Origin: Microcaldota archaeon
GTDB lineage: Archaea; Micrarchaeota; Micrarchaeia; Micrarchaeales; CABMGC01
Direction of reading: 5' to 3'
Assembly: GCA_028866995.1 (NCBI GenBank)
Contig: JAGWHD010000001.1
Coordinates: 529,030-593,029 of the forward strand
Length of the DNA stretch: 64,000 bases
The position numbers and the translations under genes were made by a program. The notes below the pieces were generated by a model that was given only the letters and a program-made list of their open reading frames with translations, had not been told where the DNA came from and ran no database searches. How positions within the stretch are numbered: the stretch's first letter is position 1; each line of letters begins with the position of its first letter. This document shows positions 1 through 64,000 of the stretch, piece after piece.

Positions 1-53
1 GTCAGGATACCTAGGATCAGGAAGAGGTTCCTGCCTTTGAGCTTCTCTATCAT
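1..53 (-). CDS. N-terminus of a membrane protein, cut by window edge
   Basis: Only the first 17 codons are present, read leftward from an ATG at 53. They give a short basic start (MIEKLKGRN) followed by a hydrophobic run (LFLILGIL), as at the start of a first transmembrane helix or signal anchor. A TATA-like box lies about 24 nt upstream, so the message would be leaderless. The family cannot be judged from this fragment. Confidence 0.5.
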   Translation of the reverse strand, partial: MIEKLKGRNLFLILGIL

Positions 54-71
54 TGGAACACGAAAGCATAA

Positions 72-82
72 GCTATATAAAA
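72..82 (-). promoter_or_regulatory. TATA box for the leftward gene starting at 53
   Basis: Read on the minus strand the box is TTTTTATATAG. Its centre is about 24 nt from the ATG at 53, the normal archaeal TATA-to-start distance, which predicts a leaderless transcript. Confidence 0.5.
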
Positions 83-205
83 AGAAGATTATAAATGCTA
101 TTCGGGCACGGTTCGGACAGCGGGTTCAAGGCAGGCAGCTGCAAAGGGTTCTGTCCAAAACCCGCATCCGGATAGCTTTATAAGACAATTGGCGAAGTTT
201 TCGGT

Positions 206-310
206 ATGAAAAGAATGGCACTACATCAAATGACGAACATTTTGCATGGATATGCAAACAAAAAGATAAGAATACCACCATCCTTTAAATACTTATCATT
301 TCTACTATAA
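206..310 (+). CDS. possible 34-residue leaderless ORF upstream of the S-layer gene
   Basis: An ATG at 206 opens a 34-codon frame ending in TAA at 308-310. A TATA-like box (GCTTTATAAG, 175-184) lies about 25 nt upstream, exactly where a leaderless start would be. The peptide is basic (MKRMALHQM...) and resembles nothing I recognise. The frame runs over the S-layer promoter, so the upstream TATA could instead be a second S-layer promoter giving a long leader. Confidence 0.2.
   Translation: MKRMALHQMTNILHGYANKKIRIPPSFKYLSFLL
284..293 (+). promoter_or_regulatory. TATA box of the S-layer gene
   Basis: TTTAAATACT lies in an AT-rich patch about 45 nt before the ATG at 334. It predicts a transcript starting near 312 with a leader of about 20 nt. 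Confidence 0.55.
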
Positions 311-333
311 GACTACAAATGTTAAGTGGTTGA

Positions 334-3300
334 ATGAGAACCAAAAATGCAAAGCGAATAGCCGCTGTAGCGGCAAGCTTACTCATGGGTCTCGCCTTCG
401 CGGGACAGGGAGTAACGGTCGGTAATATACCGATAATAAACAGCCAGGGACAACCTGTGGTGCAGATTGTGGTCGGAGGAACCTCCGCACCTAGCGACGG
501 AGTGGTCGCTGGCAACATCGCTGCAGTGATAGGCAACCTAGCGTTTACATCCACGAACGTGACCGCAACAGTCAGCGGATCAGGAGTAAACTGCGTGGTA
601 ACGACGCCTACATGCACGATATCGAACGCACAGGTCTGGCTCGGAGAGTCTGGAACAGCCGTTCCGGCAAGCTCTTATGGAATATACGCGTTAATAGGAT
701 CTGTCCTTAACCAGGCAATCCCATTGAACGTCCCTGATTCTACAAAGCAGTTGCAATCAGGAACTGGAACGCAATATGCATTCCGCCAGCTGTTGTCACT
801 ATCGATAAGCCCTGTCGCTTCGCCGTACACGGCTCTGGGATCTGCTCCTATAGGGACGACCGCATCAGCCGCTTCTAACGGAGGTGGTGCGCAGTTCACG
901 GGCTTCTCAGTAACCTCTGGTGGCTCGACATGGGACAACATACTCCAGGTAACAAACTCGAATTTCCCATCCCTTGCGAACAACTGGGGAACGAATGGAG
1001 AGAATGAGTACCTGTGGCTTACAGGATTCCCTGTATTCGACCAGGCAAGCAACATAAACCAGTTCAGGTTGCTGTCTGCAGGAGGCGCCTATCAGGCTAC
1101 CTTCAACAAGCCGATACAGAACAGGACCTCAAGCAATGGCCTGTCGATAAACGTGCCTATAGAGTTGCTAGGTCAGAACTACACCATACTCTCAATGCAG
1201 GGTGGTGCGGCCAGCAGCGTTGGCTCATCCAACACTGTAAATGGAGGTAAGGTGCAGTTGGCATCAACCTTGGTTCCTGCCCAGGTAATCTATGTCGGAC
1301 ACAACGTCACGACAGGACCTTGGACAGTGCAGCTACAGGACTTGGGTCAGCCGACATCCGGTGGTATAAGCACTGCATCAGTTGCAATATACTACAACGG
1401 GCAGCTGACAAACACGACAAGCATCTTCCCTGGCAACACCGTGCAGTTCAACTACACGGGCCACAATGTGTATGTCAACGTACAATCAACCTTCGCAGGT
1501 TTGTATGCATACCAGAAATGGGCAAAGATGCAGGTGTACTCCAACCTCCTGAACCTATCAGACGGAAAGGTCTTCAATCAGACGAATGACCCTGGCTGGT
1601 ATGTAAGGCTATATTGGACAAACACGACCAAGTCAAGCGCTGGAAACGCAGTGGCACTGCAGAGTATAGTGATATACAATGCAAGCCCTACGGACCTTGC
1701 TCCTGGACAGAGCTTCAACTTTATCCAGAACCCCAAGGCGTACAAGTTGACCTTCGTGGGAGACACGCAGGGTTCAGCGAACTACGACACAGTAACTGCA
1801 TCGACATCGGTTTCGTCATCCGTTCAGTACCAGAACCTGGGAAGCAACGGAGCAGGGCAGCCTTCGCTGTCTAACGTTACCGAGCCTGCGCAGTACCTGA
1901 CCGTCACGAGCGCGATACCTAACTCACTGACCTACTCTGGTCAGACGAGCAGCAGCGTATCGTACGACCTGACCCCGTTCGAGCTGTTCAACTACGCGAA
2001 CACGCTTGGAAACAACGGCGGCAACCAGGCATCCAATGGAGGTGCTGGCATTCAGGCCGGAACCATAGGAGGCGTGTCAAACGTGGTGCTGAACTTCATG
2101 GGTGCAAATGGACTTGGGTGGATAAACACAGCATATCCACTTACCGTAACCGTGACTGGATATACATCCAACACTGCTACGTCGACAACGTCCTCTGCGG
2201 TGACCTTCACGTCGAACACTGCAAACGCGTTGACTTCGGTCAACTTCTACAACATAACGGGCATAACCCTCTCAAGGGCCCTGCCTGGTGTTATGTCAGT
2301 AAGCGTTTACAGCAACTCGATTGTTGGAGTGCAGGCTGCGAACTCAGTGTTGCTGGCAACGTTGGCCAACGTGCCTTCACTGCCTGGTGCCATACTCTAC
2401 GGACCTCTTGCGGGTAAGACATACTACTCCGCAGTCGCAGTAAATGGAGGAAACGTGGTGTACAACCAGCAGAACGGGCAGCCTACCACGAGCTGGTACC
2501 TGAATCCTACGGCCCAAGTCGCTGGAACAGTGACCAAGGGAGGAGCACAGCAGCAGTACTTCACGTTCTCGATGAACACGCTGGCGGTGTCTACAAACAC
2601 CAATGCAGCCGGCGCGTTCGCGTTCGGAATCGTGAATTCGTCTGCAGGAGTTGGATCCTCACCGCTGTTCACGGTGAACTACACGGCGAACTTCGGTTCT
2701 AACGCAGTCGGCACAGCAAGGAACGTCACGTATGTTCCTTCTGGAGAGACTTCAGGAACCGCGTTCAACGCGAAGGTAGGCTTCAAGGGCGAAAGGGGCG
2801 GTGGACCTACGTCCATAAGCTCAAACGGCGATGCATTTTCGCTGGCAAAGCTGCCTGACCAGCTGTTGTTCACTGTCGGACCTGCTAACACGACCGCAGC
2901 CAACACGACAACGAAGCTCTATGGACCATACTCTGTCGGACAGGCAACGAACCTGGCCAACGTAACAATTGGCAAGGTCAACGCGACCTGCACTGGCGGA
3001 TCTGGAGCGTCCTCAAGCTGCACTGTGACTGGCTTGGCGAACCTGACAGCAACACCTTCGGTGACGCAGGCAGTAGTCCCTGTAGGACTCAACACTGCGA
3101 CAACGCCTCTGGTGGTGCTGGACAGCAACGCAAACCAGGCTGCGACTTTGGTCCTCGTAGGATCGAAGTACGTGAACTCGGTATCTGCACAGCTCTTCGC
3201 GCAGAACCCATCGCTCGACTCGAGCTTTGGAACAAGCTCTGTGGTTGAGCAGGCCTTCGGTGGCAACAGGATACTGGTGGCAGGATACACTGCGAACCAG

Positions 3301-3357
3301 ACTGTGCAGGCAGGCAACGAGTTCATACAGGCATTGCTCGCGGCTGCAAGCCAGTAA
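334..3357 (+). CDS. S-layer protein
   Basis: A 1,007-residue secreted protein expected to form the surface lattice of the cell. Residues 1-23 are a typical signal peptide (basic MRTKNAKR, hydrophobic core, cleavage near AFA-G). The N-terminal stretch around residues 41-74 (IVVGGTSAPSDGVVAGNIAA) matches the start of archaeal S-layer proteins of the Methanococcus type. The last ~85 residues (LVVLDSNANQAATLVLVGS...) match the S-layer C-terminal domain of that family. The middle is rich in Ser, Thr, Gly and Asn, with many N-glycosylation sequons that the AglB oligosaccharyltransferase at 27919 could modify. No C-terminal transmembrane helix is visible, so it may be held by lattice contacts or a separate anchor. 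It has its own promoter and a strong terminator, as expected for an abundant protein. Confidence 0.9.
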   Translation: MRTKNAKRIAAVAASLLMGLAFAGQGVTVGNIPIINSQGQPVVQIVVGGTSAPSDGVVAGNIAAVIGNLAFTSTNVTATVSGSGVNCVVTTPTCTISNAQVWLGESGTAVPASSYGIYALIGSVLNQAIPLNVPDSTKQLQSGTGTQYAFRQLLSLSISPVASPYTALGSAPIGTTASAASNGGGAQFTGFSVTSGGSTWDNILQVTNSNFPSLANNWGTNGENEYLWLTGFPVFDQASNINQFRLLSAGGAYQATFNKPIQNRTSSNGLSINVPIELLGQNYTILSMQGGAASSVGSSNTVNGGKVQLASTLVPAQVIYVGHNVTTGPWTVQLQDLGQPTSGGISTASVAIYYNGQLTNTTSIFPGNTVQFNYTGHNVYVNVQSTFAGLYAYQKWAKMQVYSNLLNLSDGKVFNQTNDPGWYVRLYWTNTTKSSAGNAVALQSIVIYNASPTDLAPGQSFNFIQNPKAYKLTFVGDTQGSANYDTVTASTSVSSSVQYQNLGSNGAGQPSLSNVTEPAQYLTVTSAIPNSLTYSGQTSSSVSYDLTPFELFNYANTLGNNGGNQASNGGAGIQAGTIGGVSNVVLNFMGANGLGWINTAYPLTVTVTGYTSNTATSTTSSAVTFTSNTANALTSVNFYNITGITLSRALPGVMSVSVYSNSIVGVQAANSVLLATLANVPSLPGAILYGPLAGKTYYSAVAVNGGNVVYNQQNGQPTTSWYLNPTAQVAGTVTKGGAQQQYFTFSMNTLAVSTNTNAAGAFAFGIVNSSAGVGSSPLFTVNYTANFGSNAVGTARNVTYVPSGETSGTAFNAKVGFKGERGGGPTSISSNGDAFSLAKLPDQLLFTVGPANTTAANTTTKLYGPYSVGQATNLANVTIGKVNATCTGGSGASSSCTVTGLANLTATPSVTQAVVPVGLNTATTPLVVLDSNANQAATLVLVGSKYVNSVSAQLFAQNPSLDSSFGTSSVVEQAFGGNRILVAGYTANQTVQAGNEFIQALLAAASQ

Positions 3358-3379
3358 GCGCAACCAACTTGATTTTTCC

Positions 3380-3420
3380 GCGGGGCCGTTTTGGCCCCGC
3401 ACCTATTTCTTTTTGTTTTT
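3380..3420 (+). terminator. hairpin plus T-rich terminator after the S-layer gene
   Basis: A perfect 8-bp GC stem (GCGGGGCC at 3380-3387 with GGCCCCGC at 3393-3400) around a 5-nt loop is followed by a T-rich tract to 3420. Archaeal RNA polymerase needs only the T tract; a bacterial-style hairpin this strong is notable and suits insulation of a highly expressed gene. Confidence 0.75.
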
Positions 3421-3473
3421 CAGCTCCTTAGCGCCAGCGCGTTTCCCATTCTCTACACCAAAAAATGTGCAAG

Positions 3474-3483
3474 GTATTTAAAG
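3474..3483 (+). promoter_or_regulatory. TATA box for the gene at 3512
   Basis: GTATTTAAAG lies about 33 nt before the ATG at 3512, giving a short leader of about 5-8 nt. Confidence 0.5.
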
Positions 3484-3511
3484 CTTTGAGCGCTATCCAT
3501 AACAGAGATTC

Positions 3512-5584
3512 ATGAACAGCAAGGCGCTCCTCACCTCGCTAATAGCCATATTCATGGTAACTAACTTATCCTTCGCCTACGATGTCAATCTCGTCAACGC
3601 CCTGCTGCACAGCTACAACGTCTCCGATTCGCAGATAGCGTCATACAAGATGTACAATACCACTTACAACGGTACCCCATACGTGCTCGTATACGGCAAC
3701 GGCAAGCCACTGTTCCTGGTGAAGGCGGTGGTGCCGTACTCATTCAAGCTGAACAGCAGCAACGTATCCAAGATAATCAAGAGCTATATAGTTGCGAACT
3801 CGCTGGAACAGGTCAACGGAAGCAACCTGTTCGCGCAGATGCACCTGTACGAGGATTCGTCATCAACACCTTTGAATGACTGCCTGTTCGAGACAGGGCT
3901 GTCCACGAACAACACCTGCACCCTCTCAAATTACTGCTCATCCTGCTCGCTTGTGCCTATCTGCAAGAAAGCTCTTGGGCAGACAGGAGGCCCATCAGGG
4001 CCCATCGGCACTGGGGTCATGCAGCTGGAGACCGCATACGACAGCCTGGCAGCTGCATACTCTGCCTTCTATTCAGCAACAGCTAACCTTAATGTTTCAA
4101 ACGCGAACCAGCAGATCAGCAGCATACAGAGCGCCTTTTCGACGATATCCTCTACGACTGGCACCCTTGGCCATAACCCTCTGTTCCCGCCTCCAGCAAG
4201 CTCCGACTACACCCAATGCCTCGGCTATGGCTCATCCACGTCCAACACGGTCACTGCAGGCCCATGGTACTGTAATTCCGTGGGGTTCTGCGCCTTCCTG
4301 ACATACAACACGACGCTCCTTGCAACGATGCAGTCTGAGATAAACTCCATAGGCAACCTTCCGCTAACAGACGCGCAGATAACGGCGATAGCCAAGAACA
4401 TAACAAGCAATGAGAACTCGTTCGTGGCCCCTATCCTGCAGGCGGAGCAGCAGCATAAGCTCGATATCATACTCAACACCACGCTTGCCAACTACACCAA
4501 CATTACCACTGGGGCAACAGTACTCCTGATGCACGTGGACAACACGTCCATATCCAAGGCTCTTAATATCCTTACATCCAACTACTTCGTTCTTACAGAC
4601 GATTACCTTGAGATCAACCTCACGCAATACAACAAGACCGTAGGCAGCCAGCTCCAGAACCTCACTGCCCTGTACCTGAGCGCGAACGCGCTGTACAGCA
4701 GCATAGCGGGGGTCGCAGACAACAATACGGCGCTCCTGCTCGAGGCGCAGTTGGCCAACCCGAAGAATCCCGACCCCAAGGTGAGCTCGCTCAGCTTCCA
4801 GCAGGCGCAGCTGAACCTGCAGACGAGCGGGAAGATATCAAACCTCAGCTACACCAAGGCAACGCTCTTCAGCATAAACGCCAACGCGAAATCCATACTT
4901 GCAGCTACCTTCGCGAACCCTCTCGTCGAATTGGCGAGGTCGATAGACATGCCCATAATACTAGCGATAGAGGGGCCTTCACAGGCAAGCTACGCAAGCA
5001 AGGTATCGTCAGTACCCCTTTACTCTGCCCTAGTATCGCTTGGGATAGGTATAGTGGTAATACTGCTGCTTACAGGCCTCTACGCAGCGCTGCACAGGCA
5101 GAGGAGGATAAGGATGGACCACAGGGCAAGCAGGGCATGGAAGCTGCTGTTCGCTACGGTCCTCGCCATAGTGCTGATATACGTCTGCGCAACCTATGTG
5201 CTGGCATCCGATGCAAATACGACCGGGACCCTAAGCGGCTTCAAGAGCGCTGTAGCAGGCTCAGCCAACGCGCTGATAGCCGTCAACGGGACACCTACCC
5301 AGGCGATGTCAGGCTGCGCCACAAAGCTGACCAACGCGCTGGCAGGCATGAACAAGAATGTCTCCATAGCATACATTACCGGTGACAAGTGCGTGCTAAA
5401 CAGCGGAGTCAGGACAACTGATAGCTGCCTTAACTCGTATGCATCGAAGAATGCGCCCATAATCATGCTCCAGAGCGGCTCCACATCCTCTGTCTCAGTG
5501 TATTCCTTCTACGGAACGACGCTGAAGCTGCAGGGAGACGACAACTTCATGAACTACTGCGTCGCTACAGCATTCCTCAAGTGA
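3512..5584 (+). CDS. secreted or membrane protein of unknown function, two C-terminal TM helices
   Basis: A 690-residue protein I do not recognise. Residues 1-22 form a signal peptide (basic start, LLTSLIAIFMV core, SFA cleavage). A long Ser/Asn/Thr-rich outer region with many N-glycosylation sequons and several Cys pairs runs to about residue 500. Two hydrophobic helices follow (about 504-526 and 543-565), separated by a strongly basic loop (RQRRIRMDHR) that should face the cytoplasm. A second outer domain of ~120 residues containing five Cys ends the protein. The gene starts a two-gene unit with the one at 5591, whose product has a similar single-anchor design, so they may form a cell-surface complex. 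Confidence 0.75.
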   Translation: MNSKALLTSLIAIFMVTNLSFAYDVNLVNALLHSYNVSDSQIASYKMYNTTYNGTPYVLVYGNGKPLFLVKAVVPYSFKLNSSNVSKIIKSYIVANSLEQVNGSNLFAQMHLYEDSSSTPLNDCLFETGLSTNNTCTLSNYCSSCSLVPICKKALGQTGGPSGPIGTGVMQLETAYDSLAAAYSAFYSATANLNVSNANQQISSIQSAFSTISSTTGTLGHNPLFPPPASSDYTQCLGYGSSTSNTVTAGPWYCNSVGFCAFLTYNTTLLATMQSEINSIGNLPLTDAQITAIAKNITSNENSFVAPILQAEQQHKLDIILNTTLANYTNITTGATVLLMHVDNTSISKALNILTSNYFVLTDDYLEINLTQYNKTVGSQLQNLTALYLSANALYSSIAGVADNNTALLLEAQLANPKNPDPKVSSLSFQQAQLNLQTSGKISNLSYTKATLFSINANAKSILAATFANPLVELARSIDMPIILAIEGPSQASYASKVSSVPLYSALVSLGIGIVVILLLTGLYAALHRQRRIRMDHRASRAWKLLFATVLAIVLIYVCATYVLASDANTTGTLSGFKSAVAGSANALIAVNGTPTQAMSGCATKLTNALAGMNKNVSIAYITGDKCVLNSGVRTTDSCLNSYASKNAPIIMLQSGSTSSVSVYSFYGTTLKLQGDDNFMNYCVATAFLK

Positions 5585-5590
5585 TGAGCT

Positions 5591-6124
5591 ATGGCAGATA
5601 AAGGATCCAACCAAAAGAAGAAGGAAGAGAAGCCCAAGAAAGGTATGAGCAAGTACCTGCAGATGGCGCTTGTATTGGTAGTTGCAGCAATACTGATAGC
5701 TGTAGTCTATCTCCTGTACACCTCCGCTCCTGTGTCGTTCTCAACATTCAAGTCCAACTTCCAGAGCGCCAACAGGGTATCGATAACCGCGACATACTAC
5801 AACACAACCCAGTACGCAGATGAGAGCCCATGCATGAACAGCATAATCCAGGTCATCGCGCATACGAGGAAGGCGAGCACAATAGACTTCTTCTTCATTG
5901 ACGCATCCAACAACACCTGCACCTATCCTATAGGCACGGTTGGGGGGCAGATAAGCGTAGGATCGACCAACTCGTCAACATGCCTCAATACAGCGCGCAG
6001 CGAACCTGGCATATTCCTGAACTACAGCCAGGGAAACGCAAAGGTGGTTACGCCTTACAGGCTTACAGTGTACGGCAATTCCACGTACATGAGCAGCTGC
6101 CCTATAGCTATAGAGATGGCGTGA
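5591..6124 (+). CDS. membrane-anchored surface protein, unknown
   Basis: A 177-residue protein with a lysine-rich N-terminal tail (residues 3-20), one transmembrane helix (about 22-43) and an outer domain with several Asn-linked glycosylation sites and Cys residues (in SPCMN, NTCTY, STCLN and SSCPI). It starts 6 nt after the stop of the 690-residue gene and is very likely co-transcribed. Its last 17 nt overlap the end of the convergent hjc gene. No family recognised. Confidence 0.7.
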   Translation: MADKGSNQKKKEEKPKKGMSKYLQMALVLVVAAILIAVVYLLYTSAPVSFSTFKSNFQSANRVSITATYYNTTQYADESPCMNSIIQVIAHTRKASTIDFFFIDASNNTCTYPIGTVGGQISVGSTNSSTCLNTARSEPGIFLNYSQGNAKVVTPYRLTVYGNSTYMSSCPIAIEMA

Positions 6125-6545
6125 CAGCTGGAGAAACCGCATGGATTGCAGGAACAGCCTTCTTTCCGACCACATCCTCGAACCTCCTGTTTATGCCCAC
6201 CGTCTTCTTCCTCGTGATGTTCCAGTTGCGCTCTGCCTTCGTGAATTCTTCCAGTTTTATGAAAAACCAGCCTGAACCGTTCATCCTCCATGCCACAAAG
6301 GTGGGGAAATCGGTATTCCTCTCCCATTCTACAAGCTTCATGTACTGTTCAGGATCGAGCGCCAGGGAGCCCTTCTCCCAGGCCTTGCACTCTATGGCTA
6401 TGCATTCTTTGGCCCTTATAACGACCAAATCAGGGCCCAGGGCGTTCACACCGCTCCCGGCTGCCCTTACGACCGAATAGCCGTTGTCGTAGAACTTTCC
6501 GAGAAGTTCCCTCTCTGTCCTTGCCCCCTTGTTGTAGTATCCCAT
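6108..6545 (-). CDS. hjc: Holliday junction resolvase Hjc
   Basis: A 145-residue archaeal resolvase that cuts four-way DNA junctions during recombination and fork repair. Hallmarks of the family are in place: NKGARTERELL near the start (R9, E11), VVRAAGSG (26-32), then the PD-(D/E)xK nuclease core with D39 (GPDLV), E52 and K54 (IECK). The length is normal or slightly long; the last ~20 residues lie beyond the conserved fold. It converges on, and overlaps by 17 nt, the membrane protein gene at 5591. Confidence 0.92.
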   Translation of the reverse strand: MGYYNKGARTERELLGKFYDNGYSVVRAAGSGVNALGPDLVVIRAKECIAIECKAWEKGSLALDPEQYMKLVEWERNTDFPTFVAWRMNGSGWFFIKLEEFTKAERNWNITRKKTVGINRRFEDVVGKKAVPAIHAVSPAVTPSL

Positions 6546-6565
6546 CCTGTCGCCAAATCTTATTT

Positions 6566-6734
6566 CCTACAATAATATTATTAAGTTATCTGGCCAATAG
6601 ATTATTGGCAGTAGTGCAACCAATGGTGTTGATATGGCATATCATGCTTATTCCTGGAAAACAAGGGAGTCCGAGCTTCAGCTCGGAAGACATGGATGCC
6701 TGCAGCGCTAACTAAGGAGCCTACGCCTTAATTA
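6566..6734 (+). promoter_or_regulatory. promoter and structured leader upstream of dnaG
   Basis: An AT-rich block at about 6566-6585 (AATAATATTATTAAG) is the likely TATA region. It implies transcription from around 6605 and a ~130-nt leader before dnaG, unusual in a genome where many genes are leaderless. The leader can form several hairpins: ATTGG/CCAAT, GATAT/ATATC, a strong CCGAGC-TTCA-GCTCGG hairpin, and an imperfect CTAACTAAGG/CCTTAATTAG stem just before the start codon. It could be a 5' regulatory leader or a separate small RNA; no known RNA family was recognised. Confidence 0.35.
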
Positions 6735-8126
6735 GTGAGCAAAATGGCAAAGACATACCTGGAGATCGTAAAATACCTAGTGGAATCGAAGTTCACGATA
6801 GACGGAGTTGTGGACAAGCCCGACATTATCGGAGCTGTATTCGGGCAGACAGAGGGCCTTCTCGGCAACGACCTGGACCTCAGGGAGCTGCAGAAGAACG
6901 GCAAGATAGGCAGGATAGAGATAGAGGTGTCGCAGGGGCAGAACAAGACCTATGGCAAGCTCTTCCTTCCAGCCTCATTGGACAGGATAGAGACCTGCAT
7001 ACTCGCAGCCGCGATAGAGTCCGTCGACAGGGTTGGCCCTTACGAGGCGCAGTTCAGCGTCGACAAGGTCGAGGACACGAGGTCCGAGAAGAGGAGGAAG
7101 ATACTGACCAGGGCGAAGGAGCTGCTCAAGAACCTGCTGAACACTGAGATACCTGACAGCAGGGAAATCTCCGAGATGGTCCAGGCAGACGTCAGGGTAA
7201 GCGAGGTTGTCAATTATGGCCCTGAGAACCTGCCTGCAGGCCCAGACATAGCCAAGAGCGACGATGTCATAATAGTAGAAGGTAGGGCAGACGTGCTGAA
7301 CCTTCTCAGGAACGACATAAACAACGCCATAGCTGTAGGCGGCGCAACAACCAGCATACCGAGGAGCATAGTCACGCTCGCGAACGAGAAGGAGTCTACG
7401 CTCTTCCTCGACGGCGACAGGGGCGGAGACATGATCCTGAGGGGCTTCATGAACGTAGCCGACATCGACTTCATAGCGAGGGCTCCTGACGGCAAGGAGG
7501 TAGAGGACCTGACGAGGAAGGAGATAATCAAGGCTCTCAGGACAAGGATACCTGCGGACCAGTATCCCGGTTTCAAGGCAGCGCAGCAGAGGCAGGCCGA
7601 GCAGAGAAGGTATGCGCCTGCACCTCAGGCGAGGGCTCCTATGCCTCCGCCGCCACCGCCTTCGCAGCTGAAGCCGGCACCGGCGCCAGCCCCAAGGCAG
7701 GCGCCAGCGCAGCCTGCGCAGGGCATAGCGCCAGTGGGTCCGGACGACAGCGTAGTTCCCAAGATAGAGCCTGACTATGTGCAGTCCGGATCTAGCGGGG
7801 CAGCTGCCAAGGAGCCTCCGCTGAAGGCGATAATATTCACGCAATTGGGAACAGGACTAGACGAGCTCTCGGGCACGCTGAGGAGCAGGCTATACGACAA
7901 TGCGGGCAACCTTCTCAAGGAGATCCCGATAAGGGAGCTGCTTCCTGAGATGCAGGACTCGAGCGGTGTGTACGCTGTCGTCCTTGACGGCGTCATAACC
8001 CAGAGGCTGGTGGAGCTTGCGGCCCAGAAGAACATAAGGGCGATATACGGAATAAGGGCGAACCCTCTCACAAAGAGGCATCCCGACCTTGTGCTGTACA
8101 CGAAGGAGCAGGGCAAGATAGAATAA
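6735..8126 (+). CDS. dnaG: archaeal DnaG-type primase / exosome-associated protein
   Basis: A 463-residue archaeal DnaG homologue. In archaea this protein is mainly a component of the RNA exosome and has primase-like activity in vitro. The Toprim core is clear: VEGRADV (181-187) with the catalytic Glu, and DGDRGGD (226-232) with the acidic metal ligands. An N-terminal helical domain (1-165) and an Ala/Pro/Gln-rich linker (about 285-340) precede a C-terminal domain. The first start is GTG at 6735 (residues MSK); an ATG nine bases later (6744) is an equally good start. Confidence 0.93.
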   Translation: MSKMAKTYLEIVKYLVESKFTIDGVVDKPDIIGAVFGQTEGLLGNDLDLRELQKNGKIGRIEIEVSQGQNKTYGKLFLPASLDRIETCILAAAIESVDRVGPYEAQFSVDKVEDTRSEKRRKILTRAKELLKNLLNTEIPDSREISEMVQADVRVSEVVNYGPENLPAGPDIAKSDDVIIVEGRADVLNLLRNDINNAIAVGGATTSIPRSIVTLANEKESTLFLDGDRGGDMILRGFMNVADIDFIARAPDGKEVEDLTRKEIIKALRTRIPADQYPGFKAAQQRQAEQRRYAPAPQARAPMPPPPPPSQLKPAPAPAPRQAPAQPAQGIAPVGPDDSVVPKIEPDYVQSGSSGAAAKEPPLKAIIFTQLGTGLDELSGTLRSRLYDNAGNLLKEIPIRELLPEMQDSSGVYAVVLDGVITQRLVELAAQKNIRAIYGIRANPLTKRHPDLVLYTKEQGKIE

Positions 8127-8129
8127 GGC

Positions 8130-9824
8130 TTAACCTACTGAGAGGTTGCCGTCCCTACTGGCAATCTCCTTGCCTACGGACTCGAGGAAATCGTGCAGCT
8201 TAATGGCATTCTTCTGCACGTTGCTCCTGTTCCTTACTGATATGGTCTTTGCCTCAGCCTCCTTCCTGCCGATGATTATTGTGTAAGGTATTTCGCGCAT
8301 CTTCGCGTCTCTTATCTTGTACTCAAGGGTGCGGTCGCTGACGTCCAGCTCCGCCCTTATCCTGTGCTCCTTCAGCTTCCTGTATACCTCTCTGGCATAA
8401 TCCTCCTGTTGGTTCGATATCGAGATCACGGCTACCTGGACCGGAGCCACCCATGTGGGGAACTTGCCCTTGTAATGCTCCACAAGTATCGCGGTGAACC
8501 TCTCAAGCGACCCGAGTATGGCCCTGTGTATGACCACGGGGGTATGCGCCTTCCCGTCCTCGCCGACGTATTCCAGGCCAAACCTGAGCGGCTGCTGGTA
8601 GTCGACCTGTATCGTAGCGCACTGCCACGCCCTGTTCATGGCGTCATACACGTCGAAGTCTATCTTGGGCCCGTAGAAAGCCCCTTCCTTCTCCTTTGTC
8701 TCGTACTTCATGCCGTTCTTCTCAAGCGCATTCTTCAGCGCCGAAGTCGCCTTCTCCCACAGCTTCTCGTCGCCCATGTGGTCGTCGGGCATGGTGGAGA
8801 GCTTCGCAATGAACCTCATGCCGAAGGTGTCGTACACCTTCTTCACGAACTCAAGGAGCGATGCGGTCTCCTGCTCTATCTGGCCCTCCCTCAGGTATAT
8901 GTGGCCGTCGTCCTGCGTGAGCTCCATCACCCTGAAGAGGCCTGTCAGCGCGCCGCTCACCTCCTTCCTGTACAGCTTGTCGAACGTGACCGTCCTGAAA
9001 GGAAGCTCCTTGTAGCTCCATTTCCTTGACTTGTATATGAGCATCGTCGAAGGGCAGCTCATCGGCTTGAGGCCCAGGTGCCCCATGTCGTTGTCGAACA
9101 TGAACATGTTGTCCTTGTAATGGTCGTAATGCCCGCTTACGTGCCAAAGCGCAGTGTTGGCCACTACCGGTGTCTGCGTCTCCTTGCAGTCATAATAGTC
9201 CTCGAGCTCGCGTATGAACCTCATCAGCTCCTTGTAGATCACGTAGCCATTAGGGTGCCAGTAGACCATCGAAGGAGACACCTCCTGGAAGCTGTAAAGG
9301 TCGAGCTTCTCCCCTATGGTCCTGTGGTCGGTCTCCGGAAGGCCCGCCCAGTCGCTCTTCCTTACGATGGACGTGTTGAAGCTCACGGGCTTGACCTTCT
9401 TGTAGCTCTTCTGCTCCCCTGCCCCGTAGCTTCTTGACTGCTCAGCGAGCGGATGGCCCTTCATGACCAGGCTGAGCTTCTTGGTCCACCCGAAAGGCGC
9501 CTTAAGCACCTCCACCCCTTCTATCTTCTGCTTGAACATGTGGTTGACTATGTGCATTGCAGCTGTTGGCGCCGCAAGGTTGTTGCTGATGTGCGCATAG
9601 GGGTACAGGACAAGCCTCTTCCTCTGCAGCTTCTTGAGGAACTCCTCCGTGTCCGCCATGGCCCTCTCAGCAATCTCATCAGTATCCCCTATCTCGACGC
9701 TTATGAGAAGGACAAGGGCAGTGTCGACAGAGGCCCTCTTCTCCTTTATGTCCTCGTATATGCTAGCTTCGGGGGCTATGGCCTCGTATGTGATGTTGTC
9801 AACGTCAAGCTGAAGGATCTTCAA
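8130..9824 (-). CDS. thrS: threonyl-tRNA synthetase, archaeal type
   Basis: A 564-residue class II synthetase that charges tRNA-Thr. Residues 1-140 are the archaeal N-terminal editing domain (MKILQLDVDNITYEAI..., related to D-aminoacyl-tRNA deacylase), not the bacterial TGS/SAD type. The catalytic core shows LKPMSCPSTM with a zinc-ligand Cys, motif 2 (YRKEVSGALTGLFRV followed by ELTQDDGHIY) and motif 3 (GSLERF). The C-terminal anticodon-binding domain starts at about residue 460 (WVAPVQVAVI). It is somewhat shorter than typical archaeal ThrRS, consistent with a streamlined genome. It ends 3 nt from the convergent dnaG stop. Confidence 0.95.
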   Translation of the reverse strand: MKILQLDVDNITYEAIAPEASIYEDIKEKRASVDTALVLLISVEIGDTDEIAERAMADTEEFLKKLQRKRLVLYPYAHISNNLAAPTAAMHIVNHMFKQKIEGVEVLKAPFGWTKKLSLVMKGHPLAEQSRSYGAGEQKSYKKVKPVSFNTSIVRKSDWAGLPETDHRTIGEKLDLYSFQEVSPSMVYWHPNGYVIYKELMRFIRELEDYYDCKETQTPVVANTALWHVSGHYDHYKDNMFMFDNDMGHLGLKPMSCPSTMLIYKSRKWSYKELPFRTVTFDKLYRKEVSGALTGLFRVMELTQDDGHIYLREGQIEQETASLLEFVKKVYDTFGMRFIAKLSTMPDDHMGDEKLWEKATSALKNALEKNGMKYETKEKEGAFYGPKIDFDVYDAMNRAWQCATIQVDYQQPLRFGLEYVGEDGKAHTPVVIHRAILGSLERFTAILVEHYKGKFPTWVAPVQVAVISISNQQEDYAREVYRKLKEHRIRAELDVSDRTLEYKIRDAKMREIPYTIIIGRKEAEAKTISVRNRSNVQKNAIKLHDFLESVGKEIASRDGNLSVG

Positions 9825-9888
9825 ATTACCACAACAAGCATTAGTCCCTCGCTATCAATCATTTTAATGCTTTTGTTCAGGCAAAAAG

Positions 9889-9925
9889 CTTTATATATCT
9901 AATGTTATATAATGTTATCACATTA
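9889..9925 (+). promoter_or_regulatory. promoter with TAATGT operator repeats for the RHH operon
   Basis: A TATA box (CTTTATATATC, about 9889-9899) is followed directly by two head-to-tail copies of TAATGTTAT (from 9900 and from 9910, a 10-bp step) and an inverted ACATTA (9920-9925). These half-sites cover the space between the TATA box and the start at 9938. Ribbon-helix-helix repressors typically bind short repeated half-sites at helical-turn spacing, so autoregulation by the next gene is likely. Confidence 0.5.
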
Positions 9926-9937
9926 TAGGACGAGTTC

Positions 9938-10171
9938 ATGGTAAGGAAGAGGATGCAGGAGAGGAGGAAGTACACGACGATAACGATACCGAGCCCTCTG
10001 TTCGACAACATACAGAAGAAGATAGAGAACACAGGATTCTCATCCGTGTCCGACTATGCGACGTTCGTGCTGAGGGAGACGGTCGCGGACCTGGTAATAG
10101 AGAGGTCTGGAAAGAAATCAAGGGAGACGAGCGCGATAATGGACAAGCTGAAGGCGCTCGGCTACATGTAA
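9938..10171 (+). CDS. ribbon-helix-helix DNA-binding protein
   Basis: A 77-residue protein with a CopG/MetJ-like fold: basic N-terminus, a beta strand KYTTITIPSPLFDNI and two helices around a turn (TGFSSVSDYATFVLRE). The remainder is a basic linker and a C-terminal module ERSGKKS...IMDKLKALGYM that closely resembles the end of the CysD protein three genes on. It is first in the apparent operon and sits beside matching operator-like repeats, so it probably represses its own operon, which includes the sulfate-activation genes. Confidence 0.8.
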   Translation: MVRKRMQERRKYTTITIPSPLFDNIQKKIENTGFSSVSDYATFVLRETVADLVIERSGKKSRETSAIMDKLKALGYM

Positions 10172-10188
10172 GCTAAAACCGTGATAGC

Positions 10189-10473
10189 ATGGCAACTGAC
10201 ATGACGAAGATAAGCGAAGCGCTGTGGAAGGACCCGAGCAACGCAAACTGGAAAAGGTTGGGGAGTGCGCTGCCCAAGAGCGGCATAAAGTACTACAAGG
10301 TGTTCTACCAGCAGGGCAAGGTCTCAAAGACCGAGGACCTCAGGGATGCTTACGTGGAGCTGTATGATTCTAAGGAGAAGCTCGTGGCAAAGGTGCCGGT
10401 ATACGAGAAGAAGGCTAAGGGAATAAGGGGAGCGACGATATACCTTGTCGGGCTTCTCAACACGAACAAATAG
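10189..10473 (+). CDS. small protein of unknown function in the sulfate-activation operon
   Basis: A 94-residue soluble protein with no transmembrane helix. The mix of charged and aromatic residues (GIKYYKVFYQ, AYVELYDSKEKLVAKVPVYEKKAKGIRGATIYLVG) suggests a compact mostly-beta fold. It lies between the RHH regulator and cysD with gaps of 17 and 8 nt, so co-transcription is likely. An ATG at 10201 (residue 5) is an alternative start. Family not recognised. Confidence 0.6.
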   Translation: MATDMTKISEALWKDPSNANWKRLGSALPKSGIKYYKVFYQQGKVSKTEDLRDAYVELYDSKEKLVAKVPVYEKKAKGIRGATIYLVGLLNTNK

Positions 10474-10481
10474 GCGAGAAT

Positions 10482-11270
10482 ATGATACAACAGGATCTTA
10501 AGGAACTGGAGGAGCGTTCGATCTACATAATACGCGAGGCCACGACGAAGTTCGACAATGTTGCGGCTCTCTGGAGCATGGGCAAGGACTCTACCACAAT
10601 GATAGCCCTTGCAAGAAAGGCGTTCCTTGGAAAGGTTCCTTTCCCGGTGATCCACATTGACAACGGGGTTGATTTTCCAGAGACATACAAGTTCAGACAG
10701 GAGCTCGCCAAGAAGTGGAAGCTGAACCTGATAGTCGCTGAGAGCGAGATAAAGCCCGAAATGTCAGGATTCGCATGCTGCGGGGAGAACAAGACCGTTG
10801 CGCTGAAGAAGGTCATGAAGGACCACGGCTTCGACGCGCTGATAGTCTCGATAAGAAGAGATGAACACGGCATAAGGGCGAAAGAGAGGTACATGAGCCC
10901 TAGGGACAAGGAGTTCAAGTGGGACTTCAAGAACCAGCCTGCCGAGATATGGGACGACTACTCGAGCAAGCTCGACGCCAAAGGCCACGTCAGGATACAT
11001 CCTCTGCTTGACTGGAACGAGGTTGACATATGGGGGTACATCAAAAAAGAGAAAATACCAATAAACCCACTGTATTATTCAAGAAACGGGTTAAGATACA
11101 GGAGCCTAGGTTGCACACACTGCACAGTGCCAATTAAATCTAAGGCAAAGACAATAGATGACATAATAAAAGAATTAGTGGTAACCAAAGTAGAAGAAAG
11201 ATCTGGAAGAGAACAGGATAAAGAAAAAATTTATGTAATGGAGAAATTACGAGCATTGGGATATATGTGA
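10482..11270 (+). CDS. cysD: sulfate adenylyltransferase subunit 2, with a foreign-looking 3' part
   Basis: A 262-residue protein of the PAPS-reductase/ATP-PPase family. CysD makes adenosine phosphosulfate from ATP and sulfate, driven by the GTPase CysN encoded at 12109. Visible are the PP-loop SMGKDSTTM (32-40), HIDNGVDFPET, RRDEHGIRAKER and the conserved tail motif RYRSLGCTHCT. Codons 1 to about 187 have host-like composition (lines of 50-55% GC, AGG and CTG codons). From about 11040 to the stop the gene falls to roughly one third GC by hand count and switches to AGA, TTA, GAA and AAA codons, matching the endonuclease gene that starts 4 nt after the stop. The frame is intact and the protein looks functional. 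The last ~25 residues resemble the tail of the RHH protein. Confidence 0.85.
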   Translation: MIQQDLKELEERSIYIIREATTKFDNVAALWSMGKDSTTMIALARKAFLGKVPFPVIHIDNGVDFPETYKFRQELAKKWKLNLIVAESEIKPEMSGFACCGENKTVALKKVMKDHGFDALIVSIRRDEHGIRAKERYMSPRDKEFKWDFKNQPAEIWDDYSSKLDAKGHVRIHPLLDWNEVDIWGYIKKEKIPINPLYYSRNGLRYRSLGCTHCTVPIKSKAKTIDDIIKELVVTKVEERSGREQDKEKIYVMEKLRALGYM

Positions 11271-12128
11271 TTTTATGGACTTAAATATACTTGCCTATAC
11301 TGCTGGTTTTTTCGATGCAGAAGGCAGTATAACTCTTAAAAAATTCGAAACCAACACAAATCCTAGATATCAAATAGACGTAAGGTTATCCAGTCAAAAT
11401 AAAACTGTATTATACGAAATTAAAAAATATTTTTCAAATAAAGGCTCGATAAGATCAAAAAGCGATAATAAATCGGTTTTAGAATTAGTTTATACTGCAA
11501 AACACGCACTATACTTTCTGCAGCAAATCGAACCATTCCTAATACTTAAAAAACACGAAACTAATTTAGCAATAAAATTTGAAAAAACCCTAGTTAGAAT
11601 CTATGGCCATACCCTGCCATCGATTGTTATATATCAAAGAGAACAAATGAAGAATGAAATGGCATATATACATAAAAACAGGGGAAAATTTGGTAAGATA
11701 GACAAAAAGTATCTATTGCCATACTTTGCGGGTTTAGTCGATGGAGATGGTTACATAGGTATTTTACATAAAAATACTCTTACACTAACAGTAGTTAGTA
11801 AATATCAGAAATTTCTCACATATCTATACAAACAAATTAGTTCTGGTTTTATCACGCCTAACAGTAATGCTTATCACTGGACGATATCAAGTAAAGGTGC
11901 CAAAGTTTTATTGCAAAAAATTACACCATACCTAATTATAAAGAAACCAGAAGCAAATCTTGCAATAACTTTTCAAAGCTCAATAAATAGCCTAAATAGA
12001 AGACCTCTAGATAAAAAGACTATGCTGAAGAGGCAACACCTAATAGAATCTATCAACAAGATGCATTTAGGAAAAGGGCAGGCCAAATACTATCATTGAG
12101 GAAGTAAAATGTTAATTAATCGAATAAC
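11040..12128 (+). mobile_element. homing-endonuclease unit carrying a replacement cysD tail
   Basis: A sharply bounded AT-rich tract covers the last ~75 codons of cysD, the whole LAGLIDADG gene and the first few codons of cysN (through TTAATTAATCGA), with GC-rich host sequence on both sides. The compositional block crosses two gene boundaries, so it looks like one imported unit rather than a simple insertion between genes. No intron, intein splice motifs or terminal repeats are visible. Confidence 0.55.
11275..12099 (+). CDS. LAGLIDADG homing endonuclease, free-standing
   Basis: A 274-residue double-motif endonuclease expected to cut a long specific DNA site and spread by break repair. The two dodecapeptide motifs are AYTAGFFDAEG (7-17) and PYFAGLVDGDG (about 149-159), each ending in the acidic metal ligand, and each is followed by a similar ~120-residue half ending in LILKKHETNLAI or LIIKKPEANLAI, so the monomer is pseudo-twofold. 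There are no intein residues at the ends and it is not in frame with cysD. Composition is very AT-rich, unlike neighbours. It starts 4 nt after cysD and ends 9 nt before cysN. Confidence 0.92.
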   Translation: MDLNILAYTAGFFDAEGSITLKKFETNTNPRYQIDVRLSSQNKTVLYEIKKYFSNKGSIRSKSDNKSVLELVYTAKHALYFLQQIEPFLILKKHETNLAIKFEKTLVRIYGHTLPSIVIYQREQMKNEMAYIHKNRGKFGKIDKKYLLPYFAGLVDGDGYIGILHKNTLTLTVVSKYQKFLTYLYKQISSGFITPNSNAYHWTISSKGAKVLLQKITPYLIIKKPEANLAITFQSSINSLNRRPLDKKTMLKRQHLIESINKMHLGKGQAKYYH

Positions 12129-13335
12129 GCTGCTTGGGCACAAGGACCACGGCAAGTCGACCCTCATAGGGAACCTCCTGATACAGACAGGAACCGCGAG
12201 CGAACAGAGGATAAACGACGCGAAGAAGACGAGCCAGAAGCTGGGGAGGCAGTTCGAGCCGGGGTTCATACTGGACAGCTTCGAGGAGGAGAGGGAAGGA
12301 GGGCTCACGATAGACACGACCAGGGTACAGATAAACTACAAGAACATAGGTTTCGAGTTCATAGACGTTCCCGGTCACGAAGAACTCATAAAGAACATGA
12401 TGAGCGGCGCGTCGTACGCGAAGTTCGCGATACTCCTTGTCTCTGCGAAGAGCGATGAAGGGATAAGACCGCAGACCAAGAGGCACCTCTTCCTTGCGAA
12501 GATGATGGGCATAAACAGGATAATAATAGCCGTAAACAAGATGGACTATGCGAACTACCACAGAGAGGTGTTCGATAGCATCAAGAGCGACATAGAGGAT
12601 TTCCTGCAGAAGATAGGGTTCGACAGGAAGCAGGCGTATTTCATACCTATATCGGCTTACACTGCTGACAACCTGGTCAAGATGTCCAAGAAGATGCCTT
12701 GGTACAAGGGTTCCACTCTCATGGAAGCGATGAAGGACGCGGTTGAGACCGAAGGAAAGGAAACCGACGGCAAGCTAAGGATTGTCGTGCAGGGAACATT
12801 GCCGACCGGCAAGAAGATACTGACTACTGGAAAGGTCATAAGCGGAACGATAAAGAGCGGGGCCAAGGTATCCATAGTGCCTGCAAAGATGAACGTGATC
12901 GCAAAGGAGATCTTCGTCAAGGGGAAGAAGCAGAAGCTTGCCAAGCAGGGAGAGAATGTAGCTTTGTCATTCGATAAGGTGCCCGACGGAAGCCTTAGGG
13001 GATCCGTCATCTACGGCTCTGGCTCCGCAGCGAAACCTACGAAGAGAGTCGATTCCCTCATATTCTTCACGAAGAACGTAGTCAAGCCGATAACGATAAA
13101 GATAAACGGCAACGAGATAGCGTGCGACGAAGCGAAGATAAAGGATGTCATAGACACCGGCACAGGAAACAAGATGAACGCTGGCTATGATAGGACGCTC
13201 AATGCTGCTAATGTGGAGCTCAGGCTAAGCAAAGAGGTTGTCGCGGAGCCGTTCGATACCTCTGCGGAGCTTGGAAGGTTCGTCGTCTACGAAGGAAGGG
13301 AGTTCGTGGGCCTGGGCATAGTAAAAGGCGCTTAA
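12109..13335 (+). CDS. cysN: sulfate adenylyltransferase subunit 1 (CysN-like GTPase)
   Basis: A 408-residue translation-factor-like GTPase. Seen are G1 GHKDHGKST (10-18), switch I EEEREGGLTID, G3 DVPGHE, G4 NKMD, and two C-terminal beta-barrel domains. The stretch QTKRHLFLAKMMGINRIIIAVNKMD is closer to CysN than to EF-1A, and the adjacent CysD supports the role: CysN hydrolyses GTP to drive APS formation. An EF-1A paralogue is the main alternative. No APS kinase or reductase is present in the window, so the fate of APS is unknown. The first codons are AT-rich, as if inside the imported tract. Confidence 0.82.
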   Translation: MLINRITLLGHKDHGKSTLIGNLLIQTGTASEQRINDAKKTSQKLGRQFEPGFILDSFEEEREGGLTIDTTRVQINYKNIGFEFIDVPGHEELIKNMMSGASYAKFAILLVSAKSDEGIRPQTKRHLFLAKMMGINRIIIAVNKMDYANYHREVFDSIKSDIEDFLQKIGFDRKQAYFIPISAYTADNLVKMSKKMPWYKGSTLMEAMKDAVETEGKETDGKLRIVVQGTLPTGKKILTTGKVISGTIKSGAKVSIVPAKMNVIAKEIFVKGKKQKLAKQGENVALSFDKVPDGSLRGSVIYGSGSAAKPTKRVDSLIFFTKNVVKPITIKINGNEIACDEAKIKDVIDTGTGNKMNAGYDRTLNAANVELRLSKEVVAEPFDTSAELGRFVVYEGREFVGLGIVKGA

Positions 13336-13336
13336 A

Positions 13337-13861
13337 TTGGATAGGATACTCAATGCAGGCTGCGGTTCAGACACGTACGGCACGGATTTTGTCGACATAA
13401 ACCCAAAGAGGAAGGGCGTAAACAGGTGCGACCTGAACTCGGAGAGGCTCCCTTACAAGGGCAATACCTTCGACAAGGTATACTCAAGAGAAGTGATAGC
13501 CCACCTGCACACCCCCATGCACTTTCTTAAGGAATGTCACAGAGTCCTAAAACCGAATGGCGAGCTTTATCTGACTACTGACTCGGCAGGTTTCTGGGGT
13601 TCTTTCGGGAAGGTCTATTTCGGAGCTTATGATAGCAGTAAGACATACGGTAAGGACGACAGCGTGTACTACCTTCACACGACCAAAACGCTCTATAACC
13701 TGCTCAAGAGAGCTGGTTTTAGAACAATACAGGTAAACTACGAAATCATAAAGCCTATAGGAAACGAACCTAAGCCTCTGCCGCACAGAATATTCATGCG
13801 TACAATTGCTGTTCTTAACAAAAGACTTAATCCGCACATAGTGGCAAATGCATTTAAATGA
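13337..13861 (+). CDS. SAM-dependent methyltransferase, class I
   Basis: A 174-residue Methyltransf_11-type enzyme. The SAM motif I is short but clear (ILNAGCGSDTYGTDFVDIN), with the acidic residue after strand 2, then LPYKGNTFDKVYSREVIAHL and LKECHRVLKPNGELYLTTD (motifs II and III). It begins with TTG at 13337 directly after the cysN stop (13333-13335). Placed between sulfate-activation and heptose genes, it probably methylates a sugar or lipid-linked glycan; the substrate cannot be seen. Confidence 0.8.
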   Translation: MDRILNAGCGSDTYGTDFVDINPKRKGVNRCDLNSERLPYKGNTFDKVYSREVIAHLHTPMHFLKECHRVLKPNGELYLTTDSAGFWGSFGKVYFGAYDSSKTYGKDDSVYYLHTTKTLYNLLKRAGFRTIQVNYEIIKPIGNEPKPLPHRIFMRTIAVLNKRLNPHIVANAFK

Positions 13862-13877
13862 ACAATGAAAAAGTCTA

Positions 13878-14450
13878 ATGAATGGTGGTTGCTTGGACAA
13901 AGAAGACATAACGAAATATCTGGCCGAAGGGGCTGCTGCACGCACTGCAGTCGACACTGAAATGATACTGGACATTTCGTCAAAGATAGGTAAGAACATG
14001 ATCGAAGGCAAGAAGCTGATATTGATGGGCAATGGAGGGAGCGCTGCAGATTCGCAGCACATAGCTGCAGAGTTCGTTGGGAAATTCCAAAGGGAGAGAA
14101 GACCGCTGATGGCACTGGCATTGAACACAAATACATCATCAGTTACTGCGATAGGCAACGACTACGGCTACGATAAGGTGTTCGAGAGGCAGGTTGAGGC
14201 CTTTGCAAGAGAAGGCGATATCGTAATAGGGTTAAGCACGAGCGGAAACTCCGAAAATGTCATAAAGGCAATAGAGATGGCAAATAAACTGGGCTGCATC
14301 ACTGTAGGAATGACTGGAAAAAATGGAGGGAAGCTTGCTGAAAAGGCAAAATACTCGATAAAAGTAGACAGCAATAAAACCTCGATTATACAGGAGGTCC
14401 ATATCGCGATAGGGCACATAATGTCCAACATCATCGAAGACATGATATGA
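13878..14450 (+). CDS. gmhA: sedoheptulose-7-phosphate isomerase
   Basis: A 190-residue SIS-domain enzyme converting sedoheptulose 7-phosphate to D-glycero-D-manno-heptose 7-phosphate. GNGGSAADSQHIAAEFVGKF holds the sugar-binding loop and catalytic Glu, GLSTSGNSENVIKA is the phosphate loop, and QEVHIAIGH carries the catalytic His. Start ATG 13878; the next gene (hddA) begins 3 nt after the stop. Composition is somewhat more AT-rich than surrounding housekeeping genes, consistent with transfer of the sugar cassette. Confidence 0.9.
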   Translation: MNGGCLDKEDITKYLAEGAAARTAVDTEMILDISSKIGKNMIEGKKLILMGNGGSAADSQHIAAEFVGKFQRERRPLMALALNTNTSSVTAIGNDYGYDKVFERQVEAFAREGDIVIGLSTSGNSENVIKAIEMANKLGCITVGMTGKNGGKLAEKAKYSIKVDSNKTSIIQEVHIAIGHIMSNIIEDMI

Positions 14451-14453
14451 CGC

Positions 14454-15467
14454 GTGCATGCAATGATGGACCAAAATTTCAGGTATGTTGTCTCGAAAAC
14501 GCCACTGAGGATAACCTTTACTGGCGGAGGAACCGACCTTCCTCAATACTATCGCAAACATGGACCAGGAGCAGTAGTTTCGGCAGCGATAAACAAGTAC
14601 ATATTCATAACGGTAAGCAAGCATTTCCATAAGGACGAATTACGAATAAGCTATTCCAAGACTGAAAATGCCGTAAAGAAAGTGGAAGACATTGAGCACC
14701 CTACAGTTAGGGAGGCGCTCAAGATGCTTGACATCAAGAGCGGAATACAGATAACCAGCATCACCGAGATACCATCGCAAGGAACAGGGGTAGGGTCCAG
14801 CAGCACCTTTCTGGTAGGGCTACTGAATGCGCTACACGCGTGGTTGGGGGAAACAGCCTCGCCAAAGCAGCTCGCAGAAGAGGCTGTGCGGATAGAAAGA
14901 GGAGCACTGAAGGAACCAGGAGGCAAGCAGGACCAATACATGGCGTCTTACGGAGGCATAAAGCTAATGGAATTCAACAGCGACGACACGGTCTCCATAA
15001 AACCCGCCATTCTAGATCAGAAACAGAAGAACGAACTCAATAAGTATCTCTTGATGTTCTATACTGGAAACCAGAGAGGATCAGCTTCAATCCACGCAAA
15101 ACAGGAAAAAGAGGTGGAAAGCCACATTAAGGAATACGACAGGATGCGTGACCTTGCATACCAGACATACGATTCGTTGGCTTCAGGCAAGTGGAAAGAT
15201 ATCGGACAGTTGCTCAATGAGAATTGGAACCTCAAAAAGAGCCTTTCAAACGGGATAAGCACAAGCGAGATAGACGGGTGGTATGAAGCTGCAATGAATG
15301 CGGGCGCGGTAGGAGGCAAGATAATGGGAGCAGGCGGCGGGGGATTCTTCCTGTTCTTTGCCGATCCTAGCAAGCACAAAGCGATACAAGAGGCTCTTCC
15401 TGGTCTGCAAAACGAACCCTTTAAGTTCGAGATGGAAGGAAGCAAGATAGTATATACTGAAACTTAA
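14454..15467 (+). CDS. hddA: D-glycero-D-manno-heptose 7-phosphate kinase (GHMP kinase)
   Basis: A 337-residue GHMP kinase. The N-terminus (SKTPLRITFTGGGTDLPQYY) is characteristic of HddA/fucokinase-like sugar kinases. EIPSQGTGVGSSSTF is the ATP loop, and GGKIMGAGGGGFFLFF is motif 3. It would phosphorylate the GmhA product at C1 on the way to a nucleotide-activated heptose. The GmhB phosphatase and HddC guanylyltransferase that complete that route are not in the window. The first start is GTG at 14454; ATGs at 14463 and 14466 are alternatives. Confidence 0.88.
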   Translation: MHAMMDQNFRYVVSKTPLRITFTGGGTDLPQYYRKHGPGAVVSAAINKYIFITVSKHFHKDELRISYSKTENAVKKVEDIEHPTVREALKMLDIKSGIQITSITEIPSQGTGVGSSSTFLVGLLNALHAWLGETASPKQLAEEAVRIERGALKEPGGKQDQYMASYGGIKLMEFNSDDTVSIKPAILDQKQKNELNKYLLMFYTGNQRGSASIHAKQEKEVESHIKEYDRMRDLAYQTYDSLASGKWKDIGQLLNENWNLKKSLSNGISTSEIDGWYEAAMNAGAVGGKIMGAGGGGFFLFFADPSKHKAIQEALPGLQNEPFKFEMEGSKIVYTET

Positions 15468-15485
15468 TTGATTGGAGAGATGGGC

Positions 15486-16541
15486 ATGAGAATAGGGCTA
15501 ATGGGTCTTGAGGACAACTTCGTCAGGAATACTGGATTGGGAATACCAGTCTACATGTACGAGCTCCTGAAGCACCTCAGGAAGATGGAGGGCAAGGAGG
15601 GCATAAAGGTAGAGAAGATAGGGTACGAGAGGCAGAGGAACGAGCTCGCTAGCTTCATCAACATGGTATTCAAGAGCGCCACCGAGTACTACGGCAACTA
15701 CGACATACTGCACAATCCAGACGTGAAGCCCATATTCCCGAGGAACAGGGGCAGGGCTGTCTATGTCAGCACAGGGCATGACTACCAGCCGCTCCTCCAG
15801 CCCGAGCTCGATGCCGACGTCAACACTACGATCAAGAGCAGGATAAAGCTGCTCCTCGAGATAAGGTATAGCCTCAAGCTGACCCTGAAGTCGGATTACC
15901 TCCTTGCAAGGTCCACGCTAACGAGGGATGATGCGGTAGAGCTGGGATTCGACAAGAGCAGGATCTTCGTAGTAGGCGGCGCGGTGGACGACAGATACAG
16001 GAAGCCGATAAGGAAAAGAAAAACAGGCAAGACGTTCACAGTAGGCTACCTCGGAGCTTTCAGGACAAGGAAGAACGTAGCCTTCGCGATACGTTCGTTC
16101 AAGAAGATAGACGACAGGAACATACGGTTCGACCTCTGGGGCAAGCCAGTCTACGAATACGATATGCTAAGGAGGCTTGCAGGCAACAGGAGGAGCATAA
16201 GGTTCAGGGGCTTCGCTCCAGAAGAGAGGATGGTTGACATATACGACTCGTTCGACGCGTTCGTCTTCCCAAGCCTCTACGAAGGGCTATGCCTCCCGAT
16301 ATTCGAGGCGTACGCGAGGGGGCTCCCTGTGATAATATACAAGGATGCGAGGATACCCGAGGAGACGAGGAAGTACTGCTTCGAGGCCGAGAACGAGGTG
16401 CACATGGCGCGCATAATCGAGGAGCTGAAGCACGAGGGCTACGAGGAAAGGAGAAAGAAAAAGGCCATGGACTACGCAAGAGGGCTCACATGGGAAAAGA
16501 CAGCGAAGGAGACGCTTGCCGCGTACAAGAAGATGCTCTAA
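15486..16541 (+). CDS. GT4-family glycosyltransferase
   Basis: A 351-residue GT-B fold glycosyltransferase (MRIGLMGLEDNFV...). The acceptor half has a Gly-rich first loop; the donor half has VGYLGAFRTRKNV and the EX7E motif EGLCLPIFE, as in GT4 retaining enzymes. A frame reaches back to a TTG at 15468, but GGAG at 15474-15477 sits 8 nt before the ATG at 15486, so that start is preferred. It follows hddA and probably adds the activated sugar made by this operon to a glycan. Its stop abuts that of the convergent phosphodiesterase gene. Confidence 0.88.
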   Translation: MRIGLMGLEDNFVRNTGLGIPVYMYELLKHLRKMEGKEGIKVEKIGYERQRNELASFINMVFKSATEYYGNYDILHNPDVKPIFPRNRGRAVYVSTGHDYQPLLQPELDADVNTTIKSRIKLLLEIRYSLKLTLKSDYLLARSTLTRDDAVELGFDKSRIFVVGGAVDDRYRKPIRKRKTGKTFTVGYLGAFRTRKNVAFAIRSFKKIDDRNIRFDLWGKPVYEYDMLRRLAGNRRSIRFRGFAPEERMVDIYDSFDAFVFPSLYEGLCLPIFEAYARGLPVIIYKDARIPEETRKYCFEAENEVHMARIIEELKHEGYEERRKKKAMDYARGLTWEKTAKETLAAYKKML

Positions 16542-18080
16542 TCAGAAAATAGGCGCCTTGCCTATCTTGTCCCGCTTCAACCCGAAGTATCCAAGGATGG
16601 TGTTCCTGAACCCGTAGATGTCTATCCTGTTCTTTTGTACCTTCAGCTTCCCTGATTTGGGATCCATGGCCCCGAATATGCCTTCCCTTATGTGGTCCCC
16701 GCTCCTTGCGACATCAGGATCTATATACAGCATGGCCGGGGAATAGTCCTTGATGTCCACTATGTAGCCTTTCGCAACCTCGACCATCATGTCAGGGGCT
16801 ATGAACTCCTTGGTGTTTTTGTAATATTCGGAGCCGTCGAATATCCTGACAACCAGTTTGTCTCCCTCAATCGTCCTTACCTTCTCCAGCTCCTTAGCTA
16901 TCTCCTTCTTGAGCGCCTCCTTCTCGCTCTCATTCACCTGCGGATCCGAGAACCTGCTATCGTTTATCCAGATAAGGCCTACCGGATTGTTGGATACCGA
17001 TGTGAAGGCCCTTGTGTTTTCCATGTCTATGTCGAAATCATGTATCCTTGTGTAGTCTCCTCCGGAGCCTGAGGCGAGTACGCTGCCCATCGCCTTTGCG
17101 ACCCCTCTCCTGAGGCCTGCCGGCATCCTGTCATAGACAAGCTTCTTCGCCTTGCTCTTGATTATCTGCTCCCTCAGCGTGTACTTTATCCCTGGAGCAG
17201 CTTCACCTGCCTTCTTCTCGAACGCCTTTGCGTATCCCGGCTTCAGTGCAGTGTACCCTTTCTGTACCAGCCACGCGTTTATCATGAACTTGTGCCTTAT
17301 TGGCTGCGCACCGTGGTCCGACACGAGCATGATCACTGCATCCTCATCCTCGTTCCTTGCGCGCTCCACGATCCACTCTATGAAATCCGACACGTGCCTG
17401 TACAACGGCATCACGTACTCCTTCCAGTTGCCCTTGTTGAGCGTGTAATGCTGCATCCTGTCGATCTCGGTGAAGGCCACGAATACCAGGTCGTAAGGCT
17501 TCTCTCCTATAAGGTGCTTTGCTAGCTTTGCCCTCTTTACCGTGCTCTCCTCATAGCGCTTGAACGCTTCGGATATGCCTATCCTGCCGTTCTGCAGCTC
17601 CTGCTCAATGTCCTCCTCTCCCCTGAAACCGAATCTCTTGGCAGCTTTCTGGAGCTCCTCCGAGCTGAACTTTGGAGGCAGCGGCCATCCTGTTATGATG
17701 TCCACATTCTCCTTCCTGTTGAGGTTGACTACGACAGGCGGCGTTATAACAAGGCTCCTTATTCCATGGTCGGAGAGCGTATCCCAAAAAGGTGCCTTGC
17801 CAACGACATCGTAGTACAGTAACTGCTTCGTGTACTCCCTGTCTATACAGAAGAAGTCCATGACTCCGTGCTCCCTGGGCTCCATGCCCGTGTATATGCT
17901 CGGCCATGCCACTGGAGTTATCGGAGGAAGCGTGGATTCCATCTCCTCCAGGGTGCCGTCCTTCATGAACCTCTCGAAGCCCCTGAGTCCGTACTCCTTG
18001 CAGTTCTCCTTGATTATCCACAGCGCCGCTGCGTCTATCCCTATTATGTAGAGCTTCTTCCTTCCAGTTCCCTTTGGCAC
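16542..18080 (-). CDS. type I phosphodiesterase / alkaline phosphatase superfamily protein
   Basis: A 512-residue metalloenzyme, apparently cytoplasmic as no signal peptide is visible. Metal-binding and nucleophile regions are KKLYIIGIDAAAL (Asp near residue 15), LPPITPVAWPSIYTG (the Ser/Thr nucleophile region) and MLVSDHGAQ, with DRMQHY before it. HIREGIFGAM near the C-terminus matches the AP superfamily. The substrate (nucleotide sugar, lipid phosphate, or another phosphodiester or sulfate ester) cannot be told. The neighbouring glycan genes point to phospho- or sulfo-glycan handling. It converges with the GT4 gene, the two stops touching. Confidence 0.83.
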   Translation of the reverse strand: MPKGTGRKKLYIIGIDAAALWIIKENCKEYGLRGFERFMKDGTLEEMESTLPPITPVAWPSIYTGMEPREHGVMDFFCIDREYTKQLLYYDVVGKAPFWDTLSDHGIRSLVITPPVVVNLNRKENVDIITGWPLPPKFSSEELQKAAKRFGFRGEEDIEQELQNGRIGISEAFKRYEESTVKRAKLAKHLIGEKPYDLVFVAFTEIDRMQHYTLNKGNWKEYVMPLYRHVSDFIEWIVERARNEDEDAVIMLVSDHGAQPIRHKFMINAWLVQKGYTALKPGYAKAFEKKAGEAAPGIKYTLREQIIKSKAKKLVYDRMPAGLRRGVAKAMGSVLASGSGGDYTRIHDFDIDMENTRAFTSVSNNPVGLIWINDSRFSDPQVNESEKEALKKEIAKELEKVRTIEGDKLVVRIFDGSEYYKNTKEFIAPDMMVEVAKGYIVDIKDYSPAMLYIDPDVARSGDHIREGIFGAMDPKSGKLKVQKNRIDIYGFRNTILGYFGLKRDKIGKAPIF

Positions 18081-18123
18081 AGGATCACTAAAAAGAGATT
18101 GAATCCATCTATTAAATAGATAT

Positions 18124-18951
18124 CTAGGCGAAGGCCACGCTCGCGTACCCGACTACCGAATCCTTGTTGCCCGTTATGTCGGCCGATGTCGCGTACTTAA
18201 GCAGCTTCCCGGATTTCGCCTTCCTCATCCTCGCGTACTGCTGCACCGCAGCCATTGGCCCGAAGCCTGAGGCGCTGTCCATGCTGTTGTTGAGCTCCGA
18301 ATAGAAACCTCTCGTGTCGAACGACATGAGCTTCTCAATCAGTGGCATGTCCTTGCCCCTCGCCACTTGGTCGCTCTCGTTGCTGTCAAGGTCCGATGCT
18401 GCTATCATCACTATGTTCTTCCCAAGCCTCTTCCTGACAGAATCGACGTCATGGGCAACTGCCCTGCTCGCATCCTCAGTCTGGTCCAGCATGCTTATGA
18501 AGCAGCACTTAGGCCTCTTGACTACATGCTGCAGGAATGGAAGCTGCATCTCTATCGAATGCTCCAGCCTGTGCCCTTCCTCGTCAGGGACCATGCCTAC
18601 GGACATGGCGATGAGCTCCTCCGCGAACTCCTTGTCGTTCTCCACATCTCCAAGAGGCGTCTGCCAGCTGTCCTCGGATATTGCTATCCTTGTGCCGATG
18701 CCCTTCTGGTTAGGCCCTACTATGACGAACGTGTCTATCCTGTTGATGTCCTTGTTCATGGACAGTGCCTTGTAGGTGTACGCAGCCACGCTGCCCGCGT
18801 ACCTGTAATCCGAATGGGGAGCCACGTATGCGACTGCATTGCCAACCTCCTTCTGGCTGACTGCCGCAGTATTCATGAGGCTCATTATCGCGGACTTGAG
18901 CTCGCCCGCATCCGACGGGTACAGCGATCCTGCCGCAACGGCATTGCGCAT
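18124..18951 (-). CDS. Memo-family protein (AmmeMemoRadiSam system B)
   Basis: A 275-residue Memo-like protein related to non-haem iron dioxygenases. The start MRNAVAAGSLYPSDAGEL is typical, as are APHSDYRYAG (usually PHAGY), VGPNQKG, EEGHRLEHSIEMQLPFL and the conserved C-terminal GFGPMAAV. The metal-binding His residues (APHSDY, EHSIE) are kept, though PHAGY is altered to PHSDY. In bacteria and archaea these proteins accompany an AMMECR1 protein and a radical-SAM enzyme, neither of which is in the window. Confidence 0.85.
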   Translation of the reverse strand: MRNAVAAGSLYPSDAGELKSAIMSLMNTAAVSQKEVGNAVAYVAPHSDYRYAGSVAAYTYKALSMNKDINRIDTFVIVGPNQKGIGTRIAISEDSWQTPLGDVENDKEFAEELIAMSVGMVPDEEGHRLEHSIEMQLPFLQHVVKRPKCCFISMLDQTEDASRAVAHDVDSVRKRLGKNIVMIAASDLDSNESDQVARGKDMPLIEKLMSFDTRGFYSELNNSMDSASGFGPMAAVQQYARMRKAKSGKLLKYATSADITGNKDSVVGYASVAFA

Positions 18952-18989
18952 AGAAACACATTTATTACTAAAACGGAAATCCTTCCCTT

Positions 18990-19637
18990 ATGCAGGGAAA
19001 GGACACGGAAAGGTATATGCAGGCAATACTAAAAAAGCTTACTAAGCGGTATGGAGCGAGCCTCAAGACCCAGCTGGAGCACCAGGACATGACGCAGCTG
19101 TTCGTCGCCGTTCTACTCTCTCCCCAGTCTACCGACAAGCAGACGAACGCGGTGACCGAAAAACTCTTCAGGAGGTACAGGACCTTCGAGGACTTCGCGA
19201 ACGCAGACATAAAACGTTTGTCGAAGGACCTCAGCGGGATGAACTACTACAAGACAAAGGCAAGGCACCTCAAGGAATCGTCAAGGATGATTCTGGAAAG
19301 GTTCCATGGAAAGGTCCCAAGCACCCTTCATGAGCTGATGGAGCTGAAAGGGGTGGGGAGGAAGGTAGCAAATGTCGTCCAGGCCGAAGGCTTCGGAATC
19401 CACGAAGGCATAGCGGTAGATACGCACTGCGGAAGGGTCGCAAGGAGGCTGTTAAGGATAAGGAGCAAGGATCCTGCAGTCGCCGAGAGGAGATTGATGC
19501 GGATAACCCCGCAGAAGGACTGGAGGAAGGTATCAAACCTTTTCATAGAGCTTGGAAGAGATGCCTGCAAGGCGAGGAACAGGGAGTGCTACAGGTGCGT
19601 GCTGAAGGAGATGTGCCCCAGCAGCCTCGCGAAGTAG
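18990..19637 (+). CDS. nth: endonuclease III (DNA glycosylase/AP lyase)
   Basis: A 215-residue base-excision repair enzyme that removes oxidised pyrimidines. The helix-hairpin-helix LKGVGRKVANVV carries the catalytic Lys, and GIAVDTHCGRVARRL carries the catalytic Asp. The C-terminal 4Fe-4S cluster has the exact C-x6-C-x2-C-x5-C spacing (CKARNREC, YRC, VLKEMC). The usual LSAQTTD motif is LSPQSTD here, keeping the Gln and Asp. Transcribed divergently from the Memo gene, with the end touching the convergent top6A. Confidence 0.95.
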   Translation: MQGKDTERYMQAILKKLTKRYGASLKTQLEHQDMTQLFVAVLLSPQSTDKQTNAVTEKLFRRYRTFEDFANADIKRLSKDLSGMNYYKTKARHLKESSRMILERFHGKVPSTLHELMELKGVGRKVANVVQAEGFGIHEGIAVDTHCGRVARRLLRIRSKDPAVAERRLMRITPQKDWRKVSNLFIELGRDACKARNRECYRCVLKEMCPSSLAK

Positions 19638-20747
19638 TCAAGGCAGGTACTGCTTGTTCCTTATCTTCTCCGTTATGTACTCTCCGACGAACGTCAGTCT
19701 CGGTCCCTGCAGCGCGTCCTGCTCAAGCTTCTTCTTGCTCTTTATCATACGCTCCAGTTCTGTCACCCATTCCTTGCTCTTCTTTATCCATTCGTAGTTG
19801 AGCATCTCCTGGGCCCTCTTGATGTCTATCTCGTTGGCGTTTATCGTCAGCTTGTTCAGGAACTGGTACTTGTCAAGATCGGACATTGTCACTCCCAGGA
19901 ACCTCGCTTCAGGGGTCGCGACATCCTTTCCTATGTAAGCGAGGTTTATGCTCCCGGTCTTTATAGTCCAGTATATGTACCATCCCCATGCGTCTGAGTC
20001 CGTGAATACGTAGACGGGCAATCCTGCGTCTGCCAGCTTCCTTATCAGCCTCCTGGTACCTCTTGCTGCCTGCCCCTGCGGAGTTATGAGTATGCAGTTC
20101 TCCTTCTTCCAGAACCCGTCCTCATTGAGCCTTTGCCAGAGAGCGTCCTTCTCGACAACGATGACGTACTTGGCCTTTATGTCCACGAACTCGATGTCGT
20201 TGTCTACATCGCTCGGTATGGCCCAGCCGCTCCTGCCCTGCTTGCTGCAGTCTATCTGTATCATCTCGTCGCCGAACTTGTCCTTTATCTTCATGTTGCC
20301 CGCGAGCACGCCCTTCCTGTTGGCGTTCAGGTTCAATGCCTCCCGGCTGAGCCCCAAACCCACTTCCAGGTCCTCGATGAGAGGATTGGACTCTGCCTGC
20401 TCGTTGAATATGTTCTCGTCTATGTCCTCTCCAAGGGAGTACTTGAGCTGGTAGAATAGTCCTCTTATCGTGGTGTGCAGGTTCTCCGTAACGAACTTGT
20501 GGCACTTAGCTGCTATCGCTATCGTCTGCATGAACCTCTTCGACTGCGCCACGTTCAGGAAGCTCCTCTCCTCCTTGCTCTTGCCCAGCTTCAGGTACCC
20601 CTCCTTCTGGTCGAAGACTATGTTCGACCTTGTCCTGGCAAGCGTGACGAACCTGGGGCTCCTTCCGCCCTTGACGTCCCTTACTATCTCCTCCCCGAGC
20701 TCCTCTATCCTATCCTTCGGTTTCGCCTTTTCGCTCTTCTCAGCCAT
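19638..20747 (-). CDS. top6A: DNA topoisomerase VI subunit A (Spo11-like)
   Basis: A 369-residue DNA-cleaving subunit of topoisomerase VI. The catalytic tyrosine is in TTIRGLFYQ (Y99), in a winged-helix domain. The Toprim domain follows, with the acidic residue in VVEKDALW and a DxD-like motif in FTDSDAWGWYIY (commonly DGDPWG). The partner ATPase subunit B, often next door in archaea, is not in the window; instead the gene follows lonB with 4 nt between them, so the two share an operon. Confidence 0.95.
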   Translation of the reverse strand: MAEKSEKAKPKDRIEELGEEIVRDVKGGRSPRFVTLARTRSNIVFDQKEGYLKLGKSKEERSFLNVAQSKRFMQTIAIAAKCHKFVTENLHTTIRGLFYQLKYSLGEDIDENIFNEQAESNPLIEDLEVGLGLSREALNLNANRKGVLAGNMKIKDKFGDEMIQIDCSKQGRSGWAIPSDVDNDIEFVDIKAKYVIVVEKDALWQRLNEDGFWKKENCILITPQGQAARGTRRLIRKLADAGLPVYVFTDSDAWGWYIYWTIKTGSINLAYIGKDVATPEARFLGVTMSDLDKYQFLNKLTINANEIDIKRAQEMLNYEWIKKSKEWVTELERMIKSKKKLEQDALQGPRLTFVGEYITEKIRNKQYLP

Positions 20748-20751
20748 GCAA

Positions 20752-22722
20752 TCACTCTATGTCCAGCGGCTCCCTCTCCCTTATGTCGCTGGTTATGTAC
20801 CTGTGAAGCTTCCTCACCATCTCGTCCCTCCTTGCAGACTTCTTAAGCACGTTCTTGAGCACGTCGGCTATGTTCTTGACAGGTATTATCTTTATCCTCT
20901 TGAGGTACTCCTTCTCTATGTATACGTCCTTCGCGTTGCTCTCAGGTATGACTGCTATCTTCATGCCTGCCTCTATCGCAGCCATGATCTTGTTGCTTAT
21001 GCCCCCGACAGGCAGCACGTCGCCTCTCACAGAGAGCGATCCCGTCATGGCCACCTCCTGGTCCACTGGTATGCCCTCAAGCGCCGATATGACGGCCACC
21101 GCTACCGATATGGACGCGCTGTCCCCCTCTACTCCTTCATATGTCTGCAGGAACTGGACGTGTATGTCGTAGCTTGCCATGTCCCTGTTCATGTGCCGCT
21201 TGATTATCGCGCTGATATTCTTCACGGCCTCTCTCGCTATCGCGCCGAGCTTTCCCGTAGGTATGAACTTGCCCTCGGTCCTCGAGCTCGCCCTTGTGAC
21301 CTCTGCCACTATCGGAAGAACGACTCCGGACGAAAGGTAGTCGGATCCTATTATTGCGAGGCCGTTCACCCTTCCTATGGCATAGCCACCAGTCTTGAAT
21401 ATCTTGTAGTCCTTCCTGTACTCCAGCGACTGCTCAACATACTGCGCCTCTATCGGCTTCGCCAGCACCATCGCGTCCTTGATATCCTCCTTTGTGACTG
21501 TTTTTCTTCCCTTCTCCACCGCTATGTCCCCGGCTGCCCTCACGAGCCCTCCAAGCTCCCTGAGTATCAGCGTCAGCCTCTCCTTCCTGCCGCTCCTTCT
21601 CCTGGCCTCCTCTATTATCGCCATGCACGCGTCGTAGTCGAAATGCGGTATCTTGCCGTCCTTCTTGACCTCCTGCGCTATGAACCTTACTATCTTCTCC
21701 CTGTTGTGCTCGTTGTCGGGCATCGAGGATTCCATGTACACCTCATAGCCGTATCCCCTTATCCTTGACCTGAGCGCGGGATGCATCTTGTTTATGTCCT
21801 GCAGGTTGCCTGCAGCTACGAGAAGGAAGTCGCAGGGGGCCGGCTCTGTCCTGACGAGCGCTCCGGAGCTCATCTCGCTCTGCCCTGTTATGACGTACTT
21901 CTTCTCCTGCATCGCAGTCAGGAGCTCCTGCTGGCTCCTCGCCTCGAGGTTCGCGACCTCGTCTATGAAGAGGACGCCTTTGTTGGCCCTGTGCACGCCT
22001 CCGCTCTCTACCCTGAGGTGCGGAGGTGTACCCAACCCTCCGGACTGCAGCGGATCGTGCTTGACGTCGCCGAAGAGGGCCCCGGCCCTTGATCCTGTTC
22101 CGTCAACGAAAGGGGCATGGGTCATGCCTGTATTGTCTACTATCAGCTTCGGCTCGTTGCTCTCGAATGTGCCGGGCATTAGGCCCGAGCGCCTGAAGCT
22201 GCCCACGAAGAGCAGCATGGAGCCGAATATTAGGACACCGAGTATCAGCGCGCTCAGGAGGACTATGCTGTATCCTGTGAAAAGGGTCGTGAACGAGAGC
22301 GCGAAGAGTATCACCACGATGACTATTACGGCTGGCGCGATGTTGCTCCTGCTCTTTCCCATGTCCAGCCTGTTCTTGAGCTTGTCGCGCTGCACTATCT
22401 GCCTTCCCTGCCCGTCCCCCAGCGGCTTGTCCTTCTCGATCGTAGGATACGTCTTTACGACCTTTATCAGTGGCTTGTTCTCGTCGTTAGGGTTCTTGTA
22501 GGCAAGCACGTCCTCGAGGTCGGCGGCTGGCAGCAGCTCGGCTATAGCCTGCGCAAGCAGCGTCTTGCCTGTTCCTGGGGAGCCTATGAGTAGAACGTTC
22601 CTGTGCTGCTTAGCAGCCTTCTTTATTATGTTGACGGCGCGCTCCTGGCCTATCACCTGGTCCACTATCCTTTCAGGCAGCTTGACCTCCTCAGTTGTCT
22701 TAAACCTCTTCATGGATACCAT
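20752..22722 (-). CDS. lonB: membrane-anchored ATP-dependent protease LonB
   Basis: A 656-residue archaeal Lon. AAA+ module: Walker A GSPGTGKT (47-54) and Walker [11 protein letters not shown], interrupted by an insertion with two transmembrane helices (about 128-175) that holds it at the inner face of the membrane. The C-terminal protease domain has the Ser-Lys dyad: Ser535 in EGDSASIS and Lys578 in SNKIMAA, numbered from the first Met. It degrades misfolded and membrane proteins and substitutes for the absent FtsH. Start ATG 22722, alternative 22713. A TATA-like box at about 22756-22769 on the minus strand serves it. Confidence 0.96.
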
Positions 22723-22829
22723 TCAAAAAAGTCGCAGCGACAATTGAGCTTCTCACCCAATCTTTATAATCCTTTATCCAGTCCTTTGGCAGGAATTGTA
22801 TTCGTAAAACTGAGGCCTTTGGATAGGAA

Positions 22830-22874
22830 GCGTTTAGAGGGTGGGGAAGGACAAATAGGATATGCTCTAAACGC
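22830..22874. repeat. 10-bp inverted repeat upstream of mscS
   Basis: GCGTTTAGAG at 22830-22839 is perfectly inverted at 22865-22874 (CTCTAAACGC), with 25 nt between. It lies 17-60 nt before the TATA region (about 22891-22910) of the mscS gene. It could be a regulator site or an RNA hairpin; no T tract follows, so a terminator for a + gene is unlikely. Confidence 0.4.
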
Positions 22875-22961
22875 CAACTCTACTTATTTGTATATAAATT
22901 TATAAATACTTCCCAACACCATATAGTTTACCAGTTGCTTACGCACGACTCCTGTGAAAAA

Positions 22962-23852
22962 ATGCTCGACGACAACAAGCCTGCAAGGCGGTCGAAAGCG
23001 ATAGCGCTGCTGTTCCTCGCGCTGACAGCCGTGCTCGTCCTGGCCTACATGGCAGCATCAAGGCTCCCGCAGCTGCCCGCCAAGTCTGTGCAGAGCGCCA
23101 TAGCCCTGACGATAATATCGATAGGCATGGTGGAGGCGCTGAAGAGGGGCATATACTTCTACTTCGCAGGGACTGTGAACAAGGCCGAGGCTAAGACCCT
23201 CGCGGAGCTCTTCAGGATAATCGGCTACTTCATAGTGCTCTTCATACTTGTCTCCGACTTCAACGCCAACATAACGAGCCTGATAGTGAGCGCCGGCTTC
23301 CTCGGCATAGTCTTCGGTCTAGCGGCGCAGTCAACGCTCTCCAACTTCATAGCGGGGATATACCTGCTCGCGACCAAGACCGTCGAGCCAGGAGACCATG
23401 TGGTCATACACTCGTGGCAGTACACCTTCCAGGCCCAGACATACCCGCACGACAAGTTCATACCTGGATTGCCCGGAACCATAGAGAACATAGGCGTGCT
23501 CTACACGATACTGATAAACGACGACGGCATACCGATATACCTGCCTAACAACTTCGTGGCCCAGTCAATGATCATGAACTACCACAAGGCGAAGGACTAC
23601 ACGAAGAGGATACAGTTCGACGTCGACATCTCGGTACCGTTCGACAAGCTGAAAAGGATAATAGATATAACCATGAAGAAGAACAGGATAAGCATGTACA
23701 GCGTAAACATAGAGTACCTTCACACGAGCATATACGTTGTCACTATATACATGAAGGCCTACGGCAAGAGCACCAAGGAGCTCAGGTCAAGGATATTCGC
23801 GAACATACAGGCGAGCATGGAGAACCTGAAGCAGAAGCCTGTGGTCCAATGA
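22962..23852 (+). CDS. small-conductance mechanosensitive channel, MscS family
   Basis: A 296-residue channel that opens under membrane tension and releases solutes during osmotic downshift. Three or four N-terminal helices lead into the pore helix (SAGFLGIVFGLAAQSTLSNF) with the Gly/Ala packing pattern, then the beta domain (VEPGDHVVI, GTIENIG, YLPNNFV) with an insert of about 20 residues after VVI, and the C-terminal vestibule. The ATG at 22962 is preferred over an in-frame TTG at 22935, because the TATA region at 22891-22910 predicts transcription from about 22920-22930. It overlaps the next gene by 4 nt. Confidence 0.9.
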   Translation: MLDDNKPARRSKAIALLFLALTAVLVLAYMAASRLPQLPAKSVQSAIALTIISIGMVEALKRGIYFYFAGTVNKAEAKTLAELFRIIGYFIVLFILVSDFNANITSLIVSAGFLGIVFGLAAQSTLSNFIAGIYLLATKTVEPGDHVVIHSWQYTFQAQTYPHDKFIPGLPGTIENIGVLYTILINDDGIPIYLPNNFVAQSMIMNYHKAKDYTKRIQFDVDISVPFDKLKRIIDITMKKNRISMYSVNIEYLHTSIYVVTIYMKAYGKSTKELRSRIFANIQASMENLKQKPVVQ

Positions 23853-24106
23853 ACAGGATCCACGGCTACATACTCTTCCTTATGGGCCTCGCGGCCATAG
23901 GCTACACCTTCTATCTTGGATACCAGCTCTACTCGACGATATCGCCGTCGAGCCTCAGCGGCGGCGTCTACGGCCCCATAACCTACTCGGTCAAGCTCCT
24001 GGTCCTGTTCTTCCTGATGAGCATAGGCTACAAGCTCTGCGACATGGGCATGAGGATAGCGAACGGAGGGGAAGCGATACAGAAGAAGGCGGACAGGAGC
24101 TACTAG
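23849..24106 (+). CDS. small two-helix membrane protein
   Basis: An 85-residue protein with two hydrophobic helices (about 7-27 and 47-68) and short charged ends. It starts inside the last codon of the MscS gene (ATGA overlap), which implies translational coupling and possibly a role as a channel accessory. No family recognised. Its 3' end overlaps the convergent SMR gene by 4 nt. Confidence 0.65.
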   Translation: MNRIHGYILFLMGLAAIGYTFYLGYQLYSTISPSSLSGGVYGPITYSVKLLVLFFLMSIGYKLCDMGMRIANGGEAIQKKADRSY

Positions 24107-24444
24107 CTCGCTCCTATCAGCGCAGTGCCTACGGCTATGATCGCTATTCCTGCTACCCTGAGCGCTGTGACCGGCTCCCCGAGAACCACGAAGGCGAGCA
24201 GGCTTGTGAAGACGTAGCTGAGGCCGCCGAAGCCGTAAGCCCAGCTTAGGTTGGACCTTCCGAGGGCGTAGAAGTATGCAAGGGTGGCGGAGCCGTACGC
24301 GACTATGCCTACCGCTATGAGCGCTATCTCGTATGTCTCGCTGTGGTCCGACAGCCCCATCTTGAAGAAGAGCTGGCCTAGGCTGCCGAGGAAGGTGCTT
24401 ATGACAAGCAGCACAATGAAGAATCTTTTGGAGTCCCTGTTCAT
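24103..24444 (-). CDS. EamA/SMR-type half transporter, subunit 2
   Basis: A 113-residue, four-helix protein of the drug/metabolite transporter superfamily (FLGSLGQLFFKMGL, TLAYFYALGRSNLSWAYGFGGLSYV, LGEPVTALRVAGIAIIAVGTALIG). The LGE motif before helix 4 is characteristic. It begins one base after the stop of the gene at 24445, whose product has the same design, so the pair probably forms a heterodimer like ArnE/ArnF or EbrA/B. A lipid-linked sugar flippase role would suit a cell with N-glycans; export of toxic cations is the alternative. Confidence 0.75.
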   Translation of the reverse strand: MNRDSKRFFIVLLVISTFLGSLGQLFFKMGLSDHSETYEIALIAVGIVAYGSATLAYFYALGRSNLSWAYGFGGLSYVFTSLLAFVVLGEPVTALRVAGIAIIAVGTALIGAS

Positions 24445-24810
24445 TCACGCACCGTAGGACGACGATATGAATAGTATGCCCAGCAGCACCAGCAGCAGCC
24501 CCGCTACCCTCGCTGTACCTATCCGCTCCCTGAGCGCGAAGAACGAGATTAGGGCTATGAATATGAAGGTGCTGGAGAAGAGCGGATACACGAAGGAGAG
24601 CTCGCCAGAGCCCAGCGCGTAGAGGTACAGGACCAGGCCTAGGAAGTACACCAGTATGCCCAGCATGAGCTTGCGGTTCCTGAACAGCATCAGCACCTCC
24701 CTGGCCTTGAAGTTGAACCTTGGGACAGAGCGCTTGAACTGGTACTGCGCGAACGCTGCGAGGATCGCAGCGCCCAGAGTGGTGACTACTATCCCTAACT
24801 CTCCTAGCAT
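24445..24810 (-). CDS. EamA/SMR-type half transporter, subunit 1
   Basis: A 121-residue four-helix DMT-family half transporter (helix 1 GIVVTTLGAAILAAFAQYQFKR, then YFLGLVLYLYALGSGELSFVYPLFS and ALRERIGTARVAGLLLVLLGIL). It is the upstream partner of the gene ending at 24103, with no spacer between them. A basic segment (PRFNFKAREV) sits between helices 1 and 2, longer than in typical EmrE proteins and more like flippase-type members. Confidence 0.75.
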   Translation of the reverse strand: MLGELGIVVTTLGAAILAAFAQYQFKRSVPRFNFKAREVLMLFRNRKLMLGILVYFLGLVLYLYALGSGELSFVYPLFSSTFIFIALISFFALRERIGTARVAGLLLVLLGILFISSSYGA

Positions 24811-24872
24811 TGAACCACTATACCTATCATCAGAACCATTTTTTAATTCTTGAGGTTTAATAGCCTATAATT

Positions 24873-25103
24873 ATGCCTTCAGGAATCTGGGACCAAAGCA
24901 ACAGGGAATTGCTCATAGTTGCAGTCGTCGTTGCGTCGAGCCTGCTCTCGATGGCGCTCTTCATACTGCGCCTGCCGGTGATAGCAGTCATGGCTACATC
25001 GCTTGTCGCGATAGGCGCAGGGCTGTACCTGCTGCGGTGGCTCTCCAACGCTACCCAGGAGCCTCCTGCAGGGCCCAAGAGAGGACGAAGTAGAAGGCGG
25101 TAG
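24873..25103 (+). CDS. small membrane protein, two TM helices
   Basis: A 76-residue protein with hydrophobic helices at about 12-31 and 33-54 and a basic C-terminal tail (GPKRGRSRRR) expected in the cytoplasm. It precedes topA by 18 nt and may be co-transcribed with it. Unknown family. Confidence 0.6.
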   Translation: MPSGIWDQSNRELLIVAVVVASSLLSMALFILRLPVIAVMATSLVAIGAGLYLLRWLSNATQEPPAGPKRGRSRRR

Positions 25104-25121
25104 GCAGGAGAGCTGAAGCCA

Positions 25122-27335
25122 ATGAACAAGCTGATAATAGCAGAGAAGCCAAGCGTTGCGCTAAGACTAGCGATGTCACTGGGCGACGGCAAGCCAAGGA
25201 CCAGCTATGTCAGCGGCGTCAGGTACTACGAGGTCAACGATGGCACTGACACGCTCTACATAGTCGCGGCTGCGGGCCACCTTTTCACGATAAGGGAGAG
25301 GGGCAAGGCCGACATACCTGTATTCGACGTGGAATGGGTAGAGTCCTTCAAGGTCAACCAGAGCTCATATTTCACCAAGAAGTACCTCGACACGATAGCA
25401 GCTGTAGGAAAGAGGTGCAACTTCTTCATCAACGCGTGCGACTACGACATAGAGGGCACCGTCATAGGCAGCAACATAATCAAGTACGTCGTCAACGGCA
25501 ACGTCAACAGCGAGATAAAGGCAGAGTCGGCTAAGAGGATGAGGTTCTCCACAACGACAAGGACGGATCTGATAGAGTCGTACAAGGGGCTGAACGACTT
25601 CGACCTGACCAACTTCTACGCAGGAGAGACCAGGCACAAGATAGACTGGCTCTGGGGCATAAACATGTCCAGGGCGCTGATGAGGGCCATATCCAGCGCA
25701 GGGATAAGGAAGGTGCTGTCGATAGGGAGGGTGCAGGGACCCGCGCTCGCGATACTGGCCGAGAGGGAGAAGTCGATAAAGGACTTCAAGCCGCAGCCCT
25801 ACTGGAAGGTAATACTAATAGTAAAAGGGGTAAAGTTCGAGAACAAGCGCGACAAGATATTCGAGAAGACGGAAGCCGAGAAGGTGCTCGAGACCACAAG
25901 GAACGGGACCGTGGTGCTGAAGGGCTTCGACTCCAAGGACAGGAGCGTAAGGCCTTTCCCGCCATTTGACCTGACGTCGCTGCAGCTTGAGGCCAACCGC
26001 ACATTCGGCATAGACCCTTCAAGGACCCTATCGCTCGCGCAGTCGCTTTACGAAAGGTCCTACATATCCTATCCAAGGACAAGCTCGCAGAAGCTGCCGG
26101 CAACGCTGAATCTACCCAGGATAATAAAGGCGCTCGCCTCGAACCCCAAGTACAAGGAGCACGCCGAGAAGCTGATAGCCGCATCAAGGTACAGGCCGGC
26201 AGAGGGCTTCAAGGAGGACGAGGCGCATCCCGCAATATATCCTACCGGAGAGAACCCGACGAAGCTGACAGAGGAGGAGGGCAGGGTCTACGACCTGATA
26301 GCGAGGAGGTTCCTCGCATGCTTCGCAGACTACGCTGTCTTCGAATCGACCAATGTCTCGCTAGACGTAGGCGGGGAGCAGTACGCCGCAAGCGGCGAGA
26401 GGATAAAGAGGGCGGAATGGATCGATTTCTATACGTACTACAAGCCCAGGGTCGCCGACATACCGTCATTCTCAGCGGAGGAGAAGCTGGCGCAGGACAA
26501 GGCAGAGATGAAGGAGCTCGTGACAGAGCCGCCAAAAAGGTTCTCCAAGGCAAGCCTGATAGCATTGCTTGAGGACAAGGACCTCGGGACCAAGGCGACC
26601 AGGGCCGAGATAATAGACACGCTCTTCAAGAGGGAGTACATCAAGGGAGCCGCGCTGCAGGTCACAGAGTTCGGCATGTCGATATACGACGCGCTGAGCA
26701 TGTACTGCAGCAGCCTGCTGAACGAGAAGTTCACCAGGAAGCTGGAAGAGGACATGAACTCGATAACCAAGGGCACCATGCAGAAGGAGGAGGTCATAGG
26801 CGAAGGGAAGGAGATGATAGCCGAGATAATATCGGAATTCAAGAAGAACGAGAAGCAGATAGGCGACGAGCTGTCAAAGGGGCTCAAGGAGAGCGAGGCG
26901 TCTTCCAGGATAGGCATATGCAACAGGTGCGGAGGAAACCTGGTCCTGAGAAGGTCTAAGGCCGGCAAATCCTTCATAGGCTGCAGCAACTGGCCATCGT
27001 GCAACAATACGTACTCTGTACCGCAGTACGCTAGGATAGTGCCGACAGGCAAGGTGTGCGAGATATGCAAGACCCCTAAGATAAAGGTCTTCAGGAAGGG
27101 CAAGGTATTCGAGATGGACCTGGACCCGAACTGCCCTACCAAGCAGGAGTGGGCGAAGAAGAAGGAGGAGCAGATAAAGGTGCAGAAGGCGAGCGAGATG
27201 AAACAGGATGCGGGACCTGCGGCAAACAGTGAAACACAGGAAGGCTCACAGCAGCCTGCGGCTACGGTAAAGGCAAAGAAGACAAGGGCGAAGAAGCCTG
27301 CGAAGGCAGCCAAGAAGACAAAGAAGGGTAAGTAG
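25122..27335 (+). CDS. topA: DNA topoisomerase I, type IA
   Basis: A 737-residue type IA topoisomerase that relaxes negatively supercoiled DNA. The Toprim domain starts LIIAEKPSVALRLA and includes DYDIEGTVIG, the usual DxDxEG acidic cluster. SIGRVQGP and the active-site Tyr317 in YISYPRTS complete the core. Two zinc-finger-like segments lie near the C-terminus (CNRCGGNL with GCSNWPSCNN, then CEICKTP with a later Cys), and a Lys/Ala-rich tail probably binds DNA. It has the archaeal topoisomerase I/III layout. The trmI gene starts directly at its stop. Confidence 0.95.
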   Translation: MNKLIIAEKPSVALRLAMSLGDGKPRTSYVSGVRYYEVNDGTDTLYIVAAAGHLFTIRERGKADIPVFDVEWVESFKVNQSSYFTKKYLDTIAAVGKRCNFFINACDYDIEGTVIGSNIIKYVVNGNVNSEIKAESAKRMRFSTTTRTDLIESYKGLNDFDLTNFYAGETRHKIDWLWGINMSRALMRAISSAGIRKVLSIGRVQGPALAILAEREKSIKDFKPQPYWKVILIVKGVKFENKRDKIFEKTEAEKVLETTRNGTVVLKGFDSKDRSVRPFPPFDLTSLQLEANRTFGIDPSRTLSLAQSLYERSYISYPRTSSQKLPATLNLPRIIKALASNPKYKEHAEKLIAASRYRPAEGFKEDEAHPAIYPTGENPTKLTEEEGRVYDLIARRFLACFADYAVFESTNVSLDVGGEQYAASGERIKRAEWIDFYTYYKPRVADIPSFSAEEKLAQDKAEMKELVTEPPKRFSKASLIALLEDKDLGTKATRAEIIDTLFKREYIKGAALQVTEFGMSIYDALSMYCSSLLNEKFTRKLEEDMNSITKGTMQKEEVIGEGKEMIAEIISEFKKNEKQIGDELSKGLKESEASSRIGICNRCGGNLVLRRSKAGKSFIGCSNWPSCNNTYSVPQYARIVPTGKVCEICKTPKIKVFRKGKVFEMDLDPNCPTKQEWAKKKEEQIKVQKASEMKQDAGPAANSETQEGSQQPAATVKAKKTRAKKPAKAAKKTKKGK

Positions 27336-27914
27336 ATGTTCATATATCCAAGAGAATACAGGAAGCTGAAGCGGGGTCCTCAGGTCATACTGCCCAAGGA
27401 CATAGGCATGATAGTCGCGTTCTCAGGCATAACCAAGGAGAGCGTATGCGTAGACGCTGGAACAGGCAGCGGCTGGCTGTCGCTCAGCCTTGCAAGGCTC
27501 TGCAGGCATGTCTACTCGTACGACACAAGAAAGGAGTTCATAGAGCTCGCTGAGAGGAACTGCGCGATATGGAACATAGGCAACGTCACATTCAGGAACC
27601 AGGACGTCACAAAGAAGATAGAGGACAAGGGCGTAGACCTGGTATGCCTTGACCTTCCGTCTTCCGAGAAGGCGCTAGGCAACGCGAAGAAGGCGCTGAA
27701 GGAGAATGGCTGCGTTGTAGGCTATCTGCCGCACACCGAGCAGGCGAAACGCTTCGTAGGAAAGCTTGAAAGGCTTGGCTTCTCAGATATCTACACGATA
27801 GAGACGATAGTGAGGGACATGCTTGTCAGGAAGGAAGGGGTAAGGCCTTCCACCAAGGGCATATGGCACACCGCATACCTGGTCTTCGCAAGGAAGCCAC
27901 AAAGGCAGGAATGA
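27336..27914 (+). CDS. trmI: tRNA (adenine-N1)-methyltransferase, TrmI-like, short form
   Basis: A 192-residue methyltransferase for m1A57/58 in tRNA. Motif I VDAGTGSGWLSLSLAR, the active-site DLP (CLDLPSSEKAL) and the C-terminal RPSTKGIWHTAYLVFARK are typical of TrmI. Family members are usually ~250 residues; this one lacks most of the N-terminal beta domain, keeping only KRGPQVILPKDIGMIV. It starts immediately after topA and 4 nt before aglB. Confidence 0.85.
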   Translation: MFIYPREYRKLKRGPQVILPKDIGMIVAFSGITKESVCVDAGTGSGWLSLSLARLCRHVYSYDTRKEFIELAERNCAIWNIGNVTFRNQDVTKKIEDKGVDLVCLDLPSSEKALGNAKKALKENGCVVGYLPHTEQAKRFVGKLERLGFSDIYTIETIVRDMLVRKEGVRPSTKGIWHTAYLVFARKPQRQE

Positions 27915-27918
27915 TCGA

Positions 27919-30321
27919 ATGGACGCAAACGCAGTGGACAACGGCGGACATGCTGCACATCACGAGCATGCGCACCACGAATCCCACGCACGCGCGAAGA
28001 ACGGATGGACTGATCGCGACTGGAAGAGCATCGCAGTGTACGCGATAGCCGTCATAGCAATACTCGCTATGGCAGTCTTCATACGGTCGAGGATGCTTGG
28101 AATGTTCGGCTTCTTCGAACCCGACGGCTACTACCACTTCAGCGTCATAAGGGCAGCGATAAACAACGGCTTCGTAATCCCCAAGATACTCAGCATCTCC
28201 GGATGGCCGGTGCACGGTGCTGTGACAGAGCCGCACGGCCTCTACTGGATAACTCTGATACCCTACTTCTTCCTGAGGTTCCTCGGGGTCAGCTACTACA
28301 CCATAATGAGGATCATGCCTGTCCTGTTCGGCCTGTTGAACGTCATAGGCGCGTACTATCTCTCGAGATACATAAGCAAGGACAAGCTCTTCGGCCTGCT
28401 CGTCATGGTCCTTGTGGCCCTCAGCCTGGGAGACTCTGCGAGGACCAGCGCCACCGTTTACAGGGGGGATTCCTTTGTCACTATATTCCTTATACTTTCC
28501 CTCATACTCGCCATAAATACGATAATGCAGGCTGACAGGAGGAAGAAGCTATACCTTGCGATAGCTACTGGGTTCGTGCTGAGCCTATGCAACATAGTCT
28601 GGAACGGCGCGGCCTTCGCGTTCGCCACCATGCTCTTCGGCTTCATGCTTCTCGCATCGATAGCGTTCATACTCGGCAAAAGCGACCTGCTCAAAGGCTC
28701 AGGATATCTACTCGTAACGTTCATCGCGTGGTACCTGCTGGTGAACGCCTACACCTGGGCTCTTGGCTGGATAACCTCGGTAGAGGTGTTCAGCGGGATA
28801 GACTCGATACTGCTGCTGGCCCTTGTAGGGCTTGGGTGGCTCATGGCCTATTACGTCGACACCAACAGGCACAGGATGCCCGCTTTCCTGGGAAGCGCTG
28901 CGGGCAGGACAGTGCTATTGGCAGCCGTTGCCGTTTTCGGATTTGTGATCATAGAGGCGGTCGCGTCGTCGATAGTGTACTCGATATTCATAGGCAACGG
29001 CTTCATACCGACCACCAACTTCGGCGCAACGATAGAGGAGCTCCAGGCGCCTAGCGCCTCCTACTTCTACCAGAGCTTCGGCGTGGTGCTCGCGACAACT
29101 CCGATGACCGCGCTGATGTACCTCTCTTCATACGCGCACAACGCAAAGGTCCTCATCTGGATATTCATAATGCTCTCCATGATCCTGTACCTATTCATGC
29201 GCATAGACGATGACGGCAATGGCTTCCTCAGCGGCAGTCCATCAATCAAGTTCTCAGTGAGTGCAGCTTTCGTTCTCATCATGGCCTATCTGGGTCTTAC
29301 CTCATATCTCCAGATACATGCGATACGCTTCAATTCGCTGGTAGCCGTTCCAATAGCCCTATTCTCAGCGTATACGGTCTACTGGCTCATCGCGTATGCG
29401 AAGAAGCTAAGGAGGATATTGTACTATGCGTCTGCGGTGCCTTTGTTCATAATCCTCGCAATGCTCTCATGGCAGGCGATTGCCTATACCAGCCATCTCT
29501 ATCCTGCAGACGCCATCAACGGCGATTTCATAAGGGCTTTGCAGTGGATGAGCCTCAACACCCCTCCGAGCAGCGTCGTGCTGACGATATGGCCGGACGG
29601 CTCTGTCGTCGAAGGCATTGCCAACAGGACCAGCGTGACGGACTCAGTTGGAGCGCAGAGGAACATGACTGCTGGACCGTTCGCGACCTGGATACTGAAC
29701 CAGACTTCCGACGGGCAGTTCCTGCTGGGTAGCAGCGCAGGCAGGCCTGACTACCTGCTTGCCAGGAGCACATGGCTGCTCGAGACGAGCGGAATATTCA
29801 CCGAATCGGGGCTCAACCGCAGCCTTGCCCAGAGCTACGGCTACAGCGTGCTCAACCAGTTCGCCGAGGGAGCCAACGCAACGGACCAGATAATCAGGAG
29901 CAGCGACGGCCAGTCGCTCACTACCATCGTCGACTTCAAGAACAGGACAGATGGCACCAAGAGCGTAACCAGCGCGCTGTACTACAACGGCCAGGAGGTG
30001 CCGGCATCGTACTTCGTGCTCTACGACCAGGACACGCTCAACTACTCGATCTACAACCTGGACGAGATCAGGGGGACTCCTGGGAACGGCGACATGATAC
30101 TGCTGCTCTACTCGAATGTCCCCAGGCATGGATACTTCCTCAACGTCACCGGAACCATAGTCTTCGGCAGCGCGATAGCGCAGAGCAACATGCTCTCTTT
30201 CATATACCTATGCAACTACCACGAGTGCAGGTGGGACAACAGCGTGGCAAGCCTGCAGCTGGTCTACCACAACGAGGACACCAACATATTCAAGATAGAC
30301 TACAACTCCACAGCGCGGTGA
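27919..30321 (+). CDS. aglB: oligosaccharyltransferase AglB (STT3 family)
   Basis: An 800-residue multi-pass enzyme that moves the lipid-linked glycan onto Asn-X-Ser/Thr sites of exported proteins such as the S-layer protein. A His-rich cytoplasmic N-tail is followed by the first outer loop with the catalytic acidic motif EPDGYYH (67-73), then about 11-13 membrane helices, including the fifth-loop motif ATIEELQ that matches the TIxE type. The normally invariant WWDYG sequon-binding motif is reduced to IWPDG (557-561). The C-terminal outer domain is ~260 residues. The altered WWDYG may change sequon choice or efficiency. Confidence 0.92.
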   Translation: MDANAVDNGGHAAHHEHAHHESHARAKNGWTDRDWKSIAVYAIAVIAILAMAVFIRSRMLGMFGFFEPDGYYHFSVIRAAINNGFVIPKILSISGWPVHGAVTEPHGLYWITLIPYFFLRFLGVSYYTIMRIMPVLFGLLNVIGAYYLSRYISKDKLFGLLVMVLVALSLGDSARTSATVYRGDSFVTIFLILSLILAINTIMQADRRKKLYLAIATGFVLSLCNIVWNGAAFAFATMLFGFMLLASIAFILGKSDLLKGSGYLLVTFIAWYLLVNAYTWALGWITSVEVFSGIDSILLLALVGLGWLMAYYVDTNRHRMPAFLGSAAGRTVLLAAVAVFGFVIIEAVASSIVYSIFIGNGFIPTTNFGATIEELQAPSASYFYQSFGVVLATTPMTALMYLSSYAHNAKVLIWIFIMLSMILYLFMRIDDDGNGFLSGSPSIKFSVSAAFVLIMAYLGLTSYLQIHAIRFNSLVAVPIALFSAYTVYWLIAYAKKLRRILYYASAVPLFIILAMLSWQAIAYTSHLYPADAINGDFIRALQWMSLNTPPSSVVLTIWPDGSVVEGIANRTSVTDSVGAQRNMTAGPFATWILNQTSDGQFLLGSSAGRPDYLLARSTWLLETSGIFTESGLNRSLAQSYGYSVLNQFAEGANATDQIIRSSDGQSLTTIVDFKNRTDGTKSVTSALYYNGQEVPASYFVLYDQDTLNYSIYNLDEIRGTPGNGDMILLLYSNVPRHGYFLNVTGTIVFGSAIAQSNMLSFIYLCNYHECRWDNSVASLQLVYHNEDTNIFKIDYNSTAR

Positions 30322-30369
30322 GCCTAGGGGCAGAATGAAAAAGGAAAGGAAAAGAAAAATAAAGAGCTA

Positions 30370-30741
30370 TTATTTCTTCCAGGCGAGCCCGCTCCCGAGG
30401 AACGAGAGGACGAAACCGAGCACAGCGGCCCAGTAGAGCGTCGATCCTGTGCCGAGCCCAGGGCTCGTGCCGACAAGGGCTATCAATGCGAATCCCCCCA
30501 TGAAGGAGAATCTCATCGCGCCCCAGTTCTCCATGCCCGTCAGGTTCGTGAAGCTCAGGAAGAAGAGCGCTATCGCGCTTATCACTGCCATGCCCCACAG
30601 GACCGGAAGCCACAATCCCCCTCCTTGCGAAAGGGCACTACCTGTGCCAAACACAAGGACAAGGTAGACCAGACTGCCCAGAAACTCGAGCACGAACGCT
30701 GCGGTTCTGCTTGAGCCCTTGGAAGTTGCCTTTGCCATCAT
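30370..30741 (-). CDS. four-helix membrane protein, unknown
   Basis: A small protein (about 123 residues from the ATG at 30741; an ATG at 30738 is equally possible). Four hydrophobic segments are separated by short loops, ending in GSGLAWKK. An in-frame start exists further up at 30762, but the TATA-like box at about 30766-30778 on the minus strand places transcription near 30745, so the shorter form is preferred. No family recognised. Confidence 0.6.
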   Translation of the reverse strand: MMAKATSKGSSRTAAFVLEFLGSLVYLVLVFGTGSALSQGGGLWLPVLWGMAVISAIALFFLSFTNLTGMENWGAMRFSFMGGFALIALVGTSPGLGTGSTLYWAAVLGFVLSFLGSGLAWKK

Positions 30742-30879
30742 ACCACAAGGATAAGGTGGCAACGAACGCTTTTAAACGTTCTGTTGGCCCAAGTCCCGAG
30801 CTTCAGGCATAAGCCCGGCGAAGCCGATGGTGGCAACGCTATCTTAAAATATGTATTATGCTATATACCAGCGAATAGC

Positions 30880-33800
30880 ATGAGGGGCAAGGGCGATAGG
30901 CGCAGGAGCGTTTTCATACTCTCTTCAATATTCGTCGTCCTCGCCCTCTACAATGTATCGACGCACCAGCTCCTCGGCGCGCAGTCCTCATACTCACCGA
31001 ACAGCACGATCCAGGACACTGGCAACGTAACGTACAACTACGGCAACGCGACCATAACCCCGCTCGTAGCATCGGGCCCGAACTACTGCGGCGCAGTATC
31101 ATGCTCGGGGGCTCCCGCATACGGAAGCGGCAAGTCATCAGTTTCAGAATCATGCTCCTTCAGCACCTGCTACGACCATGCGACCAGCACCTTCAGCAAG
31201 AGCTCGGGCTCCAGCACGGACACCTCTCCAGCAAGCAAGGTATCGAAGTACAACATCAACAACAACGGATGGCTGATAACCTGCCCTTCAAGCCCTGAGA
31301 CGCATCCGCAGGACCAGTCATGGATAGACACCGAGATATACTCGTTCATAGCCGGCAACGGCTGCCAGGCATCGACAAGCTCGCTGAAGACGACATTCCA
31401 GTTCCAGGCGACCTCATCGGCGTCGTCTTCGCAGCTTGCGACCACGCAGGTCACGCTCCAGGTCAACAACCCTGCAGACGTCGGCATACGCGAGCTCACC
31501 TTCTCGCCTCAGGTTGACGGTTTCGTATCAACGGCATTCAGCAACCTGTCATACATATTCAAGCACTTCCCCACCGAGGCGCAGAGCGTCTCCTGGTACT
31601 GGTACGGAAAGTACGCCAACTTCTTCAACGTGAACCCTGCGGATGTGCCTCCTCTGTACATAGGCCCCGTCCCTCTCACGTACACGGACCCTTCGACCCA
31701 GTGCACCTACAACTACGACTACTACAGCAAGACGGTGCTGGACAGCATCCAGAACACGTACATACCCTTCACCGAGGTGCTGCCACCAGATGTCAATTAT
31801 CCGATACAGGGAGTGCAGTCAAGCGGGCAGAGCCCTCCTTACACTGCTCCAGATTCTCCGTCGAAAACTGCAACATTCCCTGCCAACGTCTATCCATACT
31901 TCATACAGCAGTTCAACATTACGAACGCTGCAGTGCCGCCGAACAGCCTGGACTTCAACGCCACCTATGACGTATACGGGCCGTGGTCGTACTACTCTCC
32001 GTACAACTCCATCGAGCCGTTCCCGCTCGACAGCAATTCATTGCTCTACGTGGGCTACGACAGCAACCTGGTCTCGTTCATGAGGGACACCTCTGCACCT
32101 AAGGTCAACTACCACAACGCGATGCAGAGCAATACCATCGGAGCGAATACGCAGCAGCAGGCGAACATAGTGTATGGCATATCCGGATCTGGAGGCGGCT
32201 CGGTCAGCGGAGGAAGCTGCCCTAGCCAGGACTACAACGGTGATCAGGCAACTGCGCTCTCCTTCGACCAGGTAGTGGGGTGCGCGCAGCAGGCAGGCTT
32301 CTCAGGAACGGACCTTGAGATAATAGTATCCATAGCATATGCAGAGAGCTCTTTCCATCCTGGCGAATGCTACGGCGGCCAGAGCCCATGTCCTTCAGGA
32401 GTGCCGGCGGGATTGCTGCAGACCGGATCCTCAACAGGGGACACCAGCGGCTACAGCACAGGCTCCTGCCCGACAGGAGGCAGCGACTGGTGGTACAATC
32501 CAGCATGCGAGATGCAGTTCGCTTATGTGTACATCAACGATCCGGTCAACACCAACTGCCCTGGGCCAGTCACAGGACACAAGTTCTGCTACTGGCAGAC
32601 ATACGGCGACCCTGCGGCAGGCCAGCCAATAGGAAGCTACTGCAAGTACATGCCTGTAGGATATGTCGGCGACAACTGCCCTGCGGGCCAGGCACGCGAC
32701 GCTGCAGGATGGTGGAGCGGCTCAGGAGTTTCAGCATCTCCATCGCCAAGCCCATCTGCTCTAGCGAACCCTGACTCTGTAGCTGGGATAGCATCCGGAT
32801 ACGTCTTCGCTCTCATCGGTTCATTCTCCGGAACCCCTTCACAGGGCAGCCAGCAGACACAGCAGCAGTCAGGCAGCACCTCTGACATAGTGGCCGCTGC
32901 GCTCACGCAGATAGGCGTACCTTACTGCTACGGCGGAGAGACCCCAAAGGGGCAGGACCCGTTCTGCAAGAACGCTTATACCACCAGCACATCGGGAAGC
33001 TTCGACTGCTCGGGCCTGGTGCAGTGGGCGGCGCAGCAGGCAGGCTTCACACTTCAAAGGACGTCGGAGGACCAGTGGAACGAGGTGACCCACATACAGC
33101 AGTCGGACACAGTGCCTGGTGACCTAATATTCTTCGCCATATCGGGCGATCCGTCAGCGGTCCCTAACCATGTCGCAATATGCGCAAACGCAGGATGCAC
33201 CCAGATGATAGAAGCTCCGTACACCAGCCAGTACGTAAGGGAGGTGCCAATAAGCGCTGACTGCGGATCAGGATGCTCAGTGTACGGCTACGGAAGGGTA
33301 AGCGGCGCCACGCCTTCGGGCAGCGTCTCGGTGAGCACAGGATCCGGATCAGGGGAGATAGACGTGCTCAAGGTAGTCAACCACGGGTACTACAACACCA
33401 GCCAGTACCAGCCATCCTCTGTATCCTATGCCTCGTCAAGCTCCCCTACGCCGCCGTTCCCGGTGCAGTCCGCGAAGAACACCTGGGACCAGAACTGGAA
33501 GAGCTACTGGGACAACGTCATACAGCTGCAGAACGGCGAGACATATCTGGTTAGGAGCATACCGATAAGCGAGATAGCCTCCGCGATAGACCTGTCTGCC
33601 GAGAAGTCGCACATACCTTCAGGAACGAACCTCGTCTACCAGCCCTACAACATAACCGCGGACAACGCCGGCGACATCTTCGTAATAGGCGCGGTCAACG
33701 TCTTCGACAAGACATTCGGGGACAGCCCCATAATGTCTCTTCCGTTCATAGCCAGGATTACCAACTCTACCGGAGGCGGCAAGATCATCGTCACGGCGCA

Positions 33801-36800
33801 GCTGGTAATGGACTGCTACCATGGCAATCCGACTCCGATAAAGAACAACTGCCAGCCGCTGCTTACCAACGGCCATCCTGACAACATAGTCACGGCGTCG
33901 CCGATAGGCGACCTTGTCTTCATATCTGGATGGTACGACAACGGCATCCACGTGCTGTCGGGCAACAGCCTCGACTACCTGGGCAAGACCATATCGCTTG
34001 ACTACGGCAACGACCTCGGTTCTTACGGACAGAGCGGTGCGGACGTCAACATAGTGCAGTACCTGACCCGGGGCGGCCTGTACGGGATAAACGTCGATGG
34101 CAATACGCCCAACGATAACATAATGAAGCAGCTCTTCTCGTACAACAACGCCCTCACCGACGGTTCGCTAGAGGGGGGCGTGGGCATGCCTGGGGGGGCA
34201 GGCGCGAAGGCCGATTCCAATCATGCAAAGAACATGCACCACGTCCTCGGCATGACTGACGTGAACGGTTACCTCTATGTCATGGACAACTGGGTGGGCC
34301 AGCTTGGCATACACTGTCAGGGCATCCTTAGCGTCGTAACAGGGATAGACTGGTGCGCAGGCGAGACGTCTTTCGACATGCTCTCTCTACGTGTCATGAA
34401 CTCAACAGGCGTTGACCTCCCGATAAACCCAACGCAGTTCAACGACATAGGGTATCCAGCAGGCAAGAGCAGCACCAACGGCTGCTCCGGCAGCAGCTAC
34501 CACTGCATACAGCAGTTCCAGATTCCTCCGTCAACATACAGCTATTACCCTCCTTACGGATGGGTGCTGTCGGCGAACATCTCAAGGAAGGGGACCAACC
34601 TCAACCTCTGCAGCGGCACGTTCAAGGACGGCAGGTGCGCGCTTCCAGACGCCTCAGAGTATACCGGATACTTCATGCCTCTCGGCCCGCATCTCAACAG
34701 CTGGCAGTCGCGCTGCAAGGGTGTACAGGTGTTCGGCACTTGCTTCGGCGTCCGTGTAGCAAGCCCAAGGCCCATACTCGGTGCTAGCTTCTCAACCTCA
34801 TTCAACGATACCATCGCACTGCTTCTTCCAGATCCGAACCTGATTAACAGCGGAACAGCACACAAATACGGCGAGATGCTGCTGGCGCAGTTCAATCCCG
34901 AGAACTACACGACGGTCATGGGCCCTGGAGGTCCTCCCAAGCTCGCATACGCGTGCTATACCGATGCGCAGGACGAATCATTGGGCGCATCGGGCAACAG
35001 CAACCCTCTATCGTGCTTCTACGACCAGCAGATGCGGAAGATAACCGGGCCGATATACCTCATGGAGAACCCGTTCAGGTACACTGAGGGCATAGGCTCC
35101 ACGACGACGCTGACGCTTGAGGAGTACTACGGCTCTGCCTTCTCAGGAACGGCAGGGTTCCCTTCTGCGCTCCAGAACCCTTCCCAGAACCCCGGGGCCG
35201 CTGAGCAGTACATAAACCAGAACCTGAACAAGTACGTCTCCAACCTGCCGCAGACGATCAACGGAGCAGCATCCGCTGCGCCAAGCCAGCAGCCGACAGC
35301 AACAACCGCGGCTCAGGCAACAGCTATAAACGCAATGATATACGGCTACCTGGAGGTTCCGTTCAACTATACGTACACTGTATCGGACACGTACCAGACC
35401 ACTGGTAACAGTGCCTCCAGCTGCCAACCGCCGCAGCACGACAAGACGACATACTATGTCACGTACACCTCTGCAACCCAGGATGTCAAGTCCAAGCCCC
35501 TCTCTGCTGGGGTCGAGGCCGGAGACACGTACCTCAAGTACTTCAGCAACTACTCGTTCTACATCCCGAACATAAGCTCGATAACGCTGCCGCCTACGAT
35601 AATCACTGACATACTCACAAACAGGCTGTTCGGCGACATATACGTCAACCAGACGCTAAACCACCTCACCAACCAGCAGGAAATAGTCAACGCGATAATG
35701 AGCGACAACTACCAGCAGAACACCTACACGCAGGGACAGTACCCCGGATTCAGCAACGCAATCTCCTCTGCAGTGCTTCCTCCATGCGTCGGCGCGAAGT
35801 GCGCTATACAGGCGGATACCGGCAAGACGGCATCAGGAAAGGGAGGGCTCCTGACAACATTCGGCTACGTGCCGCAGAGCACAGACACCATCGCGGCGCT
35901 CTTCACATGGTACAAGCAGATGGTCAAGAGCTCGCAGGTAACGCTTGAATACCAGGGGCAGGCGTCAAACGCGCAGCAGAGCGTCTTCGGCTACAGGAGG
36001 ATGGTGTACGTATTCAAGGACAGGTTCGACAACAGCATCTTCGCTACCATCGACGCAGACACCGCCAATATCACTCAGATAAACCTTACGATAACACCGG
36101 TCGTCGATGCGCACAACGCGAACCTGACAACGGTGTACATAAACGGGACCGCTTTCTGGACACCGCCACTCTCCACGCAGAACGTGCCGCTGAAGAACGG
36201 CAACATATACGTGTACTACGCGCAGAACCTCAACTTCGTCGATTACAATCCTACTCTGACATACCAGTACAGCCCCAATGGCGGGGTCAATGGGAAGGAG
36301 AACGCGCAGCTATGCGCCTTCGGCGACAATACGACGCACCCTGACCAGGTACCCACCGACTGCACCCTCGCGAACCCGATATGGCAGGGAAGGTCCCAGA
36401 ACGCAGGCATAATCACCTACCATCCTTCTTACAACGCCATGGGGCAGTGCGACCCTGCGCCCAAGAGCCTCCTGCAGCCGCAGAAGCTGAACTGCAACAT
36501 ATACGGCAACGACGGGAACAGCAACATACCCGCTTTATGCCCTGTGACCGGGTCATCGTACCAGCAGTACTGCGTGCCGCTGTACACTAACGGCACGGGC
36601 TTCTGCACAAGCGAGGTGGGGCTCATGGGCATAGCCAAGACGACTTCCAACGGCAAGTTCTCTCTCAAGGAGCCTGTGTGCGGATACGGCGGCGCGTCGG
36701 CGGGGGTCAGCTACTACGGCGCCCCATCCCCAGAGCCGATAACAGTGCGCCAGTCAGACCTGCTCAACTCGTCAGATCCCGGATCCAGCTTCAGGCTCAG

Positions 36801-36981
36801 CTTCCAGGCGTTCAACTACACATGGACGCCGCAGGGAGCGAGCAAGAGCTTCCAGATAGGCGAGCTGCTGCTGTCGTTCGGCGACCTCAATGCCGCATAC
36901 CTTGCTGCAGGAGCCGCGATGGTCATTGCCCTGATGTTTATAAGGCAGAGCAGGCCAAGGGGCGTAAAAAGGAGAGCCTGA
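30880..36981 (+). CDS. giant surface protein with lysozyme-like and NlpC/P60 domains
   Basis: A 2,033-residue secreted protein. A basic start and signal/anchor helix (RRRSVFILSSIFVVLALYN) are followed by ~420 residues of Ser/Tyr/Asn-rich sequence. Residues about 447-605 look like a Cys-rich soluble lytic transglycosylase/lysozyme domain, with the candidate catalytic Glu489 in AYAESSFHPG and GLLQ further on. Residues about 667-807 are an NlpC/P60 cysteine peptidase, with Cys710 in FDCSGLVQWA and His764 in PNHVAICA. About 1,200 beta-rich residues follow, then one C-terminal helix (about 2003-2022) and a basic tail, so the protein is held in the membrane with its bulk outside. The frame extends up to a TTG at 30784, but a TATA box at 30843-30855 predicts a leaderless message at the ATG 30880. 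Confidence 0.85.
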   Translation: MRGKGDRRRSVFILSSIFVVLALYNVSTHQLLGAQSSYSPNSTIQDTGNVTYNYGNATITPLVASGPNYCGAVSCSGAPAYGSGKSSVSESCSFSTCYDHATSTFSKSSGSSTDTSPASKVSKYNINNNGWLITCPSSPETHPQDQSWIDTEIYSFIAGNGCQASTSSLKTTFQFQATSSASSSQLATTQVTLQVNNPADVGIRELTFSPQVDGFVSTAFSNLSYIFKHFPTEAQSVSWYWYGKYANFFNVNPADVPPLYIGPVPLTYTDPSTQCTYNYDYYSKTVLDSIQNTYIPFTEVLPPDVNYPIQGVQSSGQSPPYTAPDSPSKTATFPANVYPYFIQQFNITNAAVPPNSLDFNATYDVYGPWSYYSPYNSIEPFPLDSNSLLYVGYDSNLVSFMRDTSAPKVNYHNAMQSNTIGANTQQQANIVYGISGSGGGSVSGGSCPSQDYNGDQATALSFDQVVGCAQQAGFSGTDLEIIVSIAYAESSFHPGECYGGQSPCPSGVPAGLLQTGSSTGDTSGYSTGSCPTGGSDWWYNPACEMQFAYVYINDPVNTNCPGPVTGHKFCYWQTYGDPAAGQPIGSYCKYMPVGYVGDNCPAGQARDAAGWWSGSGVSASPSPSPSALANPDSVAGIASGYVFALIGSFSGTPSQGSQQTQQQSGSTSDIVAAALTQIGVPYCYGGETPKGQDPFCKNAYTTSTSGSFDCSGLVQWAAQQAGFTLQRTSEDQWNEVTHIQQSDTVPGDLIFFAISGDPSAVPNHVAICANAGCTQMIEAPYTSQYVREVPISADCGSGCSVYGYGRVSGATPSGSVSVSTGSGSGEIDVLKVVNHGYYNTSQYQPSSVSYASSSSPTPPFPVQSAKNTWDQNWKSYWDNVIQLQNGETYLVRSIPISEIASAIDLSAEKSHIPSGTNLVYQPYNITADNAGDIFVIGAVNVFDKTFGDSPIMSLPFIARITNSTGGGKIIVTAQLVMDCYHGNPTPIKNNCQPLLTNGHPDNIVTASPIGDLVFISGWYDNGIHVLSGNSLDYLGKTISLDYGNDLGSYGQSGADVNIVQYLTRGGLYGINVDGNTPNDNIMKQLFSYNNALTDGSLEGGVGMPGGAGAKADSNHAKNMHHVLGMTDVNGYLYVMDNWVGQLGIHCQGILSVVTGIDWCAGETSFDMLSLRVMNSTGVDLPINPTQFNDIGYPAGKSSTNGCSGSSYHCIQQFQIPPSTYSYYPPYGWVLSANISRKGTNLNLCSGTFKDGRCALPDASEYTGYFMPLGPHLNSWQSRCKGVQVFGTCFGVRVASPRPILGASFSTSFNDTIALLLPDPNLINSGTAHKYGEMLLAQFNPENYTTVMGPGGPPKLAYACYTDAQDESLGASGNSNPLSCFYDQQMRKITGPIYLMENPFRYTEGIGSTTTLTLEEYYGSAFSGTAGFPSALQNPSQNPGAAEQYINQNLNKYVSNLPQTINGAASAAPSQQPTATTAAQATAINAMIYGYLEVPFNYTYTVSDTYQTTGNSASSCQPPQHDKTTYYVTYTSATQDVKSKPLSAGVEAGDTYLKYFSNYSFYIPNISSITLPPTIITDILTNRLFGDIYVNQTLNHLTNQQEIVNAIMSDNYQQNTYTQGQYPGFSNAISSAVLPPCVGAKCAIQADTGKTASGKGGLLTTFGYVPQSTDTIAALFTWYKQMVKSSQVTLEYQGQASNAQQSVFGYRRMVYVFKDRFDNSIFATIDADTANITQINLTITPVVDAHNANLTTVYINGTAFWTPPLSTQNVPLKNGNIYVYYAQNLNFVDYNPTLTYQYSPNGGVNGKENAQLCAFGDNTTHPDQVPTDCTLANPIWQGRSQNAGIITYHPSYNAMGQCDPAPKSLLQPQKLNCNIYGNDGNSNIPALCPVTGSSYQQYCVPLYTNGTGFCTSEVGLMGIAKTTSNGKFSLKEPVCGYGGASAGVSYYGAPSPEPITVRQSDLLNSSDPGSSFRLSFQAFNYTWTPQGASKSFQIGELLLSFGDLNAAYLAAGAAMVIALMFIRQSRPRGVKRRA

Positions 36982-37010
36982 CATAGCACGCCTGTCAAAG
37001 TCCAGGTATA

Positions 37011-37021
37011 GGCATATATAT
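37011..37021 (+). promoter_or_regulatory. TATA box for the gene at 37051
   Basis: GCATATATATC lies about 35 nt before the ATG, predicting a ~10-nt leader. Confidence 0.5.
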
Positions 37022-37050
37022 CTGAAAAGCCATACCATTTCTATGGTTTT

Positions 37051-38415
37051 ATGACAATACAAACCAAGGTTCAGGGGGCAAAGTATCACGTTTCTGAGTC
37101 CAAGGATTGGGGGAAAAGGAGGCTCTTTACGTCCAAGTTCATAGCTTCGCAGGAGGACAGGAAGAGGAAGATAACAGGCATGGTGGAGAAGGACCTAGGG
37201 GACTTCAAGAGGGGCGCAAGGGCTCTTGCCAGGAACTCCAGAATGTCGGGCATGTACGGAAGCTCGCCCGAGATACAGGCACTGCCTAAGACCATCGAAG
37301 GCATACTGGAAGCAACGAACATGAATATAGGACCAGCTACAAACACGGAACTGGTAAACGATATAGCCGGCATACTGGAAGGTAGAGGAAAGCAGATAGA
37401 GGCTGCAATAAGAAGCAACCCAAGGGAGGCTATGCAGAAGATGCTGGACATATATGTAAGGACTCTTAACGAGCTCGACGAGAGCTACGGCGAACTCAAG
37501 CCGTTCTTCAGCGCCGTAAGGACGTCAAGCAGCCTCATCAGCAAGCAGGCAGCCGTAAGGTTCCACAGGGGACCGAAGTCCATGTTCATCGAGGCTGACG
37601 AGAAGAGGCTCGCAAAGCTCGCAGCGGAGATAAACGCAGATCCTGACAAGATAGAGGGGCATATCAGAAATCTCAAGATCGCCGAGGCGCAGCTGTCCAT
37701 GGTGACCGAGATAAGGAACGCCATGAAGGAGGGCAATTACGCAAAGGCCAGTGAAATAGCACTCAATTACCCTGCTACATACACCGAAGGAGCAATGGCT
37801 GACGACATCTACGGACCTGAAGGCAGGGAGGCAACGACGGTAGCAGGCCTCCGCCACCTCAGCGATGAGATAGACAACGACATAAAGGCCCTCCTTGCGT
37901 TCAAGGCCAGCAAAGGCAAGGGCAAGCCCAAGGTGACTAACGAGGACGTCAACATCAAGATGCAGAAGCTGTTCATAATAGGCCACGCGATGATCGACAC
38001 GCTGGACGAGGAGCTCAAGTCAGCTTCTGAGAAGGAGATGAAGGATCACCTTGAGGGCCTCAAGGAAGAGGTCCTTGGGGAGCTCGATGCTGCAAACAAG
38101 TCCGTGAAGGCAGCATGGGAGACTCTCGGAAGGGGCAAGTCCATCGATTTCTCTAGCATAAAAGAGACCAATCCAGAGATCATACGGTCTGTCAGCGACT
38201 TCCTCAGGGCAGAGGACGCACGCGAAGCGCATCTCAGGGACGACATAGAGAACAAGCTCAGGGCGCTCTCAAAGACCATGGGCATACCTGCGATAAGGCT
38301 TGAAGACGCTGTGGAGAGGGCCATGATGGACATGACTAGGATCAAGCAGGGGCTCCGCGACAGGAATGTCTTCGACGAGGCCAAGTTCATGGATACGCTT
38401 CCTGATTCGTCCTGA
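37051..38415 (+). CDS. soluble helical protein of unknown function
   Basis: A 454-residue, highly charged protein with no membrane segment. It is predicted almost all-helical from its Lys/Glu/Ala pattern (SKFIASQEDRKRKITGMVEKDL, EELKSASEKEMKDHLEGLKEEV), with coiled-coil-like stretches in the second half. It has its own promoter, and no neighbour suggests a pathway. Possibly a structural or cytoskeletal protein peculiar to this lineage; this is not shown by sequence. Confidence 0.7.
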   Translation: MTIQTKVQGAKYHVSESKDWGKRRLFTSKFIASQEDRKRKITGMVEKDLGDFKRGARALARNSRMSGMYGSSPEIQALPKTIEGILEATNMNIGPATNTELVNDIAGILEGRGKQIEAAIRSNPREAMQKMLDIYVRTLNELDESYGELKPFFSAVRTSSSLISKQAAVRFHRGPKSMFIEADEKRLAKLAAEINADPDKIEGHIRNLKIAEAQLSMVTEIRNAMKEGNYAKASEIALNYPATYTEGAMADDIYGPEGREATTVAGLRHLSDEIDNDIKALLAFKASKGKGKPKVTNEDVNIKMQKLFIIGHAMIDTLDEELKSASEKEMKDHLEGLKEEVLGELDAANKSVKAAWETLGRGKSIDFSSIKETNPEIIRSVSDFLRAEDAREAHLRDDIENKLRALSKTMGIPAIRLEDAVERAMMDMTRIKQGLRDRNVFDEAKFMDTLPDSS

Positions 38416-38506
38416 AGCGCAACTGCATAGCCTCGGCGGTCGTAGCTGCTGGCATTTAGAAGCTAGGCTAAGCGCCTACAATCATAAAAAGAAAAAGGAA
38501 TAGAAA

Positions 38507-38626
38507 TTACTCCTCGTCGAAATCGTCGAGGTCTTCGTCCTCGAAGTCCTCGTCATCCACGTCTTCGGATTCGTCCTCTTCGTCCATCTCTTCTTCGTCT
38601 TCCTCGTCGTCTTTTCCCTTCGCCAT
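38507..38626 (-). CDS. 39-residue extremely acidic protein
   Basis: ATG at 38626 reads leftward through 39 codons to TAA at 38507-38509. The product starts MAKGKDDEE and is 28 Asp/Glu out of 39 residues, with two Phe and one Val/Leu as its only bulky residues. Expression signals are complete: TATA box (GTTTAAATAG, 38671-38680), Shine-Dalgarno GAGGT about 7 nt before the ATG, and an oligo-T tract (38486-38500) after the stop. It resembles acidic histone-chaperone tails or DNA mimics in composition only; function unknown. Confidence 0.7.
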   Translation of the reverse strand: MAKGKDDEEDEEEMDEEDESEDVDDEDFEDEDLDDFDEE

Positions 38627-38748
38627 GTTATTACCTCTTTCAGGTACGTCAGAGACAATATATTGCAAAACTATTTAAACGTTATCAAAACCTCAGGCGG
38701 GGAATGCTAACGATATAAATAAATACAATGCATGGGATAGAAGAACGT

Positions 38749-38852
38749 GGGCTTGTGGCTCAACGGTAGAGCGTCCGCTTTGCATGGTAAACTTTTATAA
38801 AAAGTTTAATCAAAAGTGCGGAAGGTTTCGGGTTCAAATCCCGACAAGTCCA
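38749..38852 (+). tRNA. tRNA-Ala(UGC) with a 32-nt intron
   Basis: The acceptor stem GGGCTTG/CAAGTCC contains the G3:U70 pair that identifies tRNA-Ala, with discriminator A at 38852 and no encoded CCA. The D arm is GCTC...GAGC, the anticodon stem TCCGC/GCGGA with anticodon TGC, and the T arm TCGGG-TTCAAAT-CCCGA. An intron at 38785-38816, at the canonical 37/38 position, folds into a TAAACTTT/AAAGTTTA hairpin, consistent with bulge-helix-bulge splicing. A TATA-like ATATAAATAAA lies at about 38713-38722. Its last 13 nt are the left attachment repeat of the adjacent integrated element. Confidence 0.93.
38840..38852 (+). repeat. left attachment repeat (attL), tRNA-Ala 3' end
   Basis: CCCGACAAGTCCA forms part of the T stem, the acceptor 3' strand and the discriminator of tRNA-Ala; an identical copy is at 42247-42259. 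Confidence 0.75.
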
Positions 38853-38898
38853 TACATACTTGCTTTGGACACAAACATCCAAAAATAATGGAATTGGG

Positions 38899-38911
38899 GT
38901 ATTTAAAAAGG
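38899..38911. promoter_or_regulatory. symmetrical TATA box, probably bidirectional
   Basis: GTATTTAAAAAGG contains a palindromic TTTAAA. Rightward it is ~30 nt before the ATG at 38939. Leftward it points at the tRNA-Ala and, in an excised circle, at an ATG created at the attachment junction (minus-strand position 38857). Confidence 0.45.
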
Positions 38912-38938
38912 CATTGGGTTCAAGTTGAGGGTTCGAAA

Positions 38939-39577
38939 ATGGAAATCCATGGGATTAAAGGCTATCAGATTCTTCTCATAATAGTTGGTGTAGCTTGTAT
39001 AATATCTATTCTGGCAACATTTGCGCTTTTAGGTGGAACAACAAATGCAATTACAATTATCGTAACAATAGCAATGATTGGTATTATAATCGCCACAACG
39101 ACTACGACAGAGCATGCTATTAGAGAAACAGCCGATAAATCGTCAAGCACCCTCAATAGCATTAAAACAGAATTAACTAACATGAATACGGCGCAAGGGG
39201 CGCTCTTTTCAAGAATACATGAATATATCAATAGAACTGAAGGTGCGCTAAACGCAAAACCGCGAATAACTCTAAGAAGGGAGAAAAAAGAATATCTCAA
39301 ATATTTTATCCATCATTATTATCTATGGGTTACAAATACTAATGGTAGGAACGTAACTGTAAAAATAGAGCCAAAACCCGATGATAGTTCTGGTATATAC
39401 TCGCTTAATGAGGAATCTCAAAAGGACTTTTATATTAATGATTGGGGCATAATCAATGGAAAAGAACGTATAGTGACTATTACCTGTGAAGGTTTAAACG
39501 GCACAAGGTATAACGGCCAAATGAATTTTAAAGATATAACAGAAGCACCATCAGATGTGCCTTTGAATTTGCTATAA
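38939..39577 (+). CDS. membrane protein of the integrated element, unknown
   Basis: A 213-residue protein with two adjacent N-terminal helices (about 9-31 and 37-55), a short helical stalk (RETADKSSSTLNSIKTEL) and a beta-rich C-terminal domain of ~120 residues. The open frame extends back into the tRNA gene, but the TATA box at 38899-38911 and a GAGG about 9 nt before the ATG support 38939. Very AT-rich. No family recognised. Confidence 0.65.
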   Translation: MEIHGIKGYQILLIIVGVACIISILATFALLGGTTNAITIIVTIAMIGIIIATTTTTEHAIRETADKSSSTLNSIKTELTNMNTAQGALFSRIHEYINRTEGALNAKPRITLRREKKEYLKYFIHHYYLWVTNTNGRNVTVKIEPKPDDSSGIYSLNEESQKDFYINDWGIINGKERIVTITCEGLNGTRYNGQMNFKDITEAPSDVPLNLL

Positions 39578-39604
39578 AACAATGAACTTATTAGATGTTT
39601 TATT

Positions 39605-40744
39605 ATGGAGTGTGGTTTGAGTTATATCTTTTCGAAAAAATTCCTATACTCTAAAAGATTGACAGAATATCTACAAGGAGCACTACTATCACTAATGCTA
39701 CTTATTACAATAACTGTAAAATATCCATCTACAGCGCCCGTAATCTTTTCTCTATCCCTAATAGTATCGATTGTCTTACTGATCAATACTGAAAAAATAG
39801 ATGAAACTCAAGCCATACGATATGTTAAATCTATAGCAACAAAAATCAAAAATTTTATATTGAATTTTCAATATTTAGATAGCGAAAAGAAACAGGAACT
39901 ATCCGATAAGAAAAAAGGTCATTTTTATGATATTTATTTCCAATTCATGCCCGCGATTAAATCTTTGGCTGTTCCAGTATTCTTCCTAATTATAACTATC
40001 TCATCATTTGCCTATCTCGATACTCAAACGAGAGAACTTAGTCTTATCTATCCCGTTAGCACTATCATAGGCTTCACTATCGCACTAATTATTCTGTATT
40101 GCTATAGGCTCTCTCCACTCGACACGTTAAAGATATCTTTCTATAAAATGCTTCAATATAGAAACAAACAAAAATCCGAACAATTAACTTTTGAGGAAAG
40201 AAGCGAAATTCTGTTGTTTTATAATAGAGCAACCATATCCTCTCAAAAGATAGAAACCATCCATTTATTCCCCAATGAGATTCTTGCATTTTCGAATTTT
40301 GTTCAGAAATTTGGAGAATTTATTATACGCTCCAACAAAACTGATTATAAAAATCTAAGAACAGATATTAGAAAAGTTGTCAAGGAACTTCCAAATCTTA
40401 GATATGATTATTCAAAATCAGTTATAGGTCTTTTCTATAATTCATATTATGCCCTCTTGAAAAAGAGTAAACAGTATATGGATTACTTAAGTAAAGATGG
40501 AGTTTCGAGTTATGGTAATATAACTGGTAAACAAGGATTGACTGTTCGTGGTATAAATGATATTTTTGAGTTATTCCAAAATATCTACAAAATAGCTGAA
40601 ATAATAGCAGTAATATTTTTGATATATACGTTGTATGAAAGCGGAGATATCCATGCTGCTTTATCTACAATAATAAATGCAACAAATCTGCAACATTATG
40701 TGATAGTTAATGCAACTAATACTACGTCATTAATGACACATTAA
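39605..40744 (+). CDS. multi-pass membrane protein of the integrated element, unknown
   Basis: A 379-residue protein with hydrophobic pairs near the N-terminus (about 24-60) and the middle (about 118-168), a long charged cytoplasmic-type domain (about 170-330), and a final helix (about 334-353). Codon use is strongly AT-biased, unlike the host. It follows the 213-residue gene by 27 nt and may be co-transcribed with it. No known viral or plasmid family was recognised. Confidence 0.65.
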   Translation: MECGLSYIFSKKFLYSKRLTEYLQGALLSLMLLITITVKYPSTAPVIFSLSLIVSIVLLINTEKIDETQAIRYVKSIATKIKNFILNFQYLDSEKKQELSDKKKGHFYDIYFQFMPAIKSLAVPVFFLIITISSFAYLDTQTRELSLIYPVSTIIGFTIALIILYCYRLSPLDTLKISFYKMLQYRNKQKSEQLTFEERSEILLFYNRATISSQKIETIHLFPNEILAFSNFVQKFGEFIIRSNKTDYKNLRTDIRKVVKELPNLRYDYSKSVIGLFYNSYYALLKKSKQYMDYLSKDGVSSYGNITGKQGLTVRGINDIFELFQNIYKIAEIIAVIFLIYTLYESGDIHAALSTIINATNLQHYVIVNATNTTSLMTH

Positions 40745-40833
40745 CGTTTGCACTAAGAAAAAGATAAACAACATAACTACTACAACCTGCGAAATTCTGT
40801 ATAATACATTAATCAAAAATTGCAACTTTCTGT

Positions 40834-41631
40834 TCACATTTTAACCTCGATAGGTTTTATCATTTGCTCTATGAAAGAGTATAGCTCCGTCTTGTCTGAA
40901 TGTATATAATGCAGAGTAGTAGAAGGCGCAAGATGCCTTGCGAACCTTGACGTAAGAACCAAATTACCATTAGTCTTCTTGCTGAATGTCGTTATGGCAA
41001 AATGCCTCAGGCTATGCGTTGTTAGTCTGTGCAGTTGCCTTTTGGTTCTCCCTTCCACGCTCTCCTCGCTCTCGCTATACACCTCATCCAATCCAGCAGA
41101 TTGGCAGTAGCCCCTGAATACCTTACGAACATAATTAAGCTCAAGATATGGCTCTTGGCGTTTAGATCGTTTTTTGTCTGCGAAGAAAAGATAGCCCTCT
41201 GCGTTGTCTATCTGGCTCTTGTTTTCAGCTATGTATTGCTGTGTCCTTTCAAAAAGCGGTAGCGGTATTACAAGCGTGTTAAGCACTCTGGCTTTTTCGG
41301 TGAATACTGTTAGCTCTCGGTTGTGGTTTATGTCCTTCACATTCACCTTCACAACCTCGCCGATGCGAAGCCCAAGATAAGCCATATAGGAGAAAAGAAG
41401 CGAGTATTTGAGGTTGTCAATATTCTTCAGGAACGCCTCAAGCTCTTGGCTATCAAAGCCTTTATTCAGCGTGCCATACTTTAGCGGTTTGTTCTGCACT
41501 TGGTACTTCTTGACGTAATGGTTGGCTATCAGCTGCTTAAGCTCCCTTACCTTAGATTTGGATAGCTGAGGCAGCAGCCTGTCAAGCTGGGCCTCTATGC
41601 CCACAAGCTCCGAGAGTGCCTCCTTGTTCAT
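40834..41631 (-). CDS. tyrosine recombinase (integrase)
   Basis: A 265-residue site-specific recombinase. An N-terminal SAM-like DNA-binding region is followed by the catalytic domain: Arg in YLGLRIGEVVKV, His-x-x-Arg in THSLRHFAIT, and His plus the nucleophile Tyr in RHLAPSTTLHYIH. The frame extends back through a tRNA-like sequence to 41787, but a strong Shine-Dalgarno (GGAGGTG) just before the ATG at 41631 fixes the start. It points toward the middle of the element and is the likely enzyme for integration at tRNA-Ala. Confidence 0.92.
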   Translation of the reverse strand: MNKEALSELVGIEAQLDRLLPQLSKSKVRELKQLIANHYVKKYQVQNKPLKYGTLNKGFDSQELEAFLKNIDNLKYSLLFSYMAYLGLRIGEVVKVNVKDINHNRELTVFTEKARVLNTLVIPLPLFERTQQYIAENKSQIDNAEGYLFFADKKRSKRQEPYLELNYVRKVFRGYCQSAGLDEVYSESEESVEGRTKRQLHRLTTHSLRHFAITTFSKKTNGNLVLTSRFARHLAPSTTLHYIHSDKTELYSFIEQMIKPIEVKM

Positions 41632-41651
41632 GGAGAACACCTCCCTGATGA

Positions 41652-41674
41652 AATTCCAAGAATATGTTGGAATT
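41652..41674. repeat. 8-bp inverted repeat with 7-nt spacer upstream of the integrase
   Basis: AATTCCAA (41652-41659) and TTGGAATT (41667-41674) flank GAATATG. Arms around a 6-8-bp spacer are the usual form of a tyrosine-recombinase core site; a repressor operator for the integrase is the other reading. Confidence 0.4.
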
Positions 41675-41679
41675 GTAGA

Positions 41680-41711
41680 GATTCGCGGTTCAAATCCCCG
41701 CCGCGCAACGA
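41680..41711 (+). other. tRNA 3'-end-like fragment
   Basis: GCGGTTCAAATCCCCG has the T-loop sequence TTCAAAT and a nearly paired stem (one mismatch), followed by CCGCGCAA, which looks like an acceptor strand and discriminator. No matching 5' half lies upstream, so it is not a functional tRNA. Beside an integrase gene it is best read as a captured or relic attachment site from a different tRNA. Confidence 0.4.
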
Positions 41712-41935
41712 CACGCTGTTCCGGTATTCCGTTGGCAACGCCGTGCAATGACCTACCGTTCCGGTATTCGCTGACCCAATCGAGCATTGAACCGGACTTC
41801 CAGCCTCGCCGTTGCCGACGGCTCGGCTTGCTTGGCGTAGCGAGAGCAAAAGCGCAGGAGAGCGAGGGGTCGTAGCTGCGACCCCGAGCGTTAGCTGGTT
41901 GGGCGTGGACTTGTAGAGAAGCGAGCCATAATTAC
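41700..41935. other. GC-rich non-coding block inside the AT-rich element
   Basis: About 235 nt of GC-rich sequence without a convincing gene. It contains two copies of GTTCCGGTATTC (41718-41729 and 41758-41769) and a 7-bp hairpin GGGGTCG/CGACCCC (41865-41871 with 41879-41885). It could be a small RNA, recombinase arm sites or a replication origin; nothing decides between these. Confidence 0.3.
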
Positions 41936-41970
41936 AAACTCTTTTTAAATCCATACGAGATAATAGGGTT

Positions 41971-42102
41971 ATGCCACGATATGGTTCTGATATATCGTCT
42001 GCGATAGATATAGTATGGAAAATAGCCATACTGATTCTAATGCTGTATGTGGTGTTTGGCATATTACTACCCGCATTGCAGCATTTCCCAACTGTTCCGT
42101 GA
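41971..42102 (+). CDS. 43-residue leaderless single-helix membrane peptide
   Basis: ATG at 41971 opens a 43-codon frame ending TGA at 42100-42102. The product (MPRYGSDISSA...) has one strong transmembrane helix (about residues 15-34, rich in Ile, Leu and Val) with short ends. A TATA-like CTTTTTAAAT (41941-41950) is ~25 nt upstream, placing the transcript start at the ATG. Holin-like or small toxin-like peptides have this form, but no function is shown. Confidence 0.5.
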   Translation: MPRYGSDISSAIDIVWKIAILILMLYVVFGILLPALQHFPTVP

Positions 42103-42258
42103 ATGAGTTGCGAACCAGATAAAGAGAATAAAAGTTAGTGTTAGCACTATATTTTTTGTTAAGAAATAGACACCAAATATTGCAGGAATAGATACAATCT
42201 TTATTGATACGTCAAGCCACAATCCTATCTCACGAAATCTCTGATACCCGACAAGTCC
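42067..42258 (-). other. open frame crossing attR without a start codon; complete only in the excised circle
   Basis: Read leftward from 42258 there are 63 codons to TAG at 42067-42069, including a hydrophobic stretch of ~30 residues. In the integrated state the upstream codons are TAA-GTA-AGT-ATA-ATT, with no usual start. If the element recombines at the 13-nt repeats, the same frame continues into element sequence as AGT-ATG-TAT before the att, giving a 65-residue protein. It overlaps the end of the 43-residue ORF on the other strand. Confidence 0.35.
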
Positions 42259-42259
42259 A
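42247..42259 (+). repeat. right attachment repeat (attR)
   Basis: Exact 13-nt copy of the tRNA-Ala 3' end (38840-38852). Confidence 0.75.
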
Positions 42260-42441
42260 ATTATACTTACTTAGAATACCTCCTCCTTGTAGTCTTATTT
42301 GTTCTTCTCTTAGCGAGCATAATTCTCTTTTCGATAAATCCTACCTCTAAACTTGAAAGACTAACTGCTGGCATTACCTTTTTGCTCTCCTTTTCTGGCT
42401 TTATTGTGCATTATCTTTTTTCTACCCACAAGCACGAGTGA
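42260..42441 (+). pseudogene. start-less two-helix membrane ORF next to attR
   Basis: A frame open from 42208 to TGA at 42439-42441 encodes, after the repeat, a hydrophobic sequence with two helices (LEYLLLVVLFVLLLASIIL and LTAGITFLLSFSGFIVHYL). No ATG, GTG or TTG precedes it in frame. It may be a gene truncated at its 5' end by recombination at the tRNA, or chance hydrophobic coding in AT-rich DNA. Confidence 0.25.
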
Positions 42442-42831
42442 GACCACTATGGCTACAAGAGATATTCCAAAACCGAAATTATTGACAGTTCTACAAAAAG
42501 GTTTGATTCCAGTCTGTGTCACATTCACCTTTAAGCTCTCATCAAACCGTGTTCCGTTAATCGTGCAATCTCCACCTGCGCCACCATATGTATTTATGGA
42601 GCTATTTGGCCCTTCAATAATTCCGCCTCCTGCGACAAGAGTTACAGGCCCTCCATTCCCTCCGACAGCGCAGTCTATACCGATTTCTTGCAGAGTTGTA
42701 ACATTCGGTGATAAGGAAACAGTCGTATTATATATCGGACATGTAGTCTCAAAGAAACTGATTGAGAAGAGCGTAAAGCTAACCAAACCGAAGCTTAATA
42801 GGATATATTCGAACTTATCGGGCATGGTCAT
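42361..42831 (-). CDS. membrane protein with a Gly/Asn-rich outer loop, unknown
   Basis: About 156 residues from the ATG at 42831 (42825 also possible): helix 1 (YILLSFGLVSFTLFSISFF), an outer Gly/Thr/Asn-rich domain with Cys residues and sequons, helix 2 (FGISLVAIVVSLVLVG) and a basic tail. Longer starts up to 42909 lie upstream of the TATA-like region (42850-42862), so the short form is favoured as leaderless. AT-rich like the neighbouring element, though outside the att repeats. Confidence 0.55.
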   Translation of the reverse strand: MTMPDKFEYILLSFGLVSFTLFSISFFETTCPIYNTTVSLSPNVTTLQEIGIDCAVGGNGGPVTLVAGGGIIEGPNSSINTYGGAGGDCTINGTRFDESLKVNVTQTGIKPFCRTVNNFGFGISLVAIVVSLVLVGRKKIMHNKARKGEQKGNASS

Positions 42832-42862
42832 CAATAATCTCATATCATTCCATATAAATATA

Positions 42863-42880
42863 ACGAATCTCTGCAAATCC
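42863..42880 (+). repeat. 18-nt direct repeat, copy 1
   Basis: ACGAATCTCTGCAAATCC occurs here and again at 43026-43043, bounding 145 nt of GC-rich non-coding sequence. Its reverse complement shares AGAGATTCG with the tRNA-like fragment beside the integrase gene, which hints at old recombination sites. Confidence 0.55.
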
Positions 42881-43025
42881 AAGCCAACGCTCGGCACGCC
42901 AAGCCGCAAAGGCGCGCCTCGCTCAATCCACCAAGCTATCCCCTCAGCGGAGCTTGCGGAGCTGGCAATCGTGCGCTATTCTCAACAGATATTGAACATG
43001 AACAATTTGCTGTGGATAATGAACG

Positions 43026-43043
43026 ACGAATCTCTGCAAATCC
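43026..43043 (+). repeat. 18-nt direct repeat, copy 2
   Basis: Exact copy of 42863-42880. It lies 55 nt before the next surface-protein gene. The stretch between the two repeats holds no gene that I can support. Confidence 0.55.
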
Positions 43044-43097
43044 GCCAGGCTTCCTACCCACAATTAAAAAGATTGCCTTCCAATTGCGTATGTTGAC

Positions 43098-44252
43098 ATG
43101 GCGCAGAAGGACGGGAAGCAGGGATCACATCTAATGAGATACGCTCTTGTGGTAGTCCTCGCCCTCGCCATTATGGCTGCCTATCTCCTTACACAAAACA
43201 GACCGCAACCATCTACCACCACTACAACCAGCACCGCCACTACTATAATCAGCTACGTGACGACTGCTTACGTTAACAACACCTCGACCATTCCCACCAC
43301 GACGGTTCCGCAGCTCTCCAACAATGTATACTGCATAGGCGGCTACAACGGCACCAGCGGCAACGCCACCGGCTCAGCATTCTATGCCACACTGTCGCAA
43401 GGCGGGATCTCCAATTGGTCCGAAACACTCGGCTATCCGATCAGCATATCGAGGTCTTCGTGCGTGCAGTACGGATCCACAATATACTGCGTAGGCGGCC
43501 TCCAGGAACTGGGCCTTGGGGAATCTGCCACTATCAGCGCGACATACTACCTTAACCTGCCTCTTGGCAACCTCAGCATATGGAACTACGCGACCCCGTA
43601 TCCGCAACAGGTATACTATCCTTCGTGCGTGACCTCAAACGGAATGATATACTGCATAAGCGGGGTGAATGCGACCAATGCCACTGTCCTGGACTACTAC
43701 GCGGCGCTGAACTCCAGCGGCACGCTCGATTGGCATAATACCAGCCCTTATCCACTGGGCTCTTACGCGCAGTCGTGCTCAGCGTCTAACGGTTTCGTCT
43801 ACTGCGTTGGAGGATACCTCAGCAACAACGCCAACGCCACGAACTATGCGTACTACGCAGCGCTCAACGGCTCCGGCATAGGCCAATGGAAGAAGACAGC
43901 GTCGTACCCGGTCGGTGTCGTCAGGCCCGCATGCGTGATAAGCAACGGCTACATATACTGCGTCGGCAACAGCCTGATTGTAGGTGCCGGCAACAGCTCA
44001 TACTACGCTCCGGTATCCGCCTCCGGCATAGGAAACTGGATGAAAACGACAGGCTATCCTTTGGCGATTGGAGGCACGTACAGCTGCGTCTCCAAGGATG
44101 GCATCATGTACTGCACCGGCGGTGGCGGCCAGTTCGGCCCTGAGACCAATGCTACCTACTACGCGCAGCTCTCATCATCTGGAATAGGCAAGTGGCATCA
44201 GGCATCGCCATACCCCATGCCCATCGCGGCCCACTCATGCGTAAGCGCCTGA
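43098..44252 (+). CDS. surface protein with Kelch-like repeats
   Basis: A 384-residue type II membrane protein: short cytoplasmic start, one helix (about 14-32), a Thr-rich glycosylation-prone stalk (about 37-73), then six repeats of ~50 residues. Each repeat has a Ser/Ala-Cys-Val start and an (I/V)YC(V/I)GG end, which resembles a six-bladed Kelch beta-propeller with a Cys pair added per blade, probably as disulfides. N-glycosylation sequons are frequent. Probably an adhesion or recognition protein. Confidence 0.8.
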   Translation: MAQKDGKQGSHLMRYALVVVLALAIMAAYLLTQNRPQPSTTTTTSTATTIISYVTTAYVNNTSTIPTTTVPQLSNNVYCIGGYNGTSGNATGSAFYATLSQGGISNWSETLGYPISISRSSCVQYGSTIYCVGGLQELGLGESATISATYYLNLPLGNLSIWNYATPYPQQVYYPSCVTSNGMIYCISGVNATNATVLDYYAALNSSGTLDWHNTSPYPLGSYAQSCSASNGFVYCVGGYLSNNANATNYAYYAALNGSGIGQWKKTASYPVGVVRPACVISNGYIYCVGNSLIVGAGNSSYYAPVSASGIGNWMKTTGYPLAIGGTYSCVSKDGIMYCTGGGGQFGPETNATYYAQLSSSGIGKWHQASPYPMPIAAHSCVSA

Positions 44253-44301
44253 ACTGCGGATTTCGCAAACATTCTAAAATTTTCCATGGTAGGTATTGCG
44301 T

Positions 44302-45948
44302 ATGGCAACCCTCCTCAAGCTACTGCTAGCGATACTGCCGTTGCTGCTTGCCGTTAGCGTGAACGCGATAACATACCCTACGATATCTGTAGCGCAGAGC
44401 CCGGTTCCGTACGGGCAGTCGGATAAGATAAACGCTACGGCGCAGTCCACTCTGGACAGGATAGCGATATTCGTCAACAGCACGATGGTCGCTGGGCCGA
44501 GGAAGAACACAGTCAATTACACAGTGTGCGTCAGCGCCGCGTGCCTGCTCCCGGGAACCTACGCCATAACTTCAGAGGATGTGGACACGATGCAGACGTC
44601 TCAGACAAAGCTGCTCTCGATAACCCCGGTGAAGCCGGTAGTCTACCTGCAGAAGAGCTCCGCAAACTACGGCGACACTGACGACATAACCATAGTCGCA
44701 CCGAGCGCCAATGACAGCATAACCCTTACGATAAACGGGACTAGCAGCGTGTCGTACACAGGCACAGGCTCCTTCACCTACACCATATGCAACTACCGCA
44801 ACGGCATGCCCTGCCTACAGGTCGGCAACTACACCGTATCCGTATTCGACAACACCGAGAACATCCGGGGATCCAACCAGAGCCTTTCAATCGGCAAGGT
44901 CCTGCCCCAGGTACAGCTTTCGACATCATCTGCAACCTACGGGGCGACGGTCAAGGTTTCTGTGATAGCACCTTCCCAGAACGACAGCATGGAGCTCTTC
45001 TACAGCAATGTGACTACGAACTCAAGCCAGATTAACAACCAGAGCCTAAACAGCAGCGCAGGCTCCTTCACATACACGATATGCAGGACGCCTGCAAACA
45101 GCACCTGCATACCTGCCGGCAGGCACCTGATCAGCGTGCTCGACCATACTGAAAACGCATGGTCCGTGAACCGCACGCTTACCATAACGCCGGTCGCGCC
45201 AGAGCTCTCGATGCTATACTCCTCAATAGACTACGCATCGCCCAACAAGATATACGTGACAAGCCCTCTTGTAGGTGACACGCTGAACCTGCTCATCAAC
45301 AATACCACCGTGACGCAGAACGCCAATGCCTCGTTCACCTACAATTTCTGCAGGATAGTGTCTGGAACGAACTGCACCGCTCCTGGCACGTACAACGTCA
45401 TAGTTTTCGACTACACGCAGAAGGCATACTCTAGGGCTTTGCAGATGACCATAAGGCCTGTCCCGCCGAAGATATCCGTAGGCAGCCTGAACGCCACCTA
45501 CGGGGCAAGGAACATAATAAAGGCAACCGCGCCGCTGTACAGGGACAACCTCACCCTGATAATAAACAACATCAGGTACGCCAACGCCACCGGCAACCTC
45601 ACCTTCGACATGTGCCCGCAGCCAAACACGATAGACTGCTTCGATGCCGGGGTCTACAACGTAAGCGTGTACGATCTCACGCAGAACATCTACTCCCAGA
45701 ACAAGACCGTCACCATACTGCCTCAGACGGGCCCGACAAGCACCGTGCCTACAGCCACAACGATACAGCCGTCAACAACCGCAGCCCCCACGACCACTGC
45801 GGAGAGCACTCCGAGCTCGCCCACCAAGCTCCCACTGGGCACAGTTGAGCTCATCCTCGGCGCTATAGCGGTGTTCGTCGTAGCTGCCATAGCGGTAAGG
45901 TTCTACCTGGGATCGAGGAAACCGCCTGAGCCTGACACTACTTACTGA
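44302..45948 (+). CDS. cell-surface protein with five Ig-like repeats
   Basis: About 548 residues: signal peptide (LLKLLLAILPLLLAVSVNA), five beta-sandwich-like repeats of ~90 residues with recurring (S/N)ATYG...APS..DS(I/M)(T/E)L and FTYTIC...C...G.Y.VSV(F/Y)D signatures, a Thr/Pro-rich stalk (about 480-515), a C-terminal helix (LGTVELILGAIAVFVVAAIAVRF) and a short basic tail. Each repeat carries two Cys. A TTG at 44296 is the first start; the ATG at 44302 is more likely. The last 11 nt overlap rfcS. It pairs naturally with the Kelch-like protein as an adhesin or coat component. Confidence 0.8.
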   Translation: MATLLKLLLAILPLLLAVSVNAITYPTISVAQSPVPYGQSDKINATAQSTLDRIAIFVNSTMVAGPRKNTVNYTVCVSAACLLPGTYAITSEDVDTMQTSQTKLLSITPVKPVVYLQKSSANYGDTDDITIVAPSANDSITLTINGTSSVSYTGTGSFTYTICNYRNGMPCLQVGNYTVSVFDNTENIRGSNQSLSIGKVLPQVQLSTSSATYGATVKVSVIAPSQNDSMELFYSNVTTNSSQINNQSLNSSAGSFTYTICRTPANSTCIPAGRHLISVLDHTENAWSVNRTLTITPVAPELSMLYSSIDYASPNKIYVTSPLVGDTLNLLINNTTVTQNANASFTYNFCRIVSGTNCTAPGTYNVIVFDYTQKAYSRALQMTIRPVPPKISVGSLNATYGARNIIKATAPLYRDNLTLIINNIRYANATGNLTFDMCPQPNTIDCFDAGVYNVSVYDLTQNIYSQNKTVTILPQTGPTSTVPTATTIQPSTTAAPTTTAESTPSSPTKLPLGTVELILGAIAVFVVAAIAVRFYLGSRKPPEPDTTY

Positions 45949-46906
45949 TCAAGGCGAGCTTTGCGAGCATCGCCTCTATCTGTATCCTGTCATTAGCCCC
46001 TTCCACTATCCTGAAGTTGCAGTCCCCTATGCTGCTCACAAGGTTCAGCTTAAGCTTGTCGTCAACGTCGAGGGCCAGCGCCTCCCTGTAGCACTGGAGC
46101 AGTATGTCCTCCCCGCTCATGCCGTAATTCAGTATTAGGGTATTGAGCTCGTTCCTCGCCTTCGCGAAGTCCCCTGAAAGCGCGTACCTCAGCATAGCCA
46201 TGATCTCCTTGGGCCTGGCCCTTGCCGCTATGTCGTAGACCTGCCTGTCGGTTATCTTCCTGTCCCCTGTCGCTGCGCTCTGCAGCACGTTCGTGAGCTT
46301 CCTCATGTCCCCATCGCTCACGTATATCAGCGCATCCATCGCCTTGTCATCGACATCAAGCTCCTCCTCCTCGCTTATGCGCTTGACGTATCCTCTCATG
46401 TCCTCGTCGCGCAGCGGCTTGAACCTGAGCACCACGCACCTGCTCTGTATGGGCTCTATTATCTTGCTCGCGTAGTTGGCGCTGAGTATGAACCTGGTGG
46501 TGCCTGCGTACTTCTCCATCGTCCTCCTGAGCGCGTGCTGCGCCTCTGATGTCATCGCGTCGGCCTCGTCGAGGAAGACTATCTTGACAAGGCCCACAGT
46601 CAGCGGCATAGTCTTCGCGAACTCCTTTATCCTCGTCCTGACAACGTCGATGCCCCTGCTGTCCGACGCGTTGAGCTCCAGGAATGCCTCGTTCAGCCTG
46701 TCCCCGTAGAGCTCTCCCGCCATGGCGATCGCGCACGTGGTCTTGCCTATGCCCGCGCTGCCGGAGAATATCATGTTAGGGAAGTTCTTGGTCTTGACGA
46801 ACGACTTCAGCTTCTGGACTATGATCTCCTGGCCTATGACCTCGTCAAGCACCCTGGGCCTGTACTTCTCGGTCCATGATTGGTCGAGTCTAGCAGTTGC
46901 AGCCAT
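45938..46906 (-). CDS. rfcS: replication factor C small subunit
   Basis: A 322-residue clamp-loader AAA+ ATPase that loads PCNA onto primed DNA. N-terminal WTEKYRPRVLDEVIGQE, Walker A GSAGIGKTT, Walker B VFLDEADAMT, the SRC motif QSRCVVLRF and sensor 1 FILSANYASKI are all in place. The large subunit is not in the window. A GGGG about 9 nt before the ATG may act as a ribosome site. Confidence 0.96.
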   Translation of the reverse strand: MAATARLDQSWTEKYRPRVLDEVIGQEIIVQKLKSFVKTKNFPNMIFSGSAGIGKTTCAIAMAGELYGDRLNEAFLELNASDSRGIDVVRTRIKEFAKTMPLTVGLVKIVFLDEADAMTSEAQHALRRTMEKYAGTTRFILSANYASKIIEPIQSRCVVLRFKPLRDEDMRGYVKRISEEEELDVDDKAMDALIYVSDGDMRKLTNVLQSAATGDRKITDRQVYDIAARARPKEIMAMLRYALSGDFAKARNELNTLILNYGMSGEDILLQCYREALALDVDDKLKLNLVSSIGDCNFRIVEGANDRIQIEAMLAKLALISK

Positions 46907-46952
46907 TATGATCCCCGAAAGATTAGCACTAACCTAACTGTATGAAATATTA

Positions 46953-48227
46953 TTAACCTTGCCTTCTCCTGAGCCTGTAGACCAGGAAGACCACCACTCC
47001 GAGCACTATTATCTGCAGCTCTACGGACCATATCCTCATCCCGAAGGTAGAGAACATGATTATGGAGCTTATGGCGCCGAGCACGGCAAGTACTGGCACC
47101 GACCTGAATGTCAGACTCCTGAATCCCCTTTTCACGTCGGACTTCCTGAGGGCTATCAGCGAGAGGTTTACGAAAAGATAGGCTATGAAGACGCTAAGGT
47201 CCGTCAGCTGCGCGACTGACTTCAGGTCGCCGAATATGGCAAAGGCCGCCGCAGCCATGCCTGTTGCCAGTATCGCGAAATGCGGCGTCCTCCTGTAGCC
47301 CACGTTGGAGAACAGGCTGGGCAAGGAGCCTGAATTGGACAGCCCGTAGAGCATCCTCGAGGCGCCTATGAGTATGACGAGGACCGTGCCTCCTGTCGCG
47401 AATAGCGCAATGAAGGATATGATATAGTCTATTCCCGGGAATGCCTGGTCCACGGCAGCGCTGAGCGGCGCCTCTGAAGCCGCGAGCCCTTGCCAGCTGG
47501 TCAGGCTGAGAGCCGAGACCGAAACCAGTATGTAAAGCAATGTGCACACGACCAGCGATATGATTATGGCTATCGGCATGATCCTCTTGCTCTCCTTCAC
47601 CTCCTCGGACAGGTTCACCATGCTCTCGAAGCCTATGTACGCGAAGTAGATTATGCCCGCGGCCGCAAGTATCCCCTCAAGGCCCGTGCTGGGCATCTCA
47701 AACGGGTTGAAGTGCGTGGGATGGCTGTTGAAGAAGAACCCTACGACTATCACTATCACAAGGCCCGCTACCTCGATTATCGAGCCTATGTCGTTGAATA
47801 TGGCTGACTCCCTTATGCCCAGATAGCTTATCGCGGAGCAGGCAGCTATCAGGAATATGGCAAGCACCACCGGGTTAGCGCCGCTCAGGAACGAAAGGTA
47901 GCCTCCGAAGGCGAGGGCGACGACTGCAGCGGACACGACGCTGCCTATGAGCATGACCCACTCCACCAGGAACGCCAGCCATTCCCTCTTGAAAGCGTTC
48001 CTTGTATAGGTGTACTCGGCAGCGCTCCTGGAGAACATGCTCGACAGCTCCGCATAGCTCATTGCAGAGAATGCGGCTATGGCCCCCGCGATCACGAAGG
48101 CAAGCCACAGCATGTTGCCTGCGAGGCTGGCGCCCACCCCTATCAGCGAATAGATCCCTGCGCCCAGTATGATGCCTATGCCGTACAGCGTGAGCGTGAA
48201 GAGCCCTAGTCCCTTCCTAAGTCTCAT
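46953..48227 (-). CDS. amino-acid permease, APC superfamily
   Basis: A 424-residue transporter with 12 predicted helices. The N-terminal motif LTLYGIGIILGAGIYSLIG contains the unwound Gly-rich substrate loop of helix 1, AFIGFES-like YFAYIGFESMVNLSEEVK marks helix 6, and the C-terminus is basic. It imports amino acids or related compounds, fitting a scavenging lifestyle. Substrate unknown. Confidence 0.9.
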   Translation of the reverse strand: MRLRKGLGLFTLTLYGIGIILGAGIYSLIGVGASLAGNMLWLAFVIAGAIAAFSAMSYAELSSMFSRSAAEYTYTRNAFKREWLAFLVEWVMLIGSVVSAAVVALAFGGYLSFLSGANPVVLAIFLIAACSAISYLGIRESAIFNDIGSIIEVAGLVIVIVVGFFFNSHPTHFNPFEMPSTGLEGILAAAGIIYFAYIGFESMVNLSEEVKESKRIMPIAIIISLVVCTLLYILVSVSALSLTSWQGLAASEAPLSAAVDQAFPGIDYIISFIALFATGGTVLVILIGASRMLYGLSNSGSLPSLFSNVGYRRTPHFAILATGMAAAAFAIFGDLKSVAQLTDLSVFIAYLFVNLSLIALRKSDVKRGFRSLTFRSVPVLAVLGAISSIIMFSTFGMRIWSVELQIIVLGVVVFLVYRLRRRQG

Positions 48228-48278
48228 AAAATCAGGGTTTGCAAACGCTTATACATGGCATTGCGCATATTATAAACC

Positions 48279-48704
48279 ATGTCCAAGCCAGTGACCCAAG
48301 AGGACGTATCGGGCTGCGGCGTAGCATGCGTGGCATTCGTCTGCAACAGGAGCTACGGATACGTCAAGAGCAGGCATTTCAGGGGCATCGGAAGCCCGAC
48401 GAAGGGGTACTTCTGCAGGGACATTGTCAAGGCGCTTGCCAGATCCGGAAGGCGCTACGCCTTCAAGCGTGCAAGGAAGGGAGAACGGTTCACAAACGGC
48501 ACCATTATTTTCGTGAAGAGGTCAGAGAGATACCCTGCAGGCCACTATCTCGTGAAGACGAGCAAGGGATACATGAATCCGTGGTCCAACTTCCCCGAGA
48601 TAAGGAGTCCGAGGTCAGGTTTCACTGCAAGACTGCCTGGCGTGCCGTCGTATGCCGTGTATCCTGCCGGCGCGCACAAAATGTATAAAAAGCATGCAAG
48701 GTAG
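48279..48704 (+). CDS. C39-like cysteine peptidase-fold protein
   Basis: A 141-residue protein with the papain-like C39 arrangement: Gln7 before the Cys (oxyanion role), Cys13 in SGCGVACVAF, His89 in PAGHYLV and Asn100 in GYMNPW, the usual third position being Asp or Asn. No signal peptide, membrane helix or ABC transporter module is attached, unlike bacteriocin exporters. It may be an intracellular peptidase or a dedicated processing enzyme. It is followed 10 nt later by the DedA-like gene, so the two may be co-transcribed. Confidence 0.6.
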   Translation: MSKPVTQEDVSGCGVACVAFVCNRSYGYVKSRHFRGIGSPTKGYFCRDIVKALARSGRRYAFKRARKGERFTNGTIIFVKRSERYPAGHYLVKTSKGYMNPWSNFPEIRSPRSGFTARLPGVPSYAVYPAGAHKMYKKHAR

Positions 48705-48713
48705 AAAGCTTCT

Positions 48714-49247
48714 ATGCTGTTTTCGGGAAAACTGAGCTTCAGGGCGCGCGTGATGATGGTCATCGTTGCGTTCGCTGCCCTTGCGCTTATATTCCTGTCC
48801 GGCATAGGCGCAGCGCTGTACGAATTCATACATTCGCTGGGACTGCTTGGCATAGTCCTCATGGGGGCATTCTACACCTTCGGCCTGACCACGCCGACCG
48901 CGTTCCTTATACTGCTAAAATCCATGGCAAACGGCAACTACCTGCTCATAGCTCTCGTTGCATCAGTGACAGCCACATTTGTCGATACCATCCTCTTCAT
49001 ACTTGTAAAGGAGCAGCTCGAGAAGGGCGTGGCCGAGATAATGAGGGAGATACGCAGGAGGATAGGCAGGCACGCGCTGATGTTCCCAGTGATGGGCTTC
49101 ATACTCTTCGGCTCCCCTCTCCCTGACGAGCTCGCCCTCGCATCGATGGAGATAAGCGACATACGGCCGGCAAGGATAGCCGCGATAATCTTCTCTGCGA
49201 AGTTCCTGGTGCTCGTGCTGACGTTCACTGCGGTGCAGGCAGCGTGA
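48714..49247 (+). CDS. DedA/SNARE-associated (VTT)-like membrane protein
   Basis: A 177-residue protein with about four helices. GLLGIVLMGAFYTFGLTTPTAFLILL and the conserved loop FGSPLPDELALASMEI resemble the VTT domain of the DedA family, which moves lipids across membranes. It is shorter than most family members and lacks one of the two typical re-entrant motifs as I read it. The assignment is by motif only. Confidence 0.55.
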   Translation: MLFSGKLSFRARVMMVIVAFAALALIFLSGIGAALYEFIHSLGLLGIVLMGAFYTFGLTTPTAFLILLKSMANGNYLLIALVASVTATFVDTILFILVKEQLEKGVAEIMREIRRRIGRHALMFPVMGFILFGSPLPDELALASMEISDIRPARIAAIIFSAKFLVLVLTFTAVQAA

Positions 49248-49268
49248 AAGCATTCCGGAGAAGGAGAA

Positions 49269-49355
49269 TGCAGGGGAAGAGATTTGAACTCTTGCATCCA
49301 CTAAAGGAAGCGGGTCCTAAGCCCGTCGCATTTGGCCAGGCTCTGCCACCCCTGC
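49269..49355 (-). tRNA. tRNA-Leu(UAG)
   Basis: An 87-nt minus-strand tRNA. The acceptor stem GCAGGGG/CCCCTGC has discriminator A; the anticodon loop CTTAGGA gives anticodon TAG, reading CUA. A long variable arm (class II) and the T loop TTCAAAT complete it, and no CCA is encoded. The outermost anticodon-stem pair (A27/C43) appears mismatched. No intron. Confidence 0.93.
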
Positions 49356-49378
49356 CTGCTAATCTCTAATCCGATAAG

Positions 49379-49389
49379 ATATTTATATG
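49379..49389. promoter_or_regulatory. shared TATA region between tRNA-Leu and serS
   Basis: ATATTTATATG is nearly symmetrical and lies ~28 nt from the tRNA-Leu 5' end on one side and ~38 nt from the serS start on the other, so it probably serves both. Confidence 0.5.
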
Positions 49390-49423
49390 CCTGATGAGAG
49401 CATAGATTGCTAGGTAGGTTCAA

Positions 49424-50734
49424 TTGCTGAATGCGAAATACGTAAGGGACAACCTCGACGCGATACGTGCATCGCTCAAGAAGAGGAAGTCCGATTACCC
49501 TCTTGAGGAGCTGCTGAAGCTGGACGAGGAGTACAGGAAGATAGGGGTGGAGCTGCAGGACCTCAGGATGAAAAGGAACAAGGGAAGCATAGAGGTATCC
49601 GAGCTGAAGAAGGCGAAGAAGGAGGTCAGCAACGGGAAGATGAAGGAGCTTGCTGACCTTAAGGAGAGGATAGATGGCATCGAGGCGTCGATGCCTTCGT
49701 ACGAGACAAGGATAGATTCGCTAGTCATGAACATGCCGAACATACTCGACGAGAACGTGCCGTACGGAAAGGACGACAAGGAGAACGTCGAGATAAGGAA
49801 GCACGGCGCGATCATAAGGAAGAGCAGCCCTTCCCACGAGCAGATACTTACAAAACTCGGCCTTATAGACCTCGAGCAGGCTTCAAGGATTGCCGGGGCC
49901 AGGTTCTTCTACCTGAAAGGGGACCTTGCCCTTCTGGAGCAGGCATTGATACGCTTCGCGATAGATGAGCTGGTCGCAAAGGGATACACCCTCATAGCGC
50001 CTCCACTGCTCATGCGAAGGGAATTCTACAAGGGAGTTACCGCTTTCGGGGACTTCGAGGACATGCTGTACAAGGCCGCAGACCCGGGGGAGGCAAAGGA
50101 CAAGAAAAGCATAGAGCACATGGAGGATGAGCTCTACATGATAGGCACCTCGGAGCATCCGATAGCCGCGATGTATGCCGACAAGGTCCTGTCCGGAAAT
50201 GAATTGCCGAAGAGGTTCATAGGCATAAGCCCGTGCTTCAGGAGGGAGGCCGGCGCGCATGGAAAGGACACAAAAGGCATATTCAGGGTGCACCACTTCT
50301 ACAAGGTCGAGCAGTTCATATTCTCAAAGAAGGAGGAGTCGCAGGCATTGTTCGGCGAGCTGATAGAGAACGCTGAAGGGCTGTTCAAGAAGCTCAAGAT
50401 ACCTTACAGGGTGGTCGATGTATGCACTGGGGACATAGGGACTGTTGCGGCGAGGAAGAACGACATAGAGGCGTACATGCCCGCGCAGCAGGAGTACCGT
50501 GAGATGGTATCGTGCTCCAACTGCACCGATTGGCAGGCGCTGAGGCTCAACATCAAGTACGACGACAGCCAGGGCAAGAGGCAGCACGCGCACACGCTCA
50601 ATTCTACGGCTATAGCGACCACCAGGGCCCTCGTGGCCATAGTCGAGAACTACTATAACGACGACGGAACGATAACAGTGCCGGATGTTCTTGTGAAGTA
50701 CATGGGCAAGAGCATGATAGGGAAGCAGCAGTAA
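49424..50734 (+). CDS. serS: seryl-tRNA synthetase
   Basis: A 436-residue class II synthetase of the common (non-methanogen) type. The N-terminus MLNAKYVRDNLDAIRASL leads into the long coiled-coil arm (about 25-105) that grips the tRNA-Ser variable arm. Motif 2 SPCFRREAGAHGKDTKGIFRVHHFYKVEQF and motif 3 LNSTAIATTRALVAIVEN follow. It starts with TTG at 49424, supported by the alignment of the N-terminus and GGTAGG just upstream. aRF1 follows 9 nt later. Confidence 0.96.
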   Translation: MLNAKYVRDNLDAIRASLKKRKSDYPLEELLKLDEEYRKIGVELQDLRMKRNKGSIEVSELKKAKKEVSNGKMKELADLKERIDGIEASMPSYETRIDSLVMNMPNILDENVPYGKDDKENVEIRKHGAIIRKSSPSHEQILTKLGLIDLEQASRIAGARFFYLKGDLALLEQALIRFAIDELVAKGYTLIAPPLLMRREFYKGVTAFGDFEDMLYKAADPGEAKDKKSIEHMEDELYMIGTSEHPIAAMYADKVLSGNELPKRFIGISPCFRREAGAHGKDTKGIFRVHHFYKVEQFIFSKKEESQALFGELIENAEGLFKKLKIPYRVVDVCTGDIGTVAARKNDIEAYMPAQQEYREMVSCSNCTDWQALRLNIKYDDSQGKRQHAHTLNSTAIATTRALVAIVENYYNDDGTITVPDVLVKYMGKSMIGKQQ

Positions 50735-50743
50735 GGTGGCCCT

Positions 50744-51940
50744 ATGAAGAAAGAGTACAACATGATAAAGGAGATAAAGCGCCTCAAGTCGATAAGGGGA
50801 TACGGCACTGAGCTGATCAGCGTATACATCCCAGCGGAATTCAACATCAACGAAGAGGTCAGCAAGCTGAGGGAGGAGCACAGCCAGTCATCAAACATAA
50901 AGTCAAAATCGGTAAGGACGAACGTGCAGAGCGCGCTCGAGAAGATACTCCAGTACCTCAAGCTGTACAGGGAGACGCCAAAGAACGGCATGGCTATCTT
51001 CTGCGGAAACACGTCGAAGAACCCCGGGAAGACCGAGATAGAGCTCTTCGCGATGGAGCCCCCCATACCTCTCAAGGTGAACATCTACAGGTGCGATTCG
51101 ACCTTCCTTCTTGAGCCGATAGAGGCGATAGTCGAGGCAAAGGACGTGTACGTGCTGGTGGTGCTCGACGGAAGGGAAGCGACAGTCGCAACTCTGAGGG
51201 GATCGCATGTCCAGGTCATAAAGAAGATGAACTCGATGGTCCACGCAAAGGTGAGGAAGGGAGGGCAGTCGGCAGCAAGGTACTCAAGAGGGATAGAGGA
51301 GAGCATAGGTGAGTACCACCAGAGGGTTGCGGACGTGATCAATGCCACGTTCGAGCAGTACCAGTTCAAGATAAAGGGGCTCATTGTAGGGGGGCCAGGC
51401 CCCACGAAGGACGGATTCCTGAAATCAAAGACGCTAAATTACCAGATAAAGGTCCTCGGAACTTACGACACAGGATACACTGAGGAGTACGGGCTCCAGG
51501 AGCTCGTGGAGAAGGCGTCTGACCTGCTGAAGGAGCAGCAGGCGGGCCAGGAGCGCAAGATAATAGAGAGGTTCGTGCAGGAGATCGTGAGGAAGGAGCT
51601 TGCAACGTACGGCTACGAGAAGACAAAGAGCGCGCTGGAAGCGGGCCAGGTATCGACGCTCATAATCAACGAGGACATATCGATACACATAGTAAAGTAC
51701 AAGTGCACAACCTGCAACCAGACGATAGAGAGGATAGAGAAGGACGGCCATCGTGAGGAGAAGCACGAGGACGGGGGGACAATGGAGATAGTCGAGGACA
51801 AGGACGCGATAGGGGAGCTGATAGACATAGCGGACAAGAAAGGGGTCGATACAGTATTCGTTTCAAGCGAGAGCTCTTACGGGAAGGAGTTCCTCATGGG
51901 CTTCCAGGGCATAGGCGCCTTGCTTAGGTACAAGATGTAG
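50744..51940 (+). CDS. prf1: peptide chain release factor aRF1
   Basis: A 398-residue archaeal/eukaryal-type class I release factor that reads all three stop codons and triggers peptide release. The stop-reading loop NIKS is followed by SVRTNVQSAL, the YxCxxxF motif is YRCDSTF, and the catalytic GGQ is in RKGGQSAAR. The C-terminal domain with a CxxC (KCTTCNQ) is partial compared with longer homologues. Probably co-transcribed with serS. Confidence 0.96.
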   Translation: MKKEYNMIKEIKRLKSIRGYGTELISVYIPAEFNINEEVSKLREEHSQSSNIKSKSVRTNVQSALEKILQYLKLYRETPKNGMAIFCGNTSKNPGKTEIELFAMEPPIPLKVNIYRCDSTFLLEPIEAIVEAKDVYVLVVLDGREATVATLRGSHVQVIKKMNSMVHAKVRKGGQSAARYSRGIEESIGEYHQRVADVINATFEQYQFKIKGLIVGGPGPTKDGFLKSKTLNYQIKVLGTYDTGYTEEYGLQELVEKASDLLKEQQAGQERKIIERFVQEIVRKELATYGYEKTKSALEAGQVSTLIINEDISIHIVKYKCTTCNQTIERIEKDGHREEKHEDGGTMEIVEDKDAIGELIDIADKKGVDTVFVSSESSYGKEFLMGFQGIGALLRYKM

Positions 51941-51945
51941 CATTT

Positions 51946-52848
51946 TCATGAAGTCGGCGAAGTGTACCCGCTCTGCCAGTTCGCATTCCAGATCACGCTA
52001 GTTGTTGTCCCTTGGTTGTTGTTTCCGGAATAATCGTTCGCGTTGCCGTTGAGCGGCCACCATCCTACTAGATGCTTCAGGTCGATCGGCGCTCCTCCTA
52101 TACCTTCCTGATAGAGCGCCTTTATCGTGGTGTTGTCAAGCGATGTGTTGTATATCTGGACATCCGCAATAGCCCCGCTGTAGCTCGAATCCGAAGAGCT
52201 TGATGGCGGACTGCCTATTATTACCGGCAGGTTGCTGCCTTCGTGCAGCGTGCAGCTTAATGTAGCTGTGCCTGCTGCTGCGCCATTTATGTAATACGAC
52301 ATTGAAGGAGTGCCTGCGGTGTATACATATCCTACGAAGTACCATTTGGATGATGTCAGCGCGCTGGTGCTCGCCGTCATCCCCGTGCACCCGCCCCATA
52401 TATCCACGCCCAACGACCCGCTATTTATGTCATACATGTTACCGCTTCCAGTTGTCCCTATGCTCAGCATGCTCTGGCCATTGACCCCTCCTCCACCAGG
52501 CCCATATCCTGTCGAAGGCTTTACCCAGAGGAAGACTGATACTGAAATAGGTGAAGGAAGGTTCATGGTTCCTGACGTAAGCACGTTGCTGCTTGAGCTG
52601 CTGAACTGCGCAACGTATTTCGGGATCAGATTACCGCACTGTCCAGCGAGCGACGTCTGTGCAGCTGTCTTAACGACCTGGCACGAGCCAGGAGTTGCCG
52701 TAGGCTGTAGGCTTCCTGCGTTGAATATCCCCAAAGAATAGAGAGATACCATAACTATTGCGATTGCCAGTATTGCCCATCCATAAGTCATCAGGTATTC
52801 CATTGCTGACTGCATCTTTGGCGCCAACCAATCACGTTTCCTTATCAT
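51946..52848 (-). CDS. pilin-like LamG surface protein, copy 1
   Basis: A 300-residue protein with a class III (type IV pilin/archaellin) signal: basic start, then QSAMEYLMTYGWAILAIAIV as the pilin helix, with probable cleavage before QSAMEY. The mature part is a concanavalin-like LamG jelly roll (SKWYFVGYVY, IADVQIYNTSLD) ending in a Trp-rich tail (WWPLNGNANDYSGNN). A second gene at 62921 has nearly the same first ~75 and last ~70 residues but a different middle. Likely a glycan-binding pilus tip or surface adhesin. Confidence 0.82.
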   Translation of the reverse strand: MIRKRDWLAPKMQSAMEYLMTYGWAILAIAIVMVSLYSLGIFNAGSLQPTATPGSCQVVKTAAQTSLAGQCGNLIPKYVAQFSSSSSNVLTSGTMNLPSPISVSVFLWVKPSTGYGPGGGGVNGQSMLSIGTTGSGNMYDINSGSLGVDIWGGCTGMTASTSALTSSKWYFVGYVYTAGTPSMSYYINGAAAGTATLSCTLHEGSNLPVIIGSPPSSSSDSSYSGAIADVQIYNTSLDNTTIKALYQEGIGGAPIDLKHLVGWWPLNGNANDYSGNNNQGTTTSVIWNANWQSGYTSPTS

Positions 52849-52923
52849 TTGCGGATGAATATAATACGTGCAGTCAATGCAAAAGCATGCGGGGTATGCC
52901 AGTATTCGCGCAGACCGGGGAGG

Positions 52924-52933
52924 CTATTTAAAG
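52924..52933 (+). promoter_or_regulatory. TATA box of the histone gene
   Basis: CTATTTAAAG is centred 24 nt before the ATG at 52952, predicting a leaderless message. Confidence 0.55.
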
Positions 52934-52951
52934 CTTGTTTTGGAAGACACT

Positions 52952-53209
52952 ATGTCAAGTTTTGGGGGTGTAGTTTTGGGCGGAAGACGCTTTAGTTTGT
53001 ACGATATAGAGCAGTTCATCAGGGAGGCCGGTGCTGAAAAGATAACCGAGGACGCAGTCGTCGATCTGGAGAAGGAGCTGGAGAAGCTCTGCGACACGGT
53101 GACCAAGCAGGCCATGAAATACGCGGAGCATGCGGGAAGGAAGAAGCTGATAAGGGAAGAGGACATAATCCTTACGATGGGCAACGACGAATCCTACACG
53201 AGCCCGTAG
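52952..53209 (+). CDS. archaeal histone
   Basis: An 85-residue protein with one histone fold (about 15-82): FSLYDIEQFIREAGAEKITED, a long central helix VVDLEKELEKLCDTVTKQAM, and the final helix with KKLIREEDIILTMG. The ~14-residue N-tail (MSSFGGVVLGGRR) is Gly-rich rather than Lys-rich. The frame can be extended to 52868, but the TATA position makes the ATG at 52952 the natural leaderless start. Its last 16 nt overlap the convergent AglH gene. Confidence 0.88.
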   Translation: MSSFGGVVLGGRRFSLYDIEQFIREAGAEKITEDAVVDLEKELEKLCDTVTKQAMKYAEHAGRKKLIREEDIILTMGNDESYTSP

Positions 53210-54231
53210 ACCTTCAGGAAAAAGCCAAGCACAACGAAGAGCAGCTCGAACATCACGAGATACCTGGTTACCTCCTTCTCATTCATCCTCTTCAGGTTCA
53301 TCGCGAAGTGCGTCAGGCTGTATATCCTCCTGCCGTATGGCGCCTTGAAGGTGCCGTCCTTCTGCCTTATACCAAGATCAGTCACCTTGAATCCTCTCCT
53401 TGCATGGAGCAGGAACTCAATTATCCAGGGTATGAATACTATCATCGCGAACGGTATCACGCCCCCCATGACTGCGATCACCACTATCGCCGCGCCGACG
53501 GCATAGGTGAAGCTATCTCCAGGTATTATCTTGGCCCTGTACATGTTGAACGGAAGGAATGCGAGGACCGAAGCGAACAGGAGGGCAGAGAGCAGCGTTC
53601 CGGTGTAGTTGCCGAAGAGGAACGAGTAGAGCAGCAGGCCTCCGCTCGCCACCAGCACCATGCCTGGCTGCAGTCCGTCGAAGCCTCCAAGAAGGTTCAC
53701 AGCATTGGATACGAATATGACTGCCAGCGGCAGCACGATAAGCGGATAGAGCAGGCCGAGGTCAACGCTGCCCACGAAAGGCACCATTATCGTCCCGACA
53801 CCTGCGCTTATCGCCATCAACGGCAATGCGCCTATGAATGTGAGCAGCGGCTTCTGCCACTGCTTAAGCCCCTTCCTTATGTCCTTCATGTCCGTCGACT
53901 GGACCCTTCTCGCCTTGACGTTTATGTCGTCAAGGAAGCCCACGAGCGCTATGAGCATCACCGACAGCGCAACAGCAAGGAGCTTCGATATGTCGACTAC
54001 CGGCTTGAAGATGAAAGTGCCACCGAAGGTGTATGCAAGCATGCCTATTATTATGCCGAGGGCAACCGCAAGGCCTCCGCTGCTCGCAATCCTTGCTATC
54101 CTCTCCTTGTTCCTGTCCTCGGCTATTACCCCCGCATCGAAAAGATAGGATATGAGGAACTTTGTACCTATGACCGTTGCCACGAAGGCTATTATCCCAG
54201 GCACAAGTATTGTCTGGAACGTGTGATACAT
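53194..54231 (-). CDS. aglH: GlcNAc-1-phosphate transferase (AglH/MraY-WecA family)
   Basis: A 345-residue membrane enzyme with about ten helices that attaches the first sugar phosphate to dolichyl phosphate, the opening step of N-glycan assembly completed by AglB. Family motifs: ARIASSGGLAVALG, the catalytic Asp pair GFLDDIN, and VNLLGGFDGLQPGM. IPGDSFTYAVGA is followed by the HARRGF loop seen in UDP-GlcNAc-using archaeal members. The TATA box at about 54250-54259 (minus strand) predicts a leaderless start. GPT/AglH fits better than MraY because no murein genes are present. Confidence 0.87.
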   Translation of the reverse strand: MYHTFQTILVPGIIAFVATVIGTKFLISYLFDAGVIAEDRNKERIARIASSGGLAVALGIIIGMLAYTFGGTFIFKPVVDISKLLAVALSVMLIALVGFLDDINVKARRVQSTDMKDIRKGLKQWQKPLLTFIGALPLMAISAGVGTIMVPFVGSVDLGLLYPLIVLPLAVIFVSNAVNLLGGFDGLQPGMVLVASGGLLLYSFLFGNYTGTLLSALLFASVLAFLPFNMYRAKIIPGDSFTYAVGAAIVVIAVMGGVIPFAMIVFIPWIIEFLLHARRGFKVTDLGIRQKDGTFKAPYGRRIYSLTHFAMNLKRMNEKEVTRYLVMFELLFVVLGFFLKVYGLV

Positions 54232-54310
54232 GATAGAGCAATATCTGTAATACTATAAAAGGCTAGTGCCTCTTCCCCTGTTTTTTAACCTTTTTCTGCC
54301 AATTAGGAGC

Positions 54311-55384
54311 ATGCTCCTGCTTGCATTCGAGGCCTTCGTCTCACTGGTGTTCCTCGCGCTGCTCGCGATAGACCTGCTCCCGCAGCAGCGCGCATCCGAG
54401 GACCAAAGGAAAACAGGGTACAATCCCAGGGCGCTCGTCATAGTACCGTGCAAGGGGACTGACCTGACCCTGAAGGAGAACCTCGTATCCATAAGGAGCC
54501 AGGATTTCGGCAGGTACGGGGTGATCGCTGTCGTGGATTCTGAAGACGATGATGCTGTCCCAGTGATAAGGAGCGCGAAGGTGAGGTACATTGTCTCGCG
54601 CAGGGTGTCGAAAATGGCGAGCGGCAAGGTCAACGCGATGCTCACAGCGATGTCGAGGTTCAGGGACTTCGATGTGTACGCCATAGCGGATTCAGATATA
54701 ACTGTCGGCAGGATGTGGCTCAAGGAGCTGGTCCTTCCTCTCGCCTCGATGGGTACAGGTCTCTCTACCATGTTTCCCGTATTCGAGCCCAAGGCTGGCT
54801 TCTGGTCGAAGGTCAAGCACGTATGGGGTTTTGTCGGCGAAGGGCTGATGAAGAGGGACTCTACAAGATTCGGATGGGGCGGCTCGATGGCGTTCAGGAA
54901 GGAAATGGTGTCGGTAAAGGACATCGGATTCATCAAGAACTCTAGGTACTCCGTATCCGATGACATATGCATGACCAAGATTGCAAGGGCCAAGGGCCTT
55001 GGGATAGCTTATACCGAAGCGTCGCGGCCCAAGGTCAACTCTGACGACGGCTTCGCGGCGTTCGCTGAGTGGAGTACCAGGCAGACTGCGCTCAGCATAC
55101 TGGGATACGGAAGGAACTTCTATTACGGGATTGCTTTCTATTCCGCAGAGGCCCTCGTGTTCCTGTCAGGCATATCCCTCTCGATATATGCAAATCCCGT
55201 ATTCATGATCCTGTTCCTGCACCTGGTCCAGAGCGAGGTAAAGGCCTATATCCGTTCGGGAAGGAAGGATCCGGAAATAGCCGCCATAGTCGCCATGATG
55301 CCATTCCTTTATCTGGCCAATCTCTTCATCGCTAACGGAAAGAGGAGCATAAAGTGGAGAGGGAGCACCTACAGGATAAGATAA
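54311..55384 (+). CDS. GT2/GT21-type membrane glycosyltransferase
   Basis: About 357 residues: N-terminal helix (LLAFEAFVSLVFLALLAIDLL), GT-A catalytic domain with VIVPCKGTD, VDSEDDDAV and the DxD in AIADSDITVG, an acceptor region SDDICMTKIA, EWSTRQTALSI resembling the (Q/R)xxRW motif of ceramide-glucosyltransferase-like enzymes, and two or three C-terminal helices. The frame starts at GTG 54266, but a TATA-like GTTTTTTAACC (54280-54290) favours ATG 54311. Divergent from aglH, it probably extends a lipid-linked sugar or makes a glycolipid. Confidence 0.82.
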   Translation: MLLLAFEAFVSLVFLALLAIDLLPQQRASEDQRKTGYNPRALVIVPCKGTDLTLKENLVSIRSQDFGRYGVIAVVDSEDDDAVPVIRSAKVRYIVSRRVSKMASGKVNAMLTAMSRFRDFDVYAIADSDITVGRMWLKELVLPLASMGTGLSTMFPVFEPKAGFWSKVKHVWGFVGEGLMKRDSTRFGWGGSMAFRKEMVSVKDIGFIKNSRYSVSDDICMTKIARAKGLGIAYTEASRPKVNSDDGFAAFAEWSTRQTALSILGYGRNFYYGIAFYSAEALVFLSGISLSIYANPVFMILFLHLVQSEVKAYIRSGRKDPEIAAIVAMMPFLYLANLFIANGKRSIKWRGSTYRIR

Positions 55385-57904
55385 TCACAGCCTCTGCATG
55401 AACCTGGTGTTTATCTCTATGGATTCAAGCGCCCGGTCTACGGACTGTCCGATGTCGTCGCGCATGTTCTTCGGTTCGCTGAAGAACAGCCTTATGCTCT
55501 CCTTGTCACCGTTCGTAGACAGCACCCCCATGTTCTCCGCATACCTGTCCAGCATGTGTGTGCCGCTCGGGAACCTCTTCATCAGCTCTTTCCAGTTCTC
55601 CCTTGTCCATTTCCACACGATATCCCTTCCAACCGGATTGCCGCATACGATGCTGTGCACCACGAAAGCGTCCTGGTACCTGACGTCCTTCGACAGGCTG
55701 AAGTCGAGCGCGTCCTTCAGTATCGAATGGTCCTTGAAGTATCCGAGGGTCCTGAGCAGCCTGTTCTTCTCCTCTATGACCTCTTCCTTGACATACCTTT
55801 TCTTGAGGTCCGCATAGAGCTCCCTGTTGCCGTTCCATGCGGCTATGCCGTATATCGCCCCTCTCAGGTTGTTGTTCAGGCTTATCTTGCCCTTCATGAA
55901 GTCATTGAACATTCCGGTTGCCTTCCCTACCGTTGATGCATTCCCTGCAATGCCTGAAAGCGAGATCGCGCTGTTCCTTGTCATAGTGTCGCTCGTCCTT
56001 TCACCATCCTTCCATTCCCATCCCAGCCTGTCGAGCAGCTCGCCGCTGTAGCTCCTTGCAAGCTCCTCAACCTCTTTCAATATCCTGCTGTTGCCGTACA
56101 GCCTCGACACAAGCCAGTGCAGGTGCCCTAATACCCTCGAATTGAGCGGATACTCGGCGTTGAAGCAGTACCTGTCCACAAAGCCCGTGTACTCCTCAAT
56201 GCCTACCCTTCCTGAAACCATGAACGCGAACAGGTCGCTCTCTATGCCCCAGGCATCGGAGCTGCTGAGCCCCTTGCCGCTGACCATCTCGCCGAGCGAG
56301 TTCAGCATCGCCATGGGATATGCGGTCCTGTAGAAGCCATACTGGCCGTAATTCAGCTTTAACCATTCCCCTTCAAGCTTGAGCCTGAGCTCCTTGCCCT
56401 CCATCAGCGCCTTCCTCTCCTTCATGCCGTCCGAGTCTACGTAGCTTATCGGTATCGGCCAGGTCTGCCTGTCGCTGTTGGAGAGGAGCGTGAACCTCCT
56501 CTGCTTCAGCAGCGCCTCTCCGTTCCTGACAGACACCTCTACAACAGGAAAGCCCTTCTTGTCTATCCAGGCGCTGGCCACCTCAGCGACCTTCGTCCTT
56601 GAGCCCTTCGCCGCGCCGTCTATGGCGCTCCAGAGGTCGTGCTTTGTCGCGTTCGAGTACGAGTGCTTCTTAAGGTACGAGCGAAGCCCCATCCTGAAGG
56701 TCTCGCTTCCCGAGTAGTTTTCGACCATCCTGAGTATGGAGCCTCCTTTCTCGTAGACTATCGCAGAGAGCGCGAACACCCGCTCTATGTCCGAAGGCGA
56801 GTTTACCTCAACGCTTATCGGATTGGTGTGAAGAAGCTGGTCAGCGCCCATCGCAGGGGCTATGAAGTCGTCAAGGTATTCAAGGCTGACATGCCATTCG
56901 GGGAAGACCTTGTCCATCGCCTTGTAGCTCATGAAGGTTGCGAAGCTCTCGTTGAGCCAGAGGTCGTCCCACCATTCCATCGTCACTAGGTCGCCGAACC
57001 ACTGGTGCGCCATCTCGTGGGCTATCACCTCAGCAACCCTCTGCTTGGTGGCTGTCGACGAGTCCTTGTCTGCGAGCAGCGCGCTCTCCCTGAAGGTCAT
57101 CGCGCCCCAGTTCTCCATCGCGCCAGCCGCAAAATCCGGTATAGCTATGAGGTCAAGCTTCGGTAGCGGATACCTGACCCCGAAATAGTCTACGAAGAAG
57201 CCGAATATCCTCTTCGAGTAGTCCAGCGGAAGCTCCAGCATCTTCCTCTTGCCTGGAGTTGCGAACAGCCTGAGCTTCACACCGTTGGAAATTCCTTCAA
57301 CCGAGTCGTAGCTTCCCACTCCCAGGTAAAGGAGGTATGTTGCCATCTTAGGGGTCTCGTGGAACCTCACCAGCTTCCTGCCGTCGCGCATGATCCTCGC
57401 TTCCTTCACTGGCATGTTCGATAGGCATTCCTTGTCCTTGTCAACTATCATGCACACGTCGAAGACGGCCTTCAGCTCTGGCTCGTCGAAGCACGGGAAC
57501 GCGTTCCTGGCGTTGGCTGCCTCGAACTGGCTGCTGAGCATGTACCTCTCCTTGCCGTTTTCAGAGTACCTGCTCCTGTAGAAGCCGTACATCTTGTCGT
57601 TGTGCAAGCCCCTGAATTCTATCTCTATCTCGGCGTCGCCCTTGAACGGCTTCGCGACCGAGAACGTCACCCTCTGCCTCTTCCTGTCGTGGCTCACCTT
57701 CGCCTTCTGCCTTGCGCTGCCCGACGTCACGACCGCGCTGCCTATCTCCAGCTCCGCAGCATTCATGGTTATCTCGGAGCAGCGCTTGCCTGCAGCGACG
57801 CTTACCACCGCCTTTCCCGAGAACTTGAAGCTCTTGAAATCAGGCTCGAAGGTGAGGCTGTACCTGAGCGGAACCACGTCTTTACCAAGGCTATCCCTTA
57901 CCAT
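55385..57904 (-). CDS. M1-family zinc aminopeptidase
   Basis: An 839-residue aminopeptidase of the tricorn-interacting-factor/PepN type. The substrate-anchoring motif GAMENWGAM (about 260-268), the zinc site HEMAHQWFGD (about 296-305) and the third ligand in WLNESFATFMSY ~19 residues later are all present. A C-terminal helical ERAP-like domain completes it. No signal peptide, so cytosolic, releasing amino acids from peptides made by proteases such as LonB. Length normal. Confidence 0.95.
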   Translation of the reverse strand: MVRDSLGKDVVPLRYSLTFEPDFKSFKFSGKAVVSVAAGKRCSEITMNAAELEIGSAVVTSGSARQKAKVSHDRKRQRVTFSVAKPFKGDAEIEIEFRGLHNDKMYGFYRSRYSENGKERYMLSSQFEAANARNAFPCFDEPELKAVFDVCMIVDKDKECLSNMPVKEARIMRDGRKLVRFHETPKMATYLLYLGVGSYDSVEGISNGVKLRLFATPGKRKMLELPLDYSKRIFGFFVDYFGVRYPLPKLDLIAIPDFAAGAMENWGAMTFRESALLADKDSSTATKQRVAEVIAHEMAHQWFGDLVTMEWWDDLWLNESFATFMSYKAMDKVFPEWHVSLEYLDDFIAPAMGADQLLHTNPISVEVNSPSDIERVFALSAIVYEKGGSILRMVENYSGSETFRMGLRSYLKKHSYSNATKHDLWSAIDGAAKGSRTKVAEVASAWIDKKGFPVVEVSVRNGEALLKQRRFTLLSNSDRQTWPIPISYVDSDGMKERKALMEGKELRLKLEGEWLKLNYGQYGFYRTAYPMAMLNSLGEMVSGKGLSSSDAWGIESDLFAFMVSGRVGIEEYTGFVDRYCFNAEYPLNSRVLGHLHWLVSRLYGNSRILKEVEELARSYSGELLDRLGWEWKDGERTSDTMTRNSAISLSGIAGNASTVGKATGMFNDFMKGKISLNNNLRGAIYGIAAWNGNRELYADLKKRYVKEEVIEEKNRLLRTLGYFKDHSILKDALDFSLSKDVRYQDAFVVHSIVCGNPVGRDIVWKWTRENWKELMKRFPSGTHMLDRYAENMGVLSTNGDKESIRLFFSEPKNMRDDIGQSVDRALESIEINTRFMQRL

Positions 57905-57916
57905 CCAATCCCATGA

Positions 57917-58375
57917 TTAAGCGTTCGCATCCTTCAGGAAATCGATGACCTCCTTTTCATGGCCCAGCGGCTGGACCTTGCCGAATATCTTGGCTATCCT
58001 GCCCTCCTTGCCTATTATGTAGGTCTTCCTCAAGGTGCCGAAACCGAACACTCCTTTGTCGCCGTACGCATCATACCTCTTTATGGTCTCCGACCCTGTG
58101 TCAGACAGGAGCAGAATCGAGAGCCTGTGCTTCTCCCTGAACCTGCAGTGCGATTCGAAGTCATCAGAGCTCACTCCGACAACCTCCGCATCCAGCTTCC
58201 TTATCTCGCCGAGCTCCTTAGTGAAGGCCTTGGCCTCGATCGTGCATCCCGGAGTATCGTCCTTGGGATAGAAATACAGTACAAGGTATCTGCCTCGGAA
58301 CTCCTTCAGCGTGTGCCTCTTGCCGTCGGATCCGGGGAGAGAGAAATCGGGCGCATCGCTGTTGATATCTAACAC
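57917..58375 (-). CDS. bcp: peroxiredoxin, Bcp/PrxQ type
   Basis: A 152-residue thiol peroxidase. The peroxidatic Cys44 is in PKDDTPGCTIEA. The usual resolving Cys five residues later is Lys49, but Cys77 (SHCRFRE), ~33 residues on, fits the PrxQ subgroup whose resolving Cys lies in helix 3. Start: GTG 58375 with GAGGGG about 5 nt upstream fits the family N-terminus (VLDINSDAPDF); the frame open to 58429 would add an unlikely hydrophobic lead. It lies 12 nt upstream of the aminopeptidase gene and may be co-transcribed. Confidence 0.88.
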   Translation of the reverse strand: MLDINSDAPDFSLPGSDGKRHTLKEFRGRYLVLYFYPKDDTPGCTIEAKAFTKELGEIRKLDAEVVGVSSDDFESHCRFREKHRLSILLLSDTGSETIKRYDAYGDKGVFGFGTLRKTYIIGKEGRIAKIFGKVQPLGHEKEVIDFLKDANA

Positions 58376-58407
58376 AAAATCCCCTCGCTGATTATAATGC
58401 CAAGAAA

Positions 58408-58418
58408 ACTTTATAAAC
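58408..58418. promoter_or_regulatory. divergent TATA region between peroxiredoxin and the duplicated-domain gene
   Basis: ACTTTATAAAC is close to symmetrical and is suitably spaced from the GTG at 58375 (left) and the ATG at 58452 (right). Confidence 0.45.
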
Positions 58419-58451
58419 AGAATCAGCAACTGTTAGTTGATACGGGGTCGC

Positions 58452-59126
58452 ATGTCCTTCTTTTCGAGCATATTCAAGGGAAAGAGCTCAAAGGTCACGC
58501 TCACGGCGATAAACCTGAAGTTCATGGGCAGCGTGCACAGCATAGACGGCATGGCGGTGGGCACGAGGGACTTCGATCTGGCGATACCTTTCCAGAACAA
58601 GGTGGGCAGCGAGATGCTTCCCGACAGCATAACTGGGCCCAAGATGACGATAAACAGCATAAGGGTCAGCGAGCCCTTCCAGCTGCTCTCGGTATCTCCG
58701 AAACCCCCGGTGGATGTCGGATACCAGGAGAGGAAGTCATTCAGCATGAGGATAAGGGCTCCGGACATGAACTACGAGGGGCCGATGACCATAGACTTCG
58801 GGAACGAGCCGAAGGACAACGTCACGATAAGCATAGAGAAGGTCATCATGGCATACGGCAGCAGGAGGACGGAGCTCGAGGAATCAGCGACATCGATGGT
58901 GCTCCAGAAGTCGCAGGTGTTCAAGAGGGAGGTGCAGCTGTACAAGGTGCTCAGCCTCAACGACACGGTAAACAGCATAAGGCTCAACGAACCGTTCGAG
59001 CTCGTCAGCACAGACCCGAAACTGCCGATAAAGGCGGACAGGAAGGACAGCTACATAATAGACTTATACATAAAGGCCCCTGATTACAACTACGCGGGGC
59101 AGCTCGAGATAAGCATGGGTCGATGA
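58452..59126 (+). CDS. duplicated-domain protein, possibly Spo0M/arrestin-like
   Basis: A 224-residue cytosolic protein built from two copies of a beta-rich unit. The first copy ends ...TINSIRVSEPFQLLSVSPKP...(R)APDMNYEGPMTIDFG and the second ...TVNSIRLNEPFELVSTDPKL...KAPDYNYAGQLEISMG, so an internal duplication is clear. Beta strands with alternating hydrophobics suggest a sandwich of the arrestin/Spo0M kind, but that is weak. It ends 1 nt before the EF-Tu-like gene, so the two are probably expressed and act together. Start ATG 58452 rather than TTG 58437 because of GGGG just upstream. Confidence 0.6.
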   Translation: MSFFSSIFKGKSSKVTLTAINLKFMGSVHSIDGMAVGTRDFDLAIPFQNKVGSEMLPDSITGPKMTINSIRVSEPFQLLSVSPKPPVDVGYQERKSFSMRIRAPDMNYEGPMTIDFGNEPKDNVTISIEKVIMAYGSRRTELEESATSMVLQKSQVFKREVQLYKVLSLNDTVNSIRLNEPFELVSTDPKLPIKADRKDSYIIDLYIKAPDYNYAGQLEISMGR

Positions 59127-59127
59127 A

Positions 59128-60024
59128 ATGAACTACATGGTCGCAGTCCCGCTGAACAAGGCGCTCGCCGAATTCATAGGCAAGAAGGGATCCGAGAACG
59201 GAATAACCTTCTACAACAGGAGAGTAGACGACAACGTCATAGTCGTGCTTGCTCCGACGGACATGGACGAGAAGGTCTACGGACTCATGGAATCGATGCT
59301 GATAGCCGGGCAGGTTGTCATAAGCACCGAGAGCGTAGACAAGAGCCTTGGCGAGACACTCATAGCCGCTTCGCTACTGGACAAGAGGCTGATAATAACA
59401 GACGAGAACGACATAGGCGCAATACTGTCGGGCACGTCGATAAAGAACTTCGAGATATGCACCAGGGAGGAGCTCCTCGGTAAGATAACTTCGCAAGCAT
59501 CCGATAGCAGCGGAACAGCTAGGGTCGACATAGACAAGGCATTCAACGTGAAGGGGATAGGCACGGTCGCTCTGGGCGTGGTCACCTCTGGGACAGTGAA
59601 GGTGCACGACAGCATGCAGACGCCTTCAGGCAAGCAGATAACGATAAAGTCCATACAGAGCCAGGACCAGGACATAGGCAGCGCTGGGGTGCATACGAGG
59701 GTGGGGCTTGCGCTGAAGGGCGTGGAGTCTGACGAGCTTGACAAAGGGGACATACTCTCCGCAAAGCCCGTCAGGAGGATCAGGAAGTTCAGGACAACGC
59801 TGAGGATGGGCGGATTCGCCAAGGAGGCCATAGAAGGCTCGAGGAACTACCTCATAGCGATCGGCTTCTCCCACTCGGAGGGCAAGCTGGAGATGTCAGG
59901 AGACGCTGCAACGATAACGCTCGCGAAGCCTGTCTCTATGGAGGTGGGTGACAGGCTGCTGGTCGCAAGGAGCGCAGCACCAAGGATATTCGCTTCGGGC
60001 AAGGTAGAAGAGCTAATAGAGTGA
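59128..60024 (+). CDS. EF-Tu/SelB-like protein lacking the GTP-binding motifs
   Basis: A 298-residue protein. Residues ~125-215 form an EF-Tu domain 2-type barrel (AFNVKGIGTVALGVVTSGTVKVHD, then GKQITIKSIQSQDQDIGSAGVHTRVGLALKGVESDELDKGDIL), and ~216-298 look like domain 3. The first ~120 residues take the place of the G domain but have no P-loop (GxxxxGK[ST]), DxxG or NKxD, so GTP hydrolysis is not expected. Related G-domain-degenerate SelB/EF1A homologues are known in archaea. It may bind tRNA or the ribosome, or act as a regulator. Paired with the duplicated-domain protein just upstream. Confidence 0.72.
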   Translation: MNYMVAVPLNKALAEFIGKKGSENGITFYNRRVDDNVIVVLAPTDMDEKVYGLMESMLIAGQVVISTESVDKSLGETLIAASLLDKRLIITDENDIGAILSGTSIKNFEICTREELLGKITSQASDSSGTARVDIDKAFNVKGIGTVALGVVTSGTVKVHDSMQTPSGKQITIKSIQSQDQDIGSAGVHTRVGLALKGVESDELDKGDILSAKPVRRIRKFRTTLRMGGFAKEAIEGSRNYLIAIGFSHSEGKLEMSGDAATITLAKPVSMEVGDRLLVARSAAPRIFASGKVEELIE

Positions 60025-60025
60025 C

Positions 60026-60583
60026 TCACGACGAGTTCCAGAGCCTCCAGAACTCATTTGCCATGCTGCCTATCTCCTTCCTGTCCCTGACGACCTCTAT
60101 GTGCTCTATGTTGCTGTGCATGCCCCTGTAGGTCAGGTTCGCAGAGCCCCTCACCGCCTCATCCTCGGATATGTACAGCTTCGCATGCACGAAGCTCTTC
60201 GGGACCTTCAGTTTTATTCTCCTAGGCAGGACGACGATATACAACGCCACTGCCATCAGCAAAGGATAGAGAAAGAGGTAGATTAGCTGAGCGCCAATCG
60301 CAAACAGCATATACTCGACTGCCGCGATGACCGCGGCTCCCGCCGCCATCTTCGCAGCAGGAAGCCTTCCCTCAAGCCTCCTCCTGACGCTCCTCTCTAC
60401 AGATGACGACAGCAGGTATATCTCCTTCCCCTGCGAGTTTGCGAGCAGGAACTTCGCATAATAGTCATCGACATACGGAGACACGATGAGCACCCTCCTG
60501 CCTCTCCGTATCAGCCTGTCGACATGCCTGTAGCAGGACCTTCCAGAGTACTGGATATTCCGTCTTCCCAGGATCCCTATCAT
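60026..60583 (-). CDS. single-HKD phospholipase D-like protein with internal membrane hairpin
   Basis: A 185-residue PLD-superfamily protein. N-terminal VLIVSPYVDDYYAKFLL is the first strand-helix unit of the fold. A hydrophobic pair (about 78-119) then interrupts it, followed by the catalytic HKD motif H133-x-K135 with Asn149 in GSANLTYRG and NIEHIEVV. One motif only, so it should dimerise like Nuc-type nucleases. The membrane insertion is unusual. It may cut phospholipids or DNA at the membrane. Confidence 0.72.
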   Translation of the reverse strand: MIGILGRRNIQYSGRSCYRHVDRLIRRGRRVLIVSPYVDDYYAKFLLANSQGKEIYLLSSSVERSVRRRLEGRLPAAKMAAGAAVIAAVEYMLFAIGAQLIYLFLYPLLMAVALYIVVLPRRIKLKVPKSFVHAKLYISEDEAVRGSANLTYRGMHSNIEHIEVVRDRKEIGSMANEFWRLWNSS

Positions 60584-60638
60584 GGATGTATAGTCGCAAA
60601 TCAGAATTAAAACTGATGCTGCATGCGGCGCGGCCTGG

Positions 60639-61016
60639 CTATTTGGCCATCATGGCGACGACGCTGCCCGCGAAGGCGAGCACGAAGCCGACTCCGAATC
60701 CGCCGAAATCAATGAGGCTGAGGACTGAGCAGATGAGCCCCACAGTCGACCACTTCCTGACCCTCTCGACGTCTGTCGCGTTTATCATGAATGCCGAGTA
60801 TATGACTATTATGCCGAAAAGCATCCCTGCGGCTGCGAGCACGAAGCCGTAGAAGCCGTACCCGTACATGTGCGTTATCATCTGCGTTATGAGGCTCCTG
60901 AAGATCGTGCTGAGCAGGAACGAGGATGCGCTCCCAAGAAGTATGAAAAGTCCCCCTGAAAGCATCAGGATAAACGCCATCATCGGCCTCTCCCTGAGCT
61001 TGCCGTCAGCCATCAA
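60639..61016 (-). CDS. four-helix membrane protein, unknown
   Basis: A 125-residue protein with about four hydrophobic segments and a charged loop (NATDVERVRKW) between helices 3 and 4. Gly- and Met-rich. No family recognised and no clear functional neighbour. Confidence 0.6.
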   Translation of the reverse strand: MMADGKLRERPMMAFILMLSGGLFILLGSASSFLLSTIFRSLITQMITHMYGYGFYGFVLAAAGMLFGIIVIYSAFMINATDVERVRKWSTVGLICSVLSLIDFGGFGVGFVLAFAGSVVAMMAK

Positions 61017-61079
61017 ACCGAATACCTATGATTGGCAAACAATTTATATCCCTTTGTTGAGATAGGGCTATCGATTCTT

Positions 61080-61799
61080 ATGAAGCCCGAAACGACCATG
61101 ACAATCATAGCGATACTGGCGCTCCTGATAATGGGGACCGTGCTTGTTGTTGCAGTCCTGTACCCTGAAGGGTTCGGCGCATCAGGCAAGAACTCCATAT
61201 ACGTCTCGGCGCAGGGATTCGCGTACGCAGTGCCGCAGCAGGCTGTCGCGTACCTGACGATAAACGGGTCAGGAAAGACGGGTGAGATAGCAACGGCGAA
61301 CATGTCGCTCACGCTCGCCCAGTTCAACGCATCTGTAAAGAAGTACGTGAACGGCAACATGAGCATGGTCAAGACAGTATCGTACTCGCTCTACAAGCCA
61401 GCCAACAGCACAAGCTATGTAGCGATCGAAGGTGTGCAGGTTACGATACCTAACATACAGAACGCAAGCTCCTTCCTGGGCAACATGTCCACTATAAGCA
61501 ACCTCTACGTCTCGCAGGTATCCGCACAGCTGTCAAACGCGCAGATCAAGAACCTGACAGGCCTGGCGATAAACGACGCGCTGCAGAACGCCACGACGCA
61601 GGCTGGCTCGGTCGCGAAGTTCGCCGGCAACAAGGGCCTGTCGCTGACCAACGTCACAGTAAACAGCTATAGGATATACCCCTACTACAACAGCTACATA
61701 TCCGCTGCGACAAACAAGTACGGCAACATCTCCCCTGAGTTCTACTCGGGAACCATGCAGGTTGCCGAATCGGTCTCTGCCATATTCACGTATGGCTGA
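61080..61799 (+). CDS. SIMPL-domain (DUF541) exported protein
   Basis: A 239-residue protein with a signal anchor (IIAILALLIMGTVLVVAVLY, about 8-28) and an outer domain typical of SIMPL/Oxidative-stress-defence proteins: IYVSAQGFAYAVPQQAVAYLTI near the start, a middle rich in Asn-linked sites, and QLSNAQIKNLTGLAINDALQNA...SVAKFAG near the end. Function of the family is unclear. The TATA box (about 61040-61050) supports ATG 61080 rather than TTG 61032. Confidence 0.75.
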   Translation: MKPETTMTIIAILALLIMGTVLVVAVLYPEGFGASGKNSIYVSAQGFAYAVPQQAVAYLTINGSGKTGEIATANMSLTLAQFNASVKKYVNGNMSMVKTVSYSLYKPANSTSYVAIEGVQVTIPNIQNASSFLGNMSTISNLYVSQVSAQLSNAQIKNLTGLAINDALQNATTQAGSVAKFAGNKGLSLTNVTVNSYRIYPYYNSYISAATNKYGNISPEFYSGTMQVAESVSAIFTYG

Positions 61800-61818
61800 A
61801 TCCGTCGAAGGCAGCTTA

Positions 61819-62109
61819 TCATATGCCTATGCCTAGGAGCTTCAGCAGCACTATCAGCGCCACCCCCGGAAGGCCGAGCAGCGCCGTCACGACAATGACC
61901 GGAAGGCTGAACGGTATCGCGATGCCGAAGAAGCTGTTCAGGGCGAAGAGCGATACGAAGCCCAGGATTATGTTTGCAAGCAACCCTATCATCGCCTTGC
62001 CCAGCTTGAATATCACGAAAAGGACAAGCAGGGCCCCCACAATCAGGACTGCTTCCGACATCAGGGCGTTTCCTATCGGCAGCACCATGCAATCAAGGAT
62101 ATCATCCAT
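61819..62109 (-). CDS. small membrane protein, BofA-like
   Basis: A 96-residue protein with three hydrophobic segments, ending in FSLPVIVVTALLGLPGVALIVLLKLLGI. That ending matches the C-terminal signature of the SigmaK-factor processing regulatory (BofA) family, which has uncharacterised archaeal members. No protease partner is visible nearby. Confidence 0.6.
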   Translation of the reverse strand: MDDILDCMVLPIGNALMSEAVLIVGALLVLFVIFKLGKAMIGLLANIILGFVSLFALNSFFGIAIPFSLPVIVVTALLGLPGVALIVLLKLLGIGI

Positions 62110-62193
62110 TATAGCTTTTTAACCTATGCGTGCGCCTGGGCTTCCTTGTGGGCAACGCATAAAAACGTTCTATGCCGCAATAGTACCGATACG

Positions 62194-62361
62194 ATGGAAG
62201 TAAAGTGCATAATCTGCGGCACGATGATAACAGAGGGGCCGTGCCTTTACTGCGACGGCTGCTCCGGATGGATGTGCCAGACATGCGGCATACCTGAAGA
62301 GGACATAGGAGAATACAACTGCCCCAACTGCGGCACCAAGGTCACGCAGACATCGATGTAG
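62194..62361 (+). CDS. 55-residue multi-zinc-finger protein
   Basis: A small protein with nine Cys in 55 residues (C5, C8, C17, C20, C23, C28, C31, C43, C46), giving CxxC pairs CIIC, CLYC, CQTC and CPNC. Two zinc sites are likely in a treble-clef or RING/zinc-ribbon-like fold. The TATA-like box at 62157-62167 places transcription near 62187, so ATG 62194 is the start rather than the in-frame 62146. Possibly an RNA- or protein-binding factor; function unknown. Confidence 0.65.
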   Translation: MEVKCIICGTMITEGPCLYCDGCSGWMCQTCGIPEEDIGEYNCPNCGTKVTQTSM

Positions 62362-62368
62362 GAAAGGC

Positions 62369-62869
62369 TCAACTCTGCTGCAGGAGCTCGTTCAGCTTCG
62401 ACCCCTTGTCGTAGCGCATGAGCGCGAGGCCCACGACCACAAGATATATCCAGCTTAGCGCTATGAAGTTGTTCAGGCTAGGGCTGTTGAGCGGCGAGAG
62501 CGCATCGGGCCCTCCCCTTGAATCGAACATGTAGTTTAGGATGGCGCTAAGCACCAGGAAAGCGGCAACCGGCCCGTACCACATCCTAAGCCCCAGGAAA
62601 TATACTACTGCCACTATTATGTAGGCAGCGGAAGCGAAGCCCAGCCACAGGCTGTACGGTGTTGCTGTGTTCCAGTCCGGGGAGCCGAGCGCCATGCCCG
62701 AGAAATTAAGGAGCGCGAGCGCGACGAGCGAGAACCTGACTATCTTTATCCAGCTGTAGCTTCCCCTGAACCAGCTTGCAGGCGTGTCCTTCCTGAAGGC
62801 GAGCCATGCGAATGCAACTCTCACGTCGCTGCCCAGCCTCCTTAGCCAATCCCCGAGAGAGGATACCAT
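62369..62869 (-). CDS. multi-pass membrane protein, unknown
   Basis: A 166-residue protein: a soluble amphipathic start, then about four helices (IVRFSLVALALLNFSGMAL, LWLGFASAAYIIVAVVYFLGL, YGPVAAFLVLSAILNYMF, FIALSWIYLVVVGLALM). Convergent with the zinc-finger gene. Family not recognised. Confidence 0.6.
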   Translation of the reverse strand: MVSSLGDWLRRLGSDVRVAFAWLAFRKDTPASWFRGSYSWIKIVRFSLVALALLNFSGMALGSPDWNTATPYSLWLGFASAAYIIVAVVYFLGLRMWYGPVAAFLVLSAILNYMFDSRGGPDALSPLNSPSLNNFIALSWIYLVVVGLALMRYDKGSKLNELLQQS

Positions 62870-62889
62870 GAGATTAAACAGCCAATCAA

Positions 62890-62900
62890 AGCTTAAAAGG
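62890..62900 (+). promoter_or_regulatory. TATA box of LamG copy 2
   Basis: AGCTTAAAAGG is centred ~25 nt before the ATG at 62921, predicting a leaderless message. Confidence 0.45.
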
Positions 62901-62920
62901 GTATTGCACGCTATCTAATC

Positions 62921-63811
62921 ATGCCCATGAAATCGCAGTCAGCGATGGAATACCTGATGACATACGGGTGGGCGATCCTTGCAATCGCAATAGTCATGGT
63001 TTCTTTGTATTCGCTGGGCATATTCAACGTAGGCACTCTTCAACCAACGGCAACTCCAGGCTCATGCCAGGTAGTCAGGACAGCCGCGCAGATATCTCTC
63101 GCAGGACAGTGCAACAACCTGATGCCAAGGTACGTGGCAAAGTTCCCGAATACGCTCTGGCCAGGAAAAGCGGTCATAAACGTTTCGGGACTGAGCAGTT
63201 GGAATCCATCAGGCAACGTCACTGTGACGCTTTTCGTATACTCTACAAACAACTACAACACATATGGCGGTCCCTATCCTGAGATCCTATACAAAGGCAC
63301 GACTGGGCAAGGCTTCGACTTCGAGTCGCGCAACAACAACGAATCGATGGGCATATATGGCACGACTCCTGGAGGCTGCACAGAGACTGGAAGCCACGTA
63401 AAGAATGTCACATGGCACCAGTTCGTAGGGGTGTACAACGGTTCGTATTATGCGCTCTACATAAACGGAGTCAAGATTTTTACATGTGCCGCTACCGGAC
63501 TTCCGAATCTGGGCGCAGGGCCGTTTTACCTCGGTGCAGGAGGGTATTACTGCTCGCCTGGACTCTGCTATGGATATACCGGATACCTATCTAACGTGCA
63601 GATATACAACACCTCGTTGGATTCTGCAACAATCAAAGCCCTATACCAGGAAGGCATAGGCGGAGCACCGATTGACGTGAGGCATCTTATCGCCTGGTGG
63701 CCCCTGAACGGCAACGGCAACGACTATTCCGGCAACAACTATCATGGGATTCCAGTGAATGTCATATGGAGCTCCAACTGGTATTCGACCTACAAAGCTC
63801 CAACATCCTGA
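62921..63811 (+). CDS. pilin-like LamG surface protein, copy 2
   Basis: A 296-residue paralogue of the protein at 51946. The class III signal and pilin helix (QSAMEYLMTYGWAILAIAIV), the following Cys region (LQPTATPGSCQVVRTAAQ) and the tail (QIYNTSLDSATIKALYQEGI, then GGAPID and WWPLNGNGNDYSGNN) are nearly identical to copy 1. The central jelly roll is different and has more Cys (GGCTETG, YYCSPGLCYGY). Synonymous codons differ freely even where residues match, so the shared ends are kept by selection rather than by recent copying. Confidence 0.82.
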   Translation: MPMKSQSAMEYLMTYGWAILAIAIVMVSLYSLGIFNVGTLQPTATPGSCQVVRTAAQISLAGQCNNLMPRYVAKFPNTLWPGKAVINVSGLSSWNPSGNVTVTLFVYSTNNYNTYGGPYPEILYKGTTGQGFDFESRNNNESMGIYGTTPGGCTETGSHVKNVTWHQFVGVYNGSYYALYINGVKIFTCAATGLPNLGAGPFYLGAGGYYCSPGLCYGYTGYLSNVQIYNTSLDSATIKALYQEGIGGAPIDVRHLIAWWPLNGNGNDYSGNNYHGIPVNVIWSSNWYSTYKAPTS

Positions 63812-63855
63812 GCTGCAGGGCATGCGTTTAATTCTTTCCTGCGATATGCAATCAT

Positions 63856-64000
63856 ATGGAAGAGGACGGGTCGCAGTTCTACAACAGGGCCATTTTCAGC
63901 GACAGACGCGAGGCCGGGAAGCTCCTTGCCAAGCGCGTGAAGGAACTGAAGCCCAAGGATCCGATAGTACTGGCGATACCCAGGGGAGGGATCGTAATAG
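63856..64000 (+). CDS. phosphoribosyltransferase-family protein, partial
   Basis: The first 48 codons of a gene cut by the window end. FSDRREAGKLLAKRVKELKPKDPIVLAIPRGGIVI matches the start of phosphoribosyltransferase-like proteins of the F-x-DR-x-EAG...PRGG type, often found in archaea with unknown substrates. A TATA-like GCGTTTAATTC (about 63823-63833) suggests a leaderless start at 63856. Confidence 0.75.
   Translation, partial: MEEDGSQFYNRAIFSDRREAGKLLAKRVKELKPKDPIVLAIPRGGIVI

Follow-up and report, generated by a model that had tools for sequence, protein, structure and literature searches.

Several families of predicted free-standing homing endonucleases at one cysD junction in Micrarchaeota, and the altered cysD ends beside them

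Background

Judged from gene content across one order of the archaeal phylum Micrarchaeota, the junction between cysD and the cysN-like gene behind it is a hot spot for several unrelated families of free-standing homing endonucleases. Their genes, intact or as remnants, are found with sequence-based support at 15 of 123 loci, and the cysD genes of these carriers often change composition toward the 3' end. The most extreme case lies in the window, the stretch of 64,000 nt analysed here, where a LAGLIDADG gene directly follows a cysD with an AT-rich tail. The probable explanation is intronless homing of this free-standing gene into the cysD/cysN-like junction, in which a related donor rich in A+T would have supplied the flanking end of cysD by co-conversion.

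Most of what is known about intronless homing comes from phages. In phage T4, free-standing endonucleases cut a neighbouring gene in genomes without them, and when the break is repaired their own gene is copied along with flanking markers (PMC2988022). SegF, SegG, MobE and others of T4 resemble the cysD case in being optional genes between two conserved genes and absent from relatives, in the co-conversion of flanking markers during homing, and in that several families of endonucleases occur within a single genome lineage (PMC2988022). The two differ in that T4 is a phage with GIY-YIG and HNH enzymes, whereas the cysD loci lie in cellular archaeal chromosomes and hold LAGLIDADG, NUMOD3-Vsr and HNH-like enzymes, many unrelated kinds of which meet at one junction and for which cutting is presumed. 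In fungal mitochondria, mobile endonuclease ORFs bring a foreign C-terminus to their host gene (atp6 of Allomyces; atp6, atp9, cox2 and nad3 of Glomus) and usually leave the native one behind (PMC3630166). There too the endonuclease gene directly follows a gene whose 3' end diverges in DNA while the protein is kept, but the duplicate C-terminus is usual and the inserted one phylogenetically foreign, whereas cysD has neither a duplicate nor a tree conflict; the likeness to the Allomyces atp6 insertion drawn in the preliminary description of the locus thus holds for the endonuclease behind an altered 3' end and fails for the displaced tail and the trees.

Three further systems are comparable in part. 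The free-standing F-CphI of cyanophage S-PM2 stands beside psbA, a strongly conserved metabolic gene and its target, but it is an Endo VII family enzyme and psbA is protected by an intron (PMC6083498), which cysD does not have. A gene of the Haloferax glycosylation island is likewise an archaeal chromosomal free-standing LAGLIDADG gene for which gene conversion was proposed, but it belongs to PF03161 and does not lie behind a conserved gene, and no recurrent hot spot or 3'-end shift was described (PMC5867893). The LAGLIDADG genes of archaeal group I introns, including those of Micrarchaeota, share superfamily and phylum with the window gene but sit in rRNA introns (PMC6125680). Our literature search brought up no earlier account of an endonuclease at cysD, nor of a free-standing one in Micrarchaeota. 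The enzymes and the homing process are of known kinds while the setting is new; as far as the literature was searched, this applies to the cysD hot spot, to the number of unrelated families that share a single junction of the chromosome, and to the link with altered 3' ends of an archaeal gene.

One chromosomal junction in these tiny archaea, invaded by unrelated families in states from intact to remnant, offers a natural series for the study of invasion, decay and loss without intron or intein. If the cysD ends were co-converted, they are also a record of gene flow between archaeal lineages, and a warning that a conserved gene may have a 3' end whose history differs from that of its other parts.

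Genomes and definitions

The window comes from a Microcaldota archaeon (phylum Micrarchaeota; GCA_028866995.1, contig JAGWHD010000001.1, positions 529,030-593,029 of the forward strand), and positions are given in window numbering. G and L numbers denote the genomes and loci of the order that were compared. The comparison covered 123 cysD genes, 120 cysD/cysN-like junctions for the gap lengths and 164 genomes for NUMOD3; the order also includes the public assembly UBA8261, a relative of the window genome. GC3 is the G+C content at third codon positions. Two loci with doubtful endonucleases, G067 (a 153-nt gap with a LAGLIDADG-like motif recognised by eye) and G101, were kept outside the 15 carriers.

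Table 1. Features around the cysD/cysN-like junction of the window
Feature	Positions	Strand	Remarks
94-aa ORF	10189..10473	+	precedes cysD; conserved; homologue before cysD in G004 (L031)
cysD	10482-11270	+	262 codons, PF01507; NCBIfam CysD subfamily model over its cut-off
cysD codons 1-187	10482..11042	+	host composition, GC3 0.711
cysD codons 188-262 and stop	11043..11270	+	AT-rich, GC3 0.293; presumed co-conversion tract
cysD codons 208-215 (SLGCTHCT)	11103..11126	+	candidate target region, suggested by DNA conservation
Free-standing LAGLIDADG homing endonuclease gene	11275..12099	+	274 aa, two motifs; identified from sequence
LAGLIDADG motif 1, AGFFDAEGS	11302..11328	+	read from sequence
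LAGLIDADG motif 2, AGLVDGDGY	11728..11754	+	read from sequence
cysN-like gene, codons 1-10	12109..12138	+	AT-rich, GC3 0.25
cysN-like GTPase gene	12109..13335	+	408 aa; GC3 0.694 past codon 10

Results

The window locus

The gene behind cysD, whose ATG lies 4 nt past the cysD stop as had been described, is assigned to the LAGLIDADG homing endonucleases. Its product matches PF00961 with 40.5 bits (cut-off 23.1, E 5.4e-10) and PF14528 with 29.2 bits (cut-off 22.5, E 1.2e-6), resembles the chains of I-CreI and I-MsoI, and carries both motifs intact in one chain; their acidic residues are kept in the orthologue of G147. An AlphaFold model had a pLDDT of 40 and was set aside. The reading frames of cysD and of the cysN-like gene are both unbroken at the junction, and an Rfam search of the locus gave 0 matches, so a group I intron or intein endonuclease was ruled out, in agreement with the preliminary description of an element that leaves its host gene whole. 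In viral contigs only distant LAGLIDADG relatives were found, none of them adjoining cysD. The conserved ORF upstream of cysD matched no Pfam or NCBIfam family over its cut-off. As for the downstream gene, its position is as described, but its naming as cysN needs a small correction: EF-1alpha models score better than CysN models and both stay under their cut-offs; the product may have a role other than that of a sulfate adenylyltransferase subunit.

The composition shift reported near 11040 is borne out by a change-point analysis, which places the best single break at codon 188 (position 11043; 2LLR 38.8, permutation p 0.001), where GC3 falls from 0.711 to 0.293. Also as described, the AT-rich sequence runs on through the endonuclease gene (GC3 0.243) and enters the cysN-like gene, where GC3 rises from 0.25 in codons 1-10 to 1.0 in codons 11-20, which puts the end of the block near 12135. 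The block thus measures about 1.1 kb, reaching from the 3' part of cysD across the endonuclease gene to just inside the cysN-like gene. Among the 123 cysD genes the window has the largest drop (z -5.2; others with mean -0.02 and sd 0.077). The transition is either a step or a ramp across codons 188-220, as a step and a sigmoid fit about equally and both better than a smooth decay (AIC 308.0 for the step vs 313.8 for exponential decay toward the gene end). The RYRSLGC motif does sit within the AT-rich part, and a 22-nt stretch in codons 208-215 ranks first in the tail and third in the gene for DNA conservation.

Endonuclease genes at the junction across the order

The two genes are usually close together, with a median gap of 10 nt and at most 50 nt at 98 of 120 junctions. 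The endonucleases found between them are LAGLIDADG enzymes of two kinds, NUMOD3+Vsr proteins and an HNH-like kind. The window type recurs at the same junction, as an orthologue with 46% identity, in another family of the order (G147), while G076 keeps a remnant, the first 53 residues, whose start overlaps the cysD stop. The second kind of LAGLIDADG gene is that of G047. A NUMOD3+Vsr gene is intact in G075; its homologous 5' part lies directly behind cysD in G028, shorter forms occur at the junctions of G096, G158, G150 and G015, and NUMOD3 remnants at those of G103 and G079. The HNH-like kind is represented by a 311-aa protein of G064 with zinc-binding repeats (the Pfam HNH match is weak, E 0.03), by its homologue in G069, split between two contigs that break off within cysD and within cysN, respectively, and by a remnant in G084. 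NUMOD3 was found in seven of the 164 genomes, in six of them at this junction. Carrier status is scattered on the tree of cysD heads, requiring at least 14 changes.

Altered cysD ends in carriers

A significant GC3 drop at the cysD 3' end occurs in 7 of the 15 firm carriers vs 4 of the 108 other genomes (Fisher p 2e-5; 1e-4 without the window). When breakpoints in the last 15 codons are dropped, the counts become 4/15 vs 4/108 (p 0.008; 0.03 without the window). Tail-minus-head GC3 is also lower in carriers, with a Mann-Whitney p of 0.0016 without the window, the two doubtful loci being taken as carriers in this comparison. Independent and well-supported tree pairs agree in direction, the four usable ones being too few for significance. 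Breakpoints among the genomes with a shift range from codon 122 to codon 248, a spread as expected of conversion tracts, and several carriers (G047, G015, G158) have no cysD shift. Strong drops without an endonuclease were seen in G161 (L099) and G127 (L076), which may be former carriers.

Origin of the AT-rich tail

The preliminary description held that the tail had been replaced by foreign DNA, that it would be missing from relatives without the endonuclease, and that the two parts of CysD would give conflicting phylogenies. The same-genus relative G001, whose CysD is 92% identical, has neither the endonuclease nor a composition break, and 36 nt separate its cysD from the cysN-like gene; the AT-rich tail is accordingly not common to the two. 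An alignment of this 36-nt gap to the endonuclease start was no better than shuffled sequence (p 0.12), and a relic was rejected. The expected conflict was not found: in protein trees of codons 1-187 and of codons 188-262 the window adjoins G001, and in a within-genus regression the divergence of their tails matches the vertical-descent expectation from the head (z -0.07). A foreign tail is thus rejected as far as phylogeny goes, while the composition step and the link with carriers speak for co-conversion; the proposed replacement is supported in part. Given the vertical-like divergence from G001, a close donor is possible and a distant one is not.

Synonymous-codon sharing between the window and G001 is at chance in the tail (z -0.05) vs z 2.3 in the head, and raw DNA identity of the tail is highest to G035 (0.79, vs 0.74 to G001). 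The AT-rich genus g14, to which G035 belongs, was nevertheless rejected as donor: once codon usage was corrected for, its excess came down to a z of about 1, so that the similarity is mostly one of common composition. G067, G101, G099 and G062 match the tail at more synonymous sites than expected (z 2.7-3.2), which, with 120 comparisons made, is no more than suggestive. Tails of same-type carriers from different genera are no more alike than expected (p 0.46); tails common to such carriers were not found save in one exceptional pair, G069 and G084 (z about 3). No donor of the window tail was found, and no displaced second cysD tail in any cysD/cysN-like gap examined. A donor near the genus with AT-rich codon usage would fit the tree, divergence, synonymous-site and cross-carrier results alike.

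Under intronless homing, the endonuclease would presumably cut cysD or the junction in genomes without its gene, and repair from a donor would copy the gene along with flanking donor DNA. Codons 188-262 of cysD and the first cysN-like codons would then be co-converted donor DNA, and the putative donor, with the direction of transfer likewise presumed, would be a related archaeon whose codon usage is AT-rich. The carrier could be protected either by the insertion, which splits a target at the junction, or by sequence differences in the tail that block cleavage. An optional gene between conserved genes, whole neighbours, altered flanks with variable limits, and the lack of a displaced tail and of an intron fit this process. 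The preliminary description had instead proposed one mobile unit of tail and endonuclease, in the style of fungal atp6, where the native tail is cut and a recoded, uncuttable but functional tail is supplied whose recoding protects the carrier. The common composition of tail and endonuclease gene (GC3 0.29 and 0.24), the strongly conserved DNA in codons 208-215 and the chance-level synonymous sharing of the tail with G001 all suit such a unit. We still consider it unlikely, since no displaced native tail lies downstream of any endonuclease, the breakpoints of carriers differ instead of falling at one cut site, and several carriers have no recoded tail; besides, recoding may protect poorly, as LAGLIDADG enzymes directed at coding DNA often tolerate changes at third positions. 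It is doubtful, too, that archaea have a class of mobile genes that pair an endonuclease with a recoded 3' end of the very gene it targets, in which the tail keeps the protein working and blocks cleavage and unrelated families have converged on cysD.

The native tail might also have turned AT-rich in place, for instance by repeated breakage and mutagenic repair beside the endonuclease or by a local mutation bias, and its protein divergence, equal to the vertical-descent expectation, together with a change that is possibly a ramp over codons 188-220, is what such drift would give. Yet a step describes the change better than an exponential decay, the block ends abruptly at codon 10 of the cysN-like gene, and a mutational gradient ought to be symmetrical about the endonuclease gene, which leaves drift in place quite improbable. 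That the break is an artefact of assembly or binning deserves mention for a draft genome of 55 contigs, but there is hardly any chance of it: frame, length and conserved residues of cysD continue through the break, the contig runs on upstream of the site for 540 kb or more, and the independently assembled UBA8261 has the same endonuclease in the same place.

Related genes and other contents

The seventh NUMOD3 is a remnant that begins 4 nt past the stop codon of a PCNA gene, so named from its sequence (L187, G133 contig 64, about 1306-1710); in view of it, similar invasions may affect other conserved genes at their 3' ends. In G004 (L031), the 94-aa ORF and cysD are separated by a LAGLIDADG gene, directly upstream of cysD, that shares 40% identity with the enzyme of G047; this placement suggests that cysD itself, beyond its junction, may attract endonuclease genes. 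The long gaps of L145 (G072) and L109 (G137) have other contents: an ORF that reads by eye as TnpB-like and runs on the opposite strand, and a DUF218 protein. Near an EF-1alpha-like gene at L156 and L157 (G117 and G145) there are HNH-like proteins related to that of G064.

What the first reader, a model, noticed from the sequence alone, without database searches (positions are those of the whole stretch)
30880..36981. Giant archaeal surface protein combining a lysozyme-like and an NlpC/P60 domain
Seen: Glu489 in a transglycosylase-like segment and Cys710/His764 of an NlpC/P60 peptidase in one membrane-anchored ~2,000-residue protein. Known: both families usually cut peptidoglycan, which archaea of this type lack; some archaea are reported to make peptidoglycan hydrolases that act on bacteria. 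Inference: it may attack or feed on bacteria, open a partner cell's envelope, or have been retargeted to host glycoproteins.
Basis: partly seen in the sequence, partly recalled or inferred. Interest (0 to 1): 0.8.

Follow-up and report, generated by a model that had tools for sequence, protein, structure and literature searches.

The report
Swappable wall-cutting enzymes on archaeal surface protein
A giant cell-surface protein shared by a group of tiny archaea (Micrarchaeota) has two loops into which different lineages have plugged different bacterial-cell-wall-cutting enzymes, which suggests that archaea with no such wall of their own breach, feed on or fight bacteria.

Summary
ORF 30880-36981 encodes a 2033-residue, two-TM protein with an NlpC/P60 domain (Pfam E=1.7e-16; C710/H764) and a divergent C-type-lysozyme-like domain (profile vs PDB E=3.5e-4; E489 invariant in 13/13 relatives). 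The genome is a Micrarchaeota MAG with no Mur ligases or transpeptidases.

The hydrolases are cargo inserted in two loops of one propeller blade. Most relatives have only short linkers there. Others carry SLT_3-like, SLT, phage-tail-lysozyme, NlpC/P60 or M23-like domains, singly or combined. Within the two sites, glycan-cutters sit only in site A and peptide-cutters mostly in site B. Between sister species, the enzyme domains are the most conserved parts (87% and 81% identity, versus 60-77% for scaffold).

Best explanation: a contact-dependent peptidoglycan-degrading arm used on bacteria as prey, rivals or partners. Structure, conservation and turnover are shown. Enzymatic activity, substrate and purpose are inferred. 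Giant DPANN transglycosylase proteins and bactericidal archaeal peptidoglycan hydrolases are already published; the swappable two-site scaffold in Micrarchaeota is the new part.

The parts
30880..36981 (+). CDS of the giant surface protein, 2033 aa from ATG 30880 (in-frame TTG at 30784 gives 2065 aa)
   Evidence: family found in 44 of 60 relatives
30907..30963 (+). N-terminal hydrophobic segment, residues 10-28 (signal/anchor)
31057..32079 (+). Scaffold N-terminal region, residues 60-400, beta-rich in the model of a short relative
32080..32772 (+). Insertion site A, residues 401-631; a linker of about 30-60 residues in most relatives
32218..32691 (+). Lysozyme-like (SLT_3-like) domain, residues 447-604, 10 Cys
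32344..32346 (+). Glu489, predicted catalytic acid, aligned with the C-type lysozyme Glu
   Evidence: invariant in 13/13 domains; aligned; position
32770..32820 (+). Propeller strand separating sites A and B (PDSVAGIASGYVFALIG, residues 631-647)
32821..33351 (+). Insertion site B, residues 648-824; a short hairpin turn in most relatives
32887..33306 (+). NlpC/P60 domain, residues 670-809
   Evidence: PF00877 E=1.7e-16; RipA-type relatives in PDB, best E=1.6e-11
33007..33009 (+). Cys710, predicted nucleophile (FDCSGL)
33169..33171 (+). His764, predicted catalytic His (PNHVAIC)
33352..34479 (+). Scaffold from site B to residue 1200; beta-propeller in the model of a relative
35377..36879 (+). Conserved Cys-containing C-terminal scaffold region, residues 1500-2000
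   Evidence: invariant Cys columns among 36 relatives
36886..36942 (+). C-terminal hydrophobic segment, residues 2003-2021, followed by a basic tail
27919..30321 (+). Upstream STT3/AglB-like oligosaccharyltransferase (own reading; no Pfam hit), often the neighbour of the giant gene in relatives; context, not part of the device

Best explanation
A conserved, membrane-anchored, beta-propeller surface protein of the window's order of Micrarchaeota serves as a holder for interchangeable peptidoglycan hydrolases. In this species site A holds a lysozyme-type muramidase and site B an NlpC/P60 endopeptidase, so glycan strands and stem peptides are cut side by side. The archaeon, which has no peptidoglycan, most likely uses the arm on contact with bacterial walls, either to lyse or feed on neighbours and rivals or to open a partner cell. 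Shown: scaffold, two sites, catalytic residues, selection on the enzyme domains, turnover of cargo, lack of the tested own-wall genes. Inferred: enzymatic activity, peptidoglycan as substrate, bacteria as target, benefit.
For: (1) Several peptidoglycan-cutting families recur on one scaffold: NlpC/P60 (E=1.7e-16), SLT PF01464 (E=3.4e-11), phage tail lysozyme PF18013 (E=3e-15), SLT_3 (above cut-off in L056), M23-like. Their common substrate is peptidoglycan. (2) Catalytic residues are conserved: Glu 13/13, Cys/His 5/6. (3) Between the window protein and its congener, lysozyme-like 87% (dN/dS 0.056) and NlpC 81% (0.10) are the most conserved parts; scaffold 60-77% (0.13-0.24); linkers 61-64%. In the L042/L113 pair the SLT domain is 98% vs 85-88%. 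(4) Both insertion points map to loops of one blade in a propeller model (pTM 0.71; leading Foldseek matches are beta-propellers). (5) The genome lacks Mur ligase and transpeptidase families. (6) The nearest plasmid homologues of the NlpC domain include actinobacterial lytic transglycosylase/C40 fusions, the same enzyme pairing. (7) Precedent: archaeal peptidoglycan hydrolases kill bacteria (PMC12352652).
Against: No activity, expression or localisation data. The cultured Micrarchaeota partner found in the literature is an archaeon (Cuniculiplasma, PMC5498576). No recognised cell-wall-binding domain was found in this protein. The M23-like domains in relatives lack the Zn-ligand His residues, and one NlpC copy (L138, second) has lost Cys and His, so some cargo may bind rather than cut. 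Thiol chemistry at low pH is unfavourable if the habitat is acidic (own knowledge). Most scaffold members carry no hydrolase, so attack on walls cannot be the scaffold's core function. dS is near saturation, so the dN/dS values are approximate.
Confidence: 0.6

Rival explanations
1. The domains were retargeted to the archaeal host or partner envelope (glycoproteins, S-layer glycans) and open the host cell during episymbiosis.
For: A cultured Micrarchaeota member lives with an archaeon (PMC5498576). NlpC/P60 and lysozyme folds can in principle act on other peptides and glycans.
Against: Several unrelated peptidoglycan-cutting families would all have to be retargeted. Catalytic motifs stay canonical.
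Confidence: 0.12
2. The inserts act as peptidoglycan- or glycan-binding adhesion modules; catalysis is secondary or lost.
For: M23-like domains without Zn-ligand His, a dead second NlpC in L138, and a scaffold with adhesin-like PKD inserts in other members.
Against: E489, C710 and H764 are retained, and the enzyme domains are under stronger purifying selection than the scaffold.
Confidence: 0.13
3. Nutrient scavenging: the arm releases muropeptides from dead bacteria rather than attacking live cells.
For: Small genome; an amino-acid permease lies in the window.
Against: No recycling or uptake pathway was tested. Scavenging would not by itself require surface tethering.
Confidence: 0.15

Closest known systems
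Large murein-like lytic transglycosylase proteins of Pacearchaeota/Woesearchaeota (fam00969, PMC8204110)
   Same: Giant extracellular DPANN protein carrying a peptidoglycan-cutting domain, proposed to act on bacterial walls
   Different: Different phylum; the passages read name one domain type; homology of the scaffolds was not testable here
Bactericidal archaeal peptidoglycan hydrolases, e.g. Woldo/Danwoldo (PMC12352652)
   Same: Archaeal hydrolase with a bacterial-type catalytic domain, inferred or shown to act on bacteria
   Different: Those are secreted proteins defined by a catalytic plus a cell-wall-binding domain; this one is membrane-tethered, has no known binding domain and would fail that survey's definition
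Bifunctional lytic transglycosylase/C40 peptidases of actinobacterial plasmids; CwlT-type conjugation hydrolases
   Same: Glycan-cutting domain followed by NlpC/P60; NlpC about 40% identical
   Different: Small bacterial proteins; the lysozyme-like domain here is of another family (SLT_3/C-type-like; a relative of it had no plasmid hit)
SPEARE proteins of Nanohaloarchaeota (PMC6642349)
   Same: Giant anchored DPANN surface protein with enzymatic domains
   Different: SPEARE has serine protease, laminin-G and an intracellular restriction-enzyme portion; only a short basic tail follows the C-terminal hydrophobic segment here

Membership tests
NlpC/P60 (Pfam PF00877) | Profile match above curated cut-off | tested here: met
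   60.6 bits vs cut-off 23
NlpC/P60 (Pfam PF00877) | Catalytic Cys and His | tested here: met
   C710 and H764 aligned and conserved in 5 of 6 giant-protein copies
NlpC/P60 (Pfam PF00877) | Endopeptidase activity on peptidoglycan stem peptide | not testable with these tools
   no assay
Lysozyme-like SLT_3 (PF18896) | Profile match above curated cut-off | tested here: not met
   15.6-18.2 bits vs 27 in the window; a relative, L056, passes at 29.4
Lysozyme superfamily | Homology with catalytic Glu in register | tested here: met
   13-sequence profile to C-type lysozyme, E=3.5e-4, Glu aligned; Glu invariant 13/13
Lysozyme superfamily | Predicted fold matches | tested here: inconclusive
   Core pLDDT 70-88; C-type lysozymes rank 1 and 3 among PDB hits at E=3.7 and 5.3
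Modular archaeal peptidoglycan hydrolase as defined in PMC12352652 | At least one catalytic plus one cell-wall-binding Pfam domain | tested here: not met
   Only PF00877 and sub-threshold PF18896 found
Beta-propeller scaffold | Fold | tested here: met
   Model of a short relative, pTM 0.71; 33 PDB matches at E<=0.001, the leading ones propellers
SPEARE | Intracellular type III restriction-enzyme domain and laminin-G | tested here: not met
   No such Pfam hits; only a short tail after residue 2021
Pacearchaeota/Woesearchaeota fam00969 | Shared scaffold homology | not tested

The most novel reading that the evidence does not exclude
A dedicated, evolvable wall-breaching device: an archaeal lineage keeps one propeller scaffold with two enzyme ports, one for glycan-cutters and one mainly for peptide-cutters, and re-arms it by swapping bacterial or phage hydrolase cassettes to match bacterial prey or bacterial hosts. 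This would imply that part of the Micrarchaeota live on bacteria.
Probability: 0.3. Interest if true: 0.85.

Novelty: new variant of a known kind. Interest (0 to 1): 0.64.

Why it matters
Which partners DPANN archaea use, and how they touch them, is an open question. A surface protein that exchanges wall-cutting enzymes points to bacteria as targets in a phylum whose cultured member grows with another archaeon. It also makes the question directly testable with two soluble domains.

Tried and rejected
Single-sequence genome-contig scan with the full protein: no hits; replaced by a C-terminal family alignment. Structure-based confirmation of the lysozyme fold: weak, not relied on. Contamination or chimera: rejected, since the gene sits on a 727 kb contig beside archaeal housekeeping genes (topoisomerase, LonB, RFC, aRF1) and has an intact orthologue in a congener. 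Hydrolase pair as a general trait of the family: rejected, most relatives lack it. Independent bacterial origins for each NlpC copy: not supported, as the giant-protein copies form one clade (bootstrap 95 / SH-aLRT 94) with two separate NlpC proteins of the same family of genomes, so one acquisition followed by shuffling or loss is simpler; that tree is short and some of its rows are overlapping fragments of one protein. Plasmid relatives of the lysozyme-like, M23-like and unknown site-B domains: none found for the copies tried (the coordinates given for the site-B domain were estimated, so that negative is weak). PDB relatives of the unknown site-A domain: none (coordinates likewise estimated). 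L133 is an extreme long branch (aligns poorly) and was not used for inference.

Full report
Observation. The ORF at 30880-36981 (+) encodes 2033 residues from ATG 30880. Pfam finds NlpC/P60 at residues 679-787 (E=1.7e-16) and a sub-threshold SLT_3 match at 468-514. The named residues are at the named positions: E489, C710, H764. Hydrophobic segments lie at residues 10-28 and 2003-2021, with 47 Cys and 26 N-glycosylation sequons, consistent with an exported protein. The genome (934 kb, 96% complete) has no other NlpC/P60, no SLT hit, no Mur ligase and no transpeptidase. Relatives carrying the same protein are named Candidatus Micrarchaeota; a few records are labelled Marsarchaeota, probably by mislabelling.

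Lysozyme-like domain. A profile of 13 related domains hits C-type lysozymes in the PDB (best E=3.5e-4) with the catalytic Glu aligned. Glu489 is invariant in all 13, as are several Cys. AF2 gave a modest model (core pLDDT 70-88), and C-type lysozymes ranked first and third among its PDB matches without significance. I treat lysozyme homology as likely and the exact subfamily as open.

Scaffold. The protein is found in 44 of 60 relatives and, by a C-terminal profile, in 109 of 301 Micrarchaeota genomes. Nearly all of these lie in two families of the window's order, with weak matches in one other family, generally one locus per genome. Upstream of the gene in several relatives lie the same genes as here: topoisomerase I, a methyltransferase and an STT3-like protein. 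A short relative (L086) was modelled at pLDDT 68.6, pTM 0.71. Leading Foldseek matches are beta-propellers, with 33 hits at E<=0.001.

Two insertion sites. In the alignment of full-length relatives the hydrolase segment (window residues 401-824) is an insert. Most members have a linker of about 30-60 residues plus a short hairpin there. In the model these are a disordered loop (site A, model residues 322-352) and the next hairpin turn (site B, 364-367) of one blade. Cargo found across 89 distinct members, some of them truncated: SLT_3-like + NlpC (window, L032, L136); SLT_3-like alone (L039, L040, L082, L134, L056, L132); SLT_3-like + M23-like (L033, L075); SLT_3-like + SLT + M23-like (L034); phage tail lysozyme + unknown (L036, L089); phage tail lysozyme + SLT_3-like + M23-like (L083); SLT (L042, L113); two SLT_3-like + NlpC + unknown (L043); SLT_3-like + unknown (L139); two NlpC (L138); unknown domains only (L035, L037, L137, L135); unknown + M23-like (L096). 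28 of 89 members carry one of these domains; 24 carry a recognisable hydrolase type. Three copies (L118, L133, L143) lie outside the two sites. Within the two sites, glycan-cutters are only in site A. Peptide-type domains are in site B in most cases and in site A in L043, L075 and L138 (some hinges were read by eye). Of the large inserts elsewhere in the scaffold that were scanned, those with a Pfam match had PKD domains or DUF445, not hydrolases.

Turnover and selection. On a scaffold tree built without the insert, minimum state changes were 11 for SLT_3-like, 4 for NlpC, 4 for M23-like and 3 for phage tail lysozyme; these counts cannot separate gain from loss, and many deep forks are unresolved. 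The NlpC copies form one clade with separate NlpC proteins from two genomes of the same family, nearer to actinobacterial plasmid and phage enzymes than to NlpC of other Micrarchaeota. Between the window protein and its congener the lysozyme-like (87%) and NlpC (81%) domains are more conserved than the scaffold (60-77%) and the linkers (61-64%). The SLT pair L042/L113 shows the same; the unknown domain of L035/L037 does not.

Mechanism. The common denominator of the cargo is peptidoglycan, which the archaeon does not make. The likeliest working is a tethered pair of enzymes that cut glycan and peptide of a bacterial wall at contact. Activity, target and benefit remain inferred. Some cargo may bind rather than cut: the M23-like domains lack the His ligands and match LytM only weakly (E=0.008).

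Relation to known work. Giant DPANN proteins with a murein transglycosylase domain were reported in Pacearchaeota and Woesearchaeota, with the suggestion of bacterial hosts (PMC8204110). Peptidoglycan degradation was proposed for 'vampiristic' Woesearchaeota (PMC9723730). Archaeal peptidoglycan hydrolases kill bacteria (PMC12352652), but that survey required a cell-wall-binding domain, so a protein like this would be missed. Mia14, an ARMAN-2-related organism, has beta-propeller and PKD surface proteins and an archaeal host (PMC5498576). I found no paper describing hydrolases on this Micrarchaeota scaffold in the held library; subscription papers and preprints were not searched.

Verdict. Real, well supported as architecture, moderately supported as function, and a new variant of a known kind.

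Noticed in passing
L162 (G299:C65), 935-aa frame: A protein of another Micrarchaeota family carries M23 (E=5.8e-20), NlpC/P60 (1.9e-23) and Amidase_3 (1.3e-15) domains in one chain, with a possible glucosaminidase-like segment: a multi-enzyme wall-degrading archaeal protein.
   Followed up: partly
L145, L146, L147, L155, L162: NlpC/P60 proteins of other Micrarchaeota families appear to share a different N-terminal region (read by eye), a possible second, unrelated hydrolase carrier.
   Followed up: no
L148 (G183:C6) and L164 (G205:C24): Separate small NlpC/P60 proteins in relatives group with the NlpC domains of the giants, possible intermediates in cassette shuffling.
   Followed up: partly
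L138 residues 43-193 and 268-419: Tandem NlpC copies, the second with Cys and His replaced (FDPSGL, PSQEGIC): a decaying duplicate or a binding module.
   Followed up: partly
L033, L034, L075, L083, L096: M23-like domains in which the Zn-ligand His positions read Asp/Glu or other residues; function unclear.
   Followed up: partly
window 334-3357 (+): 1007-aa protein with an S-layer outer domain (PF05124, E=2.7e-18).
   Followed up: no
window 43098-44252 (+): Kelch-repeat protein whose homologues lie near the giant gene in six relatives, partly on the opposite strand.
   Followed up: no
phylum-wide (301 genomes): SLT transglycosylase domains occur in 58 of 301 Micrarchaeota genomes and NlpC/P60 in 19 of 301.
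   Followed up: partly
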